Shown here: positions 1 to 64,000 of the stretch, one piece after another
How the letters are laid out: each line of letters starts with the position of its first letter
Position numbering within the stretch: position 1 is the first letter of the stretch
DNA from: Natronomonas gomsonensis
GTDB taxonomy: Archaea > Halobacteriota > Halobacteria > Halobacteriales > Haloarculaceae
Length of the DNA: 64,000 nucleotides
Direction of reading: 5' to 3'
Assembly (NCBI RefSeq): GCF_024300825.1
Contig: NZ_CP101323.1
Location: 2,976,001 to 3,040,000, forward strand
Program-made: the position numbers and the translations under genes
Notes under the pieces: generated by a model
What the model was told of the DNA's origin: nothing
What the model saw: the letters and a program-made list of their open reading frames with translations, nothing else
Databases searched by the model: none

Positions 1-3000
1 CCCTCCTTGAGTGCCGTCTTAGCGCCGTTTTTAAGCGTCTCCTCGGTGTTGCCCTGTGGTGCCGTCACGTCGCCCGAAATCTCGTCGATGGCGTTTCGGA
101 CCGGACTGATATTGTCCATGGTCATGTTGTAGTCCTCGTTTACGTCCTCCCAGTAACACGAGAGGCCGCTCCGGTCCAACGCGTTGACCGGGTCGCTGTG
201 GGCGTACGCATAGAAGTTGTACTGTCCACCGGCTTGGAGAATCGGATCGCGTGCCGTAAACCGGCCCGTCTCCGGCTCGTAGTCCCTGAGGCCGAACCGA
301 ACCAGGCCCGTGTCCGGGTCGCGGACACCACCGCCGAAGCCGACGTGGAGTCTGAATCCGGGCGCCGAGTCGTTCTGGACGGCGCCGAAGCTGTCGCGAA
401 CGATTTCCTTCTCGACGGTGCCGTCGGTCGCGGCGACTACGCGCGGTGACCCGGCCTGATCGGTGGCCACGTAGTGCCAAGTGCCGTCGCGGTCAAACGC
501 GATGAGTCGGCCCGACGGGTCGTAGTAGTAGCGGGTTCGAGTGCCGTCCGGGTCACGGGCGACAGTCAGTTGCCACGGTCGGTTCGGGTCGCCGTACAGG
601 TACTCCGTCGTGTTCCCGCTTACCGTCCGGCCAATGAGACGCCCGTGTGCGTCGTTCGTATATGTGACCGTGGACCCACCATTGGGTGTCGCCGTGAGGA
701 GATGTCCCTTCGGTGAGTAGCTGAAGGTGTCGCTGCCGCGGCCGCTGAGAAAGCCGTCCTTGTCGTAGCTGTAGGCGACCGTGGTTCTACTGCCACTCGA
801 CTCTTTCTCGCACGCTTTCAGGCGGTCCCCGGTACGGTACGTCGCGTCCAACGTCGCGGGCCCGAGCGTTCGCGAGACGCGGTTGCCGTTCGCGTCGTAG
901 TCGTAGGACTCGTCGGGACCGTGCCCGAGGGTACGACCGGCGAGTCGCCCGGCCTCGTCGTAGGAGAACGTCTCCGTCGTCAACTGACTGCCGTCGACGG
1001 TCTCGGTCCGTGTTTCGATTCGACCGGCGTCGTCGTAGGTGTAATCTGCGGCGTAGATCGCCGTCCCACCGACCTCGTGTGTCCGCGTATCGACTCGACC
1101 GCGACTGTCGTAGGTGATCGTGATCGTCAGCGTGCCGTCGGTGATCGTCGTGGGAGCACCATCGGGACCGTCTCTGGTCAGGGTGAACGGGCCGTACTCT
1201 GTCGTCAGGCCGTCGTCGTCGTGGCTCAGCGAGTGCGTCTGGGAGCTACCGACGTCCTCCGGGAACGTGATCCCCGTGACGAAGCCGTCGTCGTCGTGGC
1301 TGTACTCGAACCGACCGGAGACGGCTCCGCCGTACTCCAGTCCCGTCGTGGCCATGCCGTCGCGGTCGAACGAGACCGTCTGGTCCGTGCCGCCATCGGG
1401 CGACCAGGTCAGCGTGTCCACGCGACCGGCGGCGTTCCAGTCGTAGGATACAGAGGGCAGTCCCGACCCGCTCGCCCCGGGGGTAGTGCCCGTGCGACGG
1501 CCGCCGGTGTCGTAGCTGTTCGTCATCGTCCGACCGCTCGCTGGGTCGAGGTCGGTCAGCAGGCCGTCGCCGTCGTAGCTCATCGAGACGCCCTCGCCGT
1601 CGGGCAGCTCCGGCGGCTCGTACCCCGTGAGGCGACCGGCGGCGTCGTGGCTGAACCGGTGGACGTCGCCGTTCGGACGCTCGAACTCGGTGAGGTTGCC
1701 AGCATCGTCGTACTCGAAGGCCTCCGTCGCGGCATCGGCGCTTCCGGCAGCCGTCGTGGCAGTCTGGATACGACCCAGCACGTCGCGGTCGAACTCGACC
1801 CGACGGCCGGTCTCGTCCTCGGCAGCCTCGAGGTAGCCGTTGGTGTCGTACTCGAATTTGAACACCGTCCCCGCCTGTTTGCGCTCGCTGATTCGACCGT
1901 TGCCGTTGCGCTCTATCGACACCGGATCGACGCCGTCGGCCGACAACTCCGACACGTCGCCGTTGTCATCGAGCGTCAGGACAGTGGACCGACCCTCAGG
2001 GGTCGTAATCGAGTACTCGTTTGTGGCGGCCTCGAACGTTCGATCGAACGTCCGACCGTTGATCGTCACCGTTTCGGTGAGCGAGTCGAGGCTGAGGGAG
2101 TCGCTGTCGTCCGCGAGCGAGACGGTACGGTCGGTCTTGGTGACCGTCTCGCGACCACTTGGAGAGACCTCGACCGCTTTCTCGGTCACCGGAGCGGCCA
2201 TCCCGAAGCGGGGGTCAGGACCCTGAGACAGTGTCCGCGACCCCCCGTCGCGGCGTGTCACTTTCCACTGTTCGCCAGTCGTGAGTCGGGTACTGCTCGA
2301 GGTCCCCCCGCAACACTCCGTCGTGAACAGTCGGTCTCCGTCGTCCCACTCGCTGGTGTGGGTAACCTCGCGCATCTCGGGAGAGATCCGCTTGATCCTG
2401 GCTCCGTCGCTGATCGTAGAGCGGACGAAACTCGTCGTGGCACCGGTCGGGTCGGTCCGGTCGGTCAACCGTCCGGCCTTCCCGTACGAGAACGTGTTCT
2501 CGTTGTCCGCGGGGTCCTCGGCTCGAGTCAGCAGTCCTAGTTCCGTGAAATCGAGCGCGATCTGGCGTCCGTCGGGAAGCGTGACCGTCGAGAGGTAGCC
2601 GTTGGCGTCCGTCTCGAACGTCGTCCGCTGGCCGGTGGGTGACTCAATGGCCGCGAGGCGCCCGTCGGCGGTTCGCTCGACCGTCGTCTCGTTCCCGTAC
2701 GCGTCGACGAACGCTTCCACGCGCCCCTCGTCGTCGTAGCCAAGATCCCACAACGTCCCCCCTGTCAACGTGTTCACCGTTTCCTCGTGGCGCTCTGGGA
2801 TCCGTGCTGCAATCCGCCCGTCCGGATTCGGAAAGAGGCCGCTATCGTCGACGGCGAACCGGACGCGGGCGAGGGCGCCCAGGTCTCCGGTCGTCGTGAG
2901 GACGAACGTCCCGTCGGGGGCCACCGCGACGTCAGTGTCGTCGAGTTGGCCGAAGCCACCTGCCGCCGGATCCCCGCTTTCGAGCGGATCGTCTTGGCTG

Positions 3001-4556
3001 TCGCCGGTGCCGAACAGCCGACGAACGGTCCCGTCGGGGGCCACCCGCTGGACGACTTCTGTTGAGAGGTCGGCCACGAGAAGGTTCCCGACCTCGTCGA
3101 CGGCGAGATCACAGATGTGCCCGAACCCCGCGTCTCTGGCCTCGGTCCCGTCGACTGCGGGCGAGGAGACGGTGTCGTCTATGTCGCCGGTGACCAGTCG
3201 GAGAACCCCGTCGGATTCGACGCTCAAGACGTTGTAGTAGGCACCGATCCCGTCGGTGTCGTTGGCGACGTACACCGTTCCCTCGCCGTCGACGGCCAGG
3301 CTATCGATGTTCTGAAACTCCACGTCGGTCGGAGCAGTGTCGAAGGTCCCGTCGTTTTTCGGCCCGATGGAAACGTTCAGACTCGAATCGACCGGGGCAC
3401 CGGCGACGGGTTCGATCTTGCCGTTCTGGGTAACCCGGCGGACGGCCTGTCCCTCGTATCCGTCGAACCCGTCGAACGCATCGACGAAGTAGACGCTCCC
3501 CTCGGGGCCGACCCCGACATCTATCGGACGGATCGCCGTCTCGGTCGCCTCACCCATGTCCTCGTTCGCTCCGATGTCGTTGAAGTTCAGGTCGCTGTTG
3601 GTCGGCTTGGTTCCGTCGCCCGCGATACGCGTGACCGATCCGCTGTCGGGGTCGATGCGAAACACCGCGTAGGCCGCCGGATCGGCGGCGTATATCGACC
3701 CGGACGGGCCCACGGCGATCCGTCGGATCTCCTCTATCGGGTCGCGGCTGTCGACGACTGTCGAGACGAACGAACTGTCCTCGGTGACCGTGGTCGAGGG
3801 GTCGGTCGTCTTCTCGAGCGCGTAGGTCCGATCGACCGCGAACACCGTACTGAAGTCGCCGATGTACAGTGTCCCGTCCGGCCCGAACGCCATCGAATCC
3901 CTGTTGAAGCCGCTGGCGATTTCCGGCGCCGCGTCCGAGAACACGTTCTCGACGACACCACTCACTCCCCCCTGTCCCTGCTCGTCGACCCAGACCGGGT
4001 CGCGCTGGAGGGTCGCCGTCCAGCCGCCGAACCCGAGCTCCGTGGGTCGATCGTAGCGGAGTTCCACCTGATAGGTCCGCCAGACCGTTATCGGCTCGCG
4101 GCCCTCTCCGTAGGTCACTTCGAGCGACCCTCGTCGCCCGAAGCTTTGACGCAGACCTTCTCCCGCACCACCACCGCCCCCTGGTTGAACGCCAGCAGGG
4201 GTGGGATCCGAGTACACGGGCGTGTACTGGGCCCCGACGCGAACGGTCGCCCACTCCGATCCCTGAACCGGACGCCCCTGTCCGTCCTCGCCGTTCCACT
4301 GGAAGATGTAGGAGCGTTCGGTCGAATCCAACTCGACCTCGTGGTGTTGTCCGGCGACGTCTATCTGCACGACGTGGCCGAGCAGCCCTGACGATAACGG
4401 GTTCAGACCGACGTCGATCGTCGCGTCACGGATGTTGCCTTGCTGTCGCATGCTCCGGTATTCGAGATTCAGGTCGGTACCGGGAATGCGGAGCCTCGCG
4501 TTCGTCGCTAGATTCTGTGCGTCCGTCGAAACCGATAGTGGGGTGTTCCTCGTCAT
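1..4556 (-). CDS. Giant RHS/YD-repeat protein with NHL-type propeller, C-terminus beyond window
   Basis: Open reading frame of about 1518 visible codons on the minus strand; it begins at ATG 4556 and runs off the left edge. Residues 1-120 are an RHS-type N-terminal segment without signal peptide. About 200-560 are NHL-like repeats (motifs such as DGTLYIGD, GSIYAADP, GTVYVAND) expected to form a beta-propeller. About 590-1400 are many YD repeats (YDANGNRVSR, YDEAGRLAGR), and about 1418-1460 the conserved RHS core (GLVRFGLRDYEPETGRF, then DPVNALDRSGL). After the core a new sequence starts, as in polymorphic toxins where the variable C-terminus is the effector; it is cut by the window, so the effector is unknown. 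Only 11 nt separate it from the lipoprotein gene ahead, and the two probably form one functional protein. Confidence 0.9.
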   Translation of the reverse strand, partial: MTRNTPLSVSTDAQNLATNARLRIPGTDLNLEYRSMRQQGNIRDATIDVGLNPLSSGLLGHVVQIDVAGQHHEVELDSTERSYIFQWNGEDGQGRPVQGSEWATVRVGAQYTPVYSDPTPAGVQPGGGGGAGEGLRQSFGRRGSLEVTYGEGREPITVWRTYQVELRYDRPTELGFGGWTATLQRDPVWVDEQGQGGVSGVVENVFSDAAPEIASGFNRDSMAFGPDGTLYIGDFSTVFAVDRTYALEKTTDPSTTVTEDSSFVSTVVDSRDPIEEIRRIAVGPSGSIYAADPAAYAVFRIDPDSGSVTRIAGDGTKPTNSDLNFNDIGANEDMGEATETAIRPIDVGVGPEGSVYFVDAFDGFDGYEGQAVRRVTQNGKIEPVAGAPVDSSLNVSIGPKNDGTFDTAPTDVEFQNIDSLAVDGEGTVYVANDTDGIGAYYNVLSVESDGVLRLVTGDIDDTVSSPAVDGTEARDAGFGHICDLAVDEVGNLLVADLSTEVVQRVAPDGTVRRLFGTGDSQDDPLESGDPAAGGFGQLDDTDVAVAPDGTFVLTTTGDLGALARVRFAVDDSGLFPNPDGRIAARIPERHEETVNTLTGGTLWDLGYDDEGRVEAFVDAYGNETTVERTADGRLAAIESPTGQRTTFETDANGYLSTVTLPDGRQIALDFTELGLLTRAEDPADNENTFSYGKAGRLTDRTDPTGATTSFVRSTISDGARIKRISPEMREVTHTSEWDDGDRLFTTECCGGTSSSTRLTTGEQWKVTRRDGGSRTLSQGPDPRFGMAAPVTEKAVEVSPSGRETVTKTDRTVSLADDSDSLSLDSLTETVTINGRTFDRTFEAATNEYSITTPEGRSTVLTLDDNGDVSELSADGVDPVSIERNGNGRISERKQAGTVFKFEYDTNGYLEAAEDETGRRVEFDRDVLGRIQTATTAAGSADAATEAFEYDDAGNLTEFERPNGDVHRFSHDAAGRLTGYEPPELPDGEGVSMSYDGDGLLTDLDPASGRTMTNSYDTGGRRTGTTPGASGSGLPSVSYDWNAAGRVDTLTWSPDGGTDQTVSFDRDGMATTGLEYGGAVSGRFEYSHDDDGFVTGITFPEDVGSSQTHSLSHDDDGLTTEYGPFTLTRDGPDGAPTTITDGTLTITITYDSRGRVDTRTHEVGGTAIYAADYTYDDAGRIETRTETVDGSQLTTETFSYDEAGRLAGRTLGHGPDESYDYDANGNRVSRTLGPATLDATYRTGDRLKACEKESSGSRTTVAYSYDKDGFLSGRGSDTFSYSPKGHLLTATPNGGSTVTYTNDAHGRLIGRTVSGNTTEYLYGDPNRPWQLTVARDPDGTRTRYYYDPSGRLIAFDRDGTWHYVATDQAGSPRVVAATDGTVEKEIVRDSFGAVQNDSAPGFRLHVGFGGGVRDPDTGLVRFGLRDYEPETGRFTARDPILQAGGQYNFYAYAHSDPVNALDRSGLSCYWEDVNEDYNMTMDNISPVRNAIDEISGDVTAPQGNTEETLKNGAKTALKE

Positions 4557-4567
4557 CGTTGTCACTC

Positions 4568-6514
4568 TCAGCAGGGGTCCGGATCCTCGGGTTCGTCACG
4601 CCGCTCCCGTTCCGGTGGGAAAACGGCGCTTTCGGGTGGTCTAACGGGCCAGTTGCAGTCCCACGGCGTGAAATGGGGCAACGGTGTCCGCCACAGTTCG
4701 TCACCCACCTCGTACAGGTCGGCCAGTGTTTCGCGCTCGGCGTCGCCGACGCCCAGATCCGAGAGGGTCTGCTCGTCGGCCGCGGTGTCGCTCCCGTCGA
4801 TGTCGAGGTCGGCTTTGCCGTCGGAGATCCCGAGGATCTTCACGACCAGGCCGTTGTTGGAAGGCACCCAGTTCGCCGCATCGGCATCGTAGGACCCGGT
4901 CGGTACGGGTGCTCCCACCGGAAAGTCGAGGAAGTTGTCCAGGTAGAAGACGACGTCCGTGTCGAACTGCAGGTCCCCCGCCGACCCGGAGCCGATGAAC
5001 CCACCGCCGGAGGAACCGCCCGACCCGGATGCCTCCTCGTCGACGAAAAACTCCGATGCGTAGGTGTAGCCGACTTGGCGCGGGAGTCCTCCCGGCATCG
5101 ACTCCGGCCCCAGATCGCCGACGGTGTACTCAGCGGTCCGGACGGTCAACGACTCCGGCGCCGTGCCGTCGGCCGTCCACTGGGCTGCGGTCCCTTCCGG
5201 GACGAAGACGACGGCCGTCCTGGTGCCATCATCGTCCGAGACCTTACCGCTCTCGACAACCTGAGGTTCGTTAGCATCGTTTTCGATTTCGGTCCCCTCG
5301 CCGTCCGGTTCGACCAGCGCGACATCGTCCATAGCCGTCTCCTGGTTCCAGTTCAGATTGACCGAACGCTGGGCAGGGAGGTAGCCGTCCTTCTCGAAGC
5401 GAACCGTCTCGCGCCCGCCGCCGTTGAGCGCCATATCCCACTCGCCATCCTCGCGGGTGTAGGTGTATCCGAACTCCGGTCGGTCTTTAATCGAGACCTT
5501 CACCCCCGACAGTGGCGATCCGTCGCGGTTCAAAACCGTCCCTGTGAGGGTACTCACCCGTTTTCCCTCGATTTTCGCTGGGTCCGCATCTCGCTGAACT
5601 GGTTCGGATCCCTGATAGAGGAACGCAGCGCGGTCGGCGGTCGAACTCGTCGTCGTGAGGTCTGGTTCCGGCGGGTCTGGCTCTCGCAGGTCCGGCTCTG
5701 AGTCACCCGGCGAGGGCGTCGGTGTCGGCGTCTCAGTCGGTGTTTCGGTTGGTGTCGGCGTCTCAGTCGGTGTTTCGGTTGGTGTCGGCGTCTCAGTCGG
5801 GGTCGGTGTTGACGAGTCGTCGCTATCGTCTCCTCCCCCACCACTCCAGCCGCCACCGGCATCCACTTGGTTGCCGTCAGATGACTGGCTCGACGATTCC
5901 TCTGTCGGTGTTGCAGTCGTAGTGTCGGTGGGGCTTGCTGTCTCAGTCGCAGTATCGGTTGGGACTGACGTTTCAGTTGCAGTGTTAGTGGGGCGTGAAG
6001 TCGCAGTCGGGGTATCTGTCTCCTCAGGAGAGGATGTCACACCCGGCGTATCCGTTGCCGTCCCCGGTGTCGCCGTCTCATCACCCCATCCAGGAATGCC
6101 GGAGCAGCCAGCAACAACAGTAGCTAGAGCCGTCGCCGCTGCCGGGACAGCGCGCCGACTCGTGTCGTTCGTTTCAACCACGAGGTCCGGTCCGTCAACT
6201 GCGGCGCGTACCGTGACCTGCTCGGCAGCGAGGAGACGGTGGTCGTCGAAGACGCGGCAATAGACCGTCGAGTCGTCTAACCCCATCGGTACATCCACGC
6301 GAAAGGTGCCGTCAGGACGCGCCGTCGACAGCGCGAGGAGATCCTCCGTTAGCCGGCCGAATAGTCGGTCCGGGAGCGATTCGAGCATCGAAGCGGGGAC
6401 GTGGGCCGGCACTGGGTCCGGAATTCCATCGGCACGCCACACCTCGATTGTCATCGCTCCATTTGCATCCGGGTCCGTCCCGTGTATTACTCCAGCAACC
6501 ACGTCCGATGACAT
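4568..6514 (-). CDS. Threonine/proline-rich Tat-lipobox protein, N-terminal partner of the RHS protein
   Basis: Taken from ATG 6514, giving 648 residues. An N-terminal beta-rich domain of about 110 residues is followed by a twin-arginine signal with lipobox (RRAVP ... VVAGC), a long Thr/Pro/Glu linker, a carboxypeptidase-regulatory-like domain (VLNRDGSPLSGVKVSIKD), and a C-terminal region ending HFTPWDCNWP and DPDPC. The lipobox lies inside the frame; a GTG at 6181 would place it at the extreme N-terminus as a normal exported lipoprotein. The C-terminal half resembles the region preceding the RHS part in bacterial single-chain RHS proteins (from memory of the family). The next gene restarts 11 nt later in another frame, so this may be one ancestral gene split in two. 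The product is likely membrane-anchored and external. Confidence 0.75.
   Translation of the reverse strand: MSSDVVAGVIHGTDPDANGAMTIEVWRADGIPDPVPAHVPASMLESLPDRLFGRLTEDLLALSTARPDGTFRVDVPMGLDDSTVYCRVFDDHRLLAAEQVTVRAAVDGPDLVVETNDTSRRAVPAAATALATVVAGCSGIPGWGDETATPGTATDTPGVTSSPEETDTPTATSRPTNTATETSVPTDTATETASPTDTTTATPTEESSSQSSDGNQVDAGGGWSGGGGDDSDDSSTPTPTETPTPTETPTETPTPTETPTETPTPTPSPGDSEPDLREPDPPEPDLTTTSSTADRAAFLYQGSEPVQRDADPAKIEGKRVSTLTGTVLNRDGSPLSGVKVSIKDRPEFGYTYTREDGEWDMALNGGGRETVRFEKDGYLPAQRSVNLNWNQETAMDDVALVEPDGEGTEIENDANEPQVVESGKVSDDDGTRTAVVFVPEGTAAQWTADGTAPESLTVRTAEYTVGDLGPESMPGGLPRQVGYTYASEFFVDEEASGSGGSSGGGFIGSGSAGDLQFDTDVVFYLDNFLDFPVGAPVPTGSYDADAANWVPSNNGLVVKILGISDGKADLDIDGSDTAADEQTLSDLGVGDAERETLADLYEVGDELWRTPLPHFTPWDCNWPVRPPESAVFPPERERRDEPEDPDPC
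5710..6010 (-). repeat. Low-complexity Thr/Pro/Glu linker repeats
   Basis: Imperfect direct DNA repeats, including two near-identical units of about 33 bp around 5728-5795, encode TPTETPTPTE-type residues. They form the stalk between the lipobox and the folded domains of the lipoprotein. Such linkers are common in haloarchaeal surface proteins and probably vary in length by slippage. Confidence 0.8.
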
Positions 6515-6632
6515 TGTGGCAGACCGTAGCGATAGGAGTGTCAAAGAAGTAGACGCTACCAGCGTAGTGACGACGTTGGTGGGTTCGACGGCGGTGGCAT
6601 CCCCGGATATCACCGTTAGACACAACTTGTTT

Positions 6633-7280
6633 TCAAACGACCGGCTCAAGTGATTTCATCGAGAAGTCCGACTTCGAGCAGTACCGTTCTGCGAGATCCA
6701 TCAACGCTCGCGTCCGACGGATATCGGCGACGTTGTGTGTGATGAGTGGTTCAAATGTACTTTCCTCCCACGCTGTGACGGCCTCACTGCTATCGGCGAA
6801 TGGATCAAGCTCGTTCATCCCTGCCCCAATAAGTTCTCCATAGACGCCATTCAGTGTATTTTCGCTGGTATTGAACCGTTTCTCGAAGACATCCATCACA
6901 TCGACATACGGCAGCGTGCCAAAGGGCCACTCAAGGCTGTGTGTACAGAGCCGAGTCCGAAGAAACGGCAAATCGAATCCACCATTCCACCGCTCACCGT
7001 TGTACGCGACGAGTTTCGCGTTCCGTTGGGTAAGTGTTGATGTGACGAACGTCGTGAGTTCGGTTAGTAATTCCCGTTTGCTGTCGTGGGAGGTGAGTTG
7101 CACCGCCGTCTGGAGCTTCTCGTTCAGCTGGTCTGTGAGTGTTGGCGATGGTGTTGTTCCATCCGTATTGAGAAACACTCGGGATGCGACAGCAGAGTCA
7201 AACCCAACAACGGTGAGTTGATCTCTTGTCTCGAACCCAGTCGTTTCGATGTCGAAGGCGACTGTCGATAGTTCGGTCAT
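6633..7280 (-). CDS. RNase H-like 3'-5' exonuclease, PolB/YprB type
   Basis: 215 residues. The three DEDD exonuclease motifs are visible: FDIETTGF at residues 9-16 (Exo I), AYNGERWNGGFDLPFL near 92-107 (Exo II) and HNVADIRRTRAL near 181-192 (Exo III). This is the proofreading-type nuclease fold without a polymerase domain, so it should hydrolyse single-stranded DNA or RNA from 3' ends with two metal ions. Its ATG overlaps the stop of the small gene before it, and with the RecA-like gene at 8541 forms a three-gene operon. That grouping suggests a DNA-processing role, but the substrate is unknown. Confidence 0.8.
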   Translation of the reverse strand: MTELSTVAFDIETTGFETRDQLTVVGFDSAVASRVFLNTDGTTPSPTLTDQLNEKLQTAVQLTSHDSKRELLTELTTFVTSTLTQRNAKLVAYNGERWNGGFDLPFLRTRLCTHSLEWPFGTLPYVDVMDVFEKRFNTSENTLNGVYGELIGAGMNELDPFADSSEAVTAWEESTFEPLITHNVADIRRTRALMDLAERYCSKSDFSMKSLEPVV

Positions 7281-7597
7281 TCTGAACCCCCAGCAGTATT
7301 CTCTGCGGCTGGTTGGGGCTGTGTGTCCTCGCCTTCCGCAATCTGTTGTTCAAGCTCGGCGAGGCGGTTTTCGTGGTCGTCGAGGCGGGCTTCCTGTTCG
7401 AGATCGATGCTGAGCAGCGCCGGTGCGAGGGAATTCTGGTGGTTCAACAGCCCGCTCGCGTCAGCGTGCTCGCGGGCGTACTCGAACAGCCGATCGAAGC
7501 GCGGCTGGTCGCGACGCCGTAGTGCTCGCCGAAAATCCGCCCAGCGCTCTTCGATGGCTCGGAGGGCATCTCGGTATGTTGGGTTCGTGCGTCCCAT
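7277..7597 (-). CDS. Small haloarchaeal protein between RecA-like and exonuclease genes
   Basis: 106 residues from ATG 7597 (MGRTNPTYRDALRAIEERW); an ATG 33 nt further upstream would overlap the preceding gene. The first 75 residues are helical and rich in Arg/Asp; residues 70-95 (EQEARLDDHENRLAELEQQI) form a short coiled coil; the tail is disordered. The start lies 2 nt after the stop of the RecA-like gene and the stop overlaps the exonuclease start, so the three are translationally coupled. It resembles a widespread haloarchaeal protein of unknown function. A structural or adaptor role for its two neighbours is inference. Confidence 0.75.
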   Translation of the reverse strand: MGRTNPTYRDALRAIEERWADFRRALRRRDQPRFDRLFEYAREHADASGLLNHQNSLAPALLSIDLEQEARLDDHENRLAELEQQIAEGEDTQPQPAAENTAGGSE

Positions 7598-7599
7598 CG

Positions 7600-8541
7600 T
7601 TATCGGCCTCCCGAATCGGCCGCTGTCCACGCATCAAGCATGGGGTCCGCGGTGGCCGCCACCGTCCCACCGTCAGCCGTGACGCCCGTCCCGACCCCCT
7701 CTGGAGTCGGCGTCGACACCGACGCCGTCGGTTCCACGTCGACCTGCGTGGCGCGAGCCGCGAGCAGCTGCCGCCAGTAGGCGAACGTGGTCTGATAGTA
7801 CGCGCCGTCACCGACGGGATAGACGAGCGTCTCGAAGTCCTCGCCGACGACCCGTGGCCCCATCCGGGTTTGCTCACACTCCAGGTGGTGGTCGGCGACC
7901 GTCGCGATTGATTCGGTGAATTCGTTTCGTTCGTTTCGCGTAACGAGCACCGGGATGTCGTACCCATCGGCGTAGGTTGCCAACCGAGCGAGAGTTCGAG
8001 CCTGAAGGGTTCCCGCGTGGGTTTCGCCGAGGGTATCGTCGGCGCGGTACTGGGCGTCGACGGCCGGCGCGACGATGAGGGCGGGCGTGTGGGGCGACGT
8101 GTCCTCGTCGCGACTCAGTTCCCCTCGACCGGCCGCCCTGGCGTCGGTGGTAGACATCTGGATCGACTTGTTCACCGCTGACGGGAGATCACAGACGGCG
8201 CCGTAGTGCTGGTAGGCGGTGAATCCGCGGGCGACGTGGATTCGGTTGAGCAACCGTTGTCTGGGGGCTATCTGCGTCAGCGTGGCCGTCGTCGCATGGC
8301 CGTTTGCGTCAATCCAGAAAGCGGGCCCGTCGTGCAAGAGGAGATGATCGAGTACCAATGACTGAAGGATCGGAACACCCCGATCACCGTTGACATCGAG
8401 GAGTGTGATACCGTCCTCAAGGGAGGGTAGCAGCATTCCGTCCGTCGCGGGATCGGCTTGATTAGCCAGATTCTGGTTGCGGTCAGCGCTCCGTGTTGGC
8501 TGGTCTACCGCCAATCGATTCGACGTTGAGTGTTCTCCCAT
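7600..8541 (-). CDS. RecA/RadA-fold protein lacking a recognisable Walker A
   Basis: 313 residues. The central 200 residues follow the order of RadA/RadB cores: a strand ending FWIDANG, a helix-strand unit RIHVARGFTAYQHYG, a Walker-B-like strand ALIVAPAVD, then LATYADGYDIPVLVTRNE matching the 'L..LAd..n.aVvvTNq' part of RecA-fold ATPases. No GxxxxGK[ST] is present where Walker A should be (LDVNGDRGVPILQSL), so ATP hydrolysis is doubtful. The C-terminus is Thr/Ala-rich and disordered. It is first gene of an operon with a small protein and a 3'-5' exonuclease. Assignment rests on pattern, not on a search. Confidence 0.6.
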   Translation of the reverse strand: MGEHSTSNRLAVDQPTRSADRNQNLANQADPATDGMLLPSLEDGITLLDVNGDRGVPILQSLVLDHLLLHDGPAFWIDANGHATTATLTQIAPRQRLLNRIHVARGFTAYQHYGAVCDLPSAVNKSIQMSTTDARAAGRGELSRDEDTSPHTPALIVAPAVDAQYRADDTLGETHAGTLQARTLARLATYADGYDIPVLVTRNERNEFTESIATVADHHLECEQTRMGPRVVGEDFETLVYPVGDGAYYQTTFAYWRQLLAARATQVDVEPTASVSTPTPEGVGTGVTADGGTVAATADPMLDAWTAADSGGR

Positions 8542-8697
8542 ACCCGATTAGTTGTCTACGTACCCGATAAGCCGCGGCGTGGCGCTTCCGCGTTTCAAGA
8601 AACTCGATGTGATCTCCTCCAATCCCGGTACAGTCCCGAGTAGTCTCCGTTTGGATCCTGTTTCCGAGAATAGTTCCTGAATCCAGCGTTCTCCGTG

Positions 8698-8739
8698 TTA
8701 ACCAACATCCGGCCGTATTGGCGGCGGCGTGTTGGTTAA
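8698..8739. repeat. Paired inverted repeat TTAACCAACA / TGTTGGTTAA
   Basis: Perfect 10-bp arms at 8698-8707 and 8730-8739, with starts 32 bp apart (three helical turns). The pair lies between the divergent RecA-like cassette and the gene at 8814, a position fitting an operator. The same pair recurs at 53789, 54004 and 58507 with almost identical spacing. Confidence 0.8.
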
Positions 8740-8813
8740 ACCTCCACAGCTGTAGTCTCGAGCCTAACTGCTCGGAATGTTAATGCTCAACGCCACGTTG
8801 GAAGAGGTGCTCT

Positions 8814-9404
8814 ATGAGCTACCCACGAACCCACGTCGACCACCGAAACCCCGATCACCACGAGTCAATGCACCCAACTCGAAATATCGTGAACGCCCAC
8901 GTTGTTGCCGGGGAATTTCTCACTTCGCGGTACCACGAGGCGCTTCAAACTGTTCTCCATCCTCTCGGCGAGTCTCTGGACACCAAAGACCAACATGCGC
9001 TCAACGACCTTGGCATCGTCCATGCTACTGGTTCCTTGAACGAGCTTTCCCCTATCGTTCGCACATACGTCAAACTCGACGAGTATTGGACACGTACCCA
9101 TCGTACTGCACTCAACGAACTATTCGCTGATCGACGTGCTCACGTCCTGAGTTGCTGTACGCGGTTCCTTTCTGAGTTCCCTCGACACACTCTTGAAGCC
9201 GAATCTGGCCGTTCCGGAACTGCGCTGGATACTACCCTTGCTCCGCTTCTCGAGTGCGGATTTCTCTCTCACACCGACGACGAGAAAACGACCTATACTG
9301 TCGATGAACATCACGCGCTGTATCGACCGACTGAACGGCTCTTAGACGCACTTCTTGACCAAGCAGCTGTTCTCTGTGAGCTTCTGCCACCGACCGAGCT
9401 CTAA
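8814..9404 (+). CDS. Hypothetical haloarchaeal protein
   Basis: 196 residues from ATG 8814. I do not recognise the family. The protein is His- and Leu-rich, predicted mostly helical, with no membrane segment. Residues 130-190 (ECGFLSHTDDEKTTYTVDEHHALYRPTERLLDALL) look like the wing and last helix of a winged-helix domain, so a DNA-binding role is possible. It faces away from the RecA-like cassette with the TTAACCAACA pair between them, and stands alone. Codon use resembles neighbouring genes. Confidence 0.55.
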   Translation: MSYPRTHVDHRNPDHHESMHPTRNIVNAHVVAGEFLTSRYHEALQTVLHPLGESLDTKDQHALNDLGIVHATGSLNELSPIVRTYVKLDEYWTRTHRTALNELFADRRAHVLSCCTRFLSEFPRHTLEAESGRSGTALDTTLAPLLECGFLSHTDDEKTTYTVDEHHALYRPTERLLDALLDQAAVLCELLPPTEL

Positions 9405-9598
9405 TCACACGATTCAGAACCTTTTCGGCTCTGTGGAAATCCTCTTGGTCACATACCATCTGCGGTGAAATAGCCGGGAAGTAGGCTTGCTCACCGACGA
9501 CTAACGCCAACAGGGTTCTTCTTTTCCAGAGTCCTTAATTCTACAAGGCTGTGAAGCCGTGAGAAGCATTACTTGCCCAGACTGTCAAGAACGCCAGT

Positions 9599-10678
9599 AT
9601 GAGCGACGTGGAGGACACGAACTGGTTTGAGGAGGCCGTCGAGAACGCATTAAGCATCGACCCCGAAGACATCGCCGCCGACACAGACGAGATAGCAGAC
9701 TTGGTATTCGAGTATAGTGACGAACTCCTCGCCGAATACGCGGTAAAATACCCATCCGTGATGGACGATGAGGCCGCCACCCGGGAAGGATTCGAAACGC
9801 GTCTACACCAACGATGGGGACAAGCCTTCGACAACCTCGAGTTCTTCATCTTGCTGAACCACGAGGCAGGTTCCACGTTCAAACAACACTTAATCGAGGA
9901 TGACGAATTATCTGACACAGACCCACTCTTCTCCGCGCTATTCCGGCTTCACGCACGGGCTTGTCAGGTGTCACGCGAAGTGCTGGCGTTGATACGAGCT
10001 GGATACGCTGACGGCGCATTTTCACGGTGGCGCGCACTCTACGAGATCGCAATCTCTGCCCAATTCATCTCAAAGCACGGCAAGGATACGGCAGAGCGAT
10101 TCCTCCACCACAAAATCGTCGACGACTACTTTGAAGCCGAACTTCTTCAGGAACACCACGAGGAACTCGGCGTTAAATCGTTTTCAGATGACGAAATGGA
10201 AGATATCGAGGAACGATTGGAGCAGATGGTGGACCAGTATGGGGGTGCGTTCAAGCAATCCTATGGATGGGCGCATGTGGAGTTGGATGAGAACCCCTCC
10301 AGACGCACGGTCGCCGAAGATGTCGGATTGGACAGGTACGAACCCTACTTCGCCTTCGCAAGTGATACTATCCACGGCGGTGCGAAAGGCACCCTGTACC
10401 GGATGGGGTTAACCCCCAATACTCAGACGGAAGTGATGGCGACTGGCCCGACGAATACCGGGTTCACAGACCCCGCACAATTCACCGTGTTGATGCTCGC
10501 CGAGGTCACCGAGGCTCTGCTGCTAAATTGGGAACAAATCACGTGGTCACTTGTTTCTACGTCTGTGTTCGAAATGACCCACGAAGTCATTGCGACGTTC
10601 GACGACATCCGCAAGCAGTTAGAGGCGGAAGTAGCGATGGCCGAAGGGAAAGGGTACACTATCGGCGGTCGAGACTGA
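9599..10678 (+). CDS. DUF5677 domain protein
   Basis: 359 residues. The central part HARACQVSREVLALIRAG followed by GAFSRWRALYEIAISAQFI matches the helical DUF5677 signature (repeated helices with a conserved 'a..rwRtLyEl' motif). Conserved His (FASDTIHGG) and acidic residues lie in the C-terminal half. Function is unproven; the family sits in mobile and defence regions of bacteria and archaea. The gene is a single transcription unit in accessory DNA with no obvious partner, the nearest being a broken SRAP gene 230 bp downstream. The start is ATG 9599, preceded by an AT-poor leader. Confidence 0.7.
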   Translation: MSDVEDTNWFEEAVENALSIDPEDIAADTDEIADLVFEYSDELLAEYAVKYPSVMDDEAATREGFETRLHQRWGQAFDNLEFFILLNHEAGSTFKQHLIEDDELSDTDPLFSALFRLHARACQVSREVLALIRAGYADGAFSRWRALYEIAISAQFISKHGKDTAERFLHHKIVDDYFEAELLQEHHEELGVKSFSDDEMEDIEERLEQMVDQYGGAFKQSYGWAHVELDENPSRRTVAEDVGLDRYEPYFAFASDTIHGGAKGTLYRMGLTPNTQTEVMATGPTNTGFTDPAQFTVLMLAEVTEALLLNWEQITWSLVSTSVFEMTHEVIATFDDIRKQLEAEVAMAEGKGYTIGGRD

Positions 10679-10905
10679 TTAGCAGATTTGAGTTATCGAC
10701 GGCGACGAAATCGTCGTGTCGGAAGTCCACCGGCACGCGTTCCCCGCTCTCCACATCCTCAAACACCAGACACCCACCCACCCATTCAATGTTCTCCCCC
10801 TGTACTCACCGATTGTCCCCAAATCTACAATCAAATGAGGGGCAACAGCACCAGCCCTTCACATTTCCAGATACGTTGAAGACTCTCCCGGTCGGACCCG
10901 GATGT

Positions 10906-11186
10906 ATGTGTGGCCGAAACTCGCTCTTCATCGACCAGGCCGACCTCGAGGCCCGCTTCGACGCCGAGGTTGTCACGGACGGCGGGTACACACCCTGATA
11001 CAACATTGCGCCTGGCGACGACCTCCACATCGTCACGAACGAGGCTTCCGATGAGATCGACGCCTACCACTGGGGGCTGATTCCGTTCTTACCGATGTTG
11101 GGGTCGAAGAACGGTTTGAGTGGCAACGGAGTGAACTGACTGATATCGAATCTGAACTCCGCTCTATGCTGGAGTTCGTCTCCTGA
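10906..11186 (+). pseudogene. Broken SRAP (HMCES/YedK) gene fused to an unrelated C-terminal fragment
   Basis: ATG 10906 begins MCGRNSLFIDQADLEARF, the SRAP N-terminus with the catalytic Cys2 that crosslinks abasic DNA. An in-frame TGA at 10996 sits where the family has Arg before YNIAPGDDL. Reading through continues as YHWGLIPF, another SRAP motif, then homology stops. From 11094 a different frame encodes EERFEWQRSELTDIESELRSML-type sequence ending at 11186, a C-terminal scrap of some other protein. The gene cannot make a working SRAP enzyme. Confidence 0.8.
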
Positions 11187-11224
11187 GCCTCGTTTACTTA
11201 TTCTATCCTAGCTATTCTAGAGTA

Positions 11225-11321
11225 GAATACTATTTTAGAATAGCGTATGGTTGTGGAATAGAAAACTATTCACACTATTTACCACAGAGTTAAGTCGAGA
11301 GGGGTTAATACTGCTGAATAG
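11225..11321. repeat. GAATAG/CTATTC repeats ahead of parA
   Basis: The 130 bp before parA are very AT-rich. They hold a GAATAC-TATTTTAGAATAG block at 11225-11243, a clean palindrome GAATAG-AAAA-CTATTC at 11256-11271, and single GAATAG or ATAG units through 11316-11321 and into the first parA codons. The layout suits a promoter-proximal operator or a centromere (parS-like) for the partition pair. Confidence 0.7.
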
Positions 11322-11322
11322 T

Positions 11323-12261
11323 ATGAGTGGTTCAGATAGTAAGAATAGCATAGATAGAACGAATAGCCCAAATAGCCCATATGATTCGGTACAGACCGAT
11401 GGGAACTCTCGAGCTGTTTCGGTTTGTATGTTGAAGGGGGGCGTCGGCAAATCGACAATTGCTGTCAACCTCGCCCGGCAGCTGGCCGCACAGGGCCACG
11501 ATGTACTCCTCATCGACCTTGATCCGAACGGCCACGCGTCCGTCGGCTTAGGCTTTGACGACCAGTATCACAACACCGAGGAAACCATCGGCGACGTCTT
11601 CTTCGATGATGCTGACCCGACTTCTGTTGTCTACGATACCAGCTACGAGTTCGATATTCTCCCGTCCAGCGAGGACTTAGAACAGGTCGAGCGGGAGATC
11701 GTCGTCGGCGACGTATTCCAACCCTCTGCGCTACTCAAGCGGGAAGTGGTAGACCCACTCCTCGGGGACACGTATGATTATATCGTCACGGATTCGCCGG
11801 CGTACCGCTCTCGACTCACTGACAACGCGCTCGTCGCGACGGCTAATCTGGTGCTTCCGCTCGCCCCCGGGAATGAGGCGATGGCCGGTCTGGAGCGAAC
11901 CATCGAGCGCCAGATTTCACCGCTCCGGAAGCATATGGATGTCGACGTCCTTGCGATGGCTCCGAATATGTTGAGCGGCCGTATTGACCAACAGACCCAG
12001 GATCGACAGCTTCTGGAACGGCTCAATTCCCACGATAACCTCCAGGACCGCATCCCGAACTTCGCGCGGATTACGGACTGGGAGGCTGTCGACGCCGGCG
12101 ATCTCAAACCATCTCCCGGCATTCGGGACCGTACCAGTATCACGAAGGCCTACGGCGAGCGCAAACCGCTACTGGACTACGACCCAGACTGTGACCAGCT
12201 GAAGTGTTTCGACGAACTGGCTCACATTGTCGAGGCAGGGGAGGTGGTCCGCCATGGCTGA
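11323..12261 (+). CDS. parA: ParA/Soj-type partition ATPase
   Basis: 312 residues from ATG 11323; an upstream in-frame ATG at 11251 lies within the repeat region and is unlikely. Deviant Walker A KGGVGKST near residue 40, the switch LIDLDPNGHAS near 67, and a Walker-B-type strand YDYIVTDSPA mark the SIMIBI ParA family, which moves or segregates DNA by ATP-dependent binding. The first 25 residues (Ser/Asn-rich) are encoded by DNA carrying the ATAG iterons themselves, so part of the putative centromere lies inside the gene. The stop overlaps the start of the next gene by 8 nt, the usual layout of parA with its partner. Confidence 0.88.
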   Translation: MSGSDSKNSIDRTNSPNSPYDSVQTDGNSRAVSVCMLKGGVGKSTIAVNLARQLAAQGHDVLLIDLDPNGHASVGLGFDDQYHNTEETIGDVFFDDADPTSVVYDTSYEFDILPSSEDLEQVEREIVVGDVFQPSALLKREVVDPLLGDTYDYIVTDSPAYRSRLTDNALVATANLVLPLAPGNEAMAGLERTIERQISPLRKHMDVDVLAMAPNMLSGRIDQQTQDRQLLERLNSHDNLQDRIPNFARITDWEAVDAGDLKPSPGIRDRTSITKAYGERKPLLDYDPDCDQLKCFDELAHIVEAGEVVRHG

Positions 12262-12655
12262 GGACGATCCGTTTGCCGACCTCGGAGAGACGCTTGAGGA
12301 TGAACCGGACGACGAACCACAGGATACGGATGAGGGATCCGAATCGGGGGCGACCGAGGAGACACCGTCTCAGGAATCGGTTGAGCCGCGGGATCCGATG
12401 ACCGATACTGCGTTCAGCTACGAGGCTGCTAAACAGCGCCCCTTCTATGCCCGTCAGGCAACGATCGAGGACTTCGATTCCTGGCTGAAGTACGAATTGG
12501 AGCGCGAACTCAACCAACAGGGCTATCAGAACATCGTTGTTCGGGAGATGACCGATGCTCTCCTGCGAACTGTCGTGGAGGAAGACCTCGTGGAAGAGGT
12601 GGCCAAACGGTTCGAACAAGCCCGAGAATCCGATTTTTCAGAATCAGGCGAATAG
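12254..12655 (+). CDS. Putative ParB-like partner of ParA
   Basis: 133 residues from ATG 12254. The first 60 residues are highly acidic and disordered; residues 65-125 are a helical domain (ATIEDFDSWLKYELERELNQ ...). No classical ParB HTH or CTPase motif is visible. By position it should be the centromere-binding or adaptor protein of the partition system, comparable in size and charge layout to small partners of archaeal ParA/SegA proteins. The GAATAG/CTATTC repeats immediately before parA and after this gene are its likely binding sites. This role is inference. Confidence 0.65.
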   Translation: MAEDDPFADLGETLEDEPDDEPQDTDEGSESGATEETPSQESVEPRDPMTDTAFSYEAAKQRPFYARQATIEDFDSWLKYELERELNQQGYQNIVVREMTDALLRTVVEEDLVEEVAKRFEQARESDFSESGE

Positions 12656-12719
12656 TCTACTATTTTTGAATAGAATACTATTTTATAATAGCTTAACAGC
12701 AGTCCTGGAATAGCTGACT
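12650..12719. repeat. GAATAG/CTATTT repeats after the partition pair
   Basis: Two tandem units, GAATAG-TCTA-CTATTT at 12650-12665 and GAATAG-AATA-CTATTT from 12668, are followed by ATAATAG and GAATAG near 12708. The TAGAATACTATTTTA core is shared with the block ahead of parA, so the cassette is bracketed by the same element. Confidence 0.7.
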
Positions 12720-12896
12720 CTCCAGTTTGTACCGCGGACTCAGTTGAGACCTTGAGAAAGAGGGTTTAGTTGAGCGGATGGCCAGCTGGCGTCTAGAGGT
12801 CACTGACTGATCTCACTAGAAGTACGAACTCGACAACGAGTGAATGGCCCCTAGGACAAGCCTCGACGCATTCGGTCTGCTCCGATTGCGGACTTC

Positions 12897-14165
12897 TTAG
12901 GACTCGTCACCGAAGGCGGCTTTCAACTTCTCGCGCATCAGCGCACGACGGACGCTCCGGCGTCGTTCTTCGGAGAGATAGTCATTCCAAACGACTTGAG
13001 CGGAGCTGCTACCCTGTTCTTCTGCAAGTTCGCTGACCGCGTCGAGCAAGACATCTTCAAGGACCTCAGAGTAGGCGTTGTACCAATACTGGCGGGCCTG
13101 CTGGGGGTTTGGATAGGCATCATCGCCATCTCCGAGAGTTACACCAGCGCGATCAGCGAGGTCGTGAAGCCAGTCACGAACGGTGTTGCGGTGGACGTGG
13201 CCCGACTCTGATCTCGTCGACGGGAACAGGTATCCGCCCCAGTCGTCGCCGTCCAGTAGCGAGATGCGTGTCTGAGCATCTTGTTCTCCAAAGGGGATGT
13301 TCACCGTCGATGGACCATTCTTCCGCTCGTCGAACTCGATGTACGGTTCGTCGACGTCGAGGACCAACTGGTCGCGATGCAGACGAGCCACCTCGTTCGC
13401 GCGCAGCCCCCACGCACAGAGAGCGACGACAAGCGTTCTCTCCCGGTTATTGTGGGCTTCGTCGTAGAGGGCTCGTACCTGATTCGGCTCGATAGTCTCC
13501 TCCGACCCGTCGTCGGGATCGACATCGGACCAATCAAAATTCGAGGCAACAGCCGACGTGGGGATGGTCGTCGCGAGGCCTCGGTCCCGCAGGTGTTCAT
13601 ACCACTCGTCGACGGCTCGATACACCTTTTCGAGAGTGGTCCGCTTGTACTGGTCATCGAGACGTTCAAAGGCCCGCCAGCAGGCGTCTTTCGCTTCGTA
13701 CTCTGGTGTTTCGCTGTCTGGAGCGATTGGACTCAACAAATCATCGGTGTCATTGACGGTGTAGTATGCGCCCGCGTACTGCTTCAGACGGCCACGATGG
13801 GTCGCAGTTGTTGTCTCGCTCCACCGGTTCCCGCGACGTCGTTCGAGATAGGTTTCGAGCGCGTCGATGGTGTCTTCATCGCCAATTTCCCAGTTGTAGC
13901 CCGGTTCTTTGTCCTCGAGCCCCAGGGTTTGCGTCCAGAAATCCCCGAAGGAGAGGTCGTGATACTCTTGAAGTGCGTAAATGAGATCTCGGTGGCCGTT
14001 TTCGACAAGCCACTTGTAGGTTGGCCGTTCGCTATTCGGGTCCTGCCCCTCGGAGCGGAGGTCGGGCCCGACTTCGGACCAGTAGCGCTCCTCGAGTTCG
14101 TCGAGCGTGCAGACTGAGGCTCCTTTCTTCCGCAGCGCTGGATAGATGTCGTTGGGGTCACTCAT
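12897..14165 (-). CDS. Tyrosine recombinase (phage-integrase family)
   Basis: 422 residues. The N-terminal half carries the SAM-like core-binding domain (ETYLERRRGNRWSETTTATH onward). The catalytic domain shows the first Arg in WGLRANEVARL, the beta-hairpin Lys in DERKNGP, the box-II Arg in QQARQYWY (the usual His is Gln), and a likely nucleophilic Tyr in VWNDYLSEERR. It cuts and rejoins DNA through a 3'-phosphotyrosine. It could serve an integrated element or resolve replicon dimers beside the partition genes; no attachment-site pair was identified. The gene is followed by 240 bp without coding sequence. Confidence 0.85.
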   Translation of the reverse strand: MSDPNDIYPALRKKGASVCTLDELEERYWSEVGPDLRSEGQDPNSERPTYKWLVENGHRDLIYALQEYHDLSFGDFWTQTLGLEDKEPGYNWEIGDEDTIDALETYLERRRGNRWSETTTATHRGRLKQYAGAYYTVNDTDDLLSPIAPDSETPEYEAKDACWRAFERLDDQYKRTTLEKVYRAVDEWYEHLRDRGLATTIPTSAVASNFDWSDVDPDDGSEETIEPNQVRALYDEAHNNRERTLVVALCAWGLRANEVARLHRDQLVLDVDEPYIEFDERKNGPSTVNIPFGEQDAQTRISLLDGDDWGGYLFPSTRSESGHVHRNTVRDWLHDLADRAGVTLGDGDDAYPNPQQARQYWYNAYSEVLEDVLLDAVSELAEEQGSSSAQVVWNDYLSEERRRSVRRALMREKLKAAFGDES

Positions 14166-14529
14166 TGGTCTCAGGGTTCTCCGTATGCTGTTTGATTTTG
14201 GAATCTGAGTGGGCGGGTTTTGGCATGTTCAGCCAATCTTTCGGAATTTATATAATTCTGTTGTTGGTGCAGTCTCTATTCAGACTGCTAACTCAACAAC
14301 AAAAAGGGCGAAATTCCATAAACTATAAATTACTATATCTAATTTGCTCCGGTCTGGTTGATCCTCCGAGGTTGTAGCCCACCCGACGCAAGTCGGATGT
14401 GTGTAAGGTTGTGCCAACAAATATTACTCAATAGTGAAACGAAGAGGTAACGTTAAGCCACTTCGTGTTAGGACTTAACATACCGCTCTCGGATGAGTGG
14501 CACACGGAGCGGTACACCACGGAACAGGC
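14166..14529. other. Intergenic region, AT-rich, with a small GNRA hairpin
   Basis: No gene is visible. The left part, between the recombinase start and about 14340, is AT-rich and would hold its promoter. At 14382-14396 a CCGAC-GCAA-GTCGG hairpin with a GNRA tetraloop could belong to a small RNA or a terminator. At 14452-14479 the arms GTTAAG and CTTAAC flank the region just ahead of the next gene. Confidence 0.4.
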
Positions 14530-15297
14530 ATGACCACTGCATGTGAGATACTCGACCGGGCAGTAGAATGTATCGAAGAAGAAACACAGAGCCTCCAGCG
14601 GGAGCGTCAGGCCTTCGAGACCTTTCGAAAATCGGTCAGCAGAGCCCAACCGGCCACGGGCGACGGTGGAACACAGACTGGAAGCCTACTCGAAATATAC
14701 CAAGAGACGGTAATGTCGACACCTGATTTCGAGGTAGCCTACGACGAACCAGTTTCTGAAAGCCTCAAATCCGAACTCTCTCCGTCCATAGCCGAAACAC
14801 TCCAGCAAAACGAACCGATAACACAACACTTCAAACGCAATTTACTTCTCGCGACGACCGAAGCTATCGAATCGCGAGTCCGGTTTATTCGGGTGTTGGA
14901 GGCAGAACAGGAGTCGATTCGAGCTGTTTTGAAGACGGTACTGGAGATTGAGGACACCCTTCAGGAACTGCCAGTCTGCACGTTACGATGTCTTCAGTTC
15001 GAACAGTTCGTTGACGTCTGGGAGGCCTGTGAAGAGACTGTCGAGCGATGCGACCAACGTTCCGAACAGCGGCAACGCCATATCAACGAGCGGCGGAGTA
15101 AAAACGAGCACGCGAATGTCGGAGCACATGCCCTCAACGCCTACCTCTACAGCGACCTCAAAACCCAATTTCCAGCGTTGCGTGCCCTATCTGAAAAAAG
15201 ACAAGAAATTGAACAATATCGTGGAGAAGCGACCAAACCAGTCAGTCACACGCGGGAAGATAACTGTGACAGTGGTCTCGAGGCGACATCAAATTGA
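14530..15297 (+). CDS. DUF7260-type haloarchaeal protein
   Basis: 255 residues from ATG 14530. The N-terminus (ILDRAVECIEEETQSLQRER then QAFETFRKSV) is the hallmark of this haloarchaeal family: a leading helix with Glu/Arg-rich heptads. The remainder is helical, with a long central coiled coil and a Cys-containing helix (LPVCTLRCLQ). No enzymatic motif or membrane segment is visible. The function is unknown; such genes are multicopy and often lie in accessory regions, as here between a recombinase and decayed genes. Confidence 0.7.
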   Translation: MTTACEILDRAVECIEEETQSLQRERQAFETFRKSVSRAQPATGDGGTQTGSLLEIYQETVMSTPDFEVAYDEPVSESLKSELSPSIAETLQQNEPITQHFKRNLLLATTEAIESRVRFIRVLEAEQESIRAVLKTVLEIEDTLQELPVCTLRCLQFEQFVDVWEACEETVERCDQRSEQRQRHINERRSKNEHANVGAHALNAYLYSDLKTQFPALRALSEKRQEIEQYRGEATKPVSHTREDNCDSGLEATSN

Positions 15298-15321
15298 ATC
15301 TGCCACAGAACACATCCAGCC

Positions 15322-15702
15322 CTATCGTTCACGGGCATTCTTGCGGACGGGCTCGATGATATCCTGCATCGACGAGCTTGGACCAAATATCTCGACGACG
15401 CCGAGATCGCGGAGCCCCTCGCAATCATTGTCGGAGATGATCCCCTAGCTAACACCAGAGTGTGCTTGAAGGCCTCGTGCTCTTTTCAGGCCGTCGAAAT
15501 CGTGACTTGAACGATATTGCTCAGCGGCTGTTGGGCTGTCAGCGACTGCCTCGCCGTCTAGGTGTGGAAGTTCAGGCGCTTGGATCCGGCGGCATCGGAG
15601 CCGTGTGCTGTGTTATTTTATTGCGCACGCGTGGATAATGTGGTTGTGGGAGTTGAAAAAGAAGGAGATCAGTGGCGCGACTTCAACGATATCTCGCCGA
15701 AG
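15322..15702 (-). pseudogene. Decayed methylmalonyl-CoA mutase-type gene
   Basis: Three pieces of a coenzyme-B12 mutase lie in family order on the minus strand. At 15620-15702: ISFFFNSHNHIIHACA (compare [16 protein letters not shown] in the intact mcmA of this window). At 15480-15584: SKRLNFHT and SLTAQQPLSNIVQVT, with in-frame stops (compare SKQLKFHT and [15 protein letters not shown]). At 15322-15444: GVVEIFGPSSSMQDII and the C-terminus ending at TAG 15322-15324 (compare GVSEVFGPGASMAETI at the end of mcmB). Stops and large internal deletions make it inactive. The catalytic and B12-binding parts lie on one track, so the ancestor may have been a fused mutase. Confidence 0.75.
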
Positions 15703-16040
15703 GGATGTTAGTGACTCGTCCGAACTGTTCCGGCTTAAATTTCGTCCAGAGGTAGTCGATCGTGTTTGCAGATGTCGAGTCTTCGCTAGGTTGTACAGAG
15801 TAGAAATTGAGGTCTCGTCGGCGGTTGTACCGACGAAAAGATCTCTTCGACATTGATTTCAGCGTTGGCGGTGAGGTTAAATAAATCACCACATCAAACC
15901 GCTTGGCGAGGGAATTAACGAGCCGGACCTTGTGGATCTCACTGTCTGTTTATGGTTTAAACGGCACTGGTGAATCGCTAGAAAGCATCGGCTCCGACCG
16001 TCAGAACTAGTGGAATGAAGCGGGAAACCGCCGATGGTCC

Positions 16041-16799
16041 ATGTCTAAGATTTCCTGCTTCACGAGCAAAGCGGTTCAGTTAGCTAAAATGCCGTCGGTG
16101 GCCGAGACGAAGTCGCCGCCCCCGAAGGAAATGGTGGCTTCGCCGACTATGCGGTTGTGTAGCTGCACTCTCTGCGGGTTTACTTGGAGAAATCCTACCG
16201 AGAAGCGCTGGATTTTCTGAGCGAGATGCCACATATTCTCGGAGAGATCGGCCTCAAACCGGCCGATCTCCCGGATCACTCAACGTTAGTAAAGTGGTTT
16301 GACAGGATCAAGACAGCACTCTGACGAGTGCTGCTGCGCCGACAGGCGCAGCTGCACGAGCCAAGTGGTCACGCTGCCATCGATGCGACGTTCTTTGACC
16401 GCGAAAATGCAAGCAAACACTACTGTCACCGGACGAATTATCGCGTCCAGACGCTCAAAGCGACAGCTCTCGTCGACACAGAACCGCAAGTGATTCTAGA
16501 CGTTCACTGCACGACCGAGAAACGCCATGATACACAACTCGGCTGGCAACTCGGGCGAGATTGCCAGCCCCGCTGCCGACAAAGGCTATGACTGGATGAG
16601 TTACGCGAAAAAGGTGTGAGACCGCTGATCAAACACCGGACAACGACGCGCTGGAAGAAGTTGGTCAAATAGGTGGAGATCAAACTGGCGGTAATGGGAT
16701 GGCCGAGTTGCCCGACGACATCCCGATGCCGTACGACCATCTCTCTGAAGAGGAGTATTTTGTTGAAGAGAATTCACCCCTATGACGGTATGATGCAAG
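16041..16799 (+). pseudogene. IS5-family transposase remnant (ISH type)
   Basis: ATG 16041 begins MSKISCFTSKAVQLAK, typical of haloarchaeal IS5-type transposases. Homology resumes in other frames: SLHSLRVYLEKSYREALDFL, then HSTLVKWFDRIKTAL, a TGA at 16322 replacing Trp, then AAIDATFFDRENASKHYC with the catalytic Asp, and AADKGYDWMSYAKK. Several frameshifts, stops and a shortened 3' part show it is dead. No intact terminal repeats were found. Confidence 0.8.
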
Positions 16800-16928
16800 T
16801 TAACTAGAAAATATCACATGGGGGACATAACCTCTGAAACGAAGTACACTATTCTGCTCAACACAACCGTTTAATCCGGAGTGCCAAAATCGGTATGAAT
16901 ATCTGCCACTAACCAGTAGAGATTATCG

Positions 16929-17537
16929 ATGGAGGTCATCATTCCGTTCTCAATAAAGTCCCCGAAGACTCGTCTTAAACCCGCTCTGTCAGCAAATGAA
17001 CGGAAGCGTTTTGCCAAATCGATGCTTTCGGACGTTTTGACCGCGCTCGCCGAAACAGACGCGTCGCCAACTATCCTTGCAACTGGCCCGGTCGATTGTG
17101 ACGCACCCGTCGTCATCGACCAACGCGACCTCGATACCGCAATTACCGACCAACTGGCAGACAGTAGTTTCCCGGTTGCTATCGTCATGGCCGATCTGCC
17201 GCTAGTCACACCGACTGCGCTCGAACGTCTGTTCGAACCGGACGCCGATATCGTCCTCGCACCTGGCCGCGGAGGCGGCACCAACGCCATCGTTGTCCGT
17301 CACCCGGAATTCAGGGTGGACTACCATGGCATCTCAATCCGAGACCATCGTACCATCGCAAAGAACGTCGATGCTGAGGTCGGTGAGATCGATTCTTTAC
17401 GACTTTCGACCGATATTGATGAGCCCCAAGACTTTGCAGAAGTTTTGCTGCATAGCAATGGTGCCGCAAATGAGTGGCTTACGAGCGCCGGTTTTGAACT
17501 TGCTGCAGATGGTCGCGTGACCGTCGAGAGACAGTAA
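16929..17537 (+). CDS. cofC: 2-phospho-L-lactate guanylyltransferase
   Basis: 202 residues, the usual length. The N-terminal nucleotide-binding stretch IPFSIKSPKTRLKPALSANE is the K-x-K-TRL loop of CofC. VMADLPLVTPTALERL holds the metal-binding Asp, and LAPGRGGGTNAIVV is the conserved Gly-rich loop contacting GTP. The enzyme activates 2-phospholactate (or a related phosphoacid) with GTP for the CofD transfer step of coenzyme F420 synthesis, in the cytoplasm. cofG follows after 47 nt in the same direction; cofD and cofE are not in the window. Its base composition is lower in GC than that of cofG. Confidence 0.92.
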   Translation: MEVIIPFSIKSPKTRLKPALSANERKRFAKSMLSDVLTALAETDASPTILATGPVDCDAPVVIDQRDLDTAITDQLADSSFPVAIVMADLPLVTPTALERLFEPDADIVLAPGRGGGTNAIVVRHPEFRVDYHGISIRDHRTIAKNVDAEVGEIDSLRLSTDIDEPQDFAEVLLHSNGAANEWLTSAGFELAADGRVTVERQ

Positions 17538-17584
17538 TCCAGACGGTCTGAATCTTTTTCTGGATCGGGAACGGTATCTGTAAT

Positions 17585-18670
17585 ATGTCGCCCCGCAGCG
17601 CGAAGTACAATTCCGAGGTTGATATTGCAGATAAGGGTGTTGAGTACCTTCTTTCGGTCACCCCCGCCGACGTTTCGGCTGCCACGAAGTTGACCTTCGC
17701 ACGCAACGTGTTCGTCCCGCTGACGACCGCCTGTCGCTATACATGTACCTACTGCACCTACTACGACCCACCGGGACAGGCGTCGCTGCTGTCGCCTGAA
17801 GAAATCCGCGACATCTGCCAGCGCGGTGCCGACGCGGGGTGTACGGAGGCGCTTTTCACCTTCGGCGACGACCCCGACGACCGGTACACGGCGATTCACG
17901 AGCAACTCGCGGAGTGGGGTCACGACTCGATTCACGCCTACCTCCGGGAGGCCTGCGAAATCGCTCTCGACGTGGGACTGTTGCCCCACGCCAACCCCGG
18001 CGACCAGACCCGCGAGCAGATGGAACTGGTCGCCGACGTGAACGCCTCGATGGGCGTGATGTTGGAGACCACCGCCGAAGTGCAGGCCCACGGCGGGCCG
18101 CGGGCGAAGGAGCCGGGCCAGCGACTCGCCACCCTCGCTACCGCGGGGGAACTCGGCGTCCCGTTCACGACGGGCATCCTCGTCGGCATCGGCGAATCCT
18201 GGCAGGACCGCGCCGAGAGCATCCTTGCGATTCGGGACCTCCAGGAGCGCTACGGCCACATCCAAGAGGTCATCGTCCAGCCCGTCGTGAACAACGACCG
18301 CTGGCAGAGCGGGTCGCCGGACGTCGAAACCATGCGCAGAGTGACGGCGATGGCACGGGTCGGCCTTCCCGAGGAAGTGAGCGTCCAGTCGCCGCCGAAT
18401 CTCGCGCCCGTTCGGGAGTTACTCGACTGCGGCATCGACGATTTGGGCGGCGTCTCGCCGGTCACCGACGACCACATCAACCCCGAGTACGCGTGGCCAC
18501 AACTGCGTGAACTGGAGTCAATCGCCGAGGAGGCCGGCGTCCCGCTGAACGAGCGGCTTCCGGTGTACGAACGGTACATCGAAGACGGGTGGCTCTCCGA
18601 GCGCATCGAGGCGGCGCTGGACGCCGACGATGCCGCCGGGGAACGCTACCGGGCGCTGTTGGTTGATTAA
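17585..18670 (+). CDS. cofG: FO synthase subunit 1, radical SAM
   Basis: 361 residues. The radical-SAM cluster motif CRYTCTYC lies near residues 52-59. Family motifs follow: FTFGDDPDDR, LPHANPGD, MGVMLETTAE, and GGVSPVTDDHINPE near the C-terminus. With CofH it condenses the tyrosine-derived radical intermediate into 7,8-didemethyl-8-hydroxy-5-deazariboflavin (FO), the F420 chromophore. It lies downstream of cofC and converges on cofH, with stop codons overlapping at 18667-18670. GC content is high, as in core haloarchaeal genes. Confidence 0.95.
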   Translation: MSPRSAKYNSEVDIADKGVEYLLSVTPADVSAATKLTFARNVFVPLTTACRYTCTYCTYYDPPGQASLLSPEEIRDICQRGADAGCTEALFTFGDDPDDRYTAIHEQLAEWGHDSIHAYLREACEIALDVGLLPHANPGDQTREQMELVADVNASMGVMLETTAEVQAHGGPRAKEPGQRLATLATAGELGVPFTTGILVGIGESWQDRAESILAIRDLQERYGHIQEVIVQPVVNNDRWQSGSPDVETMRRVTAMARVGLPEEVSVQSPPNLAPVRELLDCGIDDLGGVSPVTDDHINPEYAWPQLRELESIAEEAGVPLNERLPVYERYIEDGWLSERIEAALDADDAAGERYRALLVD

Positions 18671-20001
18671 CGCGACACCAGGGGCGTGCCGTCGGCGTTC
18701 AGCCCCAACTCCGGCCCGTGGGGGCCGTCCTCGGGGTCGATGCGGCGGCGTTTCTCGTAGTCCGTCGAGCGCTCGACGGGAACGCGTCCGATGGCCGAAA
18801 TCATGTCCACGTACTCCTGGAACGACCGGAACTCCCCGTACTCGCCGCCGGCGCGTTTCGTGATTTCCTCCGAGAGGATGGTGCCCATGAAGTCGTCGGC
18901 GCCACAGGAGAGCATCTTCAGCCCTTGAGCGTCGCCGTATTTCACCCACGACGACTGGATGTGCTCGACGTTGTCGAGATACAGCCGTGAGACGGCTATC
19001 ATCAGTTCGTCCTCGTGGACGGTCGCCCCGGAGTCGACCATTCCGCGTTCGGCCAGCGGGGTGTCGTGGTGGACGAACGACAGCGGGACGAACTCGGTGA
19101 TGTTCCCGGTTCGGTCCTGTAACTCTCGAATCCGGTCGAGGTGCAGCGCGCGGTGGGCCTCGTTGTCGACGTGGCCGTACATGATGGTCGCGGTGGTGTC
19201 TAACCCCACGTTGGCGGCGGCTTCCATCGCCTCAAGCCACTCGCCGGTATCGATTTTCGCCGGACAGATGACCTCCCGGACTTCGTCGACGAGGATTTCG
19301 GCGGCGGTGCCTGGTACGGAGTCGAGGCCGGCGTTCTTCAGACGGCGGAACACCTCTTCGTAACTCCAGTCGGTGCCGCGGCGGGCGTGGTAGGCCTCCT
19401 CGGGCGTCATCGAGTGGACGTGGACGCCGTCGACGGCCATCGCCCGAATCTGTTCGACGTACGTTCGGGGGTCGACCTCGTACTCTTCGGGTGGGCGGTA
19501 GTTGAGGTCGCCGCGGTCGCTCGATTCGAGTATTTCGCGGTGTTCGTCGTCGAGCGCGAAGGCGGGGTGGAGTCCCGACACCGAAGTCACCTCGTAGATG
19601 CCGCGTTCGACGGCATCTCGGACGATTTCCCGCGACTCGTCGGGCGTCTTCGTGAAGCCGCCGTGGTCGTCCTGGTAGGTCGTGCGGAACTGCTCGGAGC
19701 GGTCCTTGAAGTTACAGAACAGACACCCGGTGTTGCAGGCGGTCGTGATGTTGTTGTTGAGGTTGGCGACGAACGTGACTTCCTCGCCGACGACTTCTGC
19801 GCGGCGGCGGTCGGCGGCCTCCAACACTCGCTCTTTGCGTTCGAGGTCGATGCCGTCCCGTTCGGTTCCAGTGGTTAGCAACTCTATGGCGTCGTCGACA
19901 TCGAGTCGGTCGCCGCTCCGCGCTTTCGCGAGAGCGTTCTCGAAGGATTGCTCCGTCTCGGGGCGGTGTTCGAAGCTAGTAGGTTGGTTCAAGTTCCCCA
20001 T
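18667..20001 (-). CDS. cofH: FO synthase subunit 2, radical SAM
   Basis: 444 residues from ATG 20001 (MGNLNQPTSFEHRPE); an ATG 24 nt upstream is possible. The [4Fe-4S] motif is CNTGCLFC near residue 88. Other signatures: EVTSVSGLHPAF, VDGVHVHSMTPEE, ATIMYGHVDNEAHR and EFVPLSFVHHDTPLA. It transfers a tyrosine-derived fragment onto 5-amino-6-ribitylaminouracil, the step before CofG. The coding strand opposes cofG and the two genes end tail to tail with overlapping stop codons, so read-through transcripts of one would be antisense to the other. Confidence 0.95.
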   Translation of the reverse strand: MGNLNQPTSFEHRPETEQSFENALAKARSGDRLDVDDAIELLTTGTERDGIDLERKERVLEAADRRRAEVVGEEVTFVANLNNNITTACNTGCLFCNFKDRSEQFRTTYQDDHGGFTKTPDESREIVRDAVERGIYEVTSVSGLHPAFALDDEHREILESSDRGDLNYRPPEEYEVDPRTYVEQIRAMAVDGVHVHSMTPEEAYHARRGTDWSYEEVFRRLKNAGLDSVPGTAAEILVDEVREVICPAKIDTGEWLEAMEAAANVGLDTTATIMYGHVDNEAHRALHLDRIRELQDRTGNITEFVPLSFVHHDTPLAERGMVDSGATVHEDELMIAVSRLYLDNVEHIQSSWVKYGDAQGLKMLSCGADDFMGTILSEEITKRAGGEYGEFRSFQEYVDMISAIGRVPVERSTDYEKRRRIDPEDGPHGPELGLNADGTPLVSR

Positions 20002-20488
20002 AAGTATATCAAGAGCTTTTATCACATAATGTTTATCGGCCTTCTATATATCGTAGATCAATCAGCATTATGTCGTAGTGTTCCCTACACGTGGCTTGCG
20101 CGCATTCCAACAAAGCTGTGAGGTGTGTCTCTTTGGACGTCAGCCGAGAAATGTACTGGTCGCGCCCGCGCCGCCATCGATCCAACTGGCTCCGGCGTGG
20201 CTAGCCCAACTGCCACATAGCAACCGCACTATCCCGTCCGGGACTGAAAGTCACTTACTACAATCGTGGATGTTGAAACGCTGTACCTTACAACAGCAAC
20301 TCAGTGATCTCAAAGAACAGTGATACCAAAATTGGTCTGTCGGTCGCTCAACGCGACGGCAGTGACCTGTGAGTCTCGCTGCTAACCATGGCTACGACGT
20401 GGAAGCCTTTCCGATGACTCCTCAAAAATAGTGTCAAATATAGTGTGAGCCCAGACCCGTGTCTTCAGACGCAAGAGGAGGTCAATAA
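20002..20488. other. Intergenic region without recognised genes
   Basis: The first 50 bp are AT-rich (TATATC, TTTTATCA) and suit a promoter for cofH. The remaining 430 bp show no credible gene, RNA or repeat; short translated stretches have no family pattern. It may be decayed sequence next to the insertion element. Confidence 0.4.
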
Positions 20489-20884
20489 TTAGGCTTTAGA
20501 AAGCTCCCCGACGATGCGAATCGAATCATAGGGGATTGAAATTTCACGTTCGTTTTCCATATAAGAAACTTCAATAATACCGTGTGAATCCAGCGCTTCA
20601 ATATCAGCGGTTCCTTTATTTCCAAGTGATAACTGATCTATAAGTTTCTCGGCAGAGATTGTGGATTCTTTCATCACCGCTTGGATAATCCGAACTCGAT
20701 CCTTTGTGAACACCTCTGCCACATCATTGAAATTTTTTGTAATCGTTGCCAGTGACGTTTTCTCCTCATCCATCGCCCGAGATACATTCTTACTACCTTC
20801 AAGACTTTGGACAAATTCTATTTGAAGGGTTTCTTCATCTTTCGAAGTCTTTGTCTGACTACTTGGATTATTTTGTTTAGTCAT
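20489..20884 (-). CDS. Winged-helix DNA-binding regulator, HVO_A0114-like
   Basis: 131 residues. The first 40 are polar and disordered. Residues 55-125 (VFTKDRVRIIQAVMKE, then KLIDQLSLGNKGTADIEALD and HGIIEVS) give helix-turn-helix-wing order, matching the haloarchaeal putative DNA-binding family often found next to insertion sequences and toxin-like genes. Codons are far more AT-rich than in the cof genes, suggesting recent transfer. It is a lone gene; the IS6-type element begins 48 bp upstream of its start. Target and partner are unknown. Confidence 0.6.
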   Translation of the reverse strand: MTKQNNPSSQTKTSKDEETLQIEFVQSLEGSKNVSRAMDEEKTSLATITKNFNDVAEVFTKDRVRIIQAVMKESTISAEKLIDQLSLGNKGTADIEALDSHGIIEVSYMENEREISIPYDSIRIVGELSKA

Positions 20885-20931
20885 GGTATGTCATTATGTC
20901 CTTAGCAAATAAATGTATGCCCTCACGCGGC

Positions 20932-21628
20932 CATCGTGTTTAGTTAAGTGAATTCCACCAGACGGCGAAGGCTTGCAGCCATGTTTCTGCCGTCGTCGGC
21001 TGCACGTGGCTAAAGCTATTACTAAACGAAGAAGTTCGTCGTTTTATCTCTCTAAAGATACGTTCGACAGCATTCCGATTTCCATGCCGGATCGTCTGAA
21101 ATCGGAGCCCTGCTCGGCGGAGTGCTGCCGCTAAATGTTTGGCGTAATCGACGAGAAACACGGCGTCAGAGACGTCGTGTTTCTCACGAAGTTCCTGCAG
21201 AAATCGCTGTGTCAATGCAGTTGTAGTGGTCGTAAACAGCCGTACGTGCAGGAATTTGTTTGTCTCTGGATCGACAGCGGCGTACAGCCAAAACTGCTGA
21301 CCGTTGATTTGGATCACCGTTTCGTCAAGCGCAACGTGATCCGGACTGGTATCGTCGGCTGGCTGTAGATCGGCTTTCTGCACCCAATCGTGAACGGCTT
21401 TTCGTGACCGTTCGACACCGAACTTCTCAAGTTCTCGAATGGTATTCGAAAGTGATAGACCAGCCAGATGGAGTCGAATACCGAGCTTCATCAGCTCGCT
21501 CGGTGTCCGCTCTCGCTCCACAAAATCTAACTCGATCCAGTCGCTACAACCGCTGAGGCGTGTGATTTCTGCCATAGACACTCAGAAAATCACCACGCCT
21601 CACTCTTCATCCTTAACTAAACACGACC
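20932..21628 (-). mobile_element. Complete IS6-family insertion sequence with 8-bp target duplication
   Basis: Terminal inverted repeats include the perfect 15-bp TCGTGTTTAGTTAAG at 20934-20948 and its complement at 21612-21626. Two more bases at each tip differ. Directly outside lie identical 8-bp direct repeats CACGCGGC (20924-20931 and 21629-21636), the duplication length expected for IS6. The element is 697 bp and encodes one transposase. An intact duplication points to a recent simple insertion. Confidence 0.88.
20940..21575 (-). CDS. IS6-family transposase
   Basis: 211 residues from ATG 21575; a GTG 6 nt earlier is possible. It has an N-terminal helix-turn-helix (LAGLSLSNTIRELEKFGVER then SRKAVHDWVQKAD) and the DDE core: first Asp in HVALDETVIQI, second Asp in AVFLVDYAKHL, and Glu in NAVERIFREIKRRTSSF. 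Length and motif spacing match ISH-type IS6 transposases, with no stop or frameshift, so it is probably active. It catalyses replicative transposition. The gene nearly fills the element. Confidence 0.92.
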   Translation of the reverse strand: MAEITRLSGCSDWIELDFVERERTPSELMKLGIRLHLAGLSLSNTIRELEKFGVERSRKAVHDWVQKADLQPADDTSPDHVALDETVIQINGQQFWLYAAVDPETNKFLHVRLFTTTTTALTQRFLQELREKHDVSDAVFLVDYAKHLAAALRRAGLRFQTIRHGNRNAVERIFREIKRRTSSFSNSFSHVQPTTAETWLQAFAVWWNSLN

Positions 21629-21777
21629 CACGCGGCAATAAGGATACTGATGGTATGAGGTCTTACTGATACTATTGAAATCGCCACCACATCTTACAGT
21701 TATGTATACAGCTTGAGGACGTCATAGACTCACCAACTAATTCATGGGAAGTTTCGGGACTTACCCCCCGAGGCAGT

Positions 21778-22686
21778 TCACTGTAAACTGAGTATTTGTC
21801 GGGCTTCTGCGGGTGTTGCTGTCTCACGACCAACGTTTTCCACCATCGCGACCGCTTTCGAAACTAGCTCAGCGTTATCTAAAGCCCGCTGGCCGCCTGG
21901 GAGATAGAAGTTATCCTCCAACCCAACACGAACGTTCCCACCCATTGCAACGGCTGTGCTGACGAGTTTCCATTGCTCCCGTCCGACTCCGATAACCTGC
22001 CATGTTGAGTTCTCCGGCAAGCGGCGAACTTGCTCAAGAAGAGACCCAGGTGTCGCTGGCATTCCCCCAAGAACACCGAGAACGAGGCTAAACTGGAGCG
22101 GCGGCTCAATCTCACCACGTGTTAGTAGCGGTCGGATACTGCGGATGTGTCCGGGGTTAAAACACTCTAATTCCGGTTTGATACCGACATCACCCATGGT
22201 TTGTGCGAATGTACTGATATCCTCGAAAGAGTTAACGAATGTCTCCTCGAAGACGAATTCCTCAGCCCCAGTGTCAAACTTTCCATAGTTCATTGACCCC
22301 ATGTTCAGCGCGGCGACTTCTGGCTCGGCAGCACGGAGGTAGCTCGTTCGTTCCTCAACAGGAACACCGAACGCCCCCGTCGAGAAGTTGACGATGACAT
22401 CGCTACGCGCACGAATCTCCTCGTATATTTTATCATAGACATCATCTTCAAATGTAGGCTCACCACTATTCGTCTTGGCGTGGATATGAACTTGAGCTGC
22501 TCCCGCCTCGCAGGCTTTTTCAGCCTCGATCGCTATTTCTGTCGGAGTATGTGGAATTCCCGGATGATGGGATTTTGAGGTCGTTGCACCGGTTAATGCT
22601 GCCGTAACGATAGCTCGTTCTGGATCATTTCCCTTGCTCGTATCGGCGACTGTACCTGCGGGACTGGCTGCTTGGTCTACGGACAT
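21778..22686 (-). CDS. Beta-keto acid cleavage enzyme (BKACE, DUF849)
   Basis: 302 residues. VTAALTGATTSKSHHPGIPH, then AAQVHIHAKTNSGEPTFE (the two zinc-binding His in V-H-I-H) and VNFSTGAFGV mark the BKACE TIM barrel. The later GVGREQWKLVSTAVAMGG and VRVGLEDNFYLPGG are also family signatures. These enzymes condense a beta-keto acid with acetyl-CoA to give acetoacetate and a new CoA ester. Here the product could be propionyl-CoA or another CoA ester for the mutase/carboxylase genes just downstream. Side-chain specificity cannot be read with confidence. The gene is separated from mcmA by 130 bp. Confidence 0.88.
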   Translation of the reverse strand: MSVDQAASPAGTVADTSKGNDPERAIVTAALTGATTSKSHHPGIPHTPTEIAIEAEKACEAGAAQVHIHAKTNSGEPTFEDDVYDKIYEEIRARSDVIVNFSTGAFGVPVEERTSYLRAAEPEVAALNMGSMNYGKFDTGAEEFVFEETFVNSFEDISTFAQTMGDVGIKPELECFNPGHIRSIRPLLTRGEIEPPLQFSLVLGVLGGMPATPGSLLEQVRRLPENSTWQVIGVGREQWKLVSTAVAMGGNVRVGLEDNFYLPGGQRALDNAELVSKAVAMVENVGRETATPAEARQILSLQ

Positions 22687-22818
22687 TGATAGCTAATATC
22701 TAGTCAAAGCGGTCGTAAATACACCTTTGGTTACTGACCGGGCAGAGTCTTACAGCGCTAGGAGAACCGGTCCGGCAGTCATCAAAGAGCGATACGACTC
22801 GATAGGCAGCTGTCTAGC

Positions 22819-24483
22819 TTAGTACTCGCCGAAGACGTCGCGCATCGCGTTACAGATTTCGCCGGTCGTCGCGTAGGCCTTCACCGCGTCGACGATGTAG
22901 GGCATGACGTTTTCGTCACCTTCGGCGGCCGCTTTGAGGTCGGCGAGAGCATCGTCGACGGCCGCCTGGTCGCGGTCGTCGCGAATCGCCTGGACGCGTT
23001 CTTTCTGTTGTTGTTGTTCCTCCTCGGAGACCTCCTCGATGTCCTCTTTGGGGTCCTCGTCGACCTGATACTCGTTGACGCCGACGATGATTCGCTCGCC
23101 CGTCTCGATTTCCCGTTGGCGCTCGAAAGCGACGTCCTGAATCTCCCCTTGGACCCACCCGCTTTCGACGGCCTGCCGCATCCCGCCGCGGTCGTCGATG
23201 TCGTCGAGGATGTCGAAGGCCTCGTTTTCGAGTTCGTCGGTCAGCGATTCGACGTAATAACTGCCCGCAAGCGGGTCGATGGTGTCGGCGGCGCCGGACT
23301 CGTGGGCGAGGATTTGCTGGGTTCGCAGGGCGGTGCGGACGGATTTCTCGGTCGGCAGACTGAGCGCCTCGTCTTTGCCGTTGGTGTGGAGGCTCTGGGT
23401 GCCACCCAACACGGCGGCGAGTGCCTGATAGGCCACGCGGACGACGTTGTTCTCGACCTGCTGGGCGGTCAGCGTCGATCCGGCGGTCTGGGTATGGAAC
23501 TTCAACTGCTTGGAGGCGGGTTTCTCGGCGTCGAAGCGTTCCTCCATGATTCGGTACCACATCCGGCGTGCGGCCCGGAACTTCGCGACTTCCTCTAAGA
23601 TGTTATTGTGGGCATTGAAGAAGAAGGAGAGCTGGGGGGCGAACTCGTCGACGCCGAGGCCGGCGTCGATGGCGGCTTCGACGTATTCAACGCCGTCGGC
23701 GAGCGTGAAGGCGATTTCCTGTGCGGCGGTCGCGCCGGCCTCGCGGATGTGATATCCCGAAATCGAGATGGTGTTGAAACTCGGGACCTCCTCGGCGCAG
23801 AACTCGAAGATGTCCGTGATGATGCGCATCGAGGGCTCCGGCGGGAAGATGTAGGTGTTGCGGGCGATGTACTCCTTGAGGATGTCGTTTTGGATGGTCC
23901 CCCGCAACTCCTCGCGGTCGACGCCCTGTCGGTCGCCGACGGCGATGTACATCGCCAGCAGCACCGACGCGGGGGCGTTAATGGTCATCGAGGTCGAGAC
24001 TTCGTCCAGCGGGATGCCCTCGAAGACGGTCTCCATGTCGTCGAGAGAGTCGATGGCGACGCCGCTTTTGCCGACCTCGCCTTCGGCCATCTCGCTGTCG
24101 GAGTCGTAGCCCATCTGGGTCGGCAAATCGAAGGCCATAGAGAGGCCGGTTTGGCCCTCGTCCATCAGGTAGTTGAATCGCTCGTTGGTCTCGCTGGCGG
24201 TGCCCATGCCGGCGTACTGCCGCATCGTCCACAGTCGGCCGCGGTGCATCGTCGAGTAGACGCCGCGGGTGTACGGCGACTCGCCGGGGAAGCCGATGTC
24301 CTCATCGTAGTCGATGTCGGCGATGTCGGCGGGGGTGTAGAGGGGGTCGACCTCCTGGCCGCCGGTGTCGGTCGTGAACTGCTCTTTGCGCTCCCCGAAG
24401 CGCTCGACGGTGGGGCCAAAGGTGTCCTCGGTCCAGTCCTCGTGGCCCTCGCGGATGGCTTCGAGGTCGTCGGGGTCGAACAT
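22819..24483 (-). CDS. mcmA: Methylmalonyl-CoA mutase, catalytic subunit
   Basis: 554 residues, the size of archaeal large subunits lacking the B12 domain. Signatures: [76 protein letters not shown] and [14 protein letters not shown]. It isomerises (R)-methylmalonyl-CoA to succinyl-CoA with adenosylcobalamin carried by the separate mcmB subunit, 2 kb upstream on the same strand. pccA lies between them, so mutase and carboxylase are cotranscribed or co-regulated. Acidic, GC-rich coding sequence indicates a long-resident core gene. Confidence 0.95.
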
Positions 24484-24530
24484 ATGTTGTTATTTTGTAT
24501 ATTGATCTTTGAGGATTCCCATCTAGACGA

Positions 24531-26372
24531 TTAGTCCAGCACAACCAACGGGTCGCCCTGATTGACCGACTGGCCCTCCTCGATGGCGACTTCCGTGACC
24601 GTGCCACCTATTTCGGCGATGACGTCGTTTTCCATCTTCATCGCCTCAAGCACGCAGATGACGTCACCGGATTCGACGGTGTCGCCCTCCGCGACGTTCA
24701 CTTCGAGGATGGTTCCCTGCATCTCGGCGCTGACGACCTCGCCCTCCGCGGAGACGGCGGGGGCGCTGCTGCCGCCACCGCCTCCCCCTCCGCCGCCACC
24801 GCCGCCACCGCCGCCTCCGCCAGCGGCGCCCGGTGCGGGACGGGCCGCGGCCATCTCGGCGCGCTCTTCGAGGTTCACCTGGAAGCGCTTGCCGTTGACC
24901 TCGACGGTGAACTCACGCTCGACGACCTCCTCGTCGGTCTCGCTTTCGGTGTCACCGGTGCCCCACTTCTCTTGGGCCTCGTCGAGGCGGTCGCGGTCGA
25001 GGTGATGGTCGAGGTACTTCGTCGTGTGGGTGCCCGCGGTGAACTCCTCGTCGTCCAACATGAGCCGGTGGAACGGGATGATGGTCGGGATACCCTCGAT
25101 GTCGTACTCCGCAAGGGCACGGGCCGAGCGGGCGAAGCACTCCTCGCGGTCCTCGCCGTGGACGATGAGTTTCGCTATCATCGAGTCGTAGTCGGTGACG
25201 AGGTCGTCGCCCTGTCGGGCGGCGTCGTCGAGACGAACGCCGATACCGCCCGGCGGGTCGTACACTTCGAGTTCCCCGCCCGAGGCGGGCGCGAAGTCGT
25301 CGGCGGCGTTCTCGGCGTTGATGCGGTACTCGATGGCGTGGCCTTCGAGTTCCACGTCGTCCTGTTCGAAGGTCAGCTCCTCGCCAGCGGCGACCCGCAG
25401 TTGCCACTTGACGATGTCGATGCCCGTCAACTCCTCGGTGACACAGTGTTCGACCTGAATCCGAGTGTTGACTTCGAGGAAGTAGAAGTTCGCGTCCGGA
25501 CCGAGCAGTTCGCCGTCCTCGCGGTCCTCTTCCTCGACGAGGAACTCGAAGGTACCGGCGTTGTAGTAGTCGGCCTCGTCGGCGCCGCGGCGGGCGGCCT
25601 CGCCGATTTTCTCTCGGAGTTCATCCGAGAGTGCCGGCGAGGGGCCCTCCTCGATGACCTTCTGGTGGCGGCGCTGGAGCGAACAGTCACGCTCGCCGAG
25701 ATGGCGGACGTTGCCGTGTTCGTCGGCGAGAATCTGTACCTCGATGTGTCGGGGTTCCTCGAGGTACCGCTCGAGGTACACCGAATCGTTGTCGAAGTAC
25801 GCCTCGCCCTCTCGCTTGGCGGTTTCGAGTTGCTCCTCGGCCTCGTCGGGGTCGCGGACGATTTTCATCCCGCGGCCACCACCGCCGCCTTCGGCCTTGA
25901 TGGCGATGGGGTAGCCGTTCTCCTCGCCGAACTCGTGGACCTCCTCGACGGTGTCGACGGGGTCAGTCGTCCCGGGGACGATTGGCACGTCGGCAGCGTC
26001 CATCACCTTCCGGGCCTTCGTCTTCTCGCCGGCCTGCTCCATCGACTCCGAGGACGGGCCGACCCACGTGATACCCTCGGTGTCCTCGACCTTCCCGGCG
26101 AACTCGGCGTTCTCTGCGAGGAACCCGTAGCCGGAGTGGATGGCGTCGGCGTCGGCCTTTTCAGCAGCCTCGATAACGCCCTCGTGGTCGAGATACGAAT
26201 CGGCTGCCCGGGCGGGACCGATGTTGTACGCTTCGTCGGCATAGCGGACGTGGCCGCTGTGTTTGTCAGCGTCGCTGTAGACGGCGACGGTGTCGATACC
26301 GAGGTCATCGCAGGCGCGCATCACACGCACCGCGATTTCACTCCGATTGGCGACGAGTACCTTGTCGAACAT
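24531..26372 (-). CDS. pccA: Propionyl-/acetyl-CoA carboxylase, biotin carboxylase-BCCP subunit
   Basis: 613 residues from ATG 26372 ([20 protein letters not shown]). Order: biotin-carboxylase N-domain, ATP-grasp ([30 protein letters not shown]), C-domain, a linker with an 18-residue run of mostly Gly, then a biotinyl domain with the biotin-accepting Lys in EAMKMEND near the C-terminus. It carboxylates biotin with bicarbonate and ATP for the PccB transferase. In haloarchaea this subunit serves propionyl-CoA carboxylation, and the mutase genes on both sides support that use here. Confidence 0.93.
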
Positions 26373-26480
26373 TCCCGCTGTGGTCTGCCTCCGGAACACA
26401 CCTTATTCTATCGGTTACGAGTGCGGTTTGCTGCTTAGCCCCATCTCTGGGTTTATCTCTACTCGAAAGTGAATGGTACC

Positions 26481-26891
26481 TTACCGCTCAGGTGCATTGT
26501 CGCGGATAAAGTCAATCGTCTCTGCCATAGAGGCCCCCGGCCCAAAGACCTCCGAAACGCCCAAATTCAGAAGGTCAGCTCGGTCTTCCTCAGGAATGAT
26601 ACCACCGACCAGCACGAGGGTGTCGTCAAACGCCTCGTAGGCTTTGAGCCCATCAATCACCTTCGGGACGAGCGTGTTGTGCGCCCCCGAGAGGATAGAG
26701 ATTCCAACGACGTCAACGTCTTCTTGGACAGCTGCCTGCACGAGTTCGTCCGGCGTCTTGTGTAGTCCCGAGTAGATAACCTCGAAGCCGGCGTCACGGA
26801 AGGCACGCGAGATGACGTGTGCACCACGATCATGTCCATCAAGCCCGACTTTCGCTACCAAACACCGAATAGAACGGCTTTCATCCGACAT
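26481..26891 (-). CDS. mcmB: Methylmalonyl-CoA mutase, cobalamin-binding subunit
   Basis: 136 residues from ATG 26891 (MSDESRSIRCLVAKVGLDGH); earlier in-frame starts would add an unconserved leader. The B12 motif DxHxxG appears as LDGHDRGAHVI, followed by SGLHKTPDELV, VGISILSGAHN and VGGIIPEEDRADLLNLG, ending in the conserved FGPGASMAETIDFI. It carries adenosylcobalamin base-off with the His as ligand. The gene is separate from the catalytic subunit, as in most archaea. A decayed copy of the same domain lies at 15322-15444. Confidence 0.94.
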   Translation of the reverse strand: MSDESRSIRCLVAKVGLDGHDRGAHVISRAFRDAGFEVIYSGLHKTPDELVQAAVQEDVDVVGISILSGAHNTLVPKVIDGLKAYEAFDDTLVLVGGIIPEEDRADLLNLGVSEVFGPGASMAETIDFIRDNAPER

Positions 26892-27080
26892 GGTATGCAA
26901 TAGAGGATCTGTCCAATATCTGGTGGTATGTGTTATAAACGTCCATAACTGTTGTTCGTGGGGCATGCGACTTTATAGCGTCGATACCGACGCTGTATGC
27001 CGAACGCTGCGATAGGACGCCGGCCAGAATACATTGAATTTGCTACAGAGCGAGAGACCCCATACCGTGAACCGGGCGAC

Positions 27081-27329
27081 TCAGCCCATCCGACCGGCTC
27101 GCCCGCTCGCCGACCAGCCGTCAGTCGGGGCGTCGGTCGGAATTCGGGGGCTACGCTGCAGGACCGCGTCCATTCGACTTGCAAACTGCCAGCGATTACC
27201 CTGCCACGAGGGGTCATCCTTGGCCTCAACGTTCTGTTCTTGGATGTATGTGGAGACGGCCGCGACGATGGCAGCAGCCTCCTCACCGTTGGCATCCTGT
27301 GGGACGAACCCCGGAATGTTGTCTTCCAT
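27081..27329 (-). CDS. pccX: Propionyl-CoA carboxylase small subunit PccX
   Basis: 82 residues from ATG 27329; a GTG 6 nt earlier overlaps the pccB stop. The protein begins MEDNIPGFVPQDANGEEAAA, with a helix IVAAVSTYIQEQN and WQGNRWQFASRMDA. This matches the small haloarchaeal third subunit encoded after pccB, shown in Haloferax mediterranei to be needed for propionyl-CoA carboxylase activity. It starts 2 nt after the stop of pccB, so translation is coupled. The C-terminal 25 residues are Pro/Ser/Gly-rich and probably disordered. Confidence 0.85.
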   Translation of the reverse strand: MEDNIPGFVPQDANGEEAAAIVAAVSTYIQEQNVEAKDDPSWQGNRWQFASRMDAVLQRSPRIPTDAPTDGWSASGRAGRMG

Positions 27330-27331
27330 GC

Positions 27332-28882
27332 TCACAGCGGGATATTGCCGTGTTTGCGGTCCGGCGTGTCCTTGCGTTTGGATTCGAGCATCTCGAGGTC
27401 GCGAATGAGTCGCGGCCGCGTCTCCTTCGGTTCCAACACGTCGTCGACGAATCCGCGCTCGGCCGCCGTGTAGGGGTTGGCGAACTGGTCGCGGTACTCG
27501 TCGATGAGTTGCTGACGCCGAGCCTCCACGTCGTCGGCAGCCGCCAGTTCGTCGTCGTAGAGGATGTTGACTGCACCCTTCGGACCCATGACCGCGATTT
27601 CTGCGGTGGGCCAGGCGTAGTTCACGTCGGCTTCGAGGTGTTTCGAAGCCATCACGTCGTAGGCGCCGCCGTAGGCTTTCCGCGTGATGACGGTCAGAAG
27701 CGGCACCGTCGCCTCGCTGAAGGCGTACAGCAACTTCGCGCCGTGTTTGATGATGCCGCCGTGTTCCTGGTCGGTGCCGGGCATGAAGCCGGGCACGTCG
27801 ACGAACGTGACGATGGGAATGTTGAACGCATCACAGAACCGGACGAATCGGCCGCCTTTCAGCGAGGCGTCGATGTCCAGCGTGCCGGCGTTCACGCGCG
27901 GTTGGTTGGCGACGACGCCGACCGAGCGGCCGTCGAGGCGGCCGAACCCGGTGACGAGATTGCGGGCGTATCCATCCGCAACCTCGAAGAACGAATCCTC
28001 GTCGACGACGCGGTCGATGACATCGACGATGTCGTAGGGTTTCTGCGGTTCGGCGGGCACCACGTCGGCCAACTCTTCGTCGCGGCGCTCGGGGTCGTCC
28101 CACGGTTCGACCCGCGGCGGGTCCTCGACGTTGTTCGAGGGGAGATACGACAGCAGGTATCGGATGTCGTCGAGTGCTTCCTTCTCGGCGGCCGACGAGA
28201 AGTGTGCGACACCGGATTCCTTGGTGTGCGTAGACGCCCCGCCCAACTCCTCGAAGCCGACCTCCTCACCGGTGACCGTCTCGATGACATCCGGGCCGGT
28301 GATGAACATGTGGCTGGTCTCCTCGACCATGAAGATGAAATCCGTAATCGCCGGCGAGTACACCGCGCCGCCGGCACACGGGCCCATGATGGCCGAAATC
28401 TGGGGGACGACGCCGCTTGCTTTCTGGTTGCGGTGGAAGATGTCGGCGTACCCAGCCAGTGAGTCGATGCCTTCCTGAATTCGGGCGCCGGCAGAGTCGT
28501 TCAGGCCGATAATCGGTGCGCCGGTTTCGACGGCACGGTCCATCACCTTACACACTTTCTCGGCGAAGGCCTCGCCGAGCGATCCCCCGAAGACGGTGAA
28601 GTCGTGTGCGAAGACGAACACCTGTCGGCCGTCGACTTCGCCGTAGCCGGTGACGACGCCGTCGCCGTAGGGCTGGTTTTCCTCCATGTCGAAGTTCGTA
28701 CAGCGGTGGGTTTTCAGCTGGTCGAACTCCTCGAAGGTGCCGTCGTCGAGGAAGTACTCGATTCGCTCGCGAGCGGTAAGCTTCCCCTTTTCGTGTTGCT
28801 TGGCGATGCGCTCTTCGCCACCGCCCTTCTCAGCATCGTCCTTTTTTATACGGAGATCAGTTAATGGATCTTTGTCTACCAT
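27332..28882 (-). CDS. pccB: Propionyl-CoA carboxylase carboxyltransferase subunit
   Basis: 516 residues from ATG 28882 ([20 protein letters not shown]). Both crotonase-fold halves are present: [47 protein letters not shown] and [13 protein letters not shown] in the N-half; [31 protein letters not shown] and [16 protein letters not shown] in the C-half. It transfers the carboxyl group from biotin to propionyl-CoA to give methylmalonyl-CoA. It is first of the pccB-pccX unit, separated from mcmB by 190 bp. Confidence 0.95.
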
Positions 28883-28918
28883 TGTACACAAGTTCGATGG
28901 AACGATTGACATTTACGG

Positions 28919-29242
28919 TCACTGTTCTTGGTTGTCGACTTTTTGTGTTGTATCGTTCGTAGTGGGTGGCATCTCGTGCAGCAGGTGCTTGGTGGTTCGA
29001 GCATCTCGAAGCGAATACCATGTACTGATGATGTCATGGTTCCAAAGCCTGCTCAACGCGTAACGGATAGTTCGACGGGGGAGTAGCATCTCCTCGTCAA
29101 GCTGTTGTACGTTTAGCATCTCCTCCGCTTGAGAGAACGCGTAAAACGCCAGCTTGCAACTGGGAGGAAATCCCTGTAGGTCCTCCAGTCCATGGAGTGC
29201 TACGCTTTCAGGCATCTGACCAGTCTGGATATCATTTGTCAT
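28919..29242 (-). CDS. Small winged-helix regulator
   Basis: 107 residues from ATG 29242 (MTNDIQTGQMPESV); an ATG 54 nt earlier would add a hydrophobic leader. Residues 30-85 (SCKLAFYAFSQAEEMLNVQQ, EEMLLPRRTIRYALSRLWNH) give a helix-turn-helix with a recognition helix, then a short wing. It resembles small MarR/ArsR-like haloarchaeal regulators. It starts 37 bp upstream of pccB on the same strand, so it may be cotranscribed and control the propionate genes; that is inference. The C-terminus is polar and disordered. Confidence 0.65.
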   Translation of the reverse strand: MTNDIQTGQMPESVALHGLEDLQGFPPSCKLAFYAFSQAEEMLNVQQLDEEMLLPRRTIRYALSRLWNHDIISTWYSLRDARTTKHLLHEMPPTTNDTTQKVDNQEQ

Positions 29243-29333
29243 CAGTGCTAGTGTGTTTGCCGGGAGCGGGACTCGGTCAATTACAACAGACCACATATCT
29301 CACCGGGACAACATCACTGTGGTCTGTGAGTAC

Positions 29334-29999
29334 TCAGATAAATTTCACCCCGACATCCTGCATTCCCTCGCTGTACCGAGCAATATTAATGACGAGGGGC
29401 GTTACGCTCTCCACTTCGGCTGCGTTAGCAAGCGGACCGGCATCAAGTGCTCGGAGGCCAACGATTTCATTCGCGAGATCCCTGATTTTGTCCTTCGCGT
29501 CTGGGTCATCTCCAACAATGAGCGTGTCGAGGTCAAGTTCCGAGTCAAGATCAGCCAGACGCTCGGCAGAGAGATTATGGAACGCACCCACGACCGGCAC
29601 GTCACTTGGGGCACGCTCGGCGATAAGTTCTGTAACACTTCCCGTGTCTGGTGGATGGTAATGAAGGCCGTCATCATCACCTTGCATCCCAACGCCGGGG
29701 GTGACGAGTATTTGCTCGTCAAGTTGGCTTGCGATGGATTCGACTGTATCGCCAACGTGGAATGGTGGAATAGCAAGAATCACAATATCTGCCGCATCTA
29801 CTGCTTCTGCATTAGCAGCACCTGTAATCTCGGCATTAGTACTTCGATCAGCGAGACGAGATTTGTATTCGCTGGCGGCCGTTTGTGCCTTTGATACCTC
29901 CCTAGAGCCAATAATAATCCGCCGGTCGGTATCGACAGCCAGCCGGAGGGCCAGCCCTTCGCCAATATCACCAGTACCGCCAAGCAGTGCTACCGTCAT
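29334..29999 (-). CDS. npdG: F420H2:NADP oxidoreductase
   Basis: 221 residues from ATG 29999 (MTVALLGGTGDIGEGLALRL), with the family's GGTGDIGxGLAxRL nucleotide loop. IIIGSREVSKAQTAASEY follows the second strand and binds the NADP 2'-phosphate. Later motifs DIVILAIPPFHV and VVGAFHNLSAERLADLD are those of NpdG/Fno. It exchanges hydride between F420 and NADP in the cytoplasm. It lies near a luciferase-like F420 enzyme at 31309 and the cof genes, making the region F420-rich. It is a lone minus-strand gene between two regulatory gaps. Confidence 0.92.
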   Translation of the reverse strand: MTVALLGGTGDIGEGLALRLAVDTDRRIIIGSREVSKAQTAASEYKSRLADRSTNAEITGAANAEAVDAADIVILAIPPFHVGDTVESIASQLDEQILVTPGVGMQGDDDGLHYHPPDTGSVTELIAERAPSDVPVVGAFHNLSAERLADLDSELDLDTLIVGDDPDAKDKIRDLANEIVGLRALDAGPLANAAEVESVTPLVINIARYSEGMQDVGVKFI

Positions 30000-30147
30000 G
30001 TATCCCAAGATTCCTCTCGCCTATTACTTAAGCATATCTGAAGGCATCCCCTTGTATGACCACTTCTGGGTAGAATTTGTTTACAGACTCTTGACGGCGA
30101 AATCCGATCCAGCAACCACGTTCCAGAGATGAGTGGACGTTAATTGT

Positions 30148-31137
30148 TTAGCGGTTGTCGAAAGCATCGGGGTTGACAACGCCGTTGACAGTCTCACCTC
30201 GGAACGCAGCAATTGCATTTTCGGTTCCTCGAGTTCGAACACGGTCGAGGGCTCTATCGGAGTACCAAGCGATGTGTGGCGTCACAATTGTATCGTCGCG
30301 GTCGAGGAGAGGATTGTCCGATCGTGGCGGTTCTATTGTCAGCACATCTAATCCCGCTCCAGATAGCGGTCCATCCTCAAGAGCTTCGACTAGAGCACTC
30401 TCATCAACCAGCGCTCCTCGGGCAGTGTTGATCAGAATAGCATTTTGGGGGAGGCGACCGAGAACATCGGCATTGAACAGCCCCTCAGTCTGGTCCGTCA
30501 GCGGCGCATGTAGCGAAAGGACATCGCTTCGCTCGAGTAATTCCTCGAAAGTGACCGGCTCAGCACCTGCCTCACGTATATCACGTTCGTCGATATAGGG
30601 GTCATGTGCGATGACCTCAAACCCAAGGGAAGCAGCCCGGTCAGCTGCCGCCATGGCTTTGCGGCCGAAAGCAAAACAGCCGAAAGTGAGGTCGCCAGCA
30701 CTGCGGGGACGTTGAAGCGACTGCCATTGCCACCCACCGGCCGCTGTGTGAGCGTCCGCGTGAGGCAGTGACCTGACCAGTGAAATTGCCAAGGCGATGA
30801 CGTGCTCACCGACTTCCTCGTCGCAGTAGGTCGGGACATTCGTGACCGTCACGCCACGGTCGGTAGCAGCAGCCACGTCGATACCGTCTACGCCGGTTGA
30901 ATAGCGCGCGATGACCGAACAACCAGTAGAATCTATCGCCTCGGCTGGTACCGTGCTATAATGGGTAAGCAGTATATCGGCCCCATCAACATCCGTACCG
31001 ATGGATTCACCAGAGGAATCAACTTCATCGAATATCACACTGTCAATTTCTCGTTGGAGGATTGTCCGTTCGGTGTCGAGGTTTGCGAAACCTTCAGGAT
31101 CAAGATGGACAACGCGAATAGGCTTCTCGGTCGGCAT
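30148..31137 (-). CDS. D-isomer-specific 2-hydroxyacid dehydrogenase
   Basis: 329 residues. Catalytic Arg, Glu and His are visible: NTARGALVDE (Arg), a Glu in PVTFEELLERSDVLSLHAPL region, and TIVTPHIAWYSD (His). The NAD-binding strand is LTFGCFAFGRKAMAAADRAA, where the canonical GxGxxG has become GCFAFG: the first and last Gly remain but the middle is changed. The ending resembles the C-terminal-binding-protein subgroup. It would interconvert a 2-oxo acid and a D-2-hydroxy acid; the TPP decarboxylase and aminotransferase nearby could share the same 2-oxo acid. Divergent from the F420 oxidoreductase at 31309. Confidence 0.85.
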   Translation of the reverse strand: MPTEKPIRVVHLDPEGFANLDTERTILQREIDSVIFDEVDSSGESIGTDVDGADILLTHYSTVPAEAIDSTGCSVIARYSTGVDGIDVAAATDRGVTVTNVPTYCDEEVGEHVIALAISLVRSLPHADAHTAAGGWQWQSLQRPRSAGDLTFGCFAFGRKAMAAADRAASLGFEVIAHDPYIDERDIREAGAEPVTFEELLERSDVLSLHAPLTDQTEGLFNADVLGRLPQNAILINTARGALVDESALVEALEDGPLSGAGLDVLTIEPPRSDNPLLDRDDTIVTPHIAWYSDRALDRVRTRGTENAIAAFRGETVNGVVNPDAFDNR

Positions 31138-31308
31138 ATTCCTCGTTCAAACGGGACCGACATATGGGTTTTCTCAATCAATTATCAGATCGATCCAAGG
31201 ATTTAATGTGATATCGAGGGATGGTTCGGGTATGGCGGATCATAGCGTAGCGACAGCAGCACAGCACCAAGTAACAGCAGATCTCACAGCTCGGTCGGTG
31301 GACAACGC

Positions 31309-32295
31309 ATGAGAATTGGTGTCAATCTCAGTGATTTAGACTACGAACAGATGCGTGAGTATGCCGTCCAAGCTGAGGACGCCGGTCTTGATTCGGTCTG
31401 GGTCGGTGAAACCTGGGGGTGGGAGGCATTCACCGTACTGGGTGAACTCGCCCAGTTGACTGACGAAGTGACCCTAGGGTCGGGCATCGTCCCAGTGTAC
31501 ACTCGGTCGCCAGCCTTACTCGGTCAGGCGGCAGCAACCGTCGCGGAGGCGACGGACGACAGGTTCGTTATGGGCTTGGGTACCAGCGGGCCAGCTGTCA
31601 TCGAACAATGGCATGGAGAGTCCTTTGAGCGACCCATTGGCTACACGGCCGAGACAATCAGTGTAATACGGAAAGTGCTCTCTGGAGACACCGTCTCTCA
31701 TGACGGCGATGCCTTCGAGCTTGAGGGATTCCGTTTCCGGGCCGATCGCGAGTCCGGTGATGTTCCGCTATACGTCGGTGCACTCGGTAAGTCGAACGTC
31801 CGAATGGCCGGCGCAGTTGCCGATGGCTGGATGCCGATTTTTGTTCCGCGACAGCGTATCACCGAGCTATACAGTGAGTTCGTCGACAGCGCCGAATCGA
31901 GGGACCGTGATCCGAACGGACTGACGGTCCAACCCAACACGGTCGCGGCGATCAGCGAAGACGGCGAGACAGCTCGAGATGCGGTGCGCCACCACATAGC
32001 CTTCTACGTTGGCGCAATGGGCGATTTCTACCACCGTACCCTCTCCGAAGCCGGCTACGAGGAGACGGCCGACGCCGTCCGCGAGACTTGGCACGACGAG
32101 GGGCCCCAAGCCGCCGCAGATACCGTCACCGACGAGGTGATAGAGCAAGCTGCTATCGTCGGTACGCCTGAGGAAGCCCATACCCAATTGGACGCCTACG
32201 CTGATGGGCCCGCTGACGAGGTAGTTGGGTTCTTCCCCCGCTCGGCAGAGCCTGCTCTAATGGAATCGACCGTGAAGTACCTAGGTGAGTACTGA
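31309..32295 (+). CDS. F420-dependent luciferase-like (LLM) oxidoreductase
   Basis: 328 residues. The TIM-barrel starts MRIGVNLSDLDYEQMREYAV; SVWVGETWGWEAFTVLGELA and LGSGIVPVYTRSPALLGQAA are typical of F420-binding members such as methylene-tetrahydromethanopterin reductase, as is FVMGLGTSGPAVIEQWHGE with the non-prolyl cis-peptide region. NVRMAGAVADGWMP is another signature. It transfers hydride to or from F420 on an unknown substrate. npdG nearby could regenerate F420H2. The gene runs convergent with the TPP enzyme, 19 bp apart. Confidence 0.85.
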   Translation: MRIGVNLSDLDYEQMREYAVQAEDAGLDSVWVGETWGWEAFTVLGELAQLTDEVTLGSGIVPVYTRSPALLGQAAATVAEATDDRFVMGLGTSGPAVIEQWHGESFERPIGYTAETISVIRKVLSGDTVSHDGDAFELEGFRFRADRESGDVPLYVGALGKSNVRMAGAVADGWMPIFVPRQRITELYSEFVDSAESRDRDPNGLTVQPNTVAAISEDGETARDAVRHHIAFYVGAMGDFYHRTLSEAGYEETADAVRETWHDEGPQAAADTVTDEVIEQAAIVGTPEEAHTQLDAYADGPADEVVGFFPRSAEPALMESTVKYLGEY

Positions 32296-32314
32296 GCGGA
32301 GAGAATACGACTGT

Positions 32315-33997
32315 TCAGTCGTGGACCCGTACGTTGATGACAGCCGGGGCGTCCGCCTCGACAGCTTCTAGCAGCGTGGATTCAAGATTCTCACGCCGGT
32401 CGACCTGCAATCCAGTCGCACCGTGACTCTCTGCATTTTGTACTAAGTTGACACCGGGGTCGAAATCCATACCGATATACTCATGATCGTCGTCGGTGCC
32501 ACCGAAGATGTTCAGCATACCGTCCTTGAGGATACGGTAATTACGGTTATCGGGGATAACGACGGTAAGGTCTAGGTCGTAGCGGGCCGCAGTGTACAGC
32601 GTCTGGGGGTAGTAAAGATACGAGCCATCACCGACAAATCCGACTACCGGCCGACTACCATTTTCACGTTCTCGCATAGCGACGGCCGCACCGACCGTTG
32701 CTGGCAGGCCATAACCTAAACCCCCGTTCTTGTTGGCAATGAATTGCTCTGGGTGGAGCTTCCAACGGGTTAGCAACGCGTACTTGCTGGTATTGCTTTC
32801 ATTGACAACGAATCCTTCTGGAACTACCTTGGCCATGGCGTCAGCCAACGCAGCTTTCGAGATGCTGTCGTCAGATCGGTCCTCGCGCTCGGCAAAGACA
32901 AATTCACGGGCCTCCTCACGGCGAGTTGGGATTGTTTCCTGGCGCTGTTGACTCTCAGCATCGGAAACCTCGACCGCACTGGCTACCTCAGCCATAACTT
33001 CGCCAGGATCACCGATAACAGCCACATCTGCCGGCTGGTTCTTACCGACTTCAGTACTATCAGCGTTGACATGGATAGTTGTCGCGTCAGCGGGTATGTA
33101 CGGTTCGTCGTAAGGGATGTAGGGTGAATTCGTCGAGCAGCCGACGAACACGAGCGTGTCAGTATCAAAGACCGCTCTAGCCATATCTGCGCCGGGTGAG
33201 ACAAACGAGACCCATTGGTCATGGTCCGGCGGGAAATTTATTTCCGCAGTGATCATTTCGCTGTAGACGGCGGCACCGGTGGCTTCTGCCAGTTCGACAG
33301 CAGCAGTGATAGCCTCGTGACCCGACCGAGCGACCTGGTCACCGAGGACAATCACTGGCTCGTCGGCCGTCTCAAGCGCATCGGCTGCCGCTTTAATCTG
33401 CTTTTGTTCCCCTCGGCCAGCACTAGGTATTGCTCCCAGCCGAGCGGGTTCGTCGTCGGTCGTAGCCATCATCACGTCCATCGGAAGCCCGAGGAAGACC
33501 GGACCCATCGGTGGCGTTAGGGCAACCCGGACTGCCCGACGAACCATCGTCGGGAGTGCTGAGACATCTTGGATCTCGGCGCTGTACTTGCAGTACTCGT
33601 CGACCATGTCCACGAGGTCGCCGGAGAGTATCGGCTCTTCGTGCTGGAAGTGGGTACTGTGGTTGCCCGCTGTCACTAGCAGCGGGGCGCCAGTCCAAGC
33701 GGCATTCTGAATATTTCCCAGACCGTGGGCCAGTCCAGGTGCAACGTGAAGGTTCACGACGCCAAGCGGGTTTACGTTCTCATGATGGGACTGATAGCGC
33801 CGGGCGGAAGCGTAGCCGCCGGCCATGCCGACAGCTACGTCTTCGTGGAGACCCAAGACGTATTCGAGTGTTGAATCGGCTATCGCCCGCATAATGGGGA
33901 GTTCCGTCGTGCCGGGGTTACCGAACAGGTGCGTAACGCCATACTGCTCGAGGGCGTCAACGAACAGGTCCGCTCCGGTATAATCGTCGGTTGACAT
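32315..33997 (-). CDS. TPP-dependent 2-oxoacid decarboxylase, benzoylformate-decarboxylase-like
   Basis: 560 residues from ATG 33997. Three TPP-enzyme domains: the N-terminal PYR domain with GVTHLFGNPGTTELPIM and the cofactor-activating Glu in GLHEDVAVGMAGGYA; the central domain with PVIVLGDQVARSG; the C-terminal PP domain with VGFVGDGSYLYYPQ and DNRNYRIL, the GDG...N motif for Mg-TPP. HSTHFQHEEPIL resembles the double-His region of benzoylformate decarboxylases. It should cleave a 2-oxo acid to an aldehyde; the aldehyde dehydrogenase at 38198 is a plausible next step. Starts 59 nt after the aminotransferase gene on the same strand. Confidence 0.83.
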   Translation of the reverse strand: MSTDDYTGADLFVDALEQYGVTHLFGNPGTTELPIMRAIADSTLEYVLGLHEDVAVGMAGGYASARRYQSHHENVNPLGVVNLHVAPGLAHGLGNIQNAAWTGAPLLVTAGNHSTHFQHEEPILSGDLVDMVDEYCKYSAEIQDVSALPTMVRRAVRVALTPPMGPVFLGLPMDVMMATTDDEPARLGAIPSAGRGEQKQIKAAADALETADEPVIVLGDQVARSGHEAITAAVELAEATGAAVYSEMITAEINFPPDHDQWVSFVSPGADMARAVFDTDTLVFVGCSTNSPYIPYDEPYIPADATTIHVNADSTEVGKNQPADVAVIGDPGEVMAEVASAVEVSDAESQQRQETIPTRREEAREFVFAEREDRSDDSISKAALADAMAKVVPEGFVVNESNTSKYALLTRWKLHPEQFIANKNGGLGYGLPATVGAAVAMRERENGSRPVVGFVGDGSYLYYPQTLYTAARYDLDLTVVIPDNRNYRILKDGMLNIFGGTDDDHEYIGMDFDPGVNLVQNAESHGATGLQVDRRENLESTLLEAVEADAPAVINVRVHD

Positions 33998-34055
33998 GCT
34001 ATGTGGCAACGATATGTAGGGCCGATGAGGGCCAATGACAAAATACGTTCGGTCG

Positions 34056-35435
34056 TCAGGCTGTCCGGTCGGCAGCCACGGCCTCGACAGTATCGACGAC
34101 TATGTCCATCCCGACGCGGGCCTGTTCATCAGTCATGACCAGTGGTGGTAGTAACCGAAGAACGTTCCCCTCGACACCGCCGCTCCAGACAATGACCCCT
34201 TTATTTAGACATCGACGCTGGACCTCGCTCACGTAATCACCGTCTGGCACTCCTTCAGTCGTAACAAACTCTGCACCTACAAGGGCGCCTTGGCCTCGAA
34301 CCTCTCCGAGGAAAGGATTGCCATCTGCAGCCTCTCGAAGCCGATCCTCGAGGTAGGCTCCGAGCTCCACAGCACGCTCCAGCAGATTGTACTCCTTAAT
34401 ATATTCGATAGCCCGGGTACCGGCGACCATCGCAGGAACGTGTCCACGGAATGTACCCGCATGGGCACTAGGGCCCCAGGTATCTAGCGACTCATCGAAG
34501 ACAGTCGCCGACAGGGGCAGACCGATCCCCCCGACTGCCTTCCCGAGAGTGATTGCGTCCGGTGTAAATTCGTGATGATCTGAGGCGAACCATTCGCCAG
34601 TACGCCCAATGCCGGTCTGTATCTCGTCGGCGATTAACAAAACATCATTCTCATCAGCGATAGCTGCGAGTTCAGATAAAAAGCCCTCTGGGGGAACCAC
34701 GACCCCGCCAGATCCTTGGACGGGCTCGACCCAGATTCCTGCTGGTTCGGGGATGCCGCTGCGCTTGCCAGCAACGATTTCACGAATTTCTTCCAGCGCT
34801 CGTTCAGCGGAATCCTCTGGTGACCGATCCTCACGGAACGGGTAAGGATAGGGGGCGTGTACGACATCAGGAAGTAACGGCGCGTAGTCACTCTTGTAGC
34901 TTGACCAAGCCGAGAGACTAAGTGACCCGGACGTACCACCGTGGTAGCCACCTCGGAAGCCGACGAGTGCGTCGTTTCCGGTGTTATATTTCGCCAATTT
35001 GATTGTAGCTTCGACGGCGTTTGTCCCTGTTGGACCACCGAAAACAACTTTGCTCGACCCCGAAAGGTCAGCGGGAACGATATCGTCCAACGCTTCCATG
35101 AACTCCACACGTGCCTCCGTCGGGAAGTCAATAGTATGGACAAGATCGTCCTGCTGTGTCTTGGCAGCCTCGAGGACATAGGGGTTGGAGTGACCGACGT
35201 TGGCGACTCCGATCCCACCGAAGAAGTCGAGGTAGACGTTACCGTCGACGTCACGTATAGTCGCCCCACGAGCCGAATCAAGGGCGATTGGCAGCTTCTT
35301 TGGGTAAGCAACCGTGTTCGCCTCCAATTCGGATTGGGCAGCGAGCAGTTCACGGGAATTCGGCCCAGGCGGGGCAGTGGTCATCTTTGGATGGTCTGAT
35401 AAGTGTAGCTCTGCAGGTGGTGGGCCAACTGTCAT
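34056..35435 (-). CDS. Class III aminotransferase
   Basis: 459 residues; an internal ATG at 35384 (MTTAPPGPNS) is an alternative start. Signatures: DGNVYLDFFGGIGVANVGHS, GGPTGTNAVEATIKLAKY, GFRGGYHGGTSGSLSLS, ADEIQTGIGRTGEWFASDH and the PLP Lys in AITLGKAVGGIGLPLS. It matches the 4-aminobutyrate/diaminobutyrate-type branch, which moves omega- or alpha-amino groups to a 2-oxo acid. With the Pot-type importer and the 2-oxo acid decarboxylase in the cluster, an amine or amino acid is the likely growth substrate. Likely first gene of a two-gene unit with the TPP enzyme. Confidence 0.88.
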   Translation of the reverse strand: MTVGPPPAELHLSDHPKMTTAPPGPNSRELLAAQSELEANTVAYPKKLPIALDSARGATIRDVDGNVYLDFFGGIGVANVGHSNPYVLEAAKTQQDDLVHTIDFPTEARVEFMEALDDIVPADLSGSSKVVFGGPTGTNAVEATIKLAKYNTGNDALVGFRGGYHGGTSGSLSLSAWSSYKSDYAPLLPDVVHAPYPYPFREDRSPEDSAERALEEIREIVAGKRSGIPEPAGIWVEPVQGSGGVVVPPEGFLSELAAIADENDVLLIADEIQTGIGRTGEWFASDHHEFTPDAITLGKAVGGIGLPLSATVFDESLDTWGPSAHAGTFRGHVPAMVAGTRAIEYIKEYNLLERAVELGAYLEDRLREAADGNPFLGEVRGQGALVGAEFVTTEGVPDGDYVSEVQRRCLNKGVIVWSGGVEGNVLRLLPPLVMTDEQARVGMDIVVDTVEAVAADRTA

Positions 35436-36055
35436 ATCTCAATACAGGGAACCCCCCCGGTTATAGGTTGTGCTACTACGCTTGCTTGCCCCATTTATTC
35501 TAGTTGTTGAAGACATAATAGAACTAATTATGTACTATAATGATAGTGGGTTCCAGGTTCTCTCCTCGCTGGTAGTTGGCTTACTTGCGCGTGGGCGCGA
35601 GCGCGTGATGACAAGTGGTAAAATCGCAGCAACTGAACCCCCCGTACGATCGCCCAGTGTGTGAAGTCGCAGCGGTTTACATTTCACCTAGCGAGATTGC
35701 TTGAGCTGAACGTCTTCGCTGTGCTTCTAGGGAGGGTTTTCGGCTCGGTACTCGGCCAAGCAGGTTGTCGGTATTGCGGAGATTGTACGGAGCGACTGGC
35801 GCGACCCGGTATGGCAGCTCCAGAAACACTGTGAGGACTGTGTAAGGACATCTCCATCGAATACTTATTCGAAGGATCCGCGACTGGGGGAGATGGCAAG
35901 CATATCAGCTGAGAGAAATTATCTCTACCGCTGACTGCAACACCTCAAGGACGCTCTCCGAGTGACGAATTCTGTTTTATTTAATGTAATCGGGAGACAA
36001 TCCCAAACATTTAATGTTGGCCCTCATGTGGTCTGTTATCGGAGCGTGATACCTA
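35436..36055. other. Intergenic region with possible decayed coding sequence
   Basis: It separates the divergent aminotransferase and solute-binding-protein genes. Around 35690-35950 plus-strand reading gives coding-like stretches (VFAVLLGRVFGSVLGQAGC; ISIEYLFEG) broken by stops, probably a dead gene I cannot name. TATA-like TTTATTTAAT lies near 35971-35980, with TTTAAT again near 36010, suiting the promoter of the binding-protein gene. Confidence 0.4.
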
Positions 36056-37225
36056 ATGACGAAGCATGACAATAATTGCGGCTCGACAGGATCAGATACG
36101 TCTGTCGGAGTACCCCGACGGACCTTCCTCGGAACTGCAGGGGCTGGGGTTGCCTTCGGCTTGGCTGGTTGTATTGGCGGCGGGGGCAATGGCGATGGAG
36201 GCAATGGAGGTAACGGTAGTTCCAGCGACGACAAGCCATTTGCGGGGGAGACACTCCGCGTAACCACTTGGAGCGGTGAGTATACTACGCGGTTTCGAAA
36301 TACGATCAAAGAGTGGTACGAAGAAGAGACTGGAGCAACTCTAAAAGTAATCCCTGGCTGGAGCGAACTCCTCTCGAAGATTCGTAGCGCCCCGGAAGAT
36401 AATCCTCCCTACGACGTGACAATCACGGACGGCTACTACTATTACCAAGGCCGCTCGGCGGGACTATTCGAGCCGGTCCGGTACGACAACGTCCCAAACT
36501 ACGAAGGCGTCCACCAGTTCCTCAAGGAATTCCGTGGTGATAACAACAAATACGGTGTGCCGGTTGACGGCGAACCGATTGCTATGCCGTACAACGCGGA
36601 CCTTGATTTCGATCCCTCGACATGGGTTGACCTGCAGAGTGATGAGGCTAAAAATATCACTCTTGATGGCGGGTTCTACGCTTATCCGATGCAGATCGGC
36701 GCGATAATCGCTGACGAACTTGATGGCACCGGCGAGATCTACGACGAACAGTACCATTCCGCGCCATGGGACGCTCTCAAGTCTCTCAATATTTCTTCGT
36801 GGTACTCCTCAGGCGCGGAAGTCTGGCAGCAGCTCAGACAGGGTATCGCCGATATCGGCCAATACTACTATGCAACCTCAAAATTGAAGGCGCGTGATGA
36901 CTCAACGAATATCGATTTGGCTGTTCCAGAGGTTACCGGTGGCTACTTCGATAACTTCTGTGTTGTCCGAGGGACCGATAAGCGAGATATGGCCGAACAC
37001 TATCTGAACTTCCTGCTCGATCCCGAAATCCAGAGCCGGTGGTCCGAGGAGAGCTGGGAGGTCAAATCCCACTCCGAGTGCGAATACCCTGACTTCGTCG
37101 CCGAGGACCTTCCGACTACCAACGAGGAGATGGAACAGAGACTCAACTTCCCTAATTGGGATTACATGACAGACTACTCAGAGAAGTTCAACGGAGCATA
37201 CAACGAGGCCAAGCAGTCTAGCTAA
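36056..37225 (+). CDS. ABC importer solute-binding lipoprotein, PotD-like
   Basis: 389 residues. A Tat signal PRRTFLGTAGAGVAFGLAGC with lipobox Cys near residue 39 is followed by a Gly/Asn spacer, so the protein is exported folded and lipid-anchored outside. The mature part is a cluster D/F-type binding protein (LRVTTWSGEYTTRFRNTIKE, WEEETGATLKVIPG region, DVTITDGYYYYQGRSAGLFE, YYYATSKLKARDD). This class binds polyamines, other amines, iron or similar small ligands; the ligand is unknown. Permeases and ATPase are encoded separately at 42469-45291, on the other strand. Confidence 0.88.
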   Translation: MTKHDNNCGSTGSDTSVGVPRRTFLGTAGAGVAFGLAGCIGGGGNGDGGNGGNGSSSDDKPFAGETLRVTTWSGEYTTRFRNTIKEWYEEETGATLKVIPGWSELLSKIRSAPEDNPPYDVTITDGYYYYQGRSAGLFEPVRYDNVPNYEGVHQFLKEFRGDNNKYGVPVDGEPIAMPYNADLDFDPSTWVDLQSDEAKNITLDGGFYAYPMQIGAIIADELDGTGEIYDEQYHSAPWDALKSLNISSWYSSGAEVWQQLRQGIADIGQYYYATSKLKARDDSTNIDLAVPEVTGGYFDNFCVVRGTDKRDMAEHYLNFLLDPEIQSRWSEESWEVKSHSECEYPDFVAEDLPTTNEEMEQRLNFPNWDYMTDYSEKFNGAYNEAKQSS

Positions 37226-37311
37226 ACAATCTCGATACCTCACCTACCGAAGAGAAACCGACTTTTTTGAGAGATCCCGGCTCTCAACCGTATCGCTGCA
37301 GAGGAAAGCGT

Positions 37312-37722
37312 TCACTCACCGCCGCCAGTAATGACCACTGGTCGATTGGTATTCAACAGGACCGACTGTGTGACGCTGCCAAACAGGACTTTACCTGCTG
37401 GACTTCGCTTGCGGCCACCCATTACAATAACATCTACGTCTTCTTCGTCAGCGAGTTTTTGAATCCCCTCGGTGGGCGGCGCATTCGCGGCGGCCACACT
37501 GACGTCATATCCTTTCTCAGTAAGAAGCTCCCTGATCCGTTTCACTGTCTTCACCCGCTCCGGCTGTCGCATCTCGGTTGGTGCATCTTCTTGAACACGA
37601 TTCAATACGTGTGTCACGACGACCGATATCTCATCGGGGGAGACGGGTAGGTCCGTAACGTAGGTAGCTTGGCGCATCGAGCGATCAAGGTCGTCATCGA
37701 CGGGTAACAGTACTCGGTACAC
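37312..37722 (-). CDS. Universal stress protein UspA family
   Basis: 136 residues starting with GTG 37722 ([20 protein letters not shown]), which fits the family N-terminus better than an ATG 27 nt upstream. The ATP-binding motif is visible as [18 protein letters not shown] then TQSVL (G-x2-G-x9-G-S/T), so it is of the nucleotide-binding type. Family members act in stress and energy sensing. Located between the binding-protein and aldehyde dehydrogenase genes; no clear operon. Confidence 0.85.
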
Positions 37723-38197
37723 AATTACAGGTTGGTAAGCACATTGCAAATAACCATCGCATGCTCAATTGGTACCGCTATCTTAGTGAGAAGTTGAGCT
37801 GCATCGGCTCGTACCAGAGTTTGTGGCTGTCGATCCTGAAACGTGCCACCTCATCTATGCCACCGGTAAACCGTCACACGGCTCAGCGGTTTCTGACCAA
37901 AATCGTCGAATTGTACGGATGAGCGCTGTCAAACGAAGTGACAGATGAAGGAATCGGCACCGTCGTTACCAAACACGGCGTTACACACTTCGATAGCATA
38001 CGAAGCTGAATTGAACTGTGAATCAAAATCTGAAGCGCTACTTCGACGTGCTCTGCACCTCATTTATCGAACACAATGGAGAAACTACGAACAAGTAGCT
38101 TCGAAAGTTCGCCTGGGTCTGGAACGTTTGCCTAGCGTAGGAGTTTCCCGCCGCATTACGCCAAAAATTTATACGATAGTTCCACCTCCCGGCTAGC
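37723..38197. other. Intergenic region with leaderless promoter of the aldehyde dehydrogenase
   Basis: TATA box TTTATA at 38168-38173, preceded by an A-rich BRE-like stretch, lies about 27 nt ahead of ATG 38198, so the transcript should be leaderless. The rest holds no credible gene. A coding-like piece near 37825-37900 (FVAVDPETCHLIYATG) may be a transposase scrap. Confidence 0.5.
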
Positions 38198-39622
38198 ATG
38201 CGCGATCTGTATATCGACGGTCAGTGGTGTGAGAGTGACGACTGCGCAGCGATCGAAGTAACGTCCCCCATTGACGACGCAGTTCTAACCACGGTACCGT
38301 CTGGTACTGAACGTGATGTTGCTAGTGCGGTGGCGGCCGCTGAGCGGGCAAGCGACACGCTCGCCGATATGACCGTCGGAGACCGGGCCGAAGGCTTGGA
38401 GGCGGTCGCGGACCACCTGCGTGAACGCGCCGATGAACTAGCCGAGACACTGGCCCGTGAGGTCGGAAAGCCGCTGTCCGAGGCTCATGCAGAGGTCGAT
38501 GGCGGCATCCACTCGGCGCGTGCCTACGGCGAGGACGCCCTCCGGCTGTTCGGTGATGTGACCCACTCAAGCATGCCGGACCGTCTTAATTTTACCCGAC
38601 GTGAGCCATACGGCCCAACCGGTATCATAACACCGTGGAACTACCCGTTCGAAATCCCGATGGGGCACCTTTGTGCAGCCATCGCAGTGGGCAACCCGGT
38701 TGTCTGGAAACCGGCCGCCACGACATCGCTAATTGGGCATCATATCGCCGAGGCCTTCGCCGAGAGCCCACTACCTGAAGGGGCGTTCAACTTTGTGACC
38801 GGGCGCGGCAGCACCGTCGGGTCAGCGTTAGTCAATCACCCCGAGATTCGCTTGATCGCGTTTACTGGATCAACCACTGTCGGTCAAGGTATTGCGGCGA
38901 GCGCCGCTAACCACAGCGCCGAGTGTTTGCTGGAGATGGGTGGCAAAGATCCCGTACTTGTCTTTGATGATGCCGATATCGAGGCCGCTGCCGAACACAT
39001 CGTCTTCGGAAGTAATTACAACTGCGGGCAGTCCTGTTCGGGAACCGAGCGCGTTCTGGCAACTCCGGGCATCTATGATGAACTCGTGACGGCCGTCGCG
39101 GAAAAGACGGCTGCACTAACCGTCGGTGATCCATTAGATCCCGAGACAGACGTCGGACCACCAATCAACGATGATGTTCGGGAGACGGTACGCGAGCAAG
39201 TCGCCGATGCCGTCGCCAACGGGGCAACTGTCGAATCTGGCGGCGAAGTGGGTGAACGGTATATCGAACCCACGGTACTTTCAGGAGTTGAACCTTCGAT
39301 GGCCGTCGCTCGCGAGGAAACTTTTGGACCAGTCACCCCCATTCTAGAGGTGAGCGACTACGACGAGGCCATCACTGTGGCCAACGATTCCCGATACGGG
39401 CTACAATCAGCAGTGTTTACTGATTCAGTGGACCGCGCCCTGCGTGCTGCAGACGACATTGAGGCTGGCGGAGTCGTAGTCAACGGAACGAACAATGCTT
39501 GGGAGCACCAGCTTCCCTTCGGTGGTGTCAAAGAAAGTGGCAGCGGTGGACAGTTCAAAGGGGTTTGGCACCTCGAGTCAATGACGACGACCAAGGCGAT
39601 AGCGGTCGATTACAGCGAATAG
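38198..39622 (+). CDS. NAD(P)-dependent aldehyde dehydrogenase
   Basis: 474 residues. Catalytic Cys280 in NCGQSCSGTERV, general-base Glu246 in LLEMGGKDPVL, the PWN motif TPWNYPFEIP near 145-154, FTGSTTVGQGIA for the dinucleotide, and the C-terminal EETFGPVTPI. It oxidises an aldehyde to a carboxylic acid with NAD(P)+. Candidate substrate is the aldehyde from the TPP decarboxylase or an amino-aldehyde from the aminotransferase. A leaderless promoter is visible just upstream. Convergent with the acyl-CoA dehydrogenase, 14 bp between stops. Confidence 0.93.
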   Translation: MRDLYIDGQWCESDDCAAIEVTSPIDDAVLTTVPSGTERDVASAVAAAERASDTLADMTVGDRAEGLEAVADHLRERADELAETLAREVGKPLSEAHAEVDGGIHSARAYGEDALRLFGDVTHSSMPDRLNFTRREPYGPTGIITPWNYPFEIPMGHLCAAIAVGNPVVWKPAATTSLIGHHIAEAFAESPLPEGAFNFVTGRGSTVGSALVNHPEIRLIAFTGSTTVGQGIAASAANHSAECLLEMGGKDPVLVFDDADIEAAAEHIVFGSNYNCGQSCSGTERVLATPGIYDELVTAVAEKTAALTVGDPLDPETDVGPPINDDVRETVREQVADAVANGATVESGGEVGERYIEPTVLSGVEPSMAVAREETFGPVTPILEVSDYDEAITVANDSRYGLQSAVFTDSVDRALRAADDIEAGGVVVNGTNNAWEHQLPFGGVKESGSGGQFKGVWHLESMTTTKAIAVDYSE

Positions 39623-39636
39623 CCGCACACAGAACG

Positions 39637-40773
39637 TCAGTCGAAAGTTGCGTCGCCGATGACTTCTCGCATTATCTCGTTCGTTCCTTCGTAAATCTGG
39701 GGAATCTTCGAGAATCGGAAGAACGTCTCCACACGATACTCGTCGAAGCATCCGTACCCGCCGTGAAGCTGGACAGCCTCGCTGGCAACGTCCTCAAACA
39801 ACGTTGTCGCCACGAGCTTGGCCATCGCCGCTCGCTCGGTATCAACGGGCTCATCGCTTTCGACGGCTTTAGCGGTGTCATAAACGAGCGCTCGAGCAGC
39901 CGCAAGCCGTGCACGGAGATTAGCCACCCGGTGGCGTACTGCTTGATTATCTGAAATCGGGGCGCCGAAAGCCTGGCGCTCGTCAATGTATTCCTCAAGG
40001 AGGTCGAGCGCGCCTCGGGCGGCGCCAACGGCAGAAACTGCAACGCTGAGTCGTCCCTCATCGAGGAACTCCATAGCCTGATAGAAGCCCTGACCCTCCT
40101 CACCGAGACGGGCTTCGACCGGGACGCGGACATCACTGAGGAACAGTTGCCCGAGATCCGTCGTCGAGGGGCCCAAGTATCCATCCATCGGAGTTGCCTC
40201 GAAGCCGTCGACGTCAGCGTCGACGATGAACGCCGAAATACCCTTGTGGGGTTCATCAGGTGATCCGGTCCGCGCGTAGACGACGATGAAATCAGCTACA
40301 CTACCGTTGGAAATGAATACCTTATCGCCATTGAGGACGTACTCGTCGCCGTCGCGTTCAGCAGTGGTCTGGATGTTTGCGAAGTCCGAACCAGCCTCGG
40401 GTTCGGTCATGGCGACGGCACTCACCTTCTCACCTGCTGTCGCAGGCTCCACGTACCGTTCGATCTGTTCTTCAGTGCCGTACTCAAGAATCGACTCGCA
40501 ACCGAACGTAATGGAAGTGACCGTCTCACCAATTCCAGGGTCGGCCCGGTGGAGTTCCTCGTTGACAATCAAATCCGTCACCAAATCCATACCTGCTCCG
40601 CCAACTGTCTCCGGGAAACCGGGGGCCAAAAGGTCCATCTCTGCGGCTTCCCCAACGACGTCCCACGGATACGTACCGTCGTGTTCGTATTCAACGGCGA
40701 TAGGTTCTATTTCTTCCGTGGCGAACGTGCGTACCTGCTTCTGGATAAACTGCTGCTCATCCGTCAATCGCAT
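39637..40773 (-). CDS. Acyl-CoA dehydrogenase
   Basis: 378 residues, the normal length. FAD and substrate signatures: AVAMTEPEAGSDFANIQTTA, GDKVFISNGSVADFIVVYA and GYGCFDEYRVE. The catalytic base Glu lies in QIYEGTNEIMREV near residue 366, the position used by short/medium-chain and short-branched enzymes. It inserts the alpha-beta double bond in an acyl-CoA, passing electrons to ETF. Divergent from the acyl-CoA ligase at 40896, fitting activation followed by dehydrogenation. Confidence 0.93.
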   Translation of the reverse strand: MRLTDEQQFIQKQVRTFATEEIEPIAVEYEHDGTYPWDVVGEAAEMDLLAPGFPETVGGAGMDLVTDLIVNEELHRADPGIGETVTSITFGCESILEYGTEEQIERYVEPATAGEKVSAVAMTEPEAGSDFANIQTTAERDGDEYVLNGDKVFISNGSVADFIVVYARTGSPDEPHKGISAFIVDADVDGFEATPMDGYLGPSTTDLGQLFLSDVRVPVEARLGEEGQGFYQAMEFLDEGRLSVAVSAVGAARGALDLLEEYIDERQAFGAPISDNQAVRHRVANLRARLAAARALVYDTAKAVESDEPVDTERAAMAKLVATTLFEDVASEAVQLHGGYGCFDEYRVETFFRFSKIPQIYEGTNEIMREVIGDATFD

Positions 40774-40852
40774 GTTCCAACGTTACTCCCTTCCATTAAT
40801 TATAGCTACCGGTGTCATGGCGTGACACGCTGCCGACTACATCGGGGATGAA

Positions 40853-40862
40853 TATTTAATAA
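40853..40862 (+). promoter_or_regulatory. TATA box deciding the start of the acyl-CoA ligase
   Basis: An ATATTTAATA-type box at about 40853-40862 places transcription start near 40882. That lies beyond the first ATG (40875) and before the ATG at 40896, so the second ATG is the likely start, with a leader of some 12 nt. Confidence 0.5.
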
Positions 40863-40895
40863 CCCTCCCACTCTATGCCGGGGTACATCCAATCG

Positions 40896-42389
40896 ATGAA
40901 TTACGTGAGCTATGTGCGCCTTCAGTCACTGGCGCAGCCCGAAGCAGTTGCTGTACGGGATGAGGAGAAAACATGGACATACGGGGAACTCATGTCTGAT
41001 GTCCAGCGCGGAGCGGCCGTACTGGCTGACAATGGTGTCGAAGCCGGCGATGTTCTAGCCCTCGCCTTGCCAAACTCCTACGAGTTCATCGTCGGGACAT
41101 TAGCCGGGCTTGCCCGCGAGGCGATGGTCGCACCTATCAACCCCGAGTACCGCGAAGGTGAGTTCGATCACATTCTCCCAGAAGCTGATCCTGACGCCAT
41201 TGTCTCAACAACTGCCGTCGCCGACCGTGTTAGTCACATTGCCCCGATGGAGACAACGTGGCTGACCGTCGACGGGACCACAGCGACTTCCGTTGACTTT
41301 GTTGATTCACTCAAAACCGCGGACGGAGGCTACCGAATTCCACCCACCAGTGCCGATACACCGGCATTCCTACTGTATACCTCTGGAACAACGGGTCAAC
41401 CCAGCGGGGCAGTACACACTCATGATACGGTGATTGCCGTTTCGGATGCCTGTGCAGTCTCCTACGAACTAACCGTTGGCGACCGGTTCTTGGCGGCTAT
41501 GCCGCTGTATCATTGCACCGGGGCAAGCATCGTCACATCGACATTGAAGATCGGCGGAGAGGTTGTCCTCTATGAGGACTGGGATGCCGAATCTACCCTC
41601 AAACTTCTCGATGAGTACGATATTAACGCCTTCTCCGGGGTGCCGACGATGTTTCAGGACTGGCTGGCACTCGACGACGGTACCTATGACTGCGAGGCGA
41701 TGCACACGGCAGTTATTGGCGGGTCGGATGTCACTGCCGATCTGATCAAGCGTTCGGAGGCGTTGTTAGGTTGTCCGGTGTTGAACGGCTATGGCATGAC
41801 GGAGACATTCATAGCCGGTATCTGGGAAGACCGATATAATGAGCGCCGGCCGCCGAGCGTTGGCCAGATGGAGGATTCGCTCATTGAGGCTAGCATTGTT
41901 GATCCTAAGACGGGCGAGGAACAACCCCCAGGCGAACCCGGTGAACTCCGGCTGCGGGGTCGGCCTCTGCTGGATGAGTACTACCGACGTCCTGAACTAA
42001 CGGAGGAAGCCTTTGATGGCGAATGGTTCTACACCAGAGACCTAGCCAAACGGGACGAGGACAACTACCTGTATATTCTTGACCGATTGGATGACACCAT
42101 TCTCTGTGGCGGGCACAACGTCTACCCACAGGAAGTCGAGGCGACCATTGAGGACCTCGACGGCGTCAAGCAGGCGATCGTTGTCGGCCGTGACGACGAG
42201 CGTAAGGGCCAGAAGCCGGTCGCAGTTGTCTCCCGAACAGATAGCGGGGTCACTGAGTCGATTGTTCGAGAGCACTGTCTAGAACAGCTTGCGGCCTACA
42301 AACACCCACGCGAAGTCCAATTCGTCGACAGTTTCCCCTTAAACGATGTAGGGAAGGTCGACCGCGACACGCTACGAGAGCGGGTCTAA
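40896..42389 (+). CDS. Acyl-CoA synthetase (class I adenylate-forming enzyme)
   Basis: 497 residues from ATG 40896, chosen from the upstream TATA position. Motifs: A3 loop YTSGTTGQPSGAVHTH (the usual Lys after Pro is Ser), A5 NGYGMTETF, A7 WFYTRDLAKRDEDNYLYILD, A8 DTILCGGHNVYPQEVE and A10 NDVGKVDRDTL with the catalytic Lys. It activates a carboxylic acid through an acyl-AMP to its CoA thioester. Chain type is unknown. In this cluster it would activate the acid made by the aldehyde dehydrogenase. Confidence 0.9.
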   Translation: MNYVSYVRLQSLAQPEAVAVRDEEKTWTYGELMSDVQRGAAVLADNGVEAGDVLALALPNSYEFIVGTLAGLAREAMVAPINPEYREGEFDHILPEADPDAIVSTTAVADRVSHIAPMETTWLTVDGTTATSVDFVDSLKTADGGYRIPPTSADTPAFLLYTSGTTGQPSGAVHTHDTVIAVSDACAVSYELTVGDRFLAAMPLYHCTGASIVTSTLKIGGEVVLYEDWDAESTLKLLDEYDINAFSGVPTMFQDWLALDDGTYDCEAMHTAVIGGSDVTADLIKRSEALLGCPVLNGYGMTETFIAGIWEDRYNERRPPSVGQMEDSLIEASIVDPKTGEEQPPGEPGELRLRGRPLLDEYYRRPELTEEAFDGEWFYTRDLAKRDEDNYLYILDRLDDTILCGGHNVYPQEVEATIEDLDGVKQAIVVGRDDERKGQKPVAVVSRTDSGVTESIVREHCLEQLAAYKHPREVQFVDSFPLNDVGKVDRDTLRERV

Positions 42390-42468
42390 CGACGTCCGCT
42401 TTTTACGGGCAGATGGATCCAGAACGGGTCCAGTTCCGTGCGCTTTTTGTCAAAAGGAAAGAGCCGAC

Positions 42469-43272
42469 TCAGAGCTGCTTGGAGAGCCGTTCGAGTCCGA
42501 GGACGAAGGCTGCCGGAATTAGCAGTGCAAGTGCCGCAAGGATCAGTACTGTGGTGACGACGCTGATCAGCGGACTCAACGACTGACGGAGCGATGTCCA
42601 AGCAAGTACTGGCACCGTCCGCGTGTCGTAGCCTGATAAAAATAGGGCCATGATGAATTCCTGAAGGCTGATGATGAATGCTATCATCGCCGAGGCGAAG
42701 ATACCGTGGCGGATGCTCGGCATTACGATTTCGCCGAAAGTGCGCAGAGGGCCGGCGCCCAAGTCCATACTGGCATCACGCAACTCCCAGTCGAATCGGG
42801 AAAGCACCGCCTGCATAATAAAGAAGACCAGCGGCGTTGCCCACAGCGAATGAGCTAGGACAATCCCTATGCGAGTCTGCTGGAGCTGGAACTCGCTGAA
42901 GAACATCAGCAGCGTGACTCCAATAACTACCGCGGGGATCAGCAATGGAAGCAGTGCCATTGGGACGATAACCCGGGACCAGCGTGGGCCAGCGCCACGG
43001 ACACCTAGAGCTGCAGTCACGCCCAGAAGCGTCGAGAGGACCATCGTTGCCGTGGCAGTGATGGCGCTGTTAGTCAGCGCCCGCATCCAGCGATCGTCTC
43101 GCAAGAACTCTTCGTACCAGATGAGCGCGATCTGTTCGGGTGGGAACGAGAGATTCCCTGACTTTGCGACGGATGTCGAAACCACGACTGCAAGCGGCGC
43201 CAGCATGGCGAAAATCACCAAGCTGTAGAAGCCCTTAAACAGCCAGTTCTCAGCCTGTTCGCGATTAAACAT
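42469..43272 (-). CDS. ABC importer permease, PotC-like
   Basis: 267 residues from ATG 43272, picked because GGAGGTGA lies just before it; an ATG at 43290 would be weaker. Six predicted membrane helices and the cytoplasmic EAA loop RDASMDLGAGPLRTFGEIVM that docks on the ATPase. Second permease of a spermidine/putrescine-type importer. Overlaps the first permease by 8 nt, and the trio ATPase-permease-permease forms one operon on the minus strand starting at 45291. Confidence 0.9.
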   Translation of the reverse strand: MFNREQAENWLFKGFYSLVIFAMLAPLAVVVSTSVAKSGNLSFPPEQIALIWYEEFLRDDRWMRALTNSAITATATMVLSTLLGVTAALGVRGAGPRWSRVIVPMALLPLLIPAVVIGVTLLMFFSEFQLQQTRIGIVLAHSLWATPLVFFIMQAVLSRFDWELRDASMDLGAGPLRTFGEIVMPSIRHGIFASAMIAFIISLQEFIMALFLSGYDTRTVPVLAWTSLRQSLSPLISVVTTVLILAALALLIPAAFVLGLERLSKQL

Positions 43273-44173
43273 CGTGGTCACCTCCGCCATAGCGGTTCAG
43301 GAAGTTGAACAGAAGCAGTACACTGACCAACACTAGCACAAAAATGAGCAGTGCCATTGCACTAGCTTCGGGCCAGTTGAACTGAGTGAGAAGGCGATTC
43401 TCCACCTCGACGGCGAAGGTTCGCTCGGAACTCGACCCCAGCAGGGATGGGGCAGCGTAGGCACCGACACCCCAAGCCCAGGTAATCACTGTCGCAACGG
43501 CGATACCTGGCATCGCGCCGGGGACAACGACCTCCAGGACCGCCCGAGGCCGACTCGCACCGAGGTCATGGGCAGCCTCAACGGTGTCCCACTCTAGGGT
43601 ACTCATGACACTGTAGATGGCCAAAACGGCGTAGGGAAGACAGATGTAGACTTGACCGATTATGGTACCGAGGAAGTTGTTCATCAGTGCTAACGGCTGG
43701 TTGACTAGCCCCGCTCCGATCAACCACTGGTTGATAGTACCGTTTGGCGTTAGTAACAGTACCCAAGCATAGAGTTTGGCGACCAAAGTCGTCAGAAGCG
43801 GAAGAACCATCGCAAAAAGCAGGATGGTCTGCCGAATACCGCTAGACCGCCAGACTGCGTAGGCGTACGCGAAGCCAATTGCGACTGTGATCACTGTCGA
43901 GACCACAGCCAGTTTGAACGTGAAGAGGAGTATTTCGTGGAGAAACGGCGACGTAAGGACATTTACGTAGCTTGTAATAGCCCAAGTGCCTTCAGCGTAG
44001 GCACCACTACTAGTCGGCTCGTACAGACTGAGACGAACTAGGTACAGCAGCGGAATGACGAAAAATACCGTCTCAAACACTGCCAGCGGCACCATCAGCA
44101 ACTTGGATCTCGTTGAGCCACGCTGTAAGAGACGGCCGATTCGGTCCATCAAAGAGGATGTTACAGTGCTCAT
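43265..44173 (-). CDS. ABC importer permease, PotB-like
   Basis: 302 residues with six hydrophobic helices (first VPLAVFETVFFVIPLLYLVR). The EAA loop is VEAAHDLGASRPRAVLEVVV followed by PGAMPGI. It forms the transmembrane channel with the PotC-like protein for a small cationic or organic substrate. It starts 2 nt after the ATPase stop, so the genes are tightly coupled. Confidence 0.92.
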   Translation of the reverse strand: MSTVTSSLMDRIGRLLQRGSTRSKLLMVPLAVFETVFFVIPLLYLVRLSLYEPTSSGAYAEGTWAITSYVNVLTSPFLHEILLFTFKLAVVSTVITVAIGFAYAYAVWRSSGIRQTILLFAMVLPLLTTLVAKLYAWVLLLTPNGTINQWLIGAGLVNQPLALMNNFLGTIIGQVYICLPYAVLAIYSVMSTLEWDTVEAAHDLGASRPRAVLEVVVPGAMPGIAVATVITWAWGVGAYAAPSLLGSSSERTFAVEVENRLLTQFNWPEASAMALLIFVLVLVSVLLLFNFLNRYGGGDHDV

Positions 44174-44175
44174 GA

Positions 44176-45291
44176 TCAGGCTAGCCGCTCTTGGTTCCCG
44201 TCGAAGCAGAGAAGATCTTCGGGATCCCAGCTGATTGTGACGACATCACCAGTGTCGAACGGTTCGCCCCGCCCAACATCACTCTCGACGAACACTTCAT
44301 CGCCACCGATGTCTAGATAGTGGCGGATCGTCGAGCCGCGGTACAGCGTCGTTGTCACCTCGCCTTTGAGCGAATTCCGATTACCCGATCCGTCAGAGCG
44401 AACGGAGTCAGCAGCCATGGCCTCAACAGCTAGCCTCTCCGGTCGGAGCGAGACCGTCACCGTGTCGTTTTCGGTGACCGAACTAACACCACTTACCGGG
44501 AGGTCGAGGACGTTTCCATGGCCAGTCTCGACAGCAATGCGGTCGGCACCGACCGAAGCAACCGTACCCGTCAGGAAGTTGGTGTCGCCAAGGAATTCCT
44601 CGATGAATTGGTTCTTAGGGTTGGCGTACACCTCCCGTGGCTCGCCCACCTGGACGAGTTCTCCCTGGTTCATAATACCAATACGGTCGGCCAGGGTGAA
44701 TGCCTCGTCTTGGTCGTGGGTGACGTGAATCATTGTCTTTTCCAATTCCTCATGGATCCGCTTAAGTTCGATTTGCATCTCCTCCTTGAGGCGCTTGTCG
44801 AGGTTTGACAGTGGCTCGTCCAGCAGGAGGACAGAAGGATCGAGCGCCAACGATCGGGCCAGGGCAATCCGTTGTTGTTGGCCGCCGGAGAGGTCACGTG
44901 GTGATGAGTCGGCGAACTCACCCATCTGCACCATCTCGAGGAACCGTTCGGCCCTCTCAAGACGTTCATCCTTCGGTACACCATCCATCTTCAAACCGAA
45001 CGTAACGTTCTCCAATACTGTCTTGTGGGGGAACAGTGCCCAGCTCTGGAATACCATTGAGGTATTGCGCTCATATGGTTGAGTCCCCGTGACCTCCTCA
45101 TCACCGATGTGGATGGACCCCTCAGTCGGCTGATCGAGCCCGCCGAGCATCCGCAGCGTCGTTGACTTACCACAGCCGCTTGGGCCCAACAGACACCATA
45201 GTTCCCCTTCTTCAACGGACAGAGAAACATCGTCAACGGCGACTAGGTCGCCGAACTCCTTCACGAGGTTCTCGGTATGTAACTCTGCCAT
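44176..45291 (-). CDS. ABC importer ATPase, PotA-like
   Basis: 371 residues. Walker A LLGPSGCGKSTTLRM near 32-46, Q-loop MVFQSWALFPHKTV, signature DLSGGQQQRIALARSLAL, Walker B SVLLLDEPLSNLDK, and switch His in MIHVTHDQDEAF. The C-terminal 130 residues form the TOBE/OB regulatory domain (SLRPERLAVEA). It powers the importer whose permeases follow; the binding protein is encoded at 36056. First gene of the transporter operon. Confidence 0.94.
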   Translation of the reverse strand: MAELHTENLVKEFGDLVAVDDVSLSVEEGELWCLLGPSGCGKSTTLRMLGGLDQPTEGSIHIGDEEVTGTQPYERNTSMVFQSWALFPHKTVLENVTFGLKMDGVPKDERLERAERFLEMVQMGEFADSSPRDLSGGQQQRIALARSLALDPSVLLLDEPLSNLDKRLKEEMQIELKRIHEELEKTMIHVTHDQDEAFTLADRIGIMNQGELVQVGEPREVYANPKNQFIEEFLGDTNFLTGTVASVGADRIAVETGHGNVLDLPVSGVSSVTENDTVTVSLRPERLAVEAMAADSVRSDGSGNRNSLKGEVTTTLYRGSTIRHYLDIGGDEVFVESDVGRGEPFDTGDVVTISWDPEDLLCFDGNQERLA

Positions 45292-45399
45292 TGGTTACTT
45301 CCCTCTCAGTGCTTTCGGGATAACTTCGATCTTACCGTTCGATTCCATGTCATGCCAAATCATACGCCTCACCATAATTGTTCTGGTAACCCGCGCCAC

Positions 45400-45867
45400 T
45401 CACTCGCTTGATACCGTGTGCGACAGTGGACAGCCTCCGATAGCGTCATCGAAGTCCTCATCGTACTCAACAAGTTGATACAGTACGCCATTAGCATCAT
45501 CAGGACTGATAAACGCGTTAACAAACCCGTCGACCCGAGCGTAATCAACAACTCGAATATCGTGAGCTTCGAGGTGGGCAATCATTGCGTCAAGGTCGGC
45601 CACCTCCAAGGTGACGTGGTGAACCCCCTCTCCGTACCGATTGAGGTAGTCGGTGAGGAATGATGAATCAGCCACTGGCTCGATGAGTTCCAAGCGGCTT
45701 GCGTCGCCGAGGTCGTAGTAGTGGTACCGGAAGGCGTCATCGGGACCAAGGCCTCGATCAACCAGCGATACACCTAGCAGGTCGAACAGCGAATCGTCGG
45801 CAACATCTGAGACTGCCACGCCGATGTGGTCGACCCGAATGTCTGTCGGTGGATCTGTTTCGGACAT
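45400..45867 (-). CDS. mce: Methylmalonyl-CoA epimerase, VOC family
   Basis: 155 residues with two VOC modules. Metal-binding positions: His in VDHIGVAVSD near 14, Glu in SRLELIEPV, His in GVHHVTLEVADLD. The last ligand, usually Glu in 'NGvLiEl', appears as Gln in NGVLYQLVEY, with a Glu two residues on. It would interconvert (S)- and (R)-methylmalonyl-CoA between the carboxylase and the mutase, which lack an epimerase in their own block. The Gln could mean a related VOC activity. It sits just upstream of the transporter ATPase gene on the same strand. Confidence 0.72.
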   Translation of the reverse strand: MSETDPPTDIRVDHIGVAVSDVADDSLFDLLGVSLVDRGLGPDDAFRYHYYDLGDASRLELIEPVADSSFLTDYLNRYGEGVHHVTLEVADLDAMIAHLEAHDIRVVDYARVDGFVNAFISPDDANGVLYQLVEYDEDFDDAIGGCPLSHTVSSE

Positions 45868-45932
45868 CCACTCCCCCTATTCCACGACCGCTGCCTTGAA
45901 CATTTCCCCACACAAGAATTATAGTGGAGACC

Positions 45933-46754
45933 ATGCCAAGAGATACTGTGACAACTGTTGATACCGACCACCTGCGATTCGAGTTCGATACGGATCGTGG
46001 CGTGGCCACGTTGACGCTAAACCGCCCAGACAAACTCAATGCTATTACCGATGCGATGCTCGAAGGCATCGCCGAAGCAGTAGATGCCTGCCAAGAGTAC
46101 GACGCCGAAGCAGACGGCGTCGCTGTCAACACATTGGTGCTTGAGGCAGCTGGAGACCGTGCATTCTCAGCTGGCTACGATGTTTCCCAATTCGACGAGA
46201 AAACATACCCAGTTGAGGAGCGCGCTTGGCGAGCGGCGACCAACGCTCTGGAATCCTACGATGTACCCGTTATTGCCAAAATCGACGGGTACTGTCTAGG
46301 CGGTGGTCTTGAACTTGCCTTAGCCTGTGACTTCCGAATCGCAAGCCTCCAAAGTGAGTTTGGCTTCCCCGAGGTAGATATTGGCCTATTCCCTTCCGGT
46401 GGCGGAACGCAGCGGCTCCAACCGCTGGTCGGCCCGGCGCGCACGAAAGAACTCTGTATGACTGGTCAGCGCTTCGATGGATCCACCGCTCTCAAAGATG
46501 GGTTGGTCACTGACGCAGTGCCCACCGCAGATCTCGATGGTCGAATTGCGGAGTTTGTCGACGATCTGGTGAGCAAGCCGCCATTGTCGATTCGAGCAGT
46601 CAAGAACACTGTCGACACCGGTCAGGGGATGTCGCGTGAGGAGGCACTCGAGTACGAACGCCAAGTCTACCAACCATTATTATGGACTGAAGATCACGCC
46701 GAGGGCGTTGCCGCGTTTGATGAGGATCGCGAGCCAGAATGGACCGGGCGGTAG
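45933..46754 (+). CDS. Enoyl-CoA hydratase/isomerase family
   Basis: 273 residues from ATG 45933; an ATG 9 nt earlier is possible. Crotonase signatures: TLNRPDKLNAITDAML, DRAFSAGYDVSQF (oxyanion-hole region), KIDGYCLGGGLELALACDFR and FGFPEVDIGLFPSGGGTQRL, with one catalytic Glu in FPEVDIG. It would hydrate an enoyl-CoA made by the acyl-CoA dehydrogenase. An AT-rich TATA-like AATTATAG lies 15-20 nt ahead. Divergent from the epimerase gene. Confidence 0.88.
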   Translation: MPRDTVTTVDTDHLRFEFDTDRGVATLTLNRPDKLNAITDAMLEGIAEAVDACQEYDAEADGVAVNTLVLEAAGDRAFSAGYDVSQFDEKTYPVEERAWRAATNALESYDVPVIAKIDGYCLGGGLELALACDFRIASLQSEFGFPEVDIGLFPSGGGTQRLQPLVGPARTKELCMTGQRFDGSTALKDGLVTDAVPTADLDGRIAEFVDDLVSKPPLSIRAVKNTVDTGQGMSREEALEYERQVYQPLLWTEDHAEGVAAFDEDREPEWTGR

Positions 46755-46757
46755 GCT

Positions 46758-47177
46758 CTATCGTGTTAATAGGACAATTGCGATAACGGCTAGAATGATG
46801 CCGGCCACCTGAGAGAGATTCAGTGACTCATCCAATATGGTGACGCCGTACAGGGTCGTAACGACAAAATAAAGCGCTGGAATAGCCGGAACGATGCTGA
46901 GCTTACCAACTTTCACAGACTGATAGTATAGCAAGGTGCCTAAGCTCATTGTGATACCAGCGCCTATGGCAAACACCAGTCCGATTGTCGTCGGCAGGCT
47001 ATCGGAGACACTAGGATTAAGCGCGATGACAACACCGATGGCGACGGCATACGTCGCCAGCAAGACTGCAGTCTCTGACATGTGTTCTAGAGCGTGGTTG
47101 GCCAAGATACCCCACGCCCCCCACAGAACCATCGCCCCGAGAGCGTACGTCATCGCGGTGGGCGTGCCACCCATCAC
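46758..47177 (-). CDS. EamA-type (DMT superfamily) half transporter
   Basis: 139 residues with about five hydrophobic segments (ALGAMVLWGAWGILANHALE, VLLATYAVAIGVVIAL, TTIGLVFAIGAGITMSLGT, IPALYFVVTTLYGVTIL, VAGIILAVIAIVLLTR), a single EamA module as in bacterial four/five-helix dimeric exporters. The end SQVAGIILAVIAIVLLTR is characteristic. It probably moves a small metabolite out of the cell. It ends 4 bp from the convergent enoyl-CoA hydratase gene and may share the regulator downstream. Confidence 0.82.
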   Translation of the reverse strand: MMGGTPTAMTYALGAMVLWGAWGILANHALEHMSETAVLLATYAVAIGVVIALNPSVSDSLPTTIGLVFAIGAGITMSLGTLLYYQSVKVGKLSIVPAIPALYFVVTTLYGVTILDESLNLSQVAGIILAVIAIVLLTR

Positions 47178-47325
47178 TCAGGCCTCGCCTCCGTGTCTGG
47201 CTTGCCACGTTACCAGTTTGCGAGGTGAGGTTTGACTGAAAAGCATCCGTCTCGCGCTATGAACTGAGGTCATACTAATAGCGTATGTGATCCTCTCGCA
47301 TAAATTTCCATTGCTGTGGCTCCGT

Positions 47326-48156
47326 TTAGAGCATTCGGCCCTCAAGGAAGGGATCAGATTCCTCCACATCAGCGAGGTCCTCCTCGAAGGATTCAACCAC
47401 GTCGGCGAGTACGCCACGAATTTCCGCGAGCCGAGTCTCACCTTGGAAGTTGTAAGTAGGACCGTTGACTGCTAGTGCGCCGACGGCCTCGCCGTCAGGT
47501 TCATACACCGGCATCGCAACTGCAGCAAGACCGTCAACGTACTCCCCCTCAGAGTATGCCCACCCTCGCTCTCGAATTGTCTCCACTTCTGCGAACAATT
47601 CTTCTCTGCTCGTGATTGTTTGCTCGGTCCGTTTGGGGAGACCCCATCGGTTAATTACTGACTCAATCTCGGCATCCGACAGCGTGCTGAGAACCGCTTT
47701 GCCGGCTGCGATACAGTGGAAATGATAGTAGGTGCCGGTCCGCCAGTGCTTGTTAGACTGATCGACACTCTTCTCCTGAAAAGGATTATTCAGGTCGTAG
47801 GAAAGGTGAACCGTCATGACCCGTCCGTCGTTTTTGACAACGAAATCGACTTCCTCGTCAGTTTTTTCAGCCAGTTCGTCCACCTTTTCAGCGGCTATCC
47901 GGTAAGCAGGTCGCCGGGCTCGTGCGAACTCCCCTCGATTCACGAATTTCAAACCAAGATGAAACTGATCGTCTTCTCTGACGAGGTACCCACGGGAAGT
48001 CAACGTCATCAGGTGCTTGTATGCCGTGCTTTTCGAAATATCGAGTGCTTCAGCCACTTCCCCGAGTGTAGCACCGGCCGACTTCTGAATCTCTTGGATG
48101 ACATCCAAGGACCGTTCTGTAGTCTTGATAGTCTCAATTGTTTCTTTGTGTTCCAT
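47326..48156 (-). CDS. IclR-family transcriptional regulator
   Basis: 276 residues. Winged helix-turn-helix at residues 12-70 (EIQKSAGATLGEVAEALDIS then KSTAYKHLMTLTSRGYLVRE), then the IclR effector domain with HFHCIAAGKAVLSTLSDAEI, GWAYSEGEYVDGLAAVAMPV and GALAVNGPTYNF. Family members repress or activate catabolic operons in response to a small acid. It lies at the end of the catabolic cluster, and palindromes matching TTTCGnTAnnCGAAA sit directly ahead of its start, indicating autoregulation. Confidence 0.92.
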   Translation of the reverse strand: MEHKETIETIKTTERSLDVIQEIQKSAGATLGEVAEALDISKSTAYKHLMTLTSRGYLVREDDQFHLGLKFVNRGEFARARRPAYRIAAEKVDELAEKTDEEVDFVVKNDGRVMTVHLSYDLNNPFQEKSVDQSNKHWRTGTYYHFHCIAAGKAVLSTLSDAEIESVINRWGLPKRTEQTITSREELFAEVETIRERGWAYSEGEYVDGLAAVAMPVYEPDGEAVGALAVNGPTYNFQGETRLAEIRGVLADVVESFEEDLADVEESDPFLEGRML

Positions 48157-48185
48157 ACTTCACTTTAGACAGACTCAATGAAAAT

Positions 48186-48690
48186 CGTTTCGATACTCGA
48201 AAAGTATCAGGCAAAAAATAAATGAGTCAACTGAGACTATACTCACGACCGCAACGGCAGATCTATTTCGATACTCGAAATATACGTGTGTGAATTGGTC
48301 TCATAATTGCTGAAGGGCAGGTCAGGCGTAGATTGTGGCACTCCAGTTGGTTCAAATTTTGCTCTGAAGGCCCGCTTAGGCCACTAAAAGCATTATTTCG
48401 AACTATCGAAAAGGTCAGAGTAGCTCATCAGAGATCGATAAGCCGCCATGGTAACCAATACATATTTTCAATAATCGATAGGAAAAAATCGACCAACGTA
48501 AGCTCTTTTCCGGATCATTTATTACTAATATAATATAATAAGGGGAAATCCATCGATCATCAATGGGCTGCAAGCCATTTCGAATAGTGAAATAATTGGC
48601 CATATCACTCTAAATAGAGCTACAAGTGTGTGCATTTATGACAATGGTCACGCCAGCCACCATGATAATCGGTATTTTCGTATACCGAAA
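48186..48690. promoter_or_regulatory. Four palindromic operator candidates ahead of the IclR gene
   Basis: TTTCGATACTCGAAA occurs near 48187-48201 and 48268-48282; the variants TTTCGAACTATCGAAA near 48394 and TTTCGTATACCGAAA near 48673 follow. All share TTTCG/CGAAA arms. The first two lie within 130 bp of the IclR start, the usual place for autoregulatory sites. The rest of the 48157-49141 gap is AT-rich and holds no credible gene. Confidence 0.7.
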
Positions 48691-48945
48691 CCTACGGGTA
48701 TCTGAATCATGCTACGGATATACTGTAGAGGTTAGTAATCTGATTCGAGTAATCGCTCGTATACATGTACGGAGCTCCGAAATCGCCCGGCAATTCAAGC
48801 ACCCAACAACACCACAAAGGGGATCCGAGAAACAAGAGCGGTTCCGTGGGTAGCCTCAATACGATAGCTTCGAATTTCACAGCTAAGACGGTTGTAAGTA
48901 CTCAGTATAAAATCTCTATCACCACTAATGCTGCTAGTTTTGTTG

Positions 48946-49122
48946 TGTGACTACAAAGCGCTAGTAGATTCCTTATGATGGCGAGAGTCGGATAACATCA
49001 TTAGTGTTGTTATTGTTATTGGGACTACTAAGTCTCGGTGTATGTCGATCAACGAAGACACATCTATCACAGTACTAACGTTGTTATTGTATTGGATGAC
49101 TGCAAAGCGTTAATATATCCTC
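48946..49122. repeat. Imperfect duplicated segments ahead of the SMC-like gene
   Basis: GACTACAAAGCGCTAGTAGA at 48951 recurs as GACTGCAAAGCGTTAATATA at 49098, and TTAGTGTTGTTATTGTTATT near 49001 recurs as TAACGTTGTTATTGTATT near 49077. They precede ATG 49142 and may hold promoter or operator copies. Confidence 0.5.
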
Positions 49123-49141
49123 CTCACTAAATATTCCGTAC

Positions 49142-51085
49142 ATGAGTTCAAAACAAATAGAATCGAAGCAGGCACTTACCGTTCGGAACGTTGGTGGGAT
49201 CGATGAGGCGGAGCTCGCGTTCGAACCAGGTGTTACCATCCTCGCAGGACGCAATGCTACGAACCGAACCTCGCTGCTCCAATCGATAATGGCCGCTCTT
49301 GGCAGCGACAACGTCTCCATCAAGTCAGATGCCGACGAAGCACATGTCGAACTTACCCACGACGGAGAGACCTACACCCGGACACTCCAGCGCCGCAACG
49401 GCACGATCCACACCAGCGGTGACCCCTATCTCGACGACCCAACCGTCGCCGACCTGTTCGCGTTCCTCCTCGAATCCAACGAGGCCCGACGCGCCGTCGT
49501 CACCGATGCGGACCTCCGGGACATCATCATGCGACCGGTCGATACCGACGAAATTCAAGCCCAAATCGACCGACTCCTCGACGAACGACGGCAACTCTCC
49601 AACGAACTCGACGAACTCGACTCACTCAAAGACCGCCTCCCCTCCCTCGAGGAAAAGCGCACTCAACTGGAGAATCAAATCGAGGCAAAGCAAGCCGAAC
49701 TCGAGGAACTCGAAGCTGACATCGAAGATCGGGACGCCGATGTCGAACAGAGCCGCGACGATAAAGCCGAACTCGAAAACACTCTCGAAGACCTCCGCTC
49801 GAAACGCTCAGACCTCGAAACCGTCCGATACGAACTCGAAACCGAAGAAGATAGCCTCGAATCGCTTCAGACGGAGAAACAGGAAGTCGAAGACGACTAC
49901 GAGAACCTCCCCGAGACGCCCGCCGGCGACCTCGACGAAATCGAATCCAAAATCGACCAGCTCCGAAGTGAAAAACAGGCCCTAGAATCCGAAGTCAACG
50001 AACTCCAGAGCGTCATCGGGTTCAACCAGGACATGCTCGAAGATGCGGGCAACGGCGTCTTCGACGCCCTCCAGACCAACGCTGAAAACGACGACGTGAC
50101 TGACGAACTACTGCCCGATGAAACCGTCACCTGTTGGACCTGCGGCAGCGACGTCGAGGCAGACCAAATCGAAACCACCGTCGAAAAACTCCAAGACCTC
50201 AGCAAAGACACCGTCAGCGACATCAACGACATCGACGCGGAACTCAGTGACCTGAAAGAACAGCGCCGCGAACGCCAAGACCAACAGCGCCAACGCGAAC
50301 GCCTCGAACGCCGACAGCGAGAACTCGAATCCGAAATTGAAGACACCGAAGCCCGGATCAAACAGCTCTCCGAGCGCCGGGACGACCTCCGCGAGGAAAT
50401 CAAGACCGTCGAAGCAGAGGTCGAGGAGTTGGAAGACGAATCCAACGAAGAACTGCTCGAATTGCACAAGGAGGCCAACCAGCTGGAGTACGACCTCGGC
50501 TCCCTCGAGAGTGACCTCGAACGCGTCGAAGACAACATCGAGAACATCGAAGTACGACTCGACGAGGAAGCCGACCTCAAGAACCGTCGCGAAGATGTCA
50601 ACGACGAAATCGAGGAGCTACGGACGAAAATCGAGCGCATCGAACAGCAAGCCATCGAGGGGTTCAACGACCACATGGAAACGGTGTTGGAGACGCTCGC
50701 CTACGAGAATATTGCTCGGATTTGGCTGGAGCGAACGGAACAGGAAGTACGTGAGGGTCGTCGAAAGGTGACCAAAAGCGTCTTCGATTTGCACATCATC
50801 CGCCAAACGGAGTCGGGGACGACCTACGAGGATTCGATTACGAATCTCTCGGAGAGCGAACGGGAAGTGACAGGGCTGATTTTCGCATTGGCTGGCTATC
50901 TCGCACACAAGGTGTATGAGACCGTCCCGTTCATGCTAATCGACTCCTTGGAGGCAATTGACTCCGATCGAATCAGCCGCCTCGTCGACTACTTCGCCGG
51001 CTACAGCGACTTTCTTGTGGTTGCACTCCTGACCGAAGACGCTCAAGCGCTCTCTGACTCCCACAACCGGATTACCGAAATCTGA
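49142..51085 (+). CDS. Archaea-specific SMC-related coiled-coil protein with zinc hook
   Basis: 647 residues. The N-terminal half of an ABC/SMC head (LTVRNVGGIDEAELAFEPGV) carries a degenerate P-loop GRNATNRTSLLQS: the Gly and Lys of canonical GxxGxGK[ST] are missing. A long Glu/Arg-rich coiled coil spans about 140-560, interrupted by the Rad50-like zinc hook TCWTCGSDVE near 340. The C-terminal head has signature-like NLSESEREVTGLIFAL and Walker B PFMLIDSLEAIDSDR. This matches haloarchaeal SMC-related proteins with rudimentary ATPase heads. A chromosome- or element-organising role is likely but unproven. No partner nuclease is adjacent. Confidence 0.83.
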   Translation: MSSKQIESKQALTVRNVGGIDEAELAFEPGVTILAGRNATNRTSLLQSIMAALGSDNVSIKSDADEAHVELTHDGETYTRTLQRRNGTIHTSGDPYLDDPTVADLFAFLLESNEARRAVVTDADLRDIIMRPVDTDEIQAQIDRLLDERRQLSNELDELDSLKDRLPSLEEKRTQLENQIEAKQAELEELEADIEDRDADVEQSRDDKAELENTLEDLRSKRSDLETVRYELETEEDSLESLQTEKQEVEDDYENLPETPAGDLDEIESKIDQLRSEKQALESEVNELQSVIGFNQDMLEDAGNGVFDALQTNAENDDVTDELLPDETVTCWTCGSDVEADQIETTVEKLQDLSKDTVSDINDIDAELSDLKEQRRERQDQQRQRERLERRQRELESEIEDTEARIKQLSERRDDLREEIKTVEAEVEELEDESNEELLELHKEANQLEYDLGSLESDLERVEDNIENIEVRLDEEADLKNRREDVNDEIEELRTKIERIEQQAIEGFNDHMETVLETLAYENIARIWLERTEQEVREGRRKVTKSVFDLHIIRQTESGTTYEDSITNLSESEREVTGLIFALAGYLAHKVYETVPFMLIDSLEAIDSDRISRLVDYFAGYSDFLVVALLTEDAQALSDSHNRITEI

Positions 51086-51147
51086 GACTCCCCTTTCGGT
51101 CCATTTTTTCTGTCGGAGATTTCTTTGAGCCGGCTCTTCCCGAGTTT

Positions 51148-51442
51148 CTAGATGAGGACAGACAACTCGAGGATTTTCTCTTCGACCAACTCCTCGATGA
51201 GGGCTCGATTTCTCCGGTGAGAAGGTGTGAGCGAGACTCGACATCGTCTCGACGACCTCGCTGGTTTGTTCAGCGACACTTGGTGTGGGCGCGGTTGTGA
51301 GCGGCCGGTTGACCAACTCACTGTCCTTGTAGTAACAGAACCTGAGCAGGGTGGCGTCATTCTCTTCGGGTGTGACAATCTGGACGACGCCGTATCCGTC
51401 TTTCCACATGTCAATCGTTTGTTCAAGCATGTTCTGTAGCAT
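51148..51442 (-). pseudogene. Frameshifted small hypothetical gene
   Basis: From ATG 51442 (alternative 51430) the frame reads MLQNMLEQTIDMWKDGYGVV and continues to MSSLAHTFSPE. Beyond an AAA run near 51213 the coding pattern moves to another frame as RALIEELVEEKILELSVLI with stop at 51148. Removing one A joins both parts into a helical protein of about 97 residues. I do not know the family. Either a true frameshift or a homopolymer sequencing error. Confidence 0.55.
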
Positions 51443-51691
51443 ATACACACAACGTTTCGCGCATATGTACGTAAGCGGTTTCATTTATCTAATTCATATA
51501 ATCGCCACATTGGATACCTACTATCAAATGGTGACAGCATCAGCTGAATAGAGCAAGTGATCCGTGAAGCGCGAGAGACGAGTGGCACACGATTTGAGTG
51601 GGCACCAAGAGCCCGAAGAGGTGGGCTATTCTGGACGTTCTCCGATGGACGCCGACTCCTCCGGTTGTTTCGGAGACGAATCCACTTGCGA

Positions 51692-52102
51692 TTACTCGTA
51701 GTAGTCAATTCGCTCGACGACGTTGGCGAAGCCGACGTTCTCGCGGACGTTGGTGATTTCGATGCGAACACGTTCACCAACGTCGGTATCGGGGACGATG
51801 ATGACGTAGCCACGTTCGACGCGGGCGATGCCATCACCGCCGTCACCGAGGGTTTCGATTTCGACCTGGCGGGTCTCCCCTTCCTCGACTGGTGGATTGG
51901 ACTCGGCCTGAGCTCGCTGGCTCGAGGCCGACGAGGATGAATTCGAGGCGGGTGTTGCGGGAAGCAGCGCCACGCGATAGGTATCACCGGTGTTGAGCTG
52001 GCCGATCTCGAGTTCTCGCTGCGGGATTTCGATGACGTATGAGTCTCCGCGCTCTTCTACGTGGCCGGTGAACAGACAGTTGAGTTGTTCAGGGAGTTCC
52101 AT
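51692..52102 (-). CDS. TRAM-domain protein
   Basis: 136 residues. Residues 1-50 form a small beta domain (CLFTGHVEERGDSYVIEIPQ); a Ser/Ala-rich linker follows; residues 72-134 are a TRAM domain (GETRQVEIETLGDGGDGIAR, GYVIIVPDTDVGERVRIEI, NVRENVGFANVVE), the OB-like fold that binds structured RNA. Stand-alone TRAM proteins in archaea act as RNA chaperones or translation/stress regulators. No operon partner. Confidence 0.88.
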   Translation of the reverse strand: MELPEQLNCLFTGHVEERGDSYVIEIPQRELEIGQLNTGDTYRVALLPATPASNSSSSASSQRAQAESNPPVEEGETRQVEIETLGDGGDGIARVERGYVIIVPDTDVGERVRIEITNVRENVGFANVVERIDYYE

Positions 52103-52477
52103 TCGGGGCTACCTGATCTACCCGCGTGTGGAAGCGACTTGATTGTGTTGTCATCCGACCATATGTAGTCGGGATCAAATACTATTCCTTTGAACGAATC
52201 GTAGGCCATAGTGTGATAGCTGGCGCCCGGGAAGCCGTATCTCATGCCGAACGTGGCGAACGGTATCGGCGAGGAGATTATGAACAGTGGCCAGTGTTCT
52301 ATCGGCAGACCTCTCAATTGTGATCGGGTTATATCGAGTTAACCAGCTACTTTATATATTCTTTAATGAATCTTCAGGCGACTACTGGGGCCCAGTTGTC
52401 GACAGACGACGTTCAACGAGTCGTTCGGTGATTCAAGTGCCTGAGCTTCGCCAGAACGGATGATGGAGGAGCGTTAG
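52103..52477. other. Intergenic region ahead of the iteron array
   Basis: Contains no convincing gene. It includes the promoter side of the TRAM gene and AT-rich stretches (TTATATCGAG, TTTATATATT near 52350). A lone GTTAACCAGC near 52338 resembles half of the TTAACCAACA element. Confidence 0.35.
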
Positions 52478-52568
52478 TATGTTCATCTAATATATTCACC
52501 CCACATATTCACCATGTATGTTCATCGCCTATGTTCAACGTGTATATCCACCAAATATGTTCACCACA
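52478..52568 (+). repeat. Seven tandem 13-bp iterons, consensus TATGTTCACCNNN
   Basis: Units start at 52478, 52491, 52504, 52517, 52530, 52543 and 52556 with exact 13-bp phase. Each reads like TATGTTCATCTAA, TATGTTCATCGCC or TATGTTCACCACA; an eighth degenerate unit follows. Only the first ten bases are conserved. Such strict phasing suits a protein-binding array (iteron, centromere or operator). It lies 85 bp before the hydrolase start and 1.2 kb from the replication origin. Confidence 0.85.
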
Positions 52569-52652
52569 TATTTCCTACGCGACACAGACCGTATTCCGAT
52601 GGATCGTTCCAGAATCCCCCAAGCACATGTGACTAGTCGCCGTCTTAGCGTC

Positions 52653-53651
52653 ATGGACCATCCGGCCCCTAGGGAAAGGACCGAAAAACGAGACGGTGGG
52701 ACTAGGAGTACTGCGAGGAAAGTCAGTCGGTGGGGCCGCAGGTCAGTTGCGGCCAGCATGCTGGGTCTAGCGTTGTATGCGGGCTACGAATCGGACCGGG
52801 ATCCGGAGAAGCTCCGCGAGCGGTACACGTATCCGGAATCGGAGTTCGTGACTGTCGACGGGCTAACTGTTCACTACCGCGACACCGGGCCCGAGGACCC
52901 AAACGCCCCGACGCTGGTGTGTTGCCATGGGGTCTTCGCGTCGCTCCATACCTGGGAAGGGTGGACCGACGAACTATCCAGCGCGATGCGGGTCGTAAGC
53001 CTCGACCTTCCGGGGTTCGGGCTCACCGGTCCCCACCCGGAAGGACGCAACGGAATCCAAGAGACCGTCAACTTTCTCGCCGCCTTCCTCGATGCCATTG
53101 GAATCGAGCGAGCGTCGCTGGCGGGGAGTTCCCGGGGTGGTGAGATCGCTTGGCGGTTCGCTGTTGACTACCCCAACCGCGTCGACCGTCTGGTGTTAAT
53201 CGGCGCCGCAGGCTATCCACGTAAGGAGACGCGGTGGCTGCGGCGAATACGGGACCTTGGCCCGCTCTCGTGGCCGCTCCAGTACTTCACTCCCCGACCG
53301 TTGACGGAGGTGGTCGTTCGGAAGGCATACGGCAACCCTGCGCGAATAGTACCCGAGACTGTGACTCGCTATCATGAACTACTTCTGCGAGCGGGGAACC
53401 GCGATGCAATCGCTAATCTGGACGTCCAGACCGGCGATCGGAGCGCCGACGTCCCGCGGGTCGACGCACCGACGCTTGTACTGTGGGGTAGCGAGGACGT
53501 GGTAATTCCGCCAGCACACGGGGAGCGGTTCGCTCGTGAAATTTCGGATGCCGAACTCGTTGTCTACCAGGGGTTAGGCCACATCCCGATGGAAGAAGAC
53601 CCGAAGCGGACGGTTCCCGATGTCCGGACCTTCCTGTTGGACGAGGAGTGA
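52653..53651 (+). CDS. Alpha/beta hydrolase
   Basis: 332 residues from ATG 52653 (MDHPAPRERTEKRDGG); in-frame starts further upstream fall within the iterons. A basic N-terminus and one hydrophobic stretch (SVAASMLGLALYAGY) near 28-42 suggest membrane anchoring. Catalytic triad: Ser in ASLAGSSRGGEIAWR, Asp in LVLWGSEDVVIP, His in YQGLGHIPMEED; the oxyanion motif is CCHGVFAS. Hydrolyses an ester, epoxide or similar bond; the substrate is unknown. Not in an operon. Confidence 0.85.
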   Translation: MDHPAPRERTEKRDGGTRSTARKVSRWGRRSVAASMLGLALYAGYESDRDPEKLRERYTYPESEFVTVDGLTVHYRDTGPEDPNAPTLVCCHGVFASLHTWEGWTDELSSAMRVVSLDLPGFGLTGPHPEGRNGIQETVNFLAAFLDAIGIERASLAGSSRGGEIAWRFAVDYPNRVDRLVLIGAAGYPRKETRWLRRIRDLGPLSWPLQYFTPRPLTEVVVRKAYGNPARIVPETVTRYHELLLRAGNRDAIANLDVQTGDRSADVPRVDAPTLVLWGSEDVVIPPAHGERFAREISDAELVVYQGLGHIPMEEDPKRTVPDVRTFLLDEE

Positions 53652-53788
53652 CGTCATCCCTCCACTTGCCACCCCTCACGAAGGTGTATAGCTGGGCTAA
53701 AAGAAGAGAGACGCAAACGGTCACTATCTTTCGATAATGGCCGTGCGCTCTGCCTGCTTTGTCGGTCGATAGATTTTGTCGACGGTAG

Positions 53789-54044
53789 TTAACCAACATA
53801 ACCGACACAGTGAGCGACTCTGTTGGTTAATGGATGTGGCGTTTTTTCGAAATGTCGGGCAGCATGGGTAGTGACCAAATCTTATCGTATTAGTGGGGAC
53901 AGTTCCACGAGGAAGAGCAAGCACGGGTATGGCAATTGCCGTACCCCAGAAGGGACACCGGGTTTCCGGTGAAATATCCGAGGGCCAACTCTGTAACTCG
54001 TGTTTAACCAACAGTATTGACGGTTGTCCTGCATCGTTGGTTAA
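53789..54044. repeat. Two paired TTAACCAACA inverted repeats beside the origin
   Basis: Pair 1: TTAACCAACA 53789-53798 with TGTTGGTTAA 53821-53830 (offset 32). Pair 2: TTAACCAACA 54004-54013 with CGTTGGTTAA 54035-54044 (offset 31). They interleave with the leftmost origin boxes, so the binding factor could influence replication or the local promoters. Confidence 0.75.
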
Positions 54045-54676
54045 CGGTGCTACGTCTATTGGGCGGTCGAAGAGACACACCACGTTTCCGGTGGGTTGTG
54101 TCCGGAGAACCCTTAGGTCGAAATATGATAGCTCGATATGTCCCAAGAAATGACTCCGGCATACACACACCACGTTTCCGGTGAAATACCTATTGGAAGG
54201 CACTGTGTCTACGGTATTCCGCTGTGGTAGTGGTTGTATAACTATTCTTTCCTAGATGTATGTCTGACATAGTTTTATTACTATTCCCTGATTACCAGCC
54301 ACTAACCTCATCGTCAGCAAAGAATGAAGACGACAGCTGTCGTCTTCAAGCTCCAGTTGATCTAACCGACTCTTGCTACTTGCGGGCGTGAACATTCGCA
54401 TTCGTCTGCTTTCTCTGGTTCTACAGCTTCTGTCCTAACACGAGTCCTGGTAACCTCTTCAGCTGGGATCTGCCAAGCCAATGGATGGACTCCGTCCATT
54501 GAACAGGCCGTAACATGCTCTGTTTCGTACTGAGTTGCGATTCTAACCGTCTTTCCGCCCCCCCGATACCCCTCTTTCATCTGGAGTAGATACACTCATA
54601 ATTCGGGTTTCACCGGAAACCCGGTGTGTGTGTCTCGGGGGAAGCTTCAAGTCGTTTCACCGGAAACTCGGTGTCA
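53953..54676. other. Replication origin: origin-recognition-box repeats upstream of orc1
   Basis: Five ORB-like boxes with core CACCGGAAAC(N)CGGTGT: on the minus strand near 53953-53975, 54073-54096 and 54161-54185, on the plus strand at 54607-54632 and 54654-54676. The two groups face each other. Between them, 54190-54310 is AT-rich and suits a duplex-unwinding element. Adjacent orc1/cdc6 and inverted ORBs are the standard haloarchaeal origin layout. Confidence 0.85.
54362..54577 (-). CDS. Small hypothetical protein inside the origin region
   Basis: 71 residues from ATG 54577. Sequence MKEGYRGGGKTVRIATQYET then acidic/Cys-containing KADECECSRPQ. A short beta-rich body (TVRIATQYE; VTACSMDGVHPLAWQIPAEE) is plausible, but no family is recognised. 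It lies between the two ORB groups and divergent from orc1. Coding bias is weak, so it may not be a gene. Confidence 0.35.
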   Translation of the reverse strand, partial: KEGYRGGGKTVRIATQYETEHVTACSMDGVHPLAWQIPAEEVTRTRVRTEAVEPEKADECECSRPQVARVG

Positions 54677-54682
54677 ACGAGT

Positions 54683-55888
54683 ATGTCTCAGTCTGACGAA
54701 CTATTCACCCGGGAAGATCCGATCTTCGTGAACAAGGAACTCTTAGAAATTAACCATCTCCCGGATGAGGGACGCATCGTTGGGCGAGACGACGCGATTA
54801 GTAAACTCGCAAATGCAGTGAATCCGGCTATCTTTGGCCAGAGTCCGAGCAACGTTCTTATTTACGGTAAGACGGGGACTGGGAAATCTTTGTGTGCAAA
54901 ATACGTCTCAACACGACTTGTCGAAACTGCTGCCGAGGAGAACGTTAACGCGAAGACTGCCTACGTTGACTGTGCACAGGATACAACTGAAACACAGGCT
55001 GTTCAAACCATCGCTAGTAAACTCAACGACCCTGACACGACTGGCGTTAACATCCCAGATAAGGGAATCAGTACCGCGACGTACTACAAGCGGCTCTGGA
55101 AAATCCTGGATGAGCAGCACGACGTTGCGTTAATCATCCTTGATGAAATCGACAAACTCGACGACGACAGCATCCTGATGCAGCTCTCACGAGCGGGAGA
55201 AGCGGGAAAAATCGAGAGTTGTAAGATCGGCGTGATTGGGATTAGCAACAAGATTCGGTACAAAGATCGAATGGACGAGCGTGTTAAAAGTAGTCTCTGT
55301 GAGCGTGAGTTTGTCTTCCCACCATACGATGCCGGACAACTGAATGATATCATGGAAGCACGACGGGATGCCTTCCGCGACGGTGTCCTAGACGAGAGCG
55401 TGATTTCTCGCACTGCAGCACTGGCCGCTCGCGAACACGGGGATGCACGCAAGGCAATTGACATCCTCCGATACGCCGGCGAGATCGCACAATCCGAGGA
55501 GGCAGAGGTCGTCCGTGAGGAGTTCGTCGATAGAGCTCGTGACCAGGCAGAAACCGATCGGTTCCGTGAACTCATTCGAGGTTCGACACCCCACTCACGA
55601 TACGTACTACAAGCGTTGACAATCCTCTCGCTTAATTCACCGAAAAAAGAGGGATTCAGAACCACTGCTATCTACGATTTATATGAGCAAATTTGCCGAC
55701 AGGAGGGCTCCGAGGGACTTTCGTTGCGTCGGGTTCGTGACCTCCTGAAAGAACATGCGTTCTTGGATGTTACCGAGCAATCTCGATGCTCCGGTGGTAG
55801 TGCTGAAGGTAGCTACACCGAACACCAACTGCTTGAAGACCCGGAAGTCATCCAGAGTGTCCTCTCGGGGAGCCTTGATTCTGAGTGA
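54683..55888 (+). CDS. orc1: Orc1/Cdc6 replication initiator
   Basis: 401 residues from ATG 54683 (MSQSDELFTREDPIFVNKEL), just after an ORB; an earlier ATG at 54626 would overlap the boxes. AAA+ motifs: Walker A YGKTGTGKSLCAKY, Walker B ALIILDEIDKLDDD, sensor 1 GVIGISNKIRY and sensor 2 REHGDARKAIDILRYAG. The C-terminal winged helix (FRTTAIYDLYEQICRQEG) binds ORBs. It should recognise the boxes on both sides and load MCM helicase. Codons are AT-richer than in core genes, as usual for plasmid or secondary-origin Orc proteins. Confidence 0.94.
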   Translation: MSQSDELFTREDPIFVNKELLEINHLPDEGRIVGRDDAISKLANAVNPAIFGQSPSNVLIYGKTGTGKSLCAKYVSTRLVETAAEENVNAKTAYVDCAQDTTETQAVQTIASKLNDPDTTGVNIPDKGISTATYYKRLWKILDEQHDVALIILDEIDKLDDDSILMQLSRAGEAGKIESCKIGVIGISNKIRYKDRMDERVKSSLCEREFVFPPYDAGQLNDIMEARRDAFRDGVLDESVISRTAALAAREHGDARKAIDILRYAGEIAQSEEAEVVREEFVDRARDQAETDRFRELIRGSTPHSRYVLQALTILSLNSPKKEGFRTTAIYDLYEQICRQEGSEGLSLRRVRDLLKEHAFLDVTEQSRCSGGSAEGSYTEHQLLEDPEVIQSVLSGSLDSE

Positions 55889-55991
55889 ATAGGTCTCGAC
55901 TGTTGGCTTCATCCCACAACTTTTGTCTTGCTAGGCCAGTGTCTGCGGTACTTCCTTTTTGATACAATCTCCAGTTGTAACACTGGCTTCA

Positions 55992-56258
55992 TTTTCACCG
56001 GAAACCCGGTGTGTGTGTGGATATGGCCCCGGTTTACGCCAGAATTGTAATAGATTCACACGCAAACCCGTAAACAGCATTGCTAGCCCTATTCAAGATA
56101 ACTTACACCGGAAACGTGGTGTCTCCCCTTCGTGTTTGCTGCGATGTATTTTACCGAACAACTGGTGTCCGCGGTCGAATTATGGCAATTTTCGCGTAGA
56201 GATTTTGGAGCGATAACCTAAGAATTGACTATGGATCGTTCACCGGAAATCTGGTGTG
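55992..56258 (+). other. Origin-recognition-box repeats downstream of orc1
   Basis: Three more boxes, all in plus orientation: TTTTCACCGGAAACCCGGTG near 55992-56011 extending to TGTGTGTG, ACACCGGAAACGTGGTGT at 56105-56122, and TTCACCGGAAATCTGGTGTG at 56239-56258. With the upstream group, orc1 is bracketed by eight boxes. Confidence 0.8.
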
Positions 56259-56263
56259 AATGA

Positions 56264-56464
56264 GAAACAGAGCTGACTAGGTACTCGCTGGTGAATTTCG
56301 AACGTCGGAGCCACGGTCCCGGTTCGGGGATGTTTCTCGAGTTCCAATTCGGTGAGCGTCCAGAGACAATTCTCGAAACGCTTCGTGAAGACTCCAAGAT
56401 CGACATGGTTGCCTCATCTGAAGTTGAATCAGTCGTCAACGCCCAGATTCGCAACGAAGCCTGA
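56264..56464 (+). pseudogene. Truncated open frame between origin and CARF gene
   Basis: A stop-free stretch from 56264 to TGA 56462-56464, about 66 codons, with no clear start (GTG 56291 or ATG 56330). It reads SGMFLEFQFGERPETILETL and VASSEVESVVNAQIRNEA, which has normal codon bias and looks like the C-terminus of a larger protein. I do not recognise it. Probably the tail of a gene cut by recombination. Confidence 0.4.
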
Positions 56465-56498
56465 CACGGACCGTCTCCCTTGTCGCGGTTTTGTTTCG

Positions 56499-56566
56499 AC
56501 ACACCCCTCTATCGATGTGTTCACCTCCGGTAGTTGCCCTAAACACACCCCTCTATCGATGTGTTC
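56499..56566 (+). repeat. Two 24-bp direct repeats ahead of the CARF gene
   Basis: An identical 24-bp unit occurs at 56499-56522 and 56543-56566: it starts ACACACCCCTCTATC and ends GATGTGTTC. The ends ACACA/TGTGT are inverted. Unit offset is 44 bp, spacer 20 bp. Lying 65-130 bp before the CARF start, they look like operator copies. With only two units and no cas genes this is not a CRISPR array. Confidence 0.65.
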
Positions 56567-56630
56567 GCAAGTAGTCCAGTGTCTCGAATTCGCCGAAGAT
56601 TCACATACTATCGCGGCGTCAACAGAAAGA

Positions 56631-57094
56631 ATGGCGACGATTTGGCTCACGATTGCAAGTCCAACGACCGAGGCGGTCGTCAACCCTTGCTTGCAGCCTG
56701 CGACGACCACTTCGTGCCGGATGAAATTCATCTACTCACGAATCCTGGTCTTGATCATGTAACGCCGTCGTTGGTCTCGCTGCTCGAGGACGTCGTCGCG
56801 ACCTACGACACAACAGCTACTGTCGATACGCATCGGCTAAAGGCTGAAACCAACTACGGAGCTATCGCCTCGTTTTTCGTCGACAGCATTGCGACCGGCA
56901 CGACCGACGACACTGTTGCGATAGACATCACGCCGGGTCGGAAATTCATGTCGGCTATCGCGTTCCAAGCGGGCCTCAAGCATGGCGCCGATCACGTCTT
57001 TTACCTCCATCTTCAGTCGACGGCGTATGGCCGGTGCTATCCCGACATTCCGCGAACGAACGTTGACCTCGTCGATTTCACGGAGGTGGTCTAA
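56631..57094 (+). pseudogene. CARF-domain protein, frameshifted
   Basis: ATG 56631 begins MATIWLTIASPTTEAVVN; near 56684 the frame must shift by -1 (one C missing from a C run) to continue as PLLAACDDHFVPDEIHLLTN and on to the end. The joined protein has about 155 residues. VAIDITPGRKFMSAIAFQAG is the CARF signature (strand, T-x-G-x-K-x-M loop, helix), followed by ADHVFYLHLQS. CARF domains bind cyclic oligoadenylates or related nucleotides and switch on linked effectors. The stop overlaps the next start (TAATG), so the two were coupled. Confidence 0.72.
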
Positions 57095-58151
57095 TGTACA
57101 CCCAGCGTGACCACCTCGTCACTCTTCTCAACGCGCTCTATGACAGCGGTGTGTCCTCGATCCCGGTCAAACATCCCTGCGACGACATCGGCGAACTGCT
57201 CCGCATTGAACTCGAAGCCGCAGGGCAAGCAACCGTTCGCTTCACGAAAGGCGCTGTGACCTATCGGGATGCTCGGGAAACAATCGAACTCGAATACGTC
57301 CAAGAGCGTACAATGACTTACCTGACGCGAACAGCTACGTTCGCGCTTTCGTTGGTAGTGGGTTGGTGCCACCGGAAAACGCTGATGCGATCGCTGAGTT
57401 TGTACAGCAGCATGGTTACCCGGATCTTGAGGCGGGCCACGACCCGGTGATGATTGGGCTCGATACGAATCTGATGGGGTTTCGACTCACCGAGGCACTC
57501 GATATCGACCCGGTTTCAGGGTCTCGCGATGGAGCCAACCGACGGCCGACGATGGGATATGCACTCTCGAAAGGCGTCAAGAAAGAACTCGATTGGTACT
57601 ACAACCACTACGATACGGCGGATTTGACAGCGGCCTTCGGCGAGGAGTTTGCTCGGTTACAGAACCAACCTGCAGGGAGCAACCGTGAGGGATTCTTGGG
57701 CCTGTATGAGTTTCGCCGGTTGGCCTCACGCCGGCGAACAGACCTTGTTCCCGGAGAAGACGGCGACGTTGAGAAAGGCGACGCAGCGATTATTCAGGCC
57801 TATCGCGAGTACGACCAGGGTAATCGAAAGCGAGTGTTGCTCTTTAGCAACGACTATGCGTTCATCGACAACACTCAGGACGTCGGTCTTCGGGCCCAAC
57901 ATGTCACCTTCCCGGTCGACTTACCTCGAAAAACGACCGTGCCGTGGCGGGGATTGACGACGCTGCTGTACATTCTCGCGGTCCAATTCGGCGTCCTTCA
58001 GTTGCCGGAACTGACGCTCTACGGCGTCTGGGAGAATAAATCCGGGAAACACTGGCAGGACGAAGCGTTGTTCGTCGACAATCGGAGTCCCGTAGTTGGT
58101 GAGGCACTTGAACGGGCTATCTCGATTGTTGAGCGGTTTGAGGAAGTCTAA
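57094..58151 (+). pseudogene. PIN-like nuclease partner of the CARF protein, frameshifted
   Basis: Frame 1 starts MYTQRDHLVTLLNALYDSGV and reaches ELEYVQER; at about 57309 one base is missing and the sequence continues in another frame as YNDLPDANSYVRAFVGSG and to the stop at 58151. The joined protein is about 352 residues. After an N-terminal 120-residue domain the second part shows PIN-like strands: VMIGLDTNLMGF (first Asp), KKELDWYYNHYD, AAIIQAYREYD and VLLFSNDYAFIDNT (last Asp). PIN-fold nucleases cut RNA. The effector of a CARF-controlled response is the natural inference. Confidence 0.68.
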
Positions 58152-58169
58152 TTCCGAAGAAATGGCATT

Positions 58170-58490
58170 CTAATCGGGGCTGACGGGTCCTTTGTATTTT
58201 GATCGGATTTTGTCGCCATCCCGCCACTGCCAGTAGTAGTATCGATTGTCGTTGATCTCTTTGATCGTGATTGTCGCCTTTGTGGGCACTTCATCGGGCA
58301 AGTCGTCAGGTCGCGCTTTGACCTCGGAGTCTTCTGACTCCTCCTCGAGGCGCGCCTCACGTTCCTTGTGTTCAGCCAATGCCTCCGCGTAGTGGGCGAC
58401 GTGCTGGAGTTGGTCCGGGGAGTATCCATTGACCGTGTTGACGAGGTCTGTCGGGAGCTCCGCCGGCGGCGTCGGTGGCTCGTAGGACAT
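58170..58490 (-). CDS. DUF6788-like haloarchaeal protein
   Basis: 106 residues from ATG 58490 (MSYEPPTPPAELPTDLVNTV). A helical middle (SPDQLQHVAHYAEALAEHKE) is followed by a C-terminal beta piece INDNRYYYWQWRDGDKIRSK, the 'yyyw.rdG.k.rskY' motif seen in DUF6788-like proteins of mobile elements. The function is unknown. Its promoter region holds both a TTAACCAACA pair and a GAATAG/CTATTC palindrome. A mutated copy of the first codons survives at 59860-59895. Confidence 0.7.
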   Translation of the reverse strand: MSYEPPTPPAELPTDLVNTVNGYSPDQLQHVAHYAEALAEHKEREARLEEESEDSEVKARPDDLPDEVPTKATITIKEINDNRYYYWQWRDGDKIRSKYKGPVSPD

Positions 58491-58506
58491 CAGCGGTCGC
58501 CTCGTA

Positions 58507-58596
58507 TTAACCAACAGAGCGCGTATCGGCATAGATTTGTTGGTTAATCAGATATCGTCCCGTCACGGGCTAAAGAGTGCGAATAGCAAACTATTC
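58507..58596. promoter_or_regulatory. TTAACCAACA pair and GAATAG palindrome ahead of the DUF6788-like gene
   Basis: TTAACCAACA 58507-58516 and TGTTGGTTAA 58538-58547 (offset 31), then GAATAG-CAAA-CTATTC at 58581-58596. Both dispersed elements thus share one 110-bp promoter region, between this gene and the stop of the PadR/ArsR-like gene. Confidence 0.75.
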
Positions 58597-58613
58597 AGAA
58601 ATAGACCGTGCCG

Positions 58614-59027
58614 TTAGACGCCGTCGGGACGGGGGGCGTTCTCGTACTTGATCATCTTCTCGGGCTTGTCGGAGATGGTGTCGTAGATTTGCTGGAGCGT
58701 CTCTTCAGCGGCCAGCAGGTTGTGCTCCTCCAGGAACTCCCGGCCCTCCTCCGTGAGTCCGTAGAACTTCCAGGGGTAGCCCTGTCGGCGCTGGTCGTCG
58801 CCCAGGGCGACCTCCTTGACGATGCCGGCGTCGATGAGTTTCTGGATGTGCTTGTAGACGGTGGCGTCGCTCACGCTGGGGTTGAGCTCCTCGAGCTCGT
58901 ACATCGAGGGGAGCTGGTCGGGGTGCTGGAGGATGTTGTTGATCAGCGCGAACCGCGTCTGTTGGGTGACGAAGTGGACGAGTTCGCGGGATTCCATCCC
59001 CTCAGCTGTCCCCAGGTCGATGCTCAT
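58614..59027 (-). CDS. PadR/ArsR-like winged-helix regulator
   Basis: 137 residues from ATG 59027 (MSIDLGTAEGMESRELVHFV); earlier starts overlap the operator. The winged helix covers residues 15-95 (TQQTRFALINNILQHPDQLP; NPSVSDATVYKHIQKLIDAG; YPWKFYGLTEEGREFL). Common on haloarchaeal plasmids. It is divergent from the gene at 59156 and two palindromes lie in between, so it probably controls both. A damaged copy of its 3' end lies at 59955-60046. Confidence 0.83.
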   Translation of the reverse strand: MSIDLGTAEGMESRELVHFVTQQTRFALINNILQHPDQLPSMYELEELNPSVSDATVYKHIQKLIDAGIVKEVALGDDQRRQGYPWKFYGLTEEGREFLEEHNLLAAEETLQQIYDTISDKPEKMIKYENAPRPDGV

Positions 59028-59053
59028 ACGACACGATACACGGCCTGGCGGCA

Positions 59054-59114
59054 AGTAGTTTACCCTTGAGTAAACTACTCTGGGATAAATCACACCTGAC
59101 TAAGCTGGTGATTT
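59054..59114. promoter_or_regulatory. Palindromic operators between divergent genes
   Basis: AGTAGTTTAC-CCTTGA-GTAAACTACT at 59054-59079 has perfect 10-bp arms. A second, weaker pair AAATCAC 59087-59093 and GTGATTT 59108-59114 follows. They sit between the regulator at 59027 and the gene at 59156, and the dyad fits a dimeric winged-helix protein. Confidence 0.8.
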
Positions 59115-59155
59115 ACTCCGTAAATCATATCGCAAGACGCTGAGAGGGGCCATAT

Positions 59156-59704
59156 ATGTCCGACGAGGAGCCGCCTGTCCCTGAAGAAGTCCTCACCAGT
59201 GCGAAGGACCAACTCGACGACGAAGAGATTTCACTGGCAGACAACGAGGAGATCCTCCACGCCCTGAGCGAACTGACCCCCGTCTACGAGAATGACCAGT
59301 CGTACTTCGTGCTGGGGAACTACGACCGAGAGCCGATCCGACGGTTGAACCTCGTGGTCGACCGCCTCAACCGCCGGCAGAACGCCTACGCCTTCCGGAT
59401 GGTCGACATCCGTGGCGAGTGGGACAACAGCATCCAGAAATTCTGCCTGATTGCCGACATCGTGACCTCCCTAGTCGGCGTCGCCGAGAAGGAACCGAGT
59501 GACTTCCTCGTCGAACAAGGACTACTCGTCGGCACGACGGAGTTCTTCGCGAAGAGCCACGTCCTCAAGCGGGAGGACGAGGACGAAGACCACCCCTTCG
59601 GCTGGATGCAGGACGGCGTCTTCGAGCTGTTCGAGCAGGAGGGGCGGCTGTATCGCTGGCAGACCGAGGAGGAACTCGTCGATGTAACAGAAGATCTCCC
59701 GTGA
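59156..59704 (+). CDS. Hypothetical acidic protein, divergent from the regulator
   Basis: 182 residues, strongly acidic. Residues 55-110 (YFVLGNYDREPIRRLNLVVD, RLNRRQNAYAFRMVDIRGEW) form an alpha/beta segment, and EFFAKSHVLKREDEDEDHPF lies near the end. The pattern (NYDxxPIRRLxLVVDRLNxxxxAYAF) recalls a haloarchaeal plasmid family with no assigned role; I do not recognise a catalytic motif. Sharing an operator region with the regulator suggests a regulated accessory module. Confidence 0.6.
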   Translation: MSDEEPPVPEEVLTSAKDQLDDEEISLADNEEILHALSELTPVYENDQSYFVLGNYDREPIRRLNLVVDRLNRRQNAYAFRMVDIRGEWDNSIQKFCLIADIVTSLVGVAEKEPSDFLVEQGLLVGTTEFFAKSHVLKREDEDEDHPFGWMQDGVFELFEQEGRLYRWQTEEELVDVTEDLP

Positions 59705-59755
59705 CGGGGGCCGCGACTGCTGTGGTAATCAACGACAGTGGTAAACGGGATGGCC

Positions 59756-60046
59756 TGTTGGTTAATCAGGATCAGCCTGTATCAGTCGGGAGTCGGCCAT
59801 CCGGTCGCGGGACTCGGCCGCTCTTGATTTCGTGGTCAACGCGGCGGGGGTGCTTACATCCGCCGGCGGCGTCGATAGCTCTAGGACATCAGTTGGTTAA
59901 TTGGATAACGGCTCGTCACCCGTTGAAGAGTTCGAATAGCAGACTATTCAGGAATAGAACGTACCGCTAAAACGTCGTCGGGGGCGTTCTCGTACTTGAT
60001 CAGCTTCTCGGATTCGTCTGTGATGGTGTCGTAGATTTGCTGGGTT
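59756..60046. other. Mosaic of mutated gene ends
   Basis: This 300-bp stretch has no gene of its own but aligns to three nearby sequences. 59795-59862 resembles the 3' end of the SWIM gene (61867-61940). 59860-59895 resembles the first codons of the DUF6788-like gene (58461-58494). 59934-60046 resembles the GAATAG palindrome plus 3' end of the PadR/ArsR-like gene (58581-58696). TTAACC-type half sites lie at 59756-59765 and 59891-59900. It is the wreck of a second copy of this module. Confidence 0.75.
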
Positions 60047-60060
60047 CGTCGGTGAGCTAG

Positions 60061-60110
60061 TGTAACACTACTCGAAACTTATTTATATATAAGTTTCATA
60101 TTATGTTACA
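60061..60110. promoter_or_regulatory. Nested palindromes over the promoter of the AbiE-like pair
   Basis: Outer arms TGTAACA 60061-60067 and TGTTACA 60104-60110; inner arms GAAACTTA 60074-60081 and TAAGTTTC 60090-60097 with TTTATATA between them. The TATA box is thus the centre of the inner palindrome. The GTG start at 60113 implies a leaderless transcript. A repressor bound here would block TBP. Confidence 0.75.
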
Positions 60111-60112
60111 CC

Positions 60113-61039
60113 GTGCTCCGGCGCATCGAACTGGATGTCCTCGCCACGGTCGAACGCGGCGACACAATCTCCGAGCTCGCGACGAAGCTCGACCACAGCG
60201 AGAGTTACCTCTCTCGTGCCGTCGCCGACCTCGTCGAGAAGAGGCTCGTCTACACGGAACGCGACGGGCGGCGAAAACGAGTCGTCCCGTCAGATGCTCG
60301 CGCCGTCGAGCTCTATCAGGACCTCGTCCGCCAGCACTCCCACATCAACTTCCCCGAGCTGCTGACCGGGAAATCACTCGAGGTACTGTACTACCTCGAC
60401 CAGCCGCGAACCGTCTCCGAAATCGCTGACCGAAGCGACAATTACCGCAACACGGTTAACCGCGTCCTCAAGCGGTTTCGCGACCGGGGTCTCGTCGGGA
60501 CGGCCAACGGCCACTACGAGTTCAACGCCGACTTCGACCACCTCCACGAGTTCGCCCGTGAACTCGCACACCATCTACATCGCCAGCGCCTCGAAGCCGT
60601 TGCCCCGAAGGGCACGATTCTCTGGGAGGACTACGACGAATTCCTCGCGCAGGCCGAGACGGAGATCGACGCAGCGGCGTTCCACGAAACCGGCCTCGCT
60701 CGATTCGCGGCCTTCGACCTCCAGTTCCTGCTCACCGGCCACCGCTACTACGTCTACTCCGAGGACCTCGACGCGGTCTCGCCGGCGGAGCTCTGCTGTC
60801 ACACGCTGTTAATCGACGACGGCAGCCGTCACCGCTCGTACTGTCTCCTCCTGCTCAGCCACGTCGACGTCGACGAGGCGGACCTCCGAGAGCAGGCGGC
60901 GAAGTATGGCCTCGAAGACGAAATCGACGCCGTGCTCCGCTACCTCGAGACGCACGGGGAGGTCGACGATGCCCGACTCCCGGAGTGGGATGAGTTCCAG
61001 AAGCTGGCGGCTGACTACGAGGTGCCACTACCATCATGA
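60113..61039 (+). CDS. Winged-helix regulator/antitoxin of an AbiE-like pair
   Basis: 308 residues from GTG 60113. Two winged-helix units: residues 3-65 (DVLATVERGDTISELATKLD, SYLSRAVADLVEKRLVYTER) and 85-145 (LLTGKSLEVLYYLDQPRTVS, TVNRVLKRFRDRGLVG). A C-terminal alpha/beta region (LQFLLTGHRYYVYSEDLDAV) follows. Its stop overlaps the start of a nucleotidyltransferase gene by 4 nt. Size order and function mirror AbiEi antitoxins, which repress their own operon and neutralise AbiEii without direct contact. The palindromes over the promoter fit autorepression. Confidence 0.72.
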   Translation: MLRRIELDVLATVERGDTISELATKLDHSESYLSRAVADLVEKRLVYTERDGRRKRVVPSDARAVELYQDLVRQHSHINFPELLTGKSLEVLYYLDQPRTVSEIADRSDNYRNTVNRVLKRFRDRGLVGTANGHYEFNADFDHLHEFARELAHHLHRQRLEAVAPKGTILWEDYDEFLAQAETEIDAAAFHETGLARFAAFDLQFLLTGHRYYVYSEDLDAVSPAELCCHTLLIDDGSRHRSYCLLLLSHVDVDEADLREQAAKYGLEDEIDAVLRYLETHGEVDDARLPEWDEFQKLAADYEVPLPS

Positions 61040-61839
61040 GACCAACATTCGGACGTGAGTACATCGAGAACGAATTCCAGCGAATCGGAGACGGGCTATC
61101 TGAACCGCTCACGGTCTACCTGATCGGTGGTGGCGCGATGTCGCTGCGCGACCTCAAGGGAGCGACGAAAGATATCGACCTGGTCGTCCCAGATGGCGAC
61201 GCGTACGGCCAGCTGTGGGCCGTCCTGATGGACCTCGGGTATGCGGAAGTTCAATCGCTGGATCCAGATTACCGGGCGCTGGGGGCGACGAGCTGCGTCG
61301 AAAACGACGATGGGTGTCGCCTCGACATCTTCAACCAGCAGGTCGCGAACAAGCTCGTGCTCACCGACGGGATGCAAGAGCGCAGCGAGCAGTTCCTCGA
61401 CACGGATCGACTGATGGTCCGGCTAGTCAGCAACGAGGATATCTTCCTGTTCAAGGCGATCGCCGGCCGTGACGACGACATCGAGGACATGAATATGCTC
61501 GTGCAGGCCGGCCTCGATTACGACGTCGTCCGGGCTGAGCTCGAAGCCCAAATCGAACGCCTGGGGGACGATCAGTTTGCCACGTTCGCGAATGAGGCCC
61601 TGGTCGAACTCGAGGGGCGGTACGGAGTGACCACGCCGATCGAGGCCCGCGTCCAGGAGCTGACGAATAGATACTACCGGGGGCTCGAAGTCCTCCAGGC
61701 ACTCGACGAGCCGAAGACCGTCGACGAACTGGCCGCCAAACTGGAGCTGGATACTGACGAGGTTCACGACCGGATCGCGTATCTCTCTACGTTCGACCGG
61801 GTCCGTCGGGATGGCGACACGGTCCGTCCTGTGGAGTAG
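61036..61839 (+). CDS. Nucleotidyltransferase of an AbiE-like pair (DUF6036-type)
   Basis: 267 residues. The polymerase-beta-like motif is IGGGAMSLRDLKGATKDIDL near residues 31-50: GG[GA] helix, then T-x-D-I-D-L with two metal-binding Asp, and a third acidic residue in CRLDIFNQQVA. A helical middle and a C-terminal winged helix (VLQALDEPKTVDELAAKLEL) follow. AbiEii-type toxins transfer nucleotides (GTP in known cases) to tRNA or proteins and stop growth on phage infection. Here the toxin role is inferred from context: second in a coupled pair after a HTH gene. Confidence 0.72.
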   Translation: MRPTFGREYIENEFQRIGDGLSEPLTVYLIGGGAMSLRDLKGATKDIDLVVPDGDAYGQLWAVLMDLGYAEVQSLDPDYRALGATSCVENDDGCRLDIFNQQVANKLVLTDGMQERSEQFLDTDRLMVRLVSNEDIFLFKAIAGRDDDIEDMNMLVQAGLDYDVVRAELEAQIERLGDDQFATFANEALVELEGRYGVTTPIEARVQELTNRYYRGLEVLQALDEPKTVDELAAKLELDTDEVHDRIAYLSTFDRVRRDGDTVRPVE

Positions 61840-61850
61840 TCTGGTCACGA

Positions 61851-62669
61851 CTACGGGGAGGGAAGGCGGCCGTCTGGTCGGGGAACGCGGCCCCGTTTGA
61901 TCTCGTGATCGACGCGGCGCAGGTGCTTGCAGCCGCCTTCGGGTGAACGTTGCTGCCAGTCGGGACAGGTACACGATTCGTCGATGACGTCGACTTCGTA
62001 CCTGTTGCCGGACGCGGACTGCACCTCGTAGCAGCCACCTTTCGAGAGGAGTGAGACGTCCATCGCTTCGGCGACGGCACGCTTCGTGCGGGGCTCGAGA
62101 TCGTCCTTCGACTGTTCGTTCGCGTCGACGACCAGTCGGTCGCGAACGTCGCCCGTTCGGCCACCGTCGGGAGCGACGGCTTCCGCAGGCCCCTTGAGCC
62201 GCTCGTGGAGCACTTCCTCCACCGGATGGTCTTCCGGCCACAGGTAGTGGACCTCGCGGCGCTCGCGATGGTCGTAGGAGCCGCACGCGGCTGCGCACCC
62301 AGTCCAGACGCGCCAGGCACCCAGCGCAGCCATCACGTCGACGATGTCACGGGGAACTGTCTGGTGGTCGTCCGGGAAGAACACCCGGAAGCGGGTACAC
62401 GCCTCCTGCGGCGGGACGGTCTCCCACCAGTCTTCGCTGGAGCTCCAGCTGTCGTACATCGCCTCGTCGCTCCCGTAGCCGACGGTCACGCCGTTGATCG
62501 GTGTCCAGTCTGCTGGGAGGTGGTCCGCCTCGCCTTCAAGCACCCGAAGAACGGCGTATCGGAGGTACTCGTGGGCTTGGTTGTCTGTCGTTCGAGCGAC
62601 CTGGTCGTGCTGCTCGGCAACGTGCTCGGCTTCCTCAAGGACCGTCGTGAGATATGGTTCAGTCATCAT
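61851..62669 (-). CDS. SWIM zinc-finger protein
   Basis: 272 residues. The SWIM motif CxCx(n)CxH is at the C-terminus: SCTCPDWQQRSPEGGCKHLR. The N-terminal 190 residues (EHVAEQHDQVARTTDNQAHE; GVTVGYGSDEAMYDSWSSSE; RFRVFFPDDHQTVPRDIVDV) are a haloarchaeal extension of unknown fold. SWIM domains bind DNA or proteins. These proteins are common on haloarchaeal plasmids; this one converges on the nucleotidyltransferase gene. A damaged copy of its 3' end lies at 59795-59862. Confidence 0.82.
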   Translation of the reverse strand: MMTEPYLTTVLEEAEHVAEQHDQVARTTDNQAHEYLRYAVLRVLEGEADHLPADWTPINGVTVGYGSDEAMYDSWSSSEDWWETVPPQEACTRFRVFFPDDHQTVPRDIVDVMAALGAWRVWTGCAAACGSYDHRERREVHYLWPEDHPVEEVLHERLKGPAEAVAPDGGRTGDVRDRLVVDANEQSKDDLEPRTKRAVAEAMDVSLLSKGGCYEVQSASGNRYEVDVIDESCTCPDWQQRSPEGGCKHLRRVDHEIKRGRVPRPDGRLPSP

Positions 62670-62771
62670 TCGACGGAGGTTAGAACGCGCCTCCGCCCCT
62701 CGGCGGGCGCAGAAAAACTACGTCTGGTATCGAAGACACCGAGTTTACATGAGACACGAAAGAGATTTCCT

Positions 62772-62786
62772 GAATAGAAACTATTC
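62772..62786. repeat. GAATAG-AAA-CTATTC palindrome ahead of the MOSC gene
   Basis: Perfect 6-bp arms with a 3-bp spacer, ending 6 bp before ATG 62793. It is the most compact copy of the dispersed element, in the promoter or leader of the MOSC gene and some 100 bp upstream of the divergent SWIM gene. Confidence 0.75.
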
Positions 62787-62792
62787 TGTCGT

Positions 62793-63284
62793 ATGAACGG
62801 TGTTGGGACTGTCAAACGCATCTTTACGGCCCCAGAGGCCGAGGTCGAGATGGTCGAGCAGAGTGATGTCAAAGCCGTCGCTGGCAGTGGTCTTGAAGGC
62901 GACCGCTATTTTAGCGAAATTGAGACGGGGACCTTCGTCACGTGGGGTCCGGATGAGGAACGGCCCAATGGCTATGACGTAACGCTCATCGAGCGAGAAG
63001 CAATCGATGGTATTGAGCGCGAGGCAGATGTCGAACTCAGTCCCGGCGAACATCGGCGGAATATCATCACTCGTGATGCCGCACTCAACCATCTTGTCGG
63101 CAAGCGTTTTCGTGTCGGAGACGCCATCTTTCAAGGCGACCGACTCTGTGAACCCTGCGGGTATCTCCAAGATCTCATCGAGAAGGATGTATTGGAGCCG
63201 CTGGCTCACCGGGGCGGGCTTCGGGCAGACATTCTCGAAAGCGGGCGTATTCGCTCGAATGACGAGATAGAACCGCTCGAATAG
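62793..63284 (+). CDS. MOSC-domain sulfurtransferase-like protein
   Basis: 163 residues, nearly all one MOSC beta-barrel. Signatures: AVAGSGLEGDRYFSEIETGT, VTLIEREAIDGIERE, LSPGEHRRNIITRDAALNHL and the conserved Cys in GDRLCEPCGYLQDL. MOSC proteins carry persulfide sulfur or act in molybdenum-cofactor metabolism and detoxification. The Cys pair C-x-x-C is present. It stands alone on the plus strand after a GAATAG palindrome. Confidence 0.88.
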   Translation: MNGVGTVKRIFTAPEAEVEMVEQSDVKAVAGSGLEGDRYFSEIETGTFVTWGPDEERPNGYDVTLIEREAIDGIEREADVELSPGEHRRNIITRDAALNHLVGKRFRVGDAIFQGDRLCEPCGYLQDLIEKDVLEPLAHRGGLRADILESGRIRSNDEIEPLE

Positions 63285-63341
63285 GACAGCGCCACGCCAC
63301 TATCGGATCGGCATCTCTGGAGGTTACCGGCCTTCGATGAC

Positions 63342-63662
63342 CTAATTGGGAGGGTCTGCGTCGTCATTGAATCCGCTTCCGTACCGTTCGAGTACTTCTG
63401 TAACGGTGACTTCGTATGCGTCGTACCATTCAGTCCACCGTTGCTTTGCTTGCTTGTGGTCTGGATCCGCTCCAAACGATTCGAGTGCGTCTAGTGATTC
63501 CCAGTAGTAGACAACGAGAACCTCGTCACTTTCGAGGTCGTTCCACGTGCGTTTACCGAGGAACCCGTCTGTCTCCTCGGCAGCTACCTGTATCTTGTCG
63601 TTCAGTTCGTGGAATTCCTCGTCGTATTCTCCCGGATCAAGACGAAACGTGACGAGATACAT
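63342..63662 (-). CDS. Antibiotic-biosynthesis-monooxygenase-fold protein
   Basis: 106 residues from ATG 63662 (MYLVTFRLDPGEYDEEFHEL). Ferredoxin-like ABM pattern: a first strand, a helix KIQVAAEETDGFLGKRTWND, strand VLVVYYWESLDALESFGADP, then AKQRWTEWYDAYEVTVTEVL. The family includes heme-degrading or quinol monooxygenases and stress proteins; this one has no distinct heme ligand. Divergent from the PLP enzyme at 63721, with a 58-bp gap. Confidence 0.78.
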   Translation of the reverse strand: MYLVTFRLDPGEYDEEFHELNDKIQVAAEETDGFLGKRTWNDLESDEVLVVYYWESLDALESFGADPDHKQAKQRWTEWYDAYEVTVTEVLERYGSGFNDDADPPN

Positions 63663-63720
63663 CGACACCTGTTTGCTCTCGTAGATGGATAACCCAAACG
63701 AATTCACCGGCGATTTGTCT

Positions 63721-64000
63721 ATGACACGAGATACTAACCGTTCCCCCGAGCACCGATTCAGAACGCTCGCCGTCGGATCTGGTCCAAATGGGATTCGTCC
63801 CGTGGAAGGTGGACCGGACGATGTCATTCCGCCACTACACCTCTCGACCACCTTCGAGTGGGCTGGGTCTGACGAAATTACTGAACACGCGTACTCGCGC
63901 GAGAGCAATCCAACGCGGGTGGCCCTCGAAGACCAGATCGCCCGCCTCGAAGGAGGCGAGCATGGATTGGTGTTTGCTTCGGGGATGGCTGCTATCTCGA
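63721..64000 (+). CDS. Trans-sulfuration PLP enzyme (cystathionine gamma-synthase-like), 5' part
   Basis: ATG 63721, 93 visible codons, cut by the right window edge. HRFRTLAVGSGPNGIRPVEG, VIPPLHLSTTFEW, HAYSRESNPTRVALEDQIAR and LEGGEHGLVFASGMAAIS match the N-terminal part of Cys/Met-metabolism PLP enzymes, with the phosphate-contacting YSR and SGMAA motifs. Reaction type (gamma-synthase, lyase or sulfhydrylase) cannot be fixed from this fragment. Confidence 0.88.
   Translation, partial: MTRDTNRSPEHRFRTLAVGSGPNGIRPVEGGPDDVIPPLHLSTTFEWAGSDEITEHAYSRESNPTRVALEDQIARLEGGEHGLVFASGMAAIS

Follow-up and report, generated by a model that had tools for sequence, protein, structure and literature searches.

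What kind of enzyme left the mutase-like fragments that lie at 15693-15322 on the minus strand of the 64,000-nucleotide stretch of Natronomonas gomsonensis DNA analysed here (the window), and was it made as one chain or as two? We consider them to be, very probably, the non-functional remnant of an extra copy of an adjacent, separately encoded pair of genes for a mutase of the isobutyryl-CoA/2-hydroxyisobutyryl-CoA type. The relic consists of an mcmA-like part (15693-15498), matching the middle of the gene for the large subunit of B12-dependent acyl-CoA mutases, which directly abuts an mcmB-like part (15497-15322) derived from the gene for the B12-binding subunit. The order given in the original prediction, a catalytic and then a B12-binding fragment on the minus strand, thus holds.

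Are these matches real? Some observations would suit a chance similarity in noncoding DNA: the matches are short and interrupted, PF02310 of Pfam gives no match to the translated B piece, and the locus is absent from the whole-genome results for both PF01642 and PF02310. The whole-genome profiles missed the relic because its pieces are too short and frameshifted, so that a search at the DNA level was needed. Across 60 related genomes, this search aligned the second block of the mcmA part to an intact gene of a sister genome at 84% identity over 107 bases (E 2e-26), and the mcmB part to an intact gene at 75% identity over 177 bases (E about 3e-24). In local alignment the two parts score 164 (mcmA) and 152 (mcmB), whereas none of 300 dinucleotide shuffles exceeded 44 and 50, respectively. 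Among the NCBIfam profiles, TIGR00641 matches 29 amino acids of the translated mcmA piece (E 4.6e-4) and TIGR00640 matches 40 amino acids of the mcmB piece (E 2.7e-6), and PF01642 of Pfam detects the mcmA peptide (E 1.9e-4). With per-genome E-values of 1e-24 to 1e-26 and no shuffle near the observed scores, chance similarity is refuted and retains a negligible probability; the original prediction had named matches no better than chance as the result that would overturn it, and its matches to both the catalytic and the B12-binding part prove genuine.

The state of the fragments is that of a decayed gene. Block 1 of the mcmA remnant (15632-15693, minus strand) reads DIVEVAPLISFFFNSHNHII where the intact protein has EIDEFAPLLSFFFNSHNSIF. 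It is followed by a poorly aligned stretch (15606-15631), in which the best alignment places an in-frame stop and the net loss of 32 bases that separates the mcmA part from its closest intact genes, and then by block 2 (15498-15605), which reads HGSDAAGSKRLNFHT*TARQSLTAQQPLSNIVQVTI, the stop having arisen by a change of CAG to TAG (FHT*TA). At the junction (15497-15498), mcmA codon 349 is joined to nucleotide 248 of mcmB, the second base of codon 83, which puts the two genes out of frame with each other. The mcmB remnant (15322-15497) retains codons 83-140, the last 58, together with the gene's own stop, and carries one +1 and one -1 frameshift, with a stop after the second. Stops and deletions among the fragments had been predicted and are present as in-frame stops, small indels and the 32-base loss. 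The two parts had also been described as lying on one track, which is correct for strand and order but fails for reading frame: block 1 of mcmA and the B12 tail share a raw frame, and block 2 lies in another.

Divergence by codon position fits a gene formerly under selection and then left to drift. At first and second positions, 10-17% of sites differ in the relic, where intact copies differ from one another at about 3-4%; the sample is small, and the third positions are also highly diverged. The locus thus combines significant similarity to a gene family with the loss of an open frame and with constraint relaxed relative to intact copies, as a pseudogene does, and it is best explained as non-functional, making no enzyme.

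To which mutase did it belong? The original prediction spoke of methylmalonyl-CoA mutase; a coenzyme-B12 acyl-CoA mutase it was, but the tree and the sequence identities place it in the isobutyryl-CoA/2-hydroxyisobutyryl-CoA subfamily. The A fragment falls within a Natronomonas clade of isobutyryl-CoA type (support 0.999), apart from the nearby methylmalonyl-type A, and groups with the A gene of a pair that Natronomonas sp. CBA1123 retains intact (0.95). With some 370 bases left to compare, the tree has little power here, and the three A leaves of the sister clade are pieces of a single gene. The B fragment lies inside the Natronomonas mcmB clade (0.91-0.99), without finer resolution. The relic residues SKRLxFHT..QSLTAQQPLxNIV accord with the large subunit of the split isobutyryl-CoA/2-hydroxyisobutyryl-CoA type. 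A Tyr/Arg pair at the substrate site separates methylmalonyl-CoA mutases from isobutyryl-type enzymes, which have Phe/Gln. The region concerned (Phe/Ile and Gln versus Tyr and Arg) is missing from the relic and present in its intact relatives; in the aligned motifs RQ(F/Y)AGF and (AQKEW/VRNTY), the Tyr and Arg of methylmalonyl-CoA mutases are replaced by Phe and Gln in the intact A protein. Its best-scoring solved homologue is the large subunit of 2-hydroxyisobutyryl-CoA mutase HcmA/HcmB (PDB 4r3u), at 621 bits versus 487 for human methylmalonyl-CoA mutase. The large and small subunits of HcmA/HcmB are separate proteins; at the substrate positions HcmA has Ile and Asp, whereas the haloarchaeal A protein has Phe and Ala. 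A literature search returned nothing specific on haloarchaeal isobutyryl-CoA mutases.

Other mutase genes of the same genome provide context. The intact mcmA/mcmB set that had been noted nearby is indeed there, with an mcmA of methylmalonyl-CoA type at 22819-24483 and an mcmB at 26481-26966, 7 kb or more from the relic. We considered whether the relic could be a decayed copy of this mcmA and rejected the idea on the tree and on an identity of 62% over the relic columns. The mcmA at 22819-24483 and a second methylmalonyl-type mcmA at 1615 kb share about 97% DNA identity (1632 of 1677 columns), which suggests a recent duplication or conversion. Elsewhere, the genome encodes one intact isobutyryl-type A at 1393 kb and an mcmB-meaB operon at 1334 kb.

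The mcmA part has its nearest relative in an intact pair on contig 23 of a genome that we take to be that of CBA1123, whose named record yields identical matches at identical contig coordinates. There mcmA (3522-5351, its stop ending at 5351) and mcmB (5348-5770, its start at 5348) are separate genes that overlap by 4 bases. Acyl-CoA ligase and MaoC-like genes flank the pair on one side and an acyl-CoA dehydrogenase gene on the other, and a convergent DUF7260 gene lies downstream. Gene order, strand, subfamily residues and the convergent DUF7260 gene are all shared with the relic, which is 84% identical in DNA to this pair in mcmA block 2 and 72% in the B part. Unlike the relic, the pair is intact, has the dehydrogenase gene between mcmB and DUF7260, and sits in another chromosomal place; the relic locus lacks the remaining genes of the CBA1123 operon (ligase, dehydratases and acyl-CoA dehydrogenase).

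Taking out about 891 bases around the point where A meets B in the CBA1123 pair reproduces the junction seen in the window, from which a course of events may be proposed. The ancestral locus would have carried a gene for the large catalytic subunit followed by one for the small B12-binding subunit, an extra copy such as CBA1123 keeps intact. Once the pair had lost its use, a deletion of about 891 bases would have removed its A-B boundary, the large-subunit gene would have lost its 5' part beside inserted insertion-sequence (IS) elements, and what remained would have drifted.

Must both halves come from one locus? The B fragment is slightly closer to the mcmB genes of mcmB-meaB operons (75%) than to that of the CBA1123 pair (72%), so the two halves need not derive from exactly that pair, and one can imagine fragments of an mcmA gene and of an mcmB-meaB operon, unrelated in source, being joined by rearrangement. 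The surroundings of a second DUF7260 gene can be read in the same way. Next to the relic, a convergent DUF7260 (PF23921) gene on the plus strand (14497-15297) ends 24 bases from the mcmB remnant; at 3053 kb (3052440-3053363), about 62 kb from the relic, the same 24-base spacer separates a further DUF7260 gene from a degraded stretch of mcmB tail, about 50 bases long and matching the relic at 86% identity. No mcmA was detected at this locus, which adjoins pntA and panB. Against a double origin, nothing intervenes between A and B in the relic, and the two run on one strand in the order that known A-B pairs have. A single deletion is the simplest account of this arrangement; we regard two sources as improbable.

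Still less probable, in our estimate, is the ancestor favoured by the original prediction, a single-chain fused mutase of which the relic would be an internally deleted copy. Its appeal is that the catalytic and B12 parts share a strand and follow each other from N to C as in fused enzymes such as the methylmalonyl-CoA mutases of model NF006944 and human MUT, which contain the same domains in one polypeptide. That form was not found in the order: none of 195 genomes passes the cut-off of NF006944, which 4 of 14 control genomes pass, and the sole apparent fused mutase resolved into two open reading frames separated by a TGA. All 12 distinct A-then-B neighbouring pairs in haloarchaea (the CBA1123 pair counted, duplicate loci and that apparent fusion left out) are separated by a stop, the nearest intact relative of the relic among them, and the relic B part has 72-75% DNA identity to free-standing Natronomonas mcmB genes. 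Both domains in one continuous frame would define a fused acyl-CoA mutase; here the junction is out of frame and the relatives are split. The inference of a fused ancestor is therefore not supported, and finding the catalytic and B12 parts on a shared strand need not mean that the enzyme was fused.

The recurrence of the DUF7260-mcmB-tail sequence at two loci means that this junction has been copied at least once. Among 293 genomes of the order, it occurs only in the genome of the window, and a third DUF7260 copy, at 2934 kb, has no detected mutase remnant beside it. A block of NAD(P) transhydrogenase and DUF7260 genes is present twice, at 2930.8-2934.9 kb and 3049.1-3053.2 kb, about 118 kb apart. 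A small cassette, in which the DUF7260 gene would be moved or copied along with the dead mcmB tail, seems to us conceivable but unlikely; one of the two junctions lies inside the duplicated block, and on this reading DUF7260 genes might be part of a mobile or recombining unit not yet described.

Insertion sequences border the other end of the relic. One transposase gene of an IS is represented by a remnant of its 5' part (15682-15951, minus strand), truncated where the mcmA remnant starts, the boundaries overlapping by 12 bases; this remnant has 70-73% DNA identity to sequences in three genomes, and a related transposase open reading frame of 389 amino acids gives a weak DDE_Tnp_1 match. Beyond it lies a remnant of an IS5-like (DDE_Tnp_1) element (15957-16638, plus strand), 76-83% identical in DNA to multi-copy elements, whose transposase relatives read on the plus strand of the window and of which an intact copy matches PF01609 (E 2e-25). 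Both remnants are upstream of the relic in the minus-strand sense, and the relic thus sits among at least two insertion-sequence remnants. A repeated fragment (16642-16786) abuts the IS5-like remnant and has 82-84% matches in CBA1123 contig 13. The cofG-cofH genes adjoining the region are 92% identical in CBA1123, where the relic region was not found beside them.

The importance of this relic is mainly corrective, with respect to the fused-enzyme reading. It also indicates that a haloarchaeal lineage once had, and then lost, an extra isobutyryl-CoA-type mutase pair, such as a sister species still keeps. Haloarchaea have a described class of disrupted genes (PMC4500146), left behind by transposons, by frameshifts and by deletions that are large or form chimeras. 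The relic shows the same kinds of lesion as those disrupted genes, with nothing essential to set it apart: it is an ordinary haloarchaeal pseudogene, a case of gene decay in an IS-rich accessory region.

Follow-up and report, generated by a model that had tools for sequence, protein, structure and literature searches.

The altered ATP-binding loop of the SMC-related protein encoded at positions 49142-51085 (+) of the window, a 64,000-nucleotide stretch of the Natronomonas gomsonensis genome, is a fixed feature that, as judged from its aligned relatives, characterizes the main haloarchaeal branch within the archaea-specific SMC-related proteins (ASRP), and is not a sign of decay. The heads of the Sph2-4 proteins that make up this branch most likely do not hydrolyze ATP, because the P-loop lysine and the catalytic glutamate have both been exchanged and the exchange has been kept. 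On balance, the window protein is probably a non-hydrolyzing SMC-type rod that acts with RdfA in the control of cell shape, and not a tether of its replicon. No report of the uniform lack of both key ATPase residues in this branch turned up in the open-access literature, to which the search was directed.

The reading frame is intact and encodes 647 residues, for which the best family is NF045487 (ASRP; 699.7 bits, cut-off 300). The alignment runs from residue 16 to 632 of the protein and over the whole profile (1-593 of 593), and the AAA_23 domain is detected as well (PF13476; 52.5 bits, cut-off 27). The predicted structure (mean pLDDT 85.8) comprises a head and an antiparallel coiled coil, whose helices (residues 136-312 and 340-519, with short gaps) form two arms of approximately 180 residues each, interrupted by short breaks and joined at a mid-protein CWTC zinc hook (residues 331-334). 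The predicted head has the SMC/Rad50 fold, with a VIA-align Z of 21.4 and an rmsd of 3.8 over 320 residues against the Pyrococcus SMC head 5xns, and a Z of 21.0 against the Rad50 structures 5da9 and 3qku. Together with the family score, this bears out the SMC/Rad50 relationship proposed in the first-pass annotation. A sequence search of solved structures returned 21 matches up to an E value of 0.01 (best 1.5e-4), which included SMC, Rad50 and unrelated coiled coils. Profiles for Rad50 and for condensin-type SMC proteins are not matched at their cut-offs, the protein scoring 59.4 bits against 700 (PRK03918), 41.8 against 1000 (Rad50_Halo) and 60.6 against 567.35 (TIGR02168). The ASRP family was described in 2022 and takes in haloarchaeal Sph and Sulfolobus coalescin (PMC9389158); the window gene is a further member of it. 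The positions of the canonical Walker residues are present, with arginine for lysine and serine for glutamate; since the same exchanges are common to 171 other aligned rows, they do not speak against membership.

The Walker A motif reads GRNATNRTS (residues 36-44; 49247-49273, +), with Arg42 at the position of the P-loop lysine. The signature motif, canonically LSGG, is LSESERE (residues 569-575; 50846-50866, +), and the Walker B motif, FMLIDSLEAID (residues 597-607; 50930-50962, +), keeps Asp601 and has Ser602 in place of the catalytic glutamate. The earlier statement that a C-terminal Walker B remains is thus right for the aspartate and wrong for the glutamate, the signature being altered as well. 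The CxxC hook, by comparison, is as intact as had been claimed (CWTCG, residues 331-335; 50132-50146, +), and a CxxC is found in 184 of 185 aligned rows. That alignment, in which identical cores were collapsed and near-identical rows were kept separate, holds 183 cores plus two outgroup rows; 172 rows have arginine and 13 have lysine in the P-loop, a ratio that is not a population estimate, as the loci were drawn mainly from high-scoring ASRP matches and the arginine type is over-represented. The exact string GRNATNRTS occurs in 140 of the 185 rows, and the P-loop arginine, the serine after the Walker B aspartate and LSES are found all together in every one of the 172 arginine-type rows.

For 1,500 pairs sampled from these 172 rows, the median identity is 50% and the lowest value 31%. 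The three altered elements persist at such distances, so that the site has been conserved in its altered form and has not decayed. The Walker A, signature and Walker B columns have a mean identity of 0.964, compared with 0.764 for random head columns, and none of 20,000 draws was as high; for the hook columns conservation is 0.997. The P-loop had been called degenerate, which is correct in that it is non-canonical; as a description of decay the term does not fit a motif that is nearly invariant in its branch. In the same genome, Rad50 keeps GVNGSGKS, LSGGE and LILDEP, and SMC keeps GPNGSGKS, a simple pattern search giving no match to its other motifs.

To follow the history of the exchange, a 64-row tree was computed from the columns of the head, leaving out the P-loop and the two Walker B columns. 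The lysine/arginine label requires two changes on this tree (two to three across bootstrap trees), most simply read as arginine arising once, in the haloarchaeal branch, and L250 apparently going back to lysine. The fork at the base of the arginine group, between lysine-type haloarchaeal and arginine rows, is poorly supported, with an unsettled bootstrap and long outgroup branches. The ASRP of L250 (7956-9896, -) has GSNASNKSS and Asp-Ala and sits on a long branch nested among arginine rows; it may have regained lysine or may be wrongly placed on the tree. In the outgroup ASRPs of the same phylum, GKS or GKT is found in five of five rows and Asp-Glu in three (L255, L066 and L069). Lysine-type haloarchaeal rows have glycine or arginine at the position of the catalytic glutamate. 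Over all 13 lysine rows, the Walker B aspartate is followed by glutamate in three, glycine in five, asparagine in two, alanine in one and arginine in one, the remaining row being a fragment (lysine row L136 covers part of the L219 gene, the C-terminus being absent). On the simplest reading of these residues, the glutamate would have been lost first and the lysine second.

The strongest linkage of the family is to rdfA. Of 54 named ASRP loci, 48 have a gene for RdfA (Pfam PF21811) at a distance of at most 400 bp, two of the six exceptions (L096 and L097) having almost no upstream DNA. In a larger set, rdfA was detected within 400 bp in 127 of 150 relatives; this set was obtained from 236 ASRP rows, reduced to 183 by merging identical cores and then to 150 by dropping 33 with less than 5 kb on a side. 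All but six of the 127 matches score above 100 bits; among the six, that of L218 is a 52-residue remnant, and those of L172 and L189 (26 and 42 bits) may be remnants. Both fractions agree with the published count of rdfA beside ASRP in 42 of 50 cases (PMC10869688). For archaea as a whole, as far as PMC9389158 describes them, the flanking genes of ASRP yielded no consensus.

The same association is seen between genomes. ASRP is widespread in haloarchaea, a family member over the cut-off being present in 253 of 292 genomes. Among 284 haloarchaeal genomes scored for co-occurrence, with ASRP taken as present at a best E value of at most 1e-60, RdfA was found in all 248 that have ASRP and in four of the 36 that lack it (Fisher p ~3e-38, the related genomes not being independent). 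The table was tallied by hand, and 12 match-less genomes that were not listed were assigned to the remaining handles up to G283. The four genomes with RdfA and no ASRP are G072, G111, G165 and G260, the last with RdfA only at 5.9e-4; as only four candidates were scored per genome, some of those counted as lacking ASRP may hide a divergent one. Outside Halobacteria, G311 is the sole genome in which RdfA exceeds the cut-off, and the link is nearly confined to that class. In this genome, which belongs to the same phylum, locus L255 carries an ASRP gene (7881-9848) with APNASGKTS and Asp-Glu, adjoined by an RdfA-like gene (10029-10613; 35.2 bits, Pfam cut-off 27). An RdfA-like gene beside an ASRP that still bears the ATPase motifs suggests that RdfA and ASRP may have been paired before the ATPase residues were lost. 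In a search with the fold of RdfA no match was convincing (Foldseek E 0.37 and VIA-align Z 4.5 at best), a result that does not bear on its mechanism.

The window copy is unusual for its family in that no adjacent rdfA was detected, which counts against the preferred reading. In the stretch that holds rdfA in most relatives (48157-49141), neither the gene nor a remnant was detected: a six-frame hmmsearch of 47601-49260 at E values up to 10 found none, and none lay upstream of the window copy among the best 40 tblastn matches, although both methods recovered the rdfA remnant upstream of an 89%-identical paralogue. That paralogue (C1:2894506) is one of three further ASRP copies in the genome, the others being C1:587892 (76%) and the distant C1:2966527 (31%, lysine type), each of which has an rdfA neighbor. 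The gene had been described as solitary, a term that fails for the genome and stands only insofar as rdfA does not adjoin it. Three RdfA genes are found elsewhere in the genome, so that an RdfA encoded at another locus could serve the window protein in trans. The window gene is followed, after some 28 kb, by an orphan rdfA (C1:3055040-3055615, -), with no ASRP in its 20-kb stretch (L220). The idea that this orphan is the displaced partner of the window gene is unsupported, as it best matches the RdfA of L153 and of L224 (53-56%), and these two loci are not the closest relatives of the window locus.

In Haloferax volcanii, deletion of sph3 or of rdfA leaves only disk-shaped, non-motile cells, both genes being required for rods (PMC10869688). 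A 2026 paper describes Sph3 as plate-promoting, the opposite of that deletion result (PMC13286277). Deletion of sph2 in Haloferax has an effect on shape opposite to that of sph3, sph2 and sph4 could not be removed together, and the sph1 and sph4 deletants look approximately like the wild type (PMC11276520). All four deletions lowered survival in a gene-conversion assay, those of sph2 and sph4 to about 5% (PMC11276520). The general defect in this assay and the failure to remove sph2 and sph4 together, next to the wild-type look of the sph1 and sph4 deletants, indicate that shape is not the sole role of Sph proteins, which counts against the preferred reading. In Haloferax massiliensis (L117), an rdfA gene, an ASRP gene and a HalOD1 gene reproduce the published rdfA-sph3-ddfA order, and this ASRP has GRNATNRTS and DSVEAID. 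By this synteny, an altered P-loop would be compatible with function in a shape-determining protein.

The non-hydrolyzing rod that we favor would be built as follows. In the predicted fold, both ends of the protein together form an ABC-type head, which with the coiled-coil arm amounts to a half-length version of SMC or Rad50. Two ASRP molecules would be joined through the CWTC hook and most likely through their heads as well, giving a rod or a ring. Such a dimer would probably not cycle ATP, its head serving as a static or ligand-gated dimerization module, and the pocket would have been kept to form the dimer interface or to hold a ligand that is bound and not hydrolyzed. RdfA would be the usual partner, perhaps by direct contact, and might be supplied to the window copy from elsewhere in the genome. 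The output would be a structural rod or scaffold in the control of cell shape and motility, with the window copy possibly acting as a paralogue that tunes the 76%-identical, rdfA-paired one. More tentatively, the whole of Sph2-4 may be SMC-superfamily pseudo-ATPases, fixed as such since the branch arose, which retain a zinc hook and a head pocket under strong selection and act together with RdfA as a non-motor shape scaffold. If so, Sph2-4 would represent an SMC-type machine turned into a cytoskeletal element through loss of ATP hydrolysis.

The first-pass annotation had placed the gene about 3 kb from an origin, with TRAM and iteron elements between, and had suggested a role in folding or tethering this replicon. 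The setting is real. Downstream of the ASRP gene lie a TRAM-domain gene (51692-52102, -; PF01938, 56.8 bits), a neighbor outside the system, and a 13-bp iteron array found by repeat search (52477-52580, +). The array overlaps the first codons of an open reading frame at 52518-53651 (hydrolase-like by eye), which may therefore start further downstream. An orc1/cdc6 gene follows approximately 3.5 kb from the ASRP gene (54626-55888, +; Cdc6_lid PF22703 and Cdc6_C PF09079). Nine imperfect copies of a TTTCACCGGAAAC..GGTGT element, also located by repeat search, lie around it: five precede cdc6 or fall at its start (53955-54674), and four, 70-100% alike, are downstream of it (55994-56258). We take all nine to be ORB-like, origin-box-type repeats. 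Beyond them are two identical 24-nt repeats at 56499-56566, 44 bp apart from start to start.

A coalescin-like organizer, in which DNA-bound zinc-hook dimers tether DNA and the closeness to an origin reflects that tethering, would suit this setting. The SMC fold of the predicted head, the common family with coalescin/ClsN (PMC9389158) and the occurrence of relatives on 137 plasmid records agree with it, and a review states that deletion of sph4 in Haloferax led to fewer short-range contacts, although boundaries and loops were intact (PMC9764264). With the gene-conversion data, these contacts make a chromosome-related role possible for the Sph family. The linkage itself, however, is not clearly above chance. 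A cdc6 gene lies within 5 kb in 9 of the 150 relatives, each with at least 5 kb per side and the window counted, compared with an expectation of about 3.3% calculated from the frequency of Cdc6 matches in 59 genomes, 8.4 per genome (binomial p = 0.06; 0.12 for the 8 of 149 without the window). A weak excess in the family is possible, and the location of many ASRP genes on large plasmids may further raise the chance of such proximity. Origin linkage as a family trait is thus unsupported on the 150 loci. A hint from the 54 named loci that copies without rdfA sit near cdc6 (L092, L096 and L097) did not hold in the larger sample, in which cdc6 was near 3 of 23 relatives that lack an adjacent rdfA, the window copy among them, and near 6 of the 127 that have one (Fisher p = 0.14). 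The other three ASRP copies of the genome have no Cdc6 match within 5 kb. The closeness of the window copy to cdc6 is probably a coincidence; the suggested replicon role finds no support in these counts, the strong linkage being to rdfA, and we regard the organizer as unlikely.

Somewhat less likely still is a Rad50-like factor for recombination or gene conversion in the polyploid haloarchaea. The Rad50-like head and zinc hook and the reduced survival of all sph deletants in the gene-conversion assay (PMC11276520) would fit it, but that assay measures survival of a harsh treatment. The genome already has a canonical Rad50, and the conserved neighbor of ASRP is RdfA, with no Mre11-type product among the few neighbors scanned.

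A re-wired but active ATPase, in which Arg42 would replace the lysine and Glu604 would serve as catalytic base, appears improbable. The higher conservation of the pocket columns relative to the remaining head is as expected for a ligand that is still bound, and Glu604, three residues past Asp601, and Arg610 are invariant in the 172 arginine rows. Arg42 could yet bind nucleotide and Glu604 could act as a base, which counts against the preferred reading. The glutamate, however, is already gone in lysine-type haloarchaeal rows (Asp-Gly, Asp-Arg and Asp-Ala), which looks like a path of loss.

That the window gene is a decaying pseudogene copy can hardly be entertained: the odd motif, the missing rdfA neighbor and a decayed small gene alongside might suggest it, but the frame is intact, dN/dS is 0.09-0.11 and the motif is identical to that of intact relatives. 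In particular, dN/dS is 0.091 against a 92%-identical relative (L077, Natronomonas sp. CBA1123, contig NZ_WPCC01000003.1) and 0.107 against the 89% paralogue, and falls to 0.032 and 0.047, respectively, for the C-terminal head. The window protein is under strong constraint. The small gene is convergent (51085-51484, -) and frameshifted, as indicated by alignment and translations; beside two near copies it is a 120-codon open frame (L077 11966-12325 and L218 11464-11823; approximately 110-120 residues). Its homologues lie beside near ASRP copies in L077, L218, L078, L079 and L238, and near ASRP also in L052 and L202; no convincing Pfam match was found for it. A viral or phage origin of the ASRP gene was rejected, with no relative in phages or in viral contigs (four pattern matches, none confirmed).

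SMC-superfamily proteins are treated as ATP-driven, and Sph2-4 allow a direct test of an SMC-type rod without an ATPase cycle. To name these proteins SMC ATPases may be wrong as to the ATPase.

Among known systems, Rad50 resembles the window protein in head fold and zinc hook; the Rad50 of the same genome differs as an 896-residue open frame with canonical motifs, and the window protein scores far below the Rad50 cut-offs. Arcadin-4 is likewise SMC-like and tied to the cytoskeleton (PMC9389158; PMC10869688) and has been proposed to derive from Rad50 (PMC9389158), but its profile is weak on the window protein (39.6 bits, cut-off 860). Coalescin/ClsN of Sulfolobus is published as a zinc-hook protein of the same family, with Sph and ClsN forming separate clades (PMC9389158). 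The haloarchaeal lysine type, represented in the same genome by C1:2966527, shares family and hook with the window protein and has an rdfA neighbor; it differs in its retained P-loop lysine (GTNWQGKSS) and its Asp-Gly Walker B, and is 31% identical. From the two-group tree reported in PMC11276520, we infer that this is the Sph1 type. Haloarchaeal Sph2-4, such as Sph3 (HVO_2175) of Haloferax volcanii, likened here through the syntenic Haloferax massiliensis protein, have the same family, length, zinc hook and head fold as the window protein, from which most of these relatives differ in having an adjoining rdfA.
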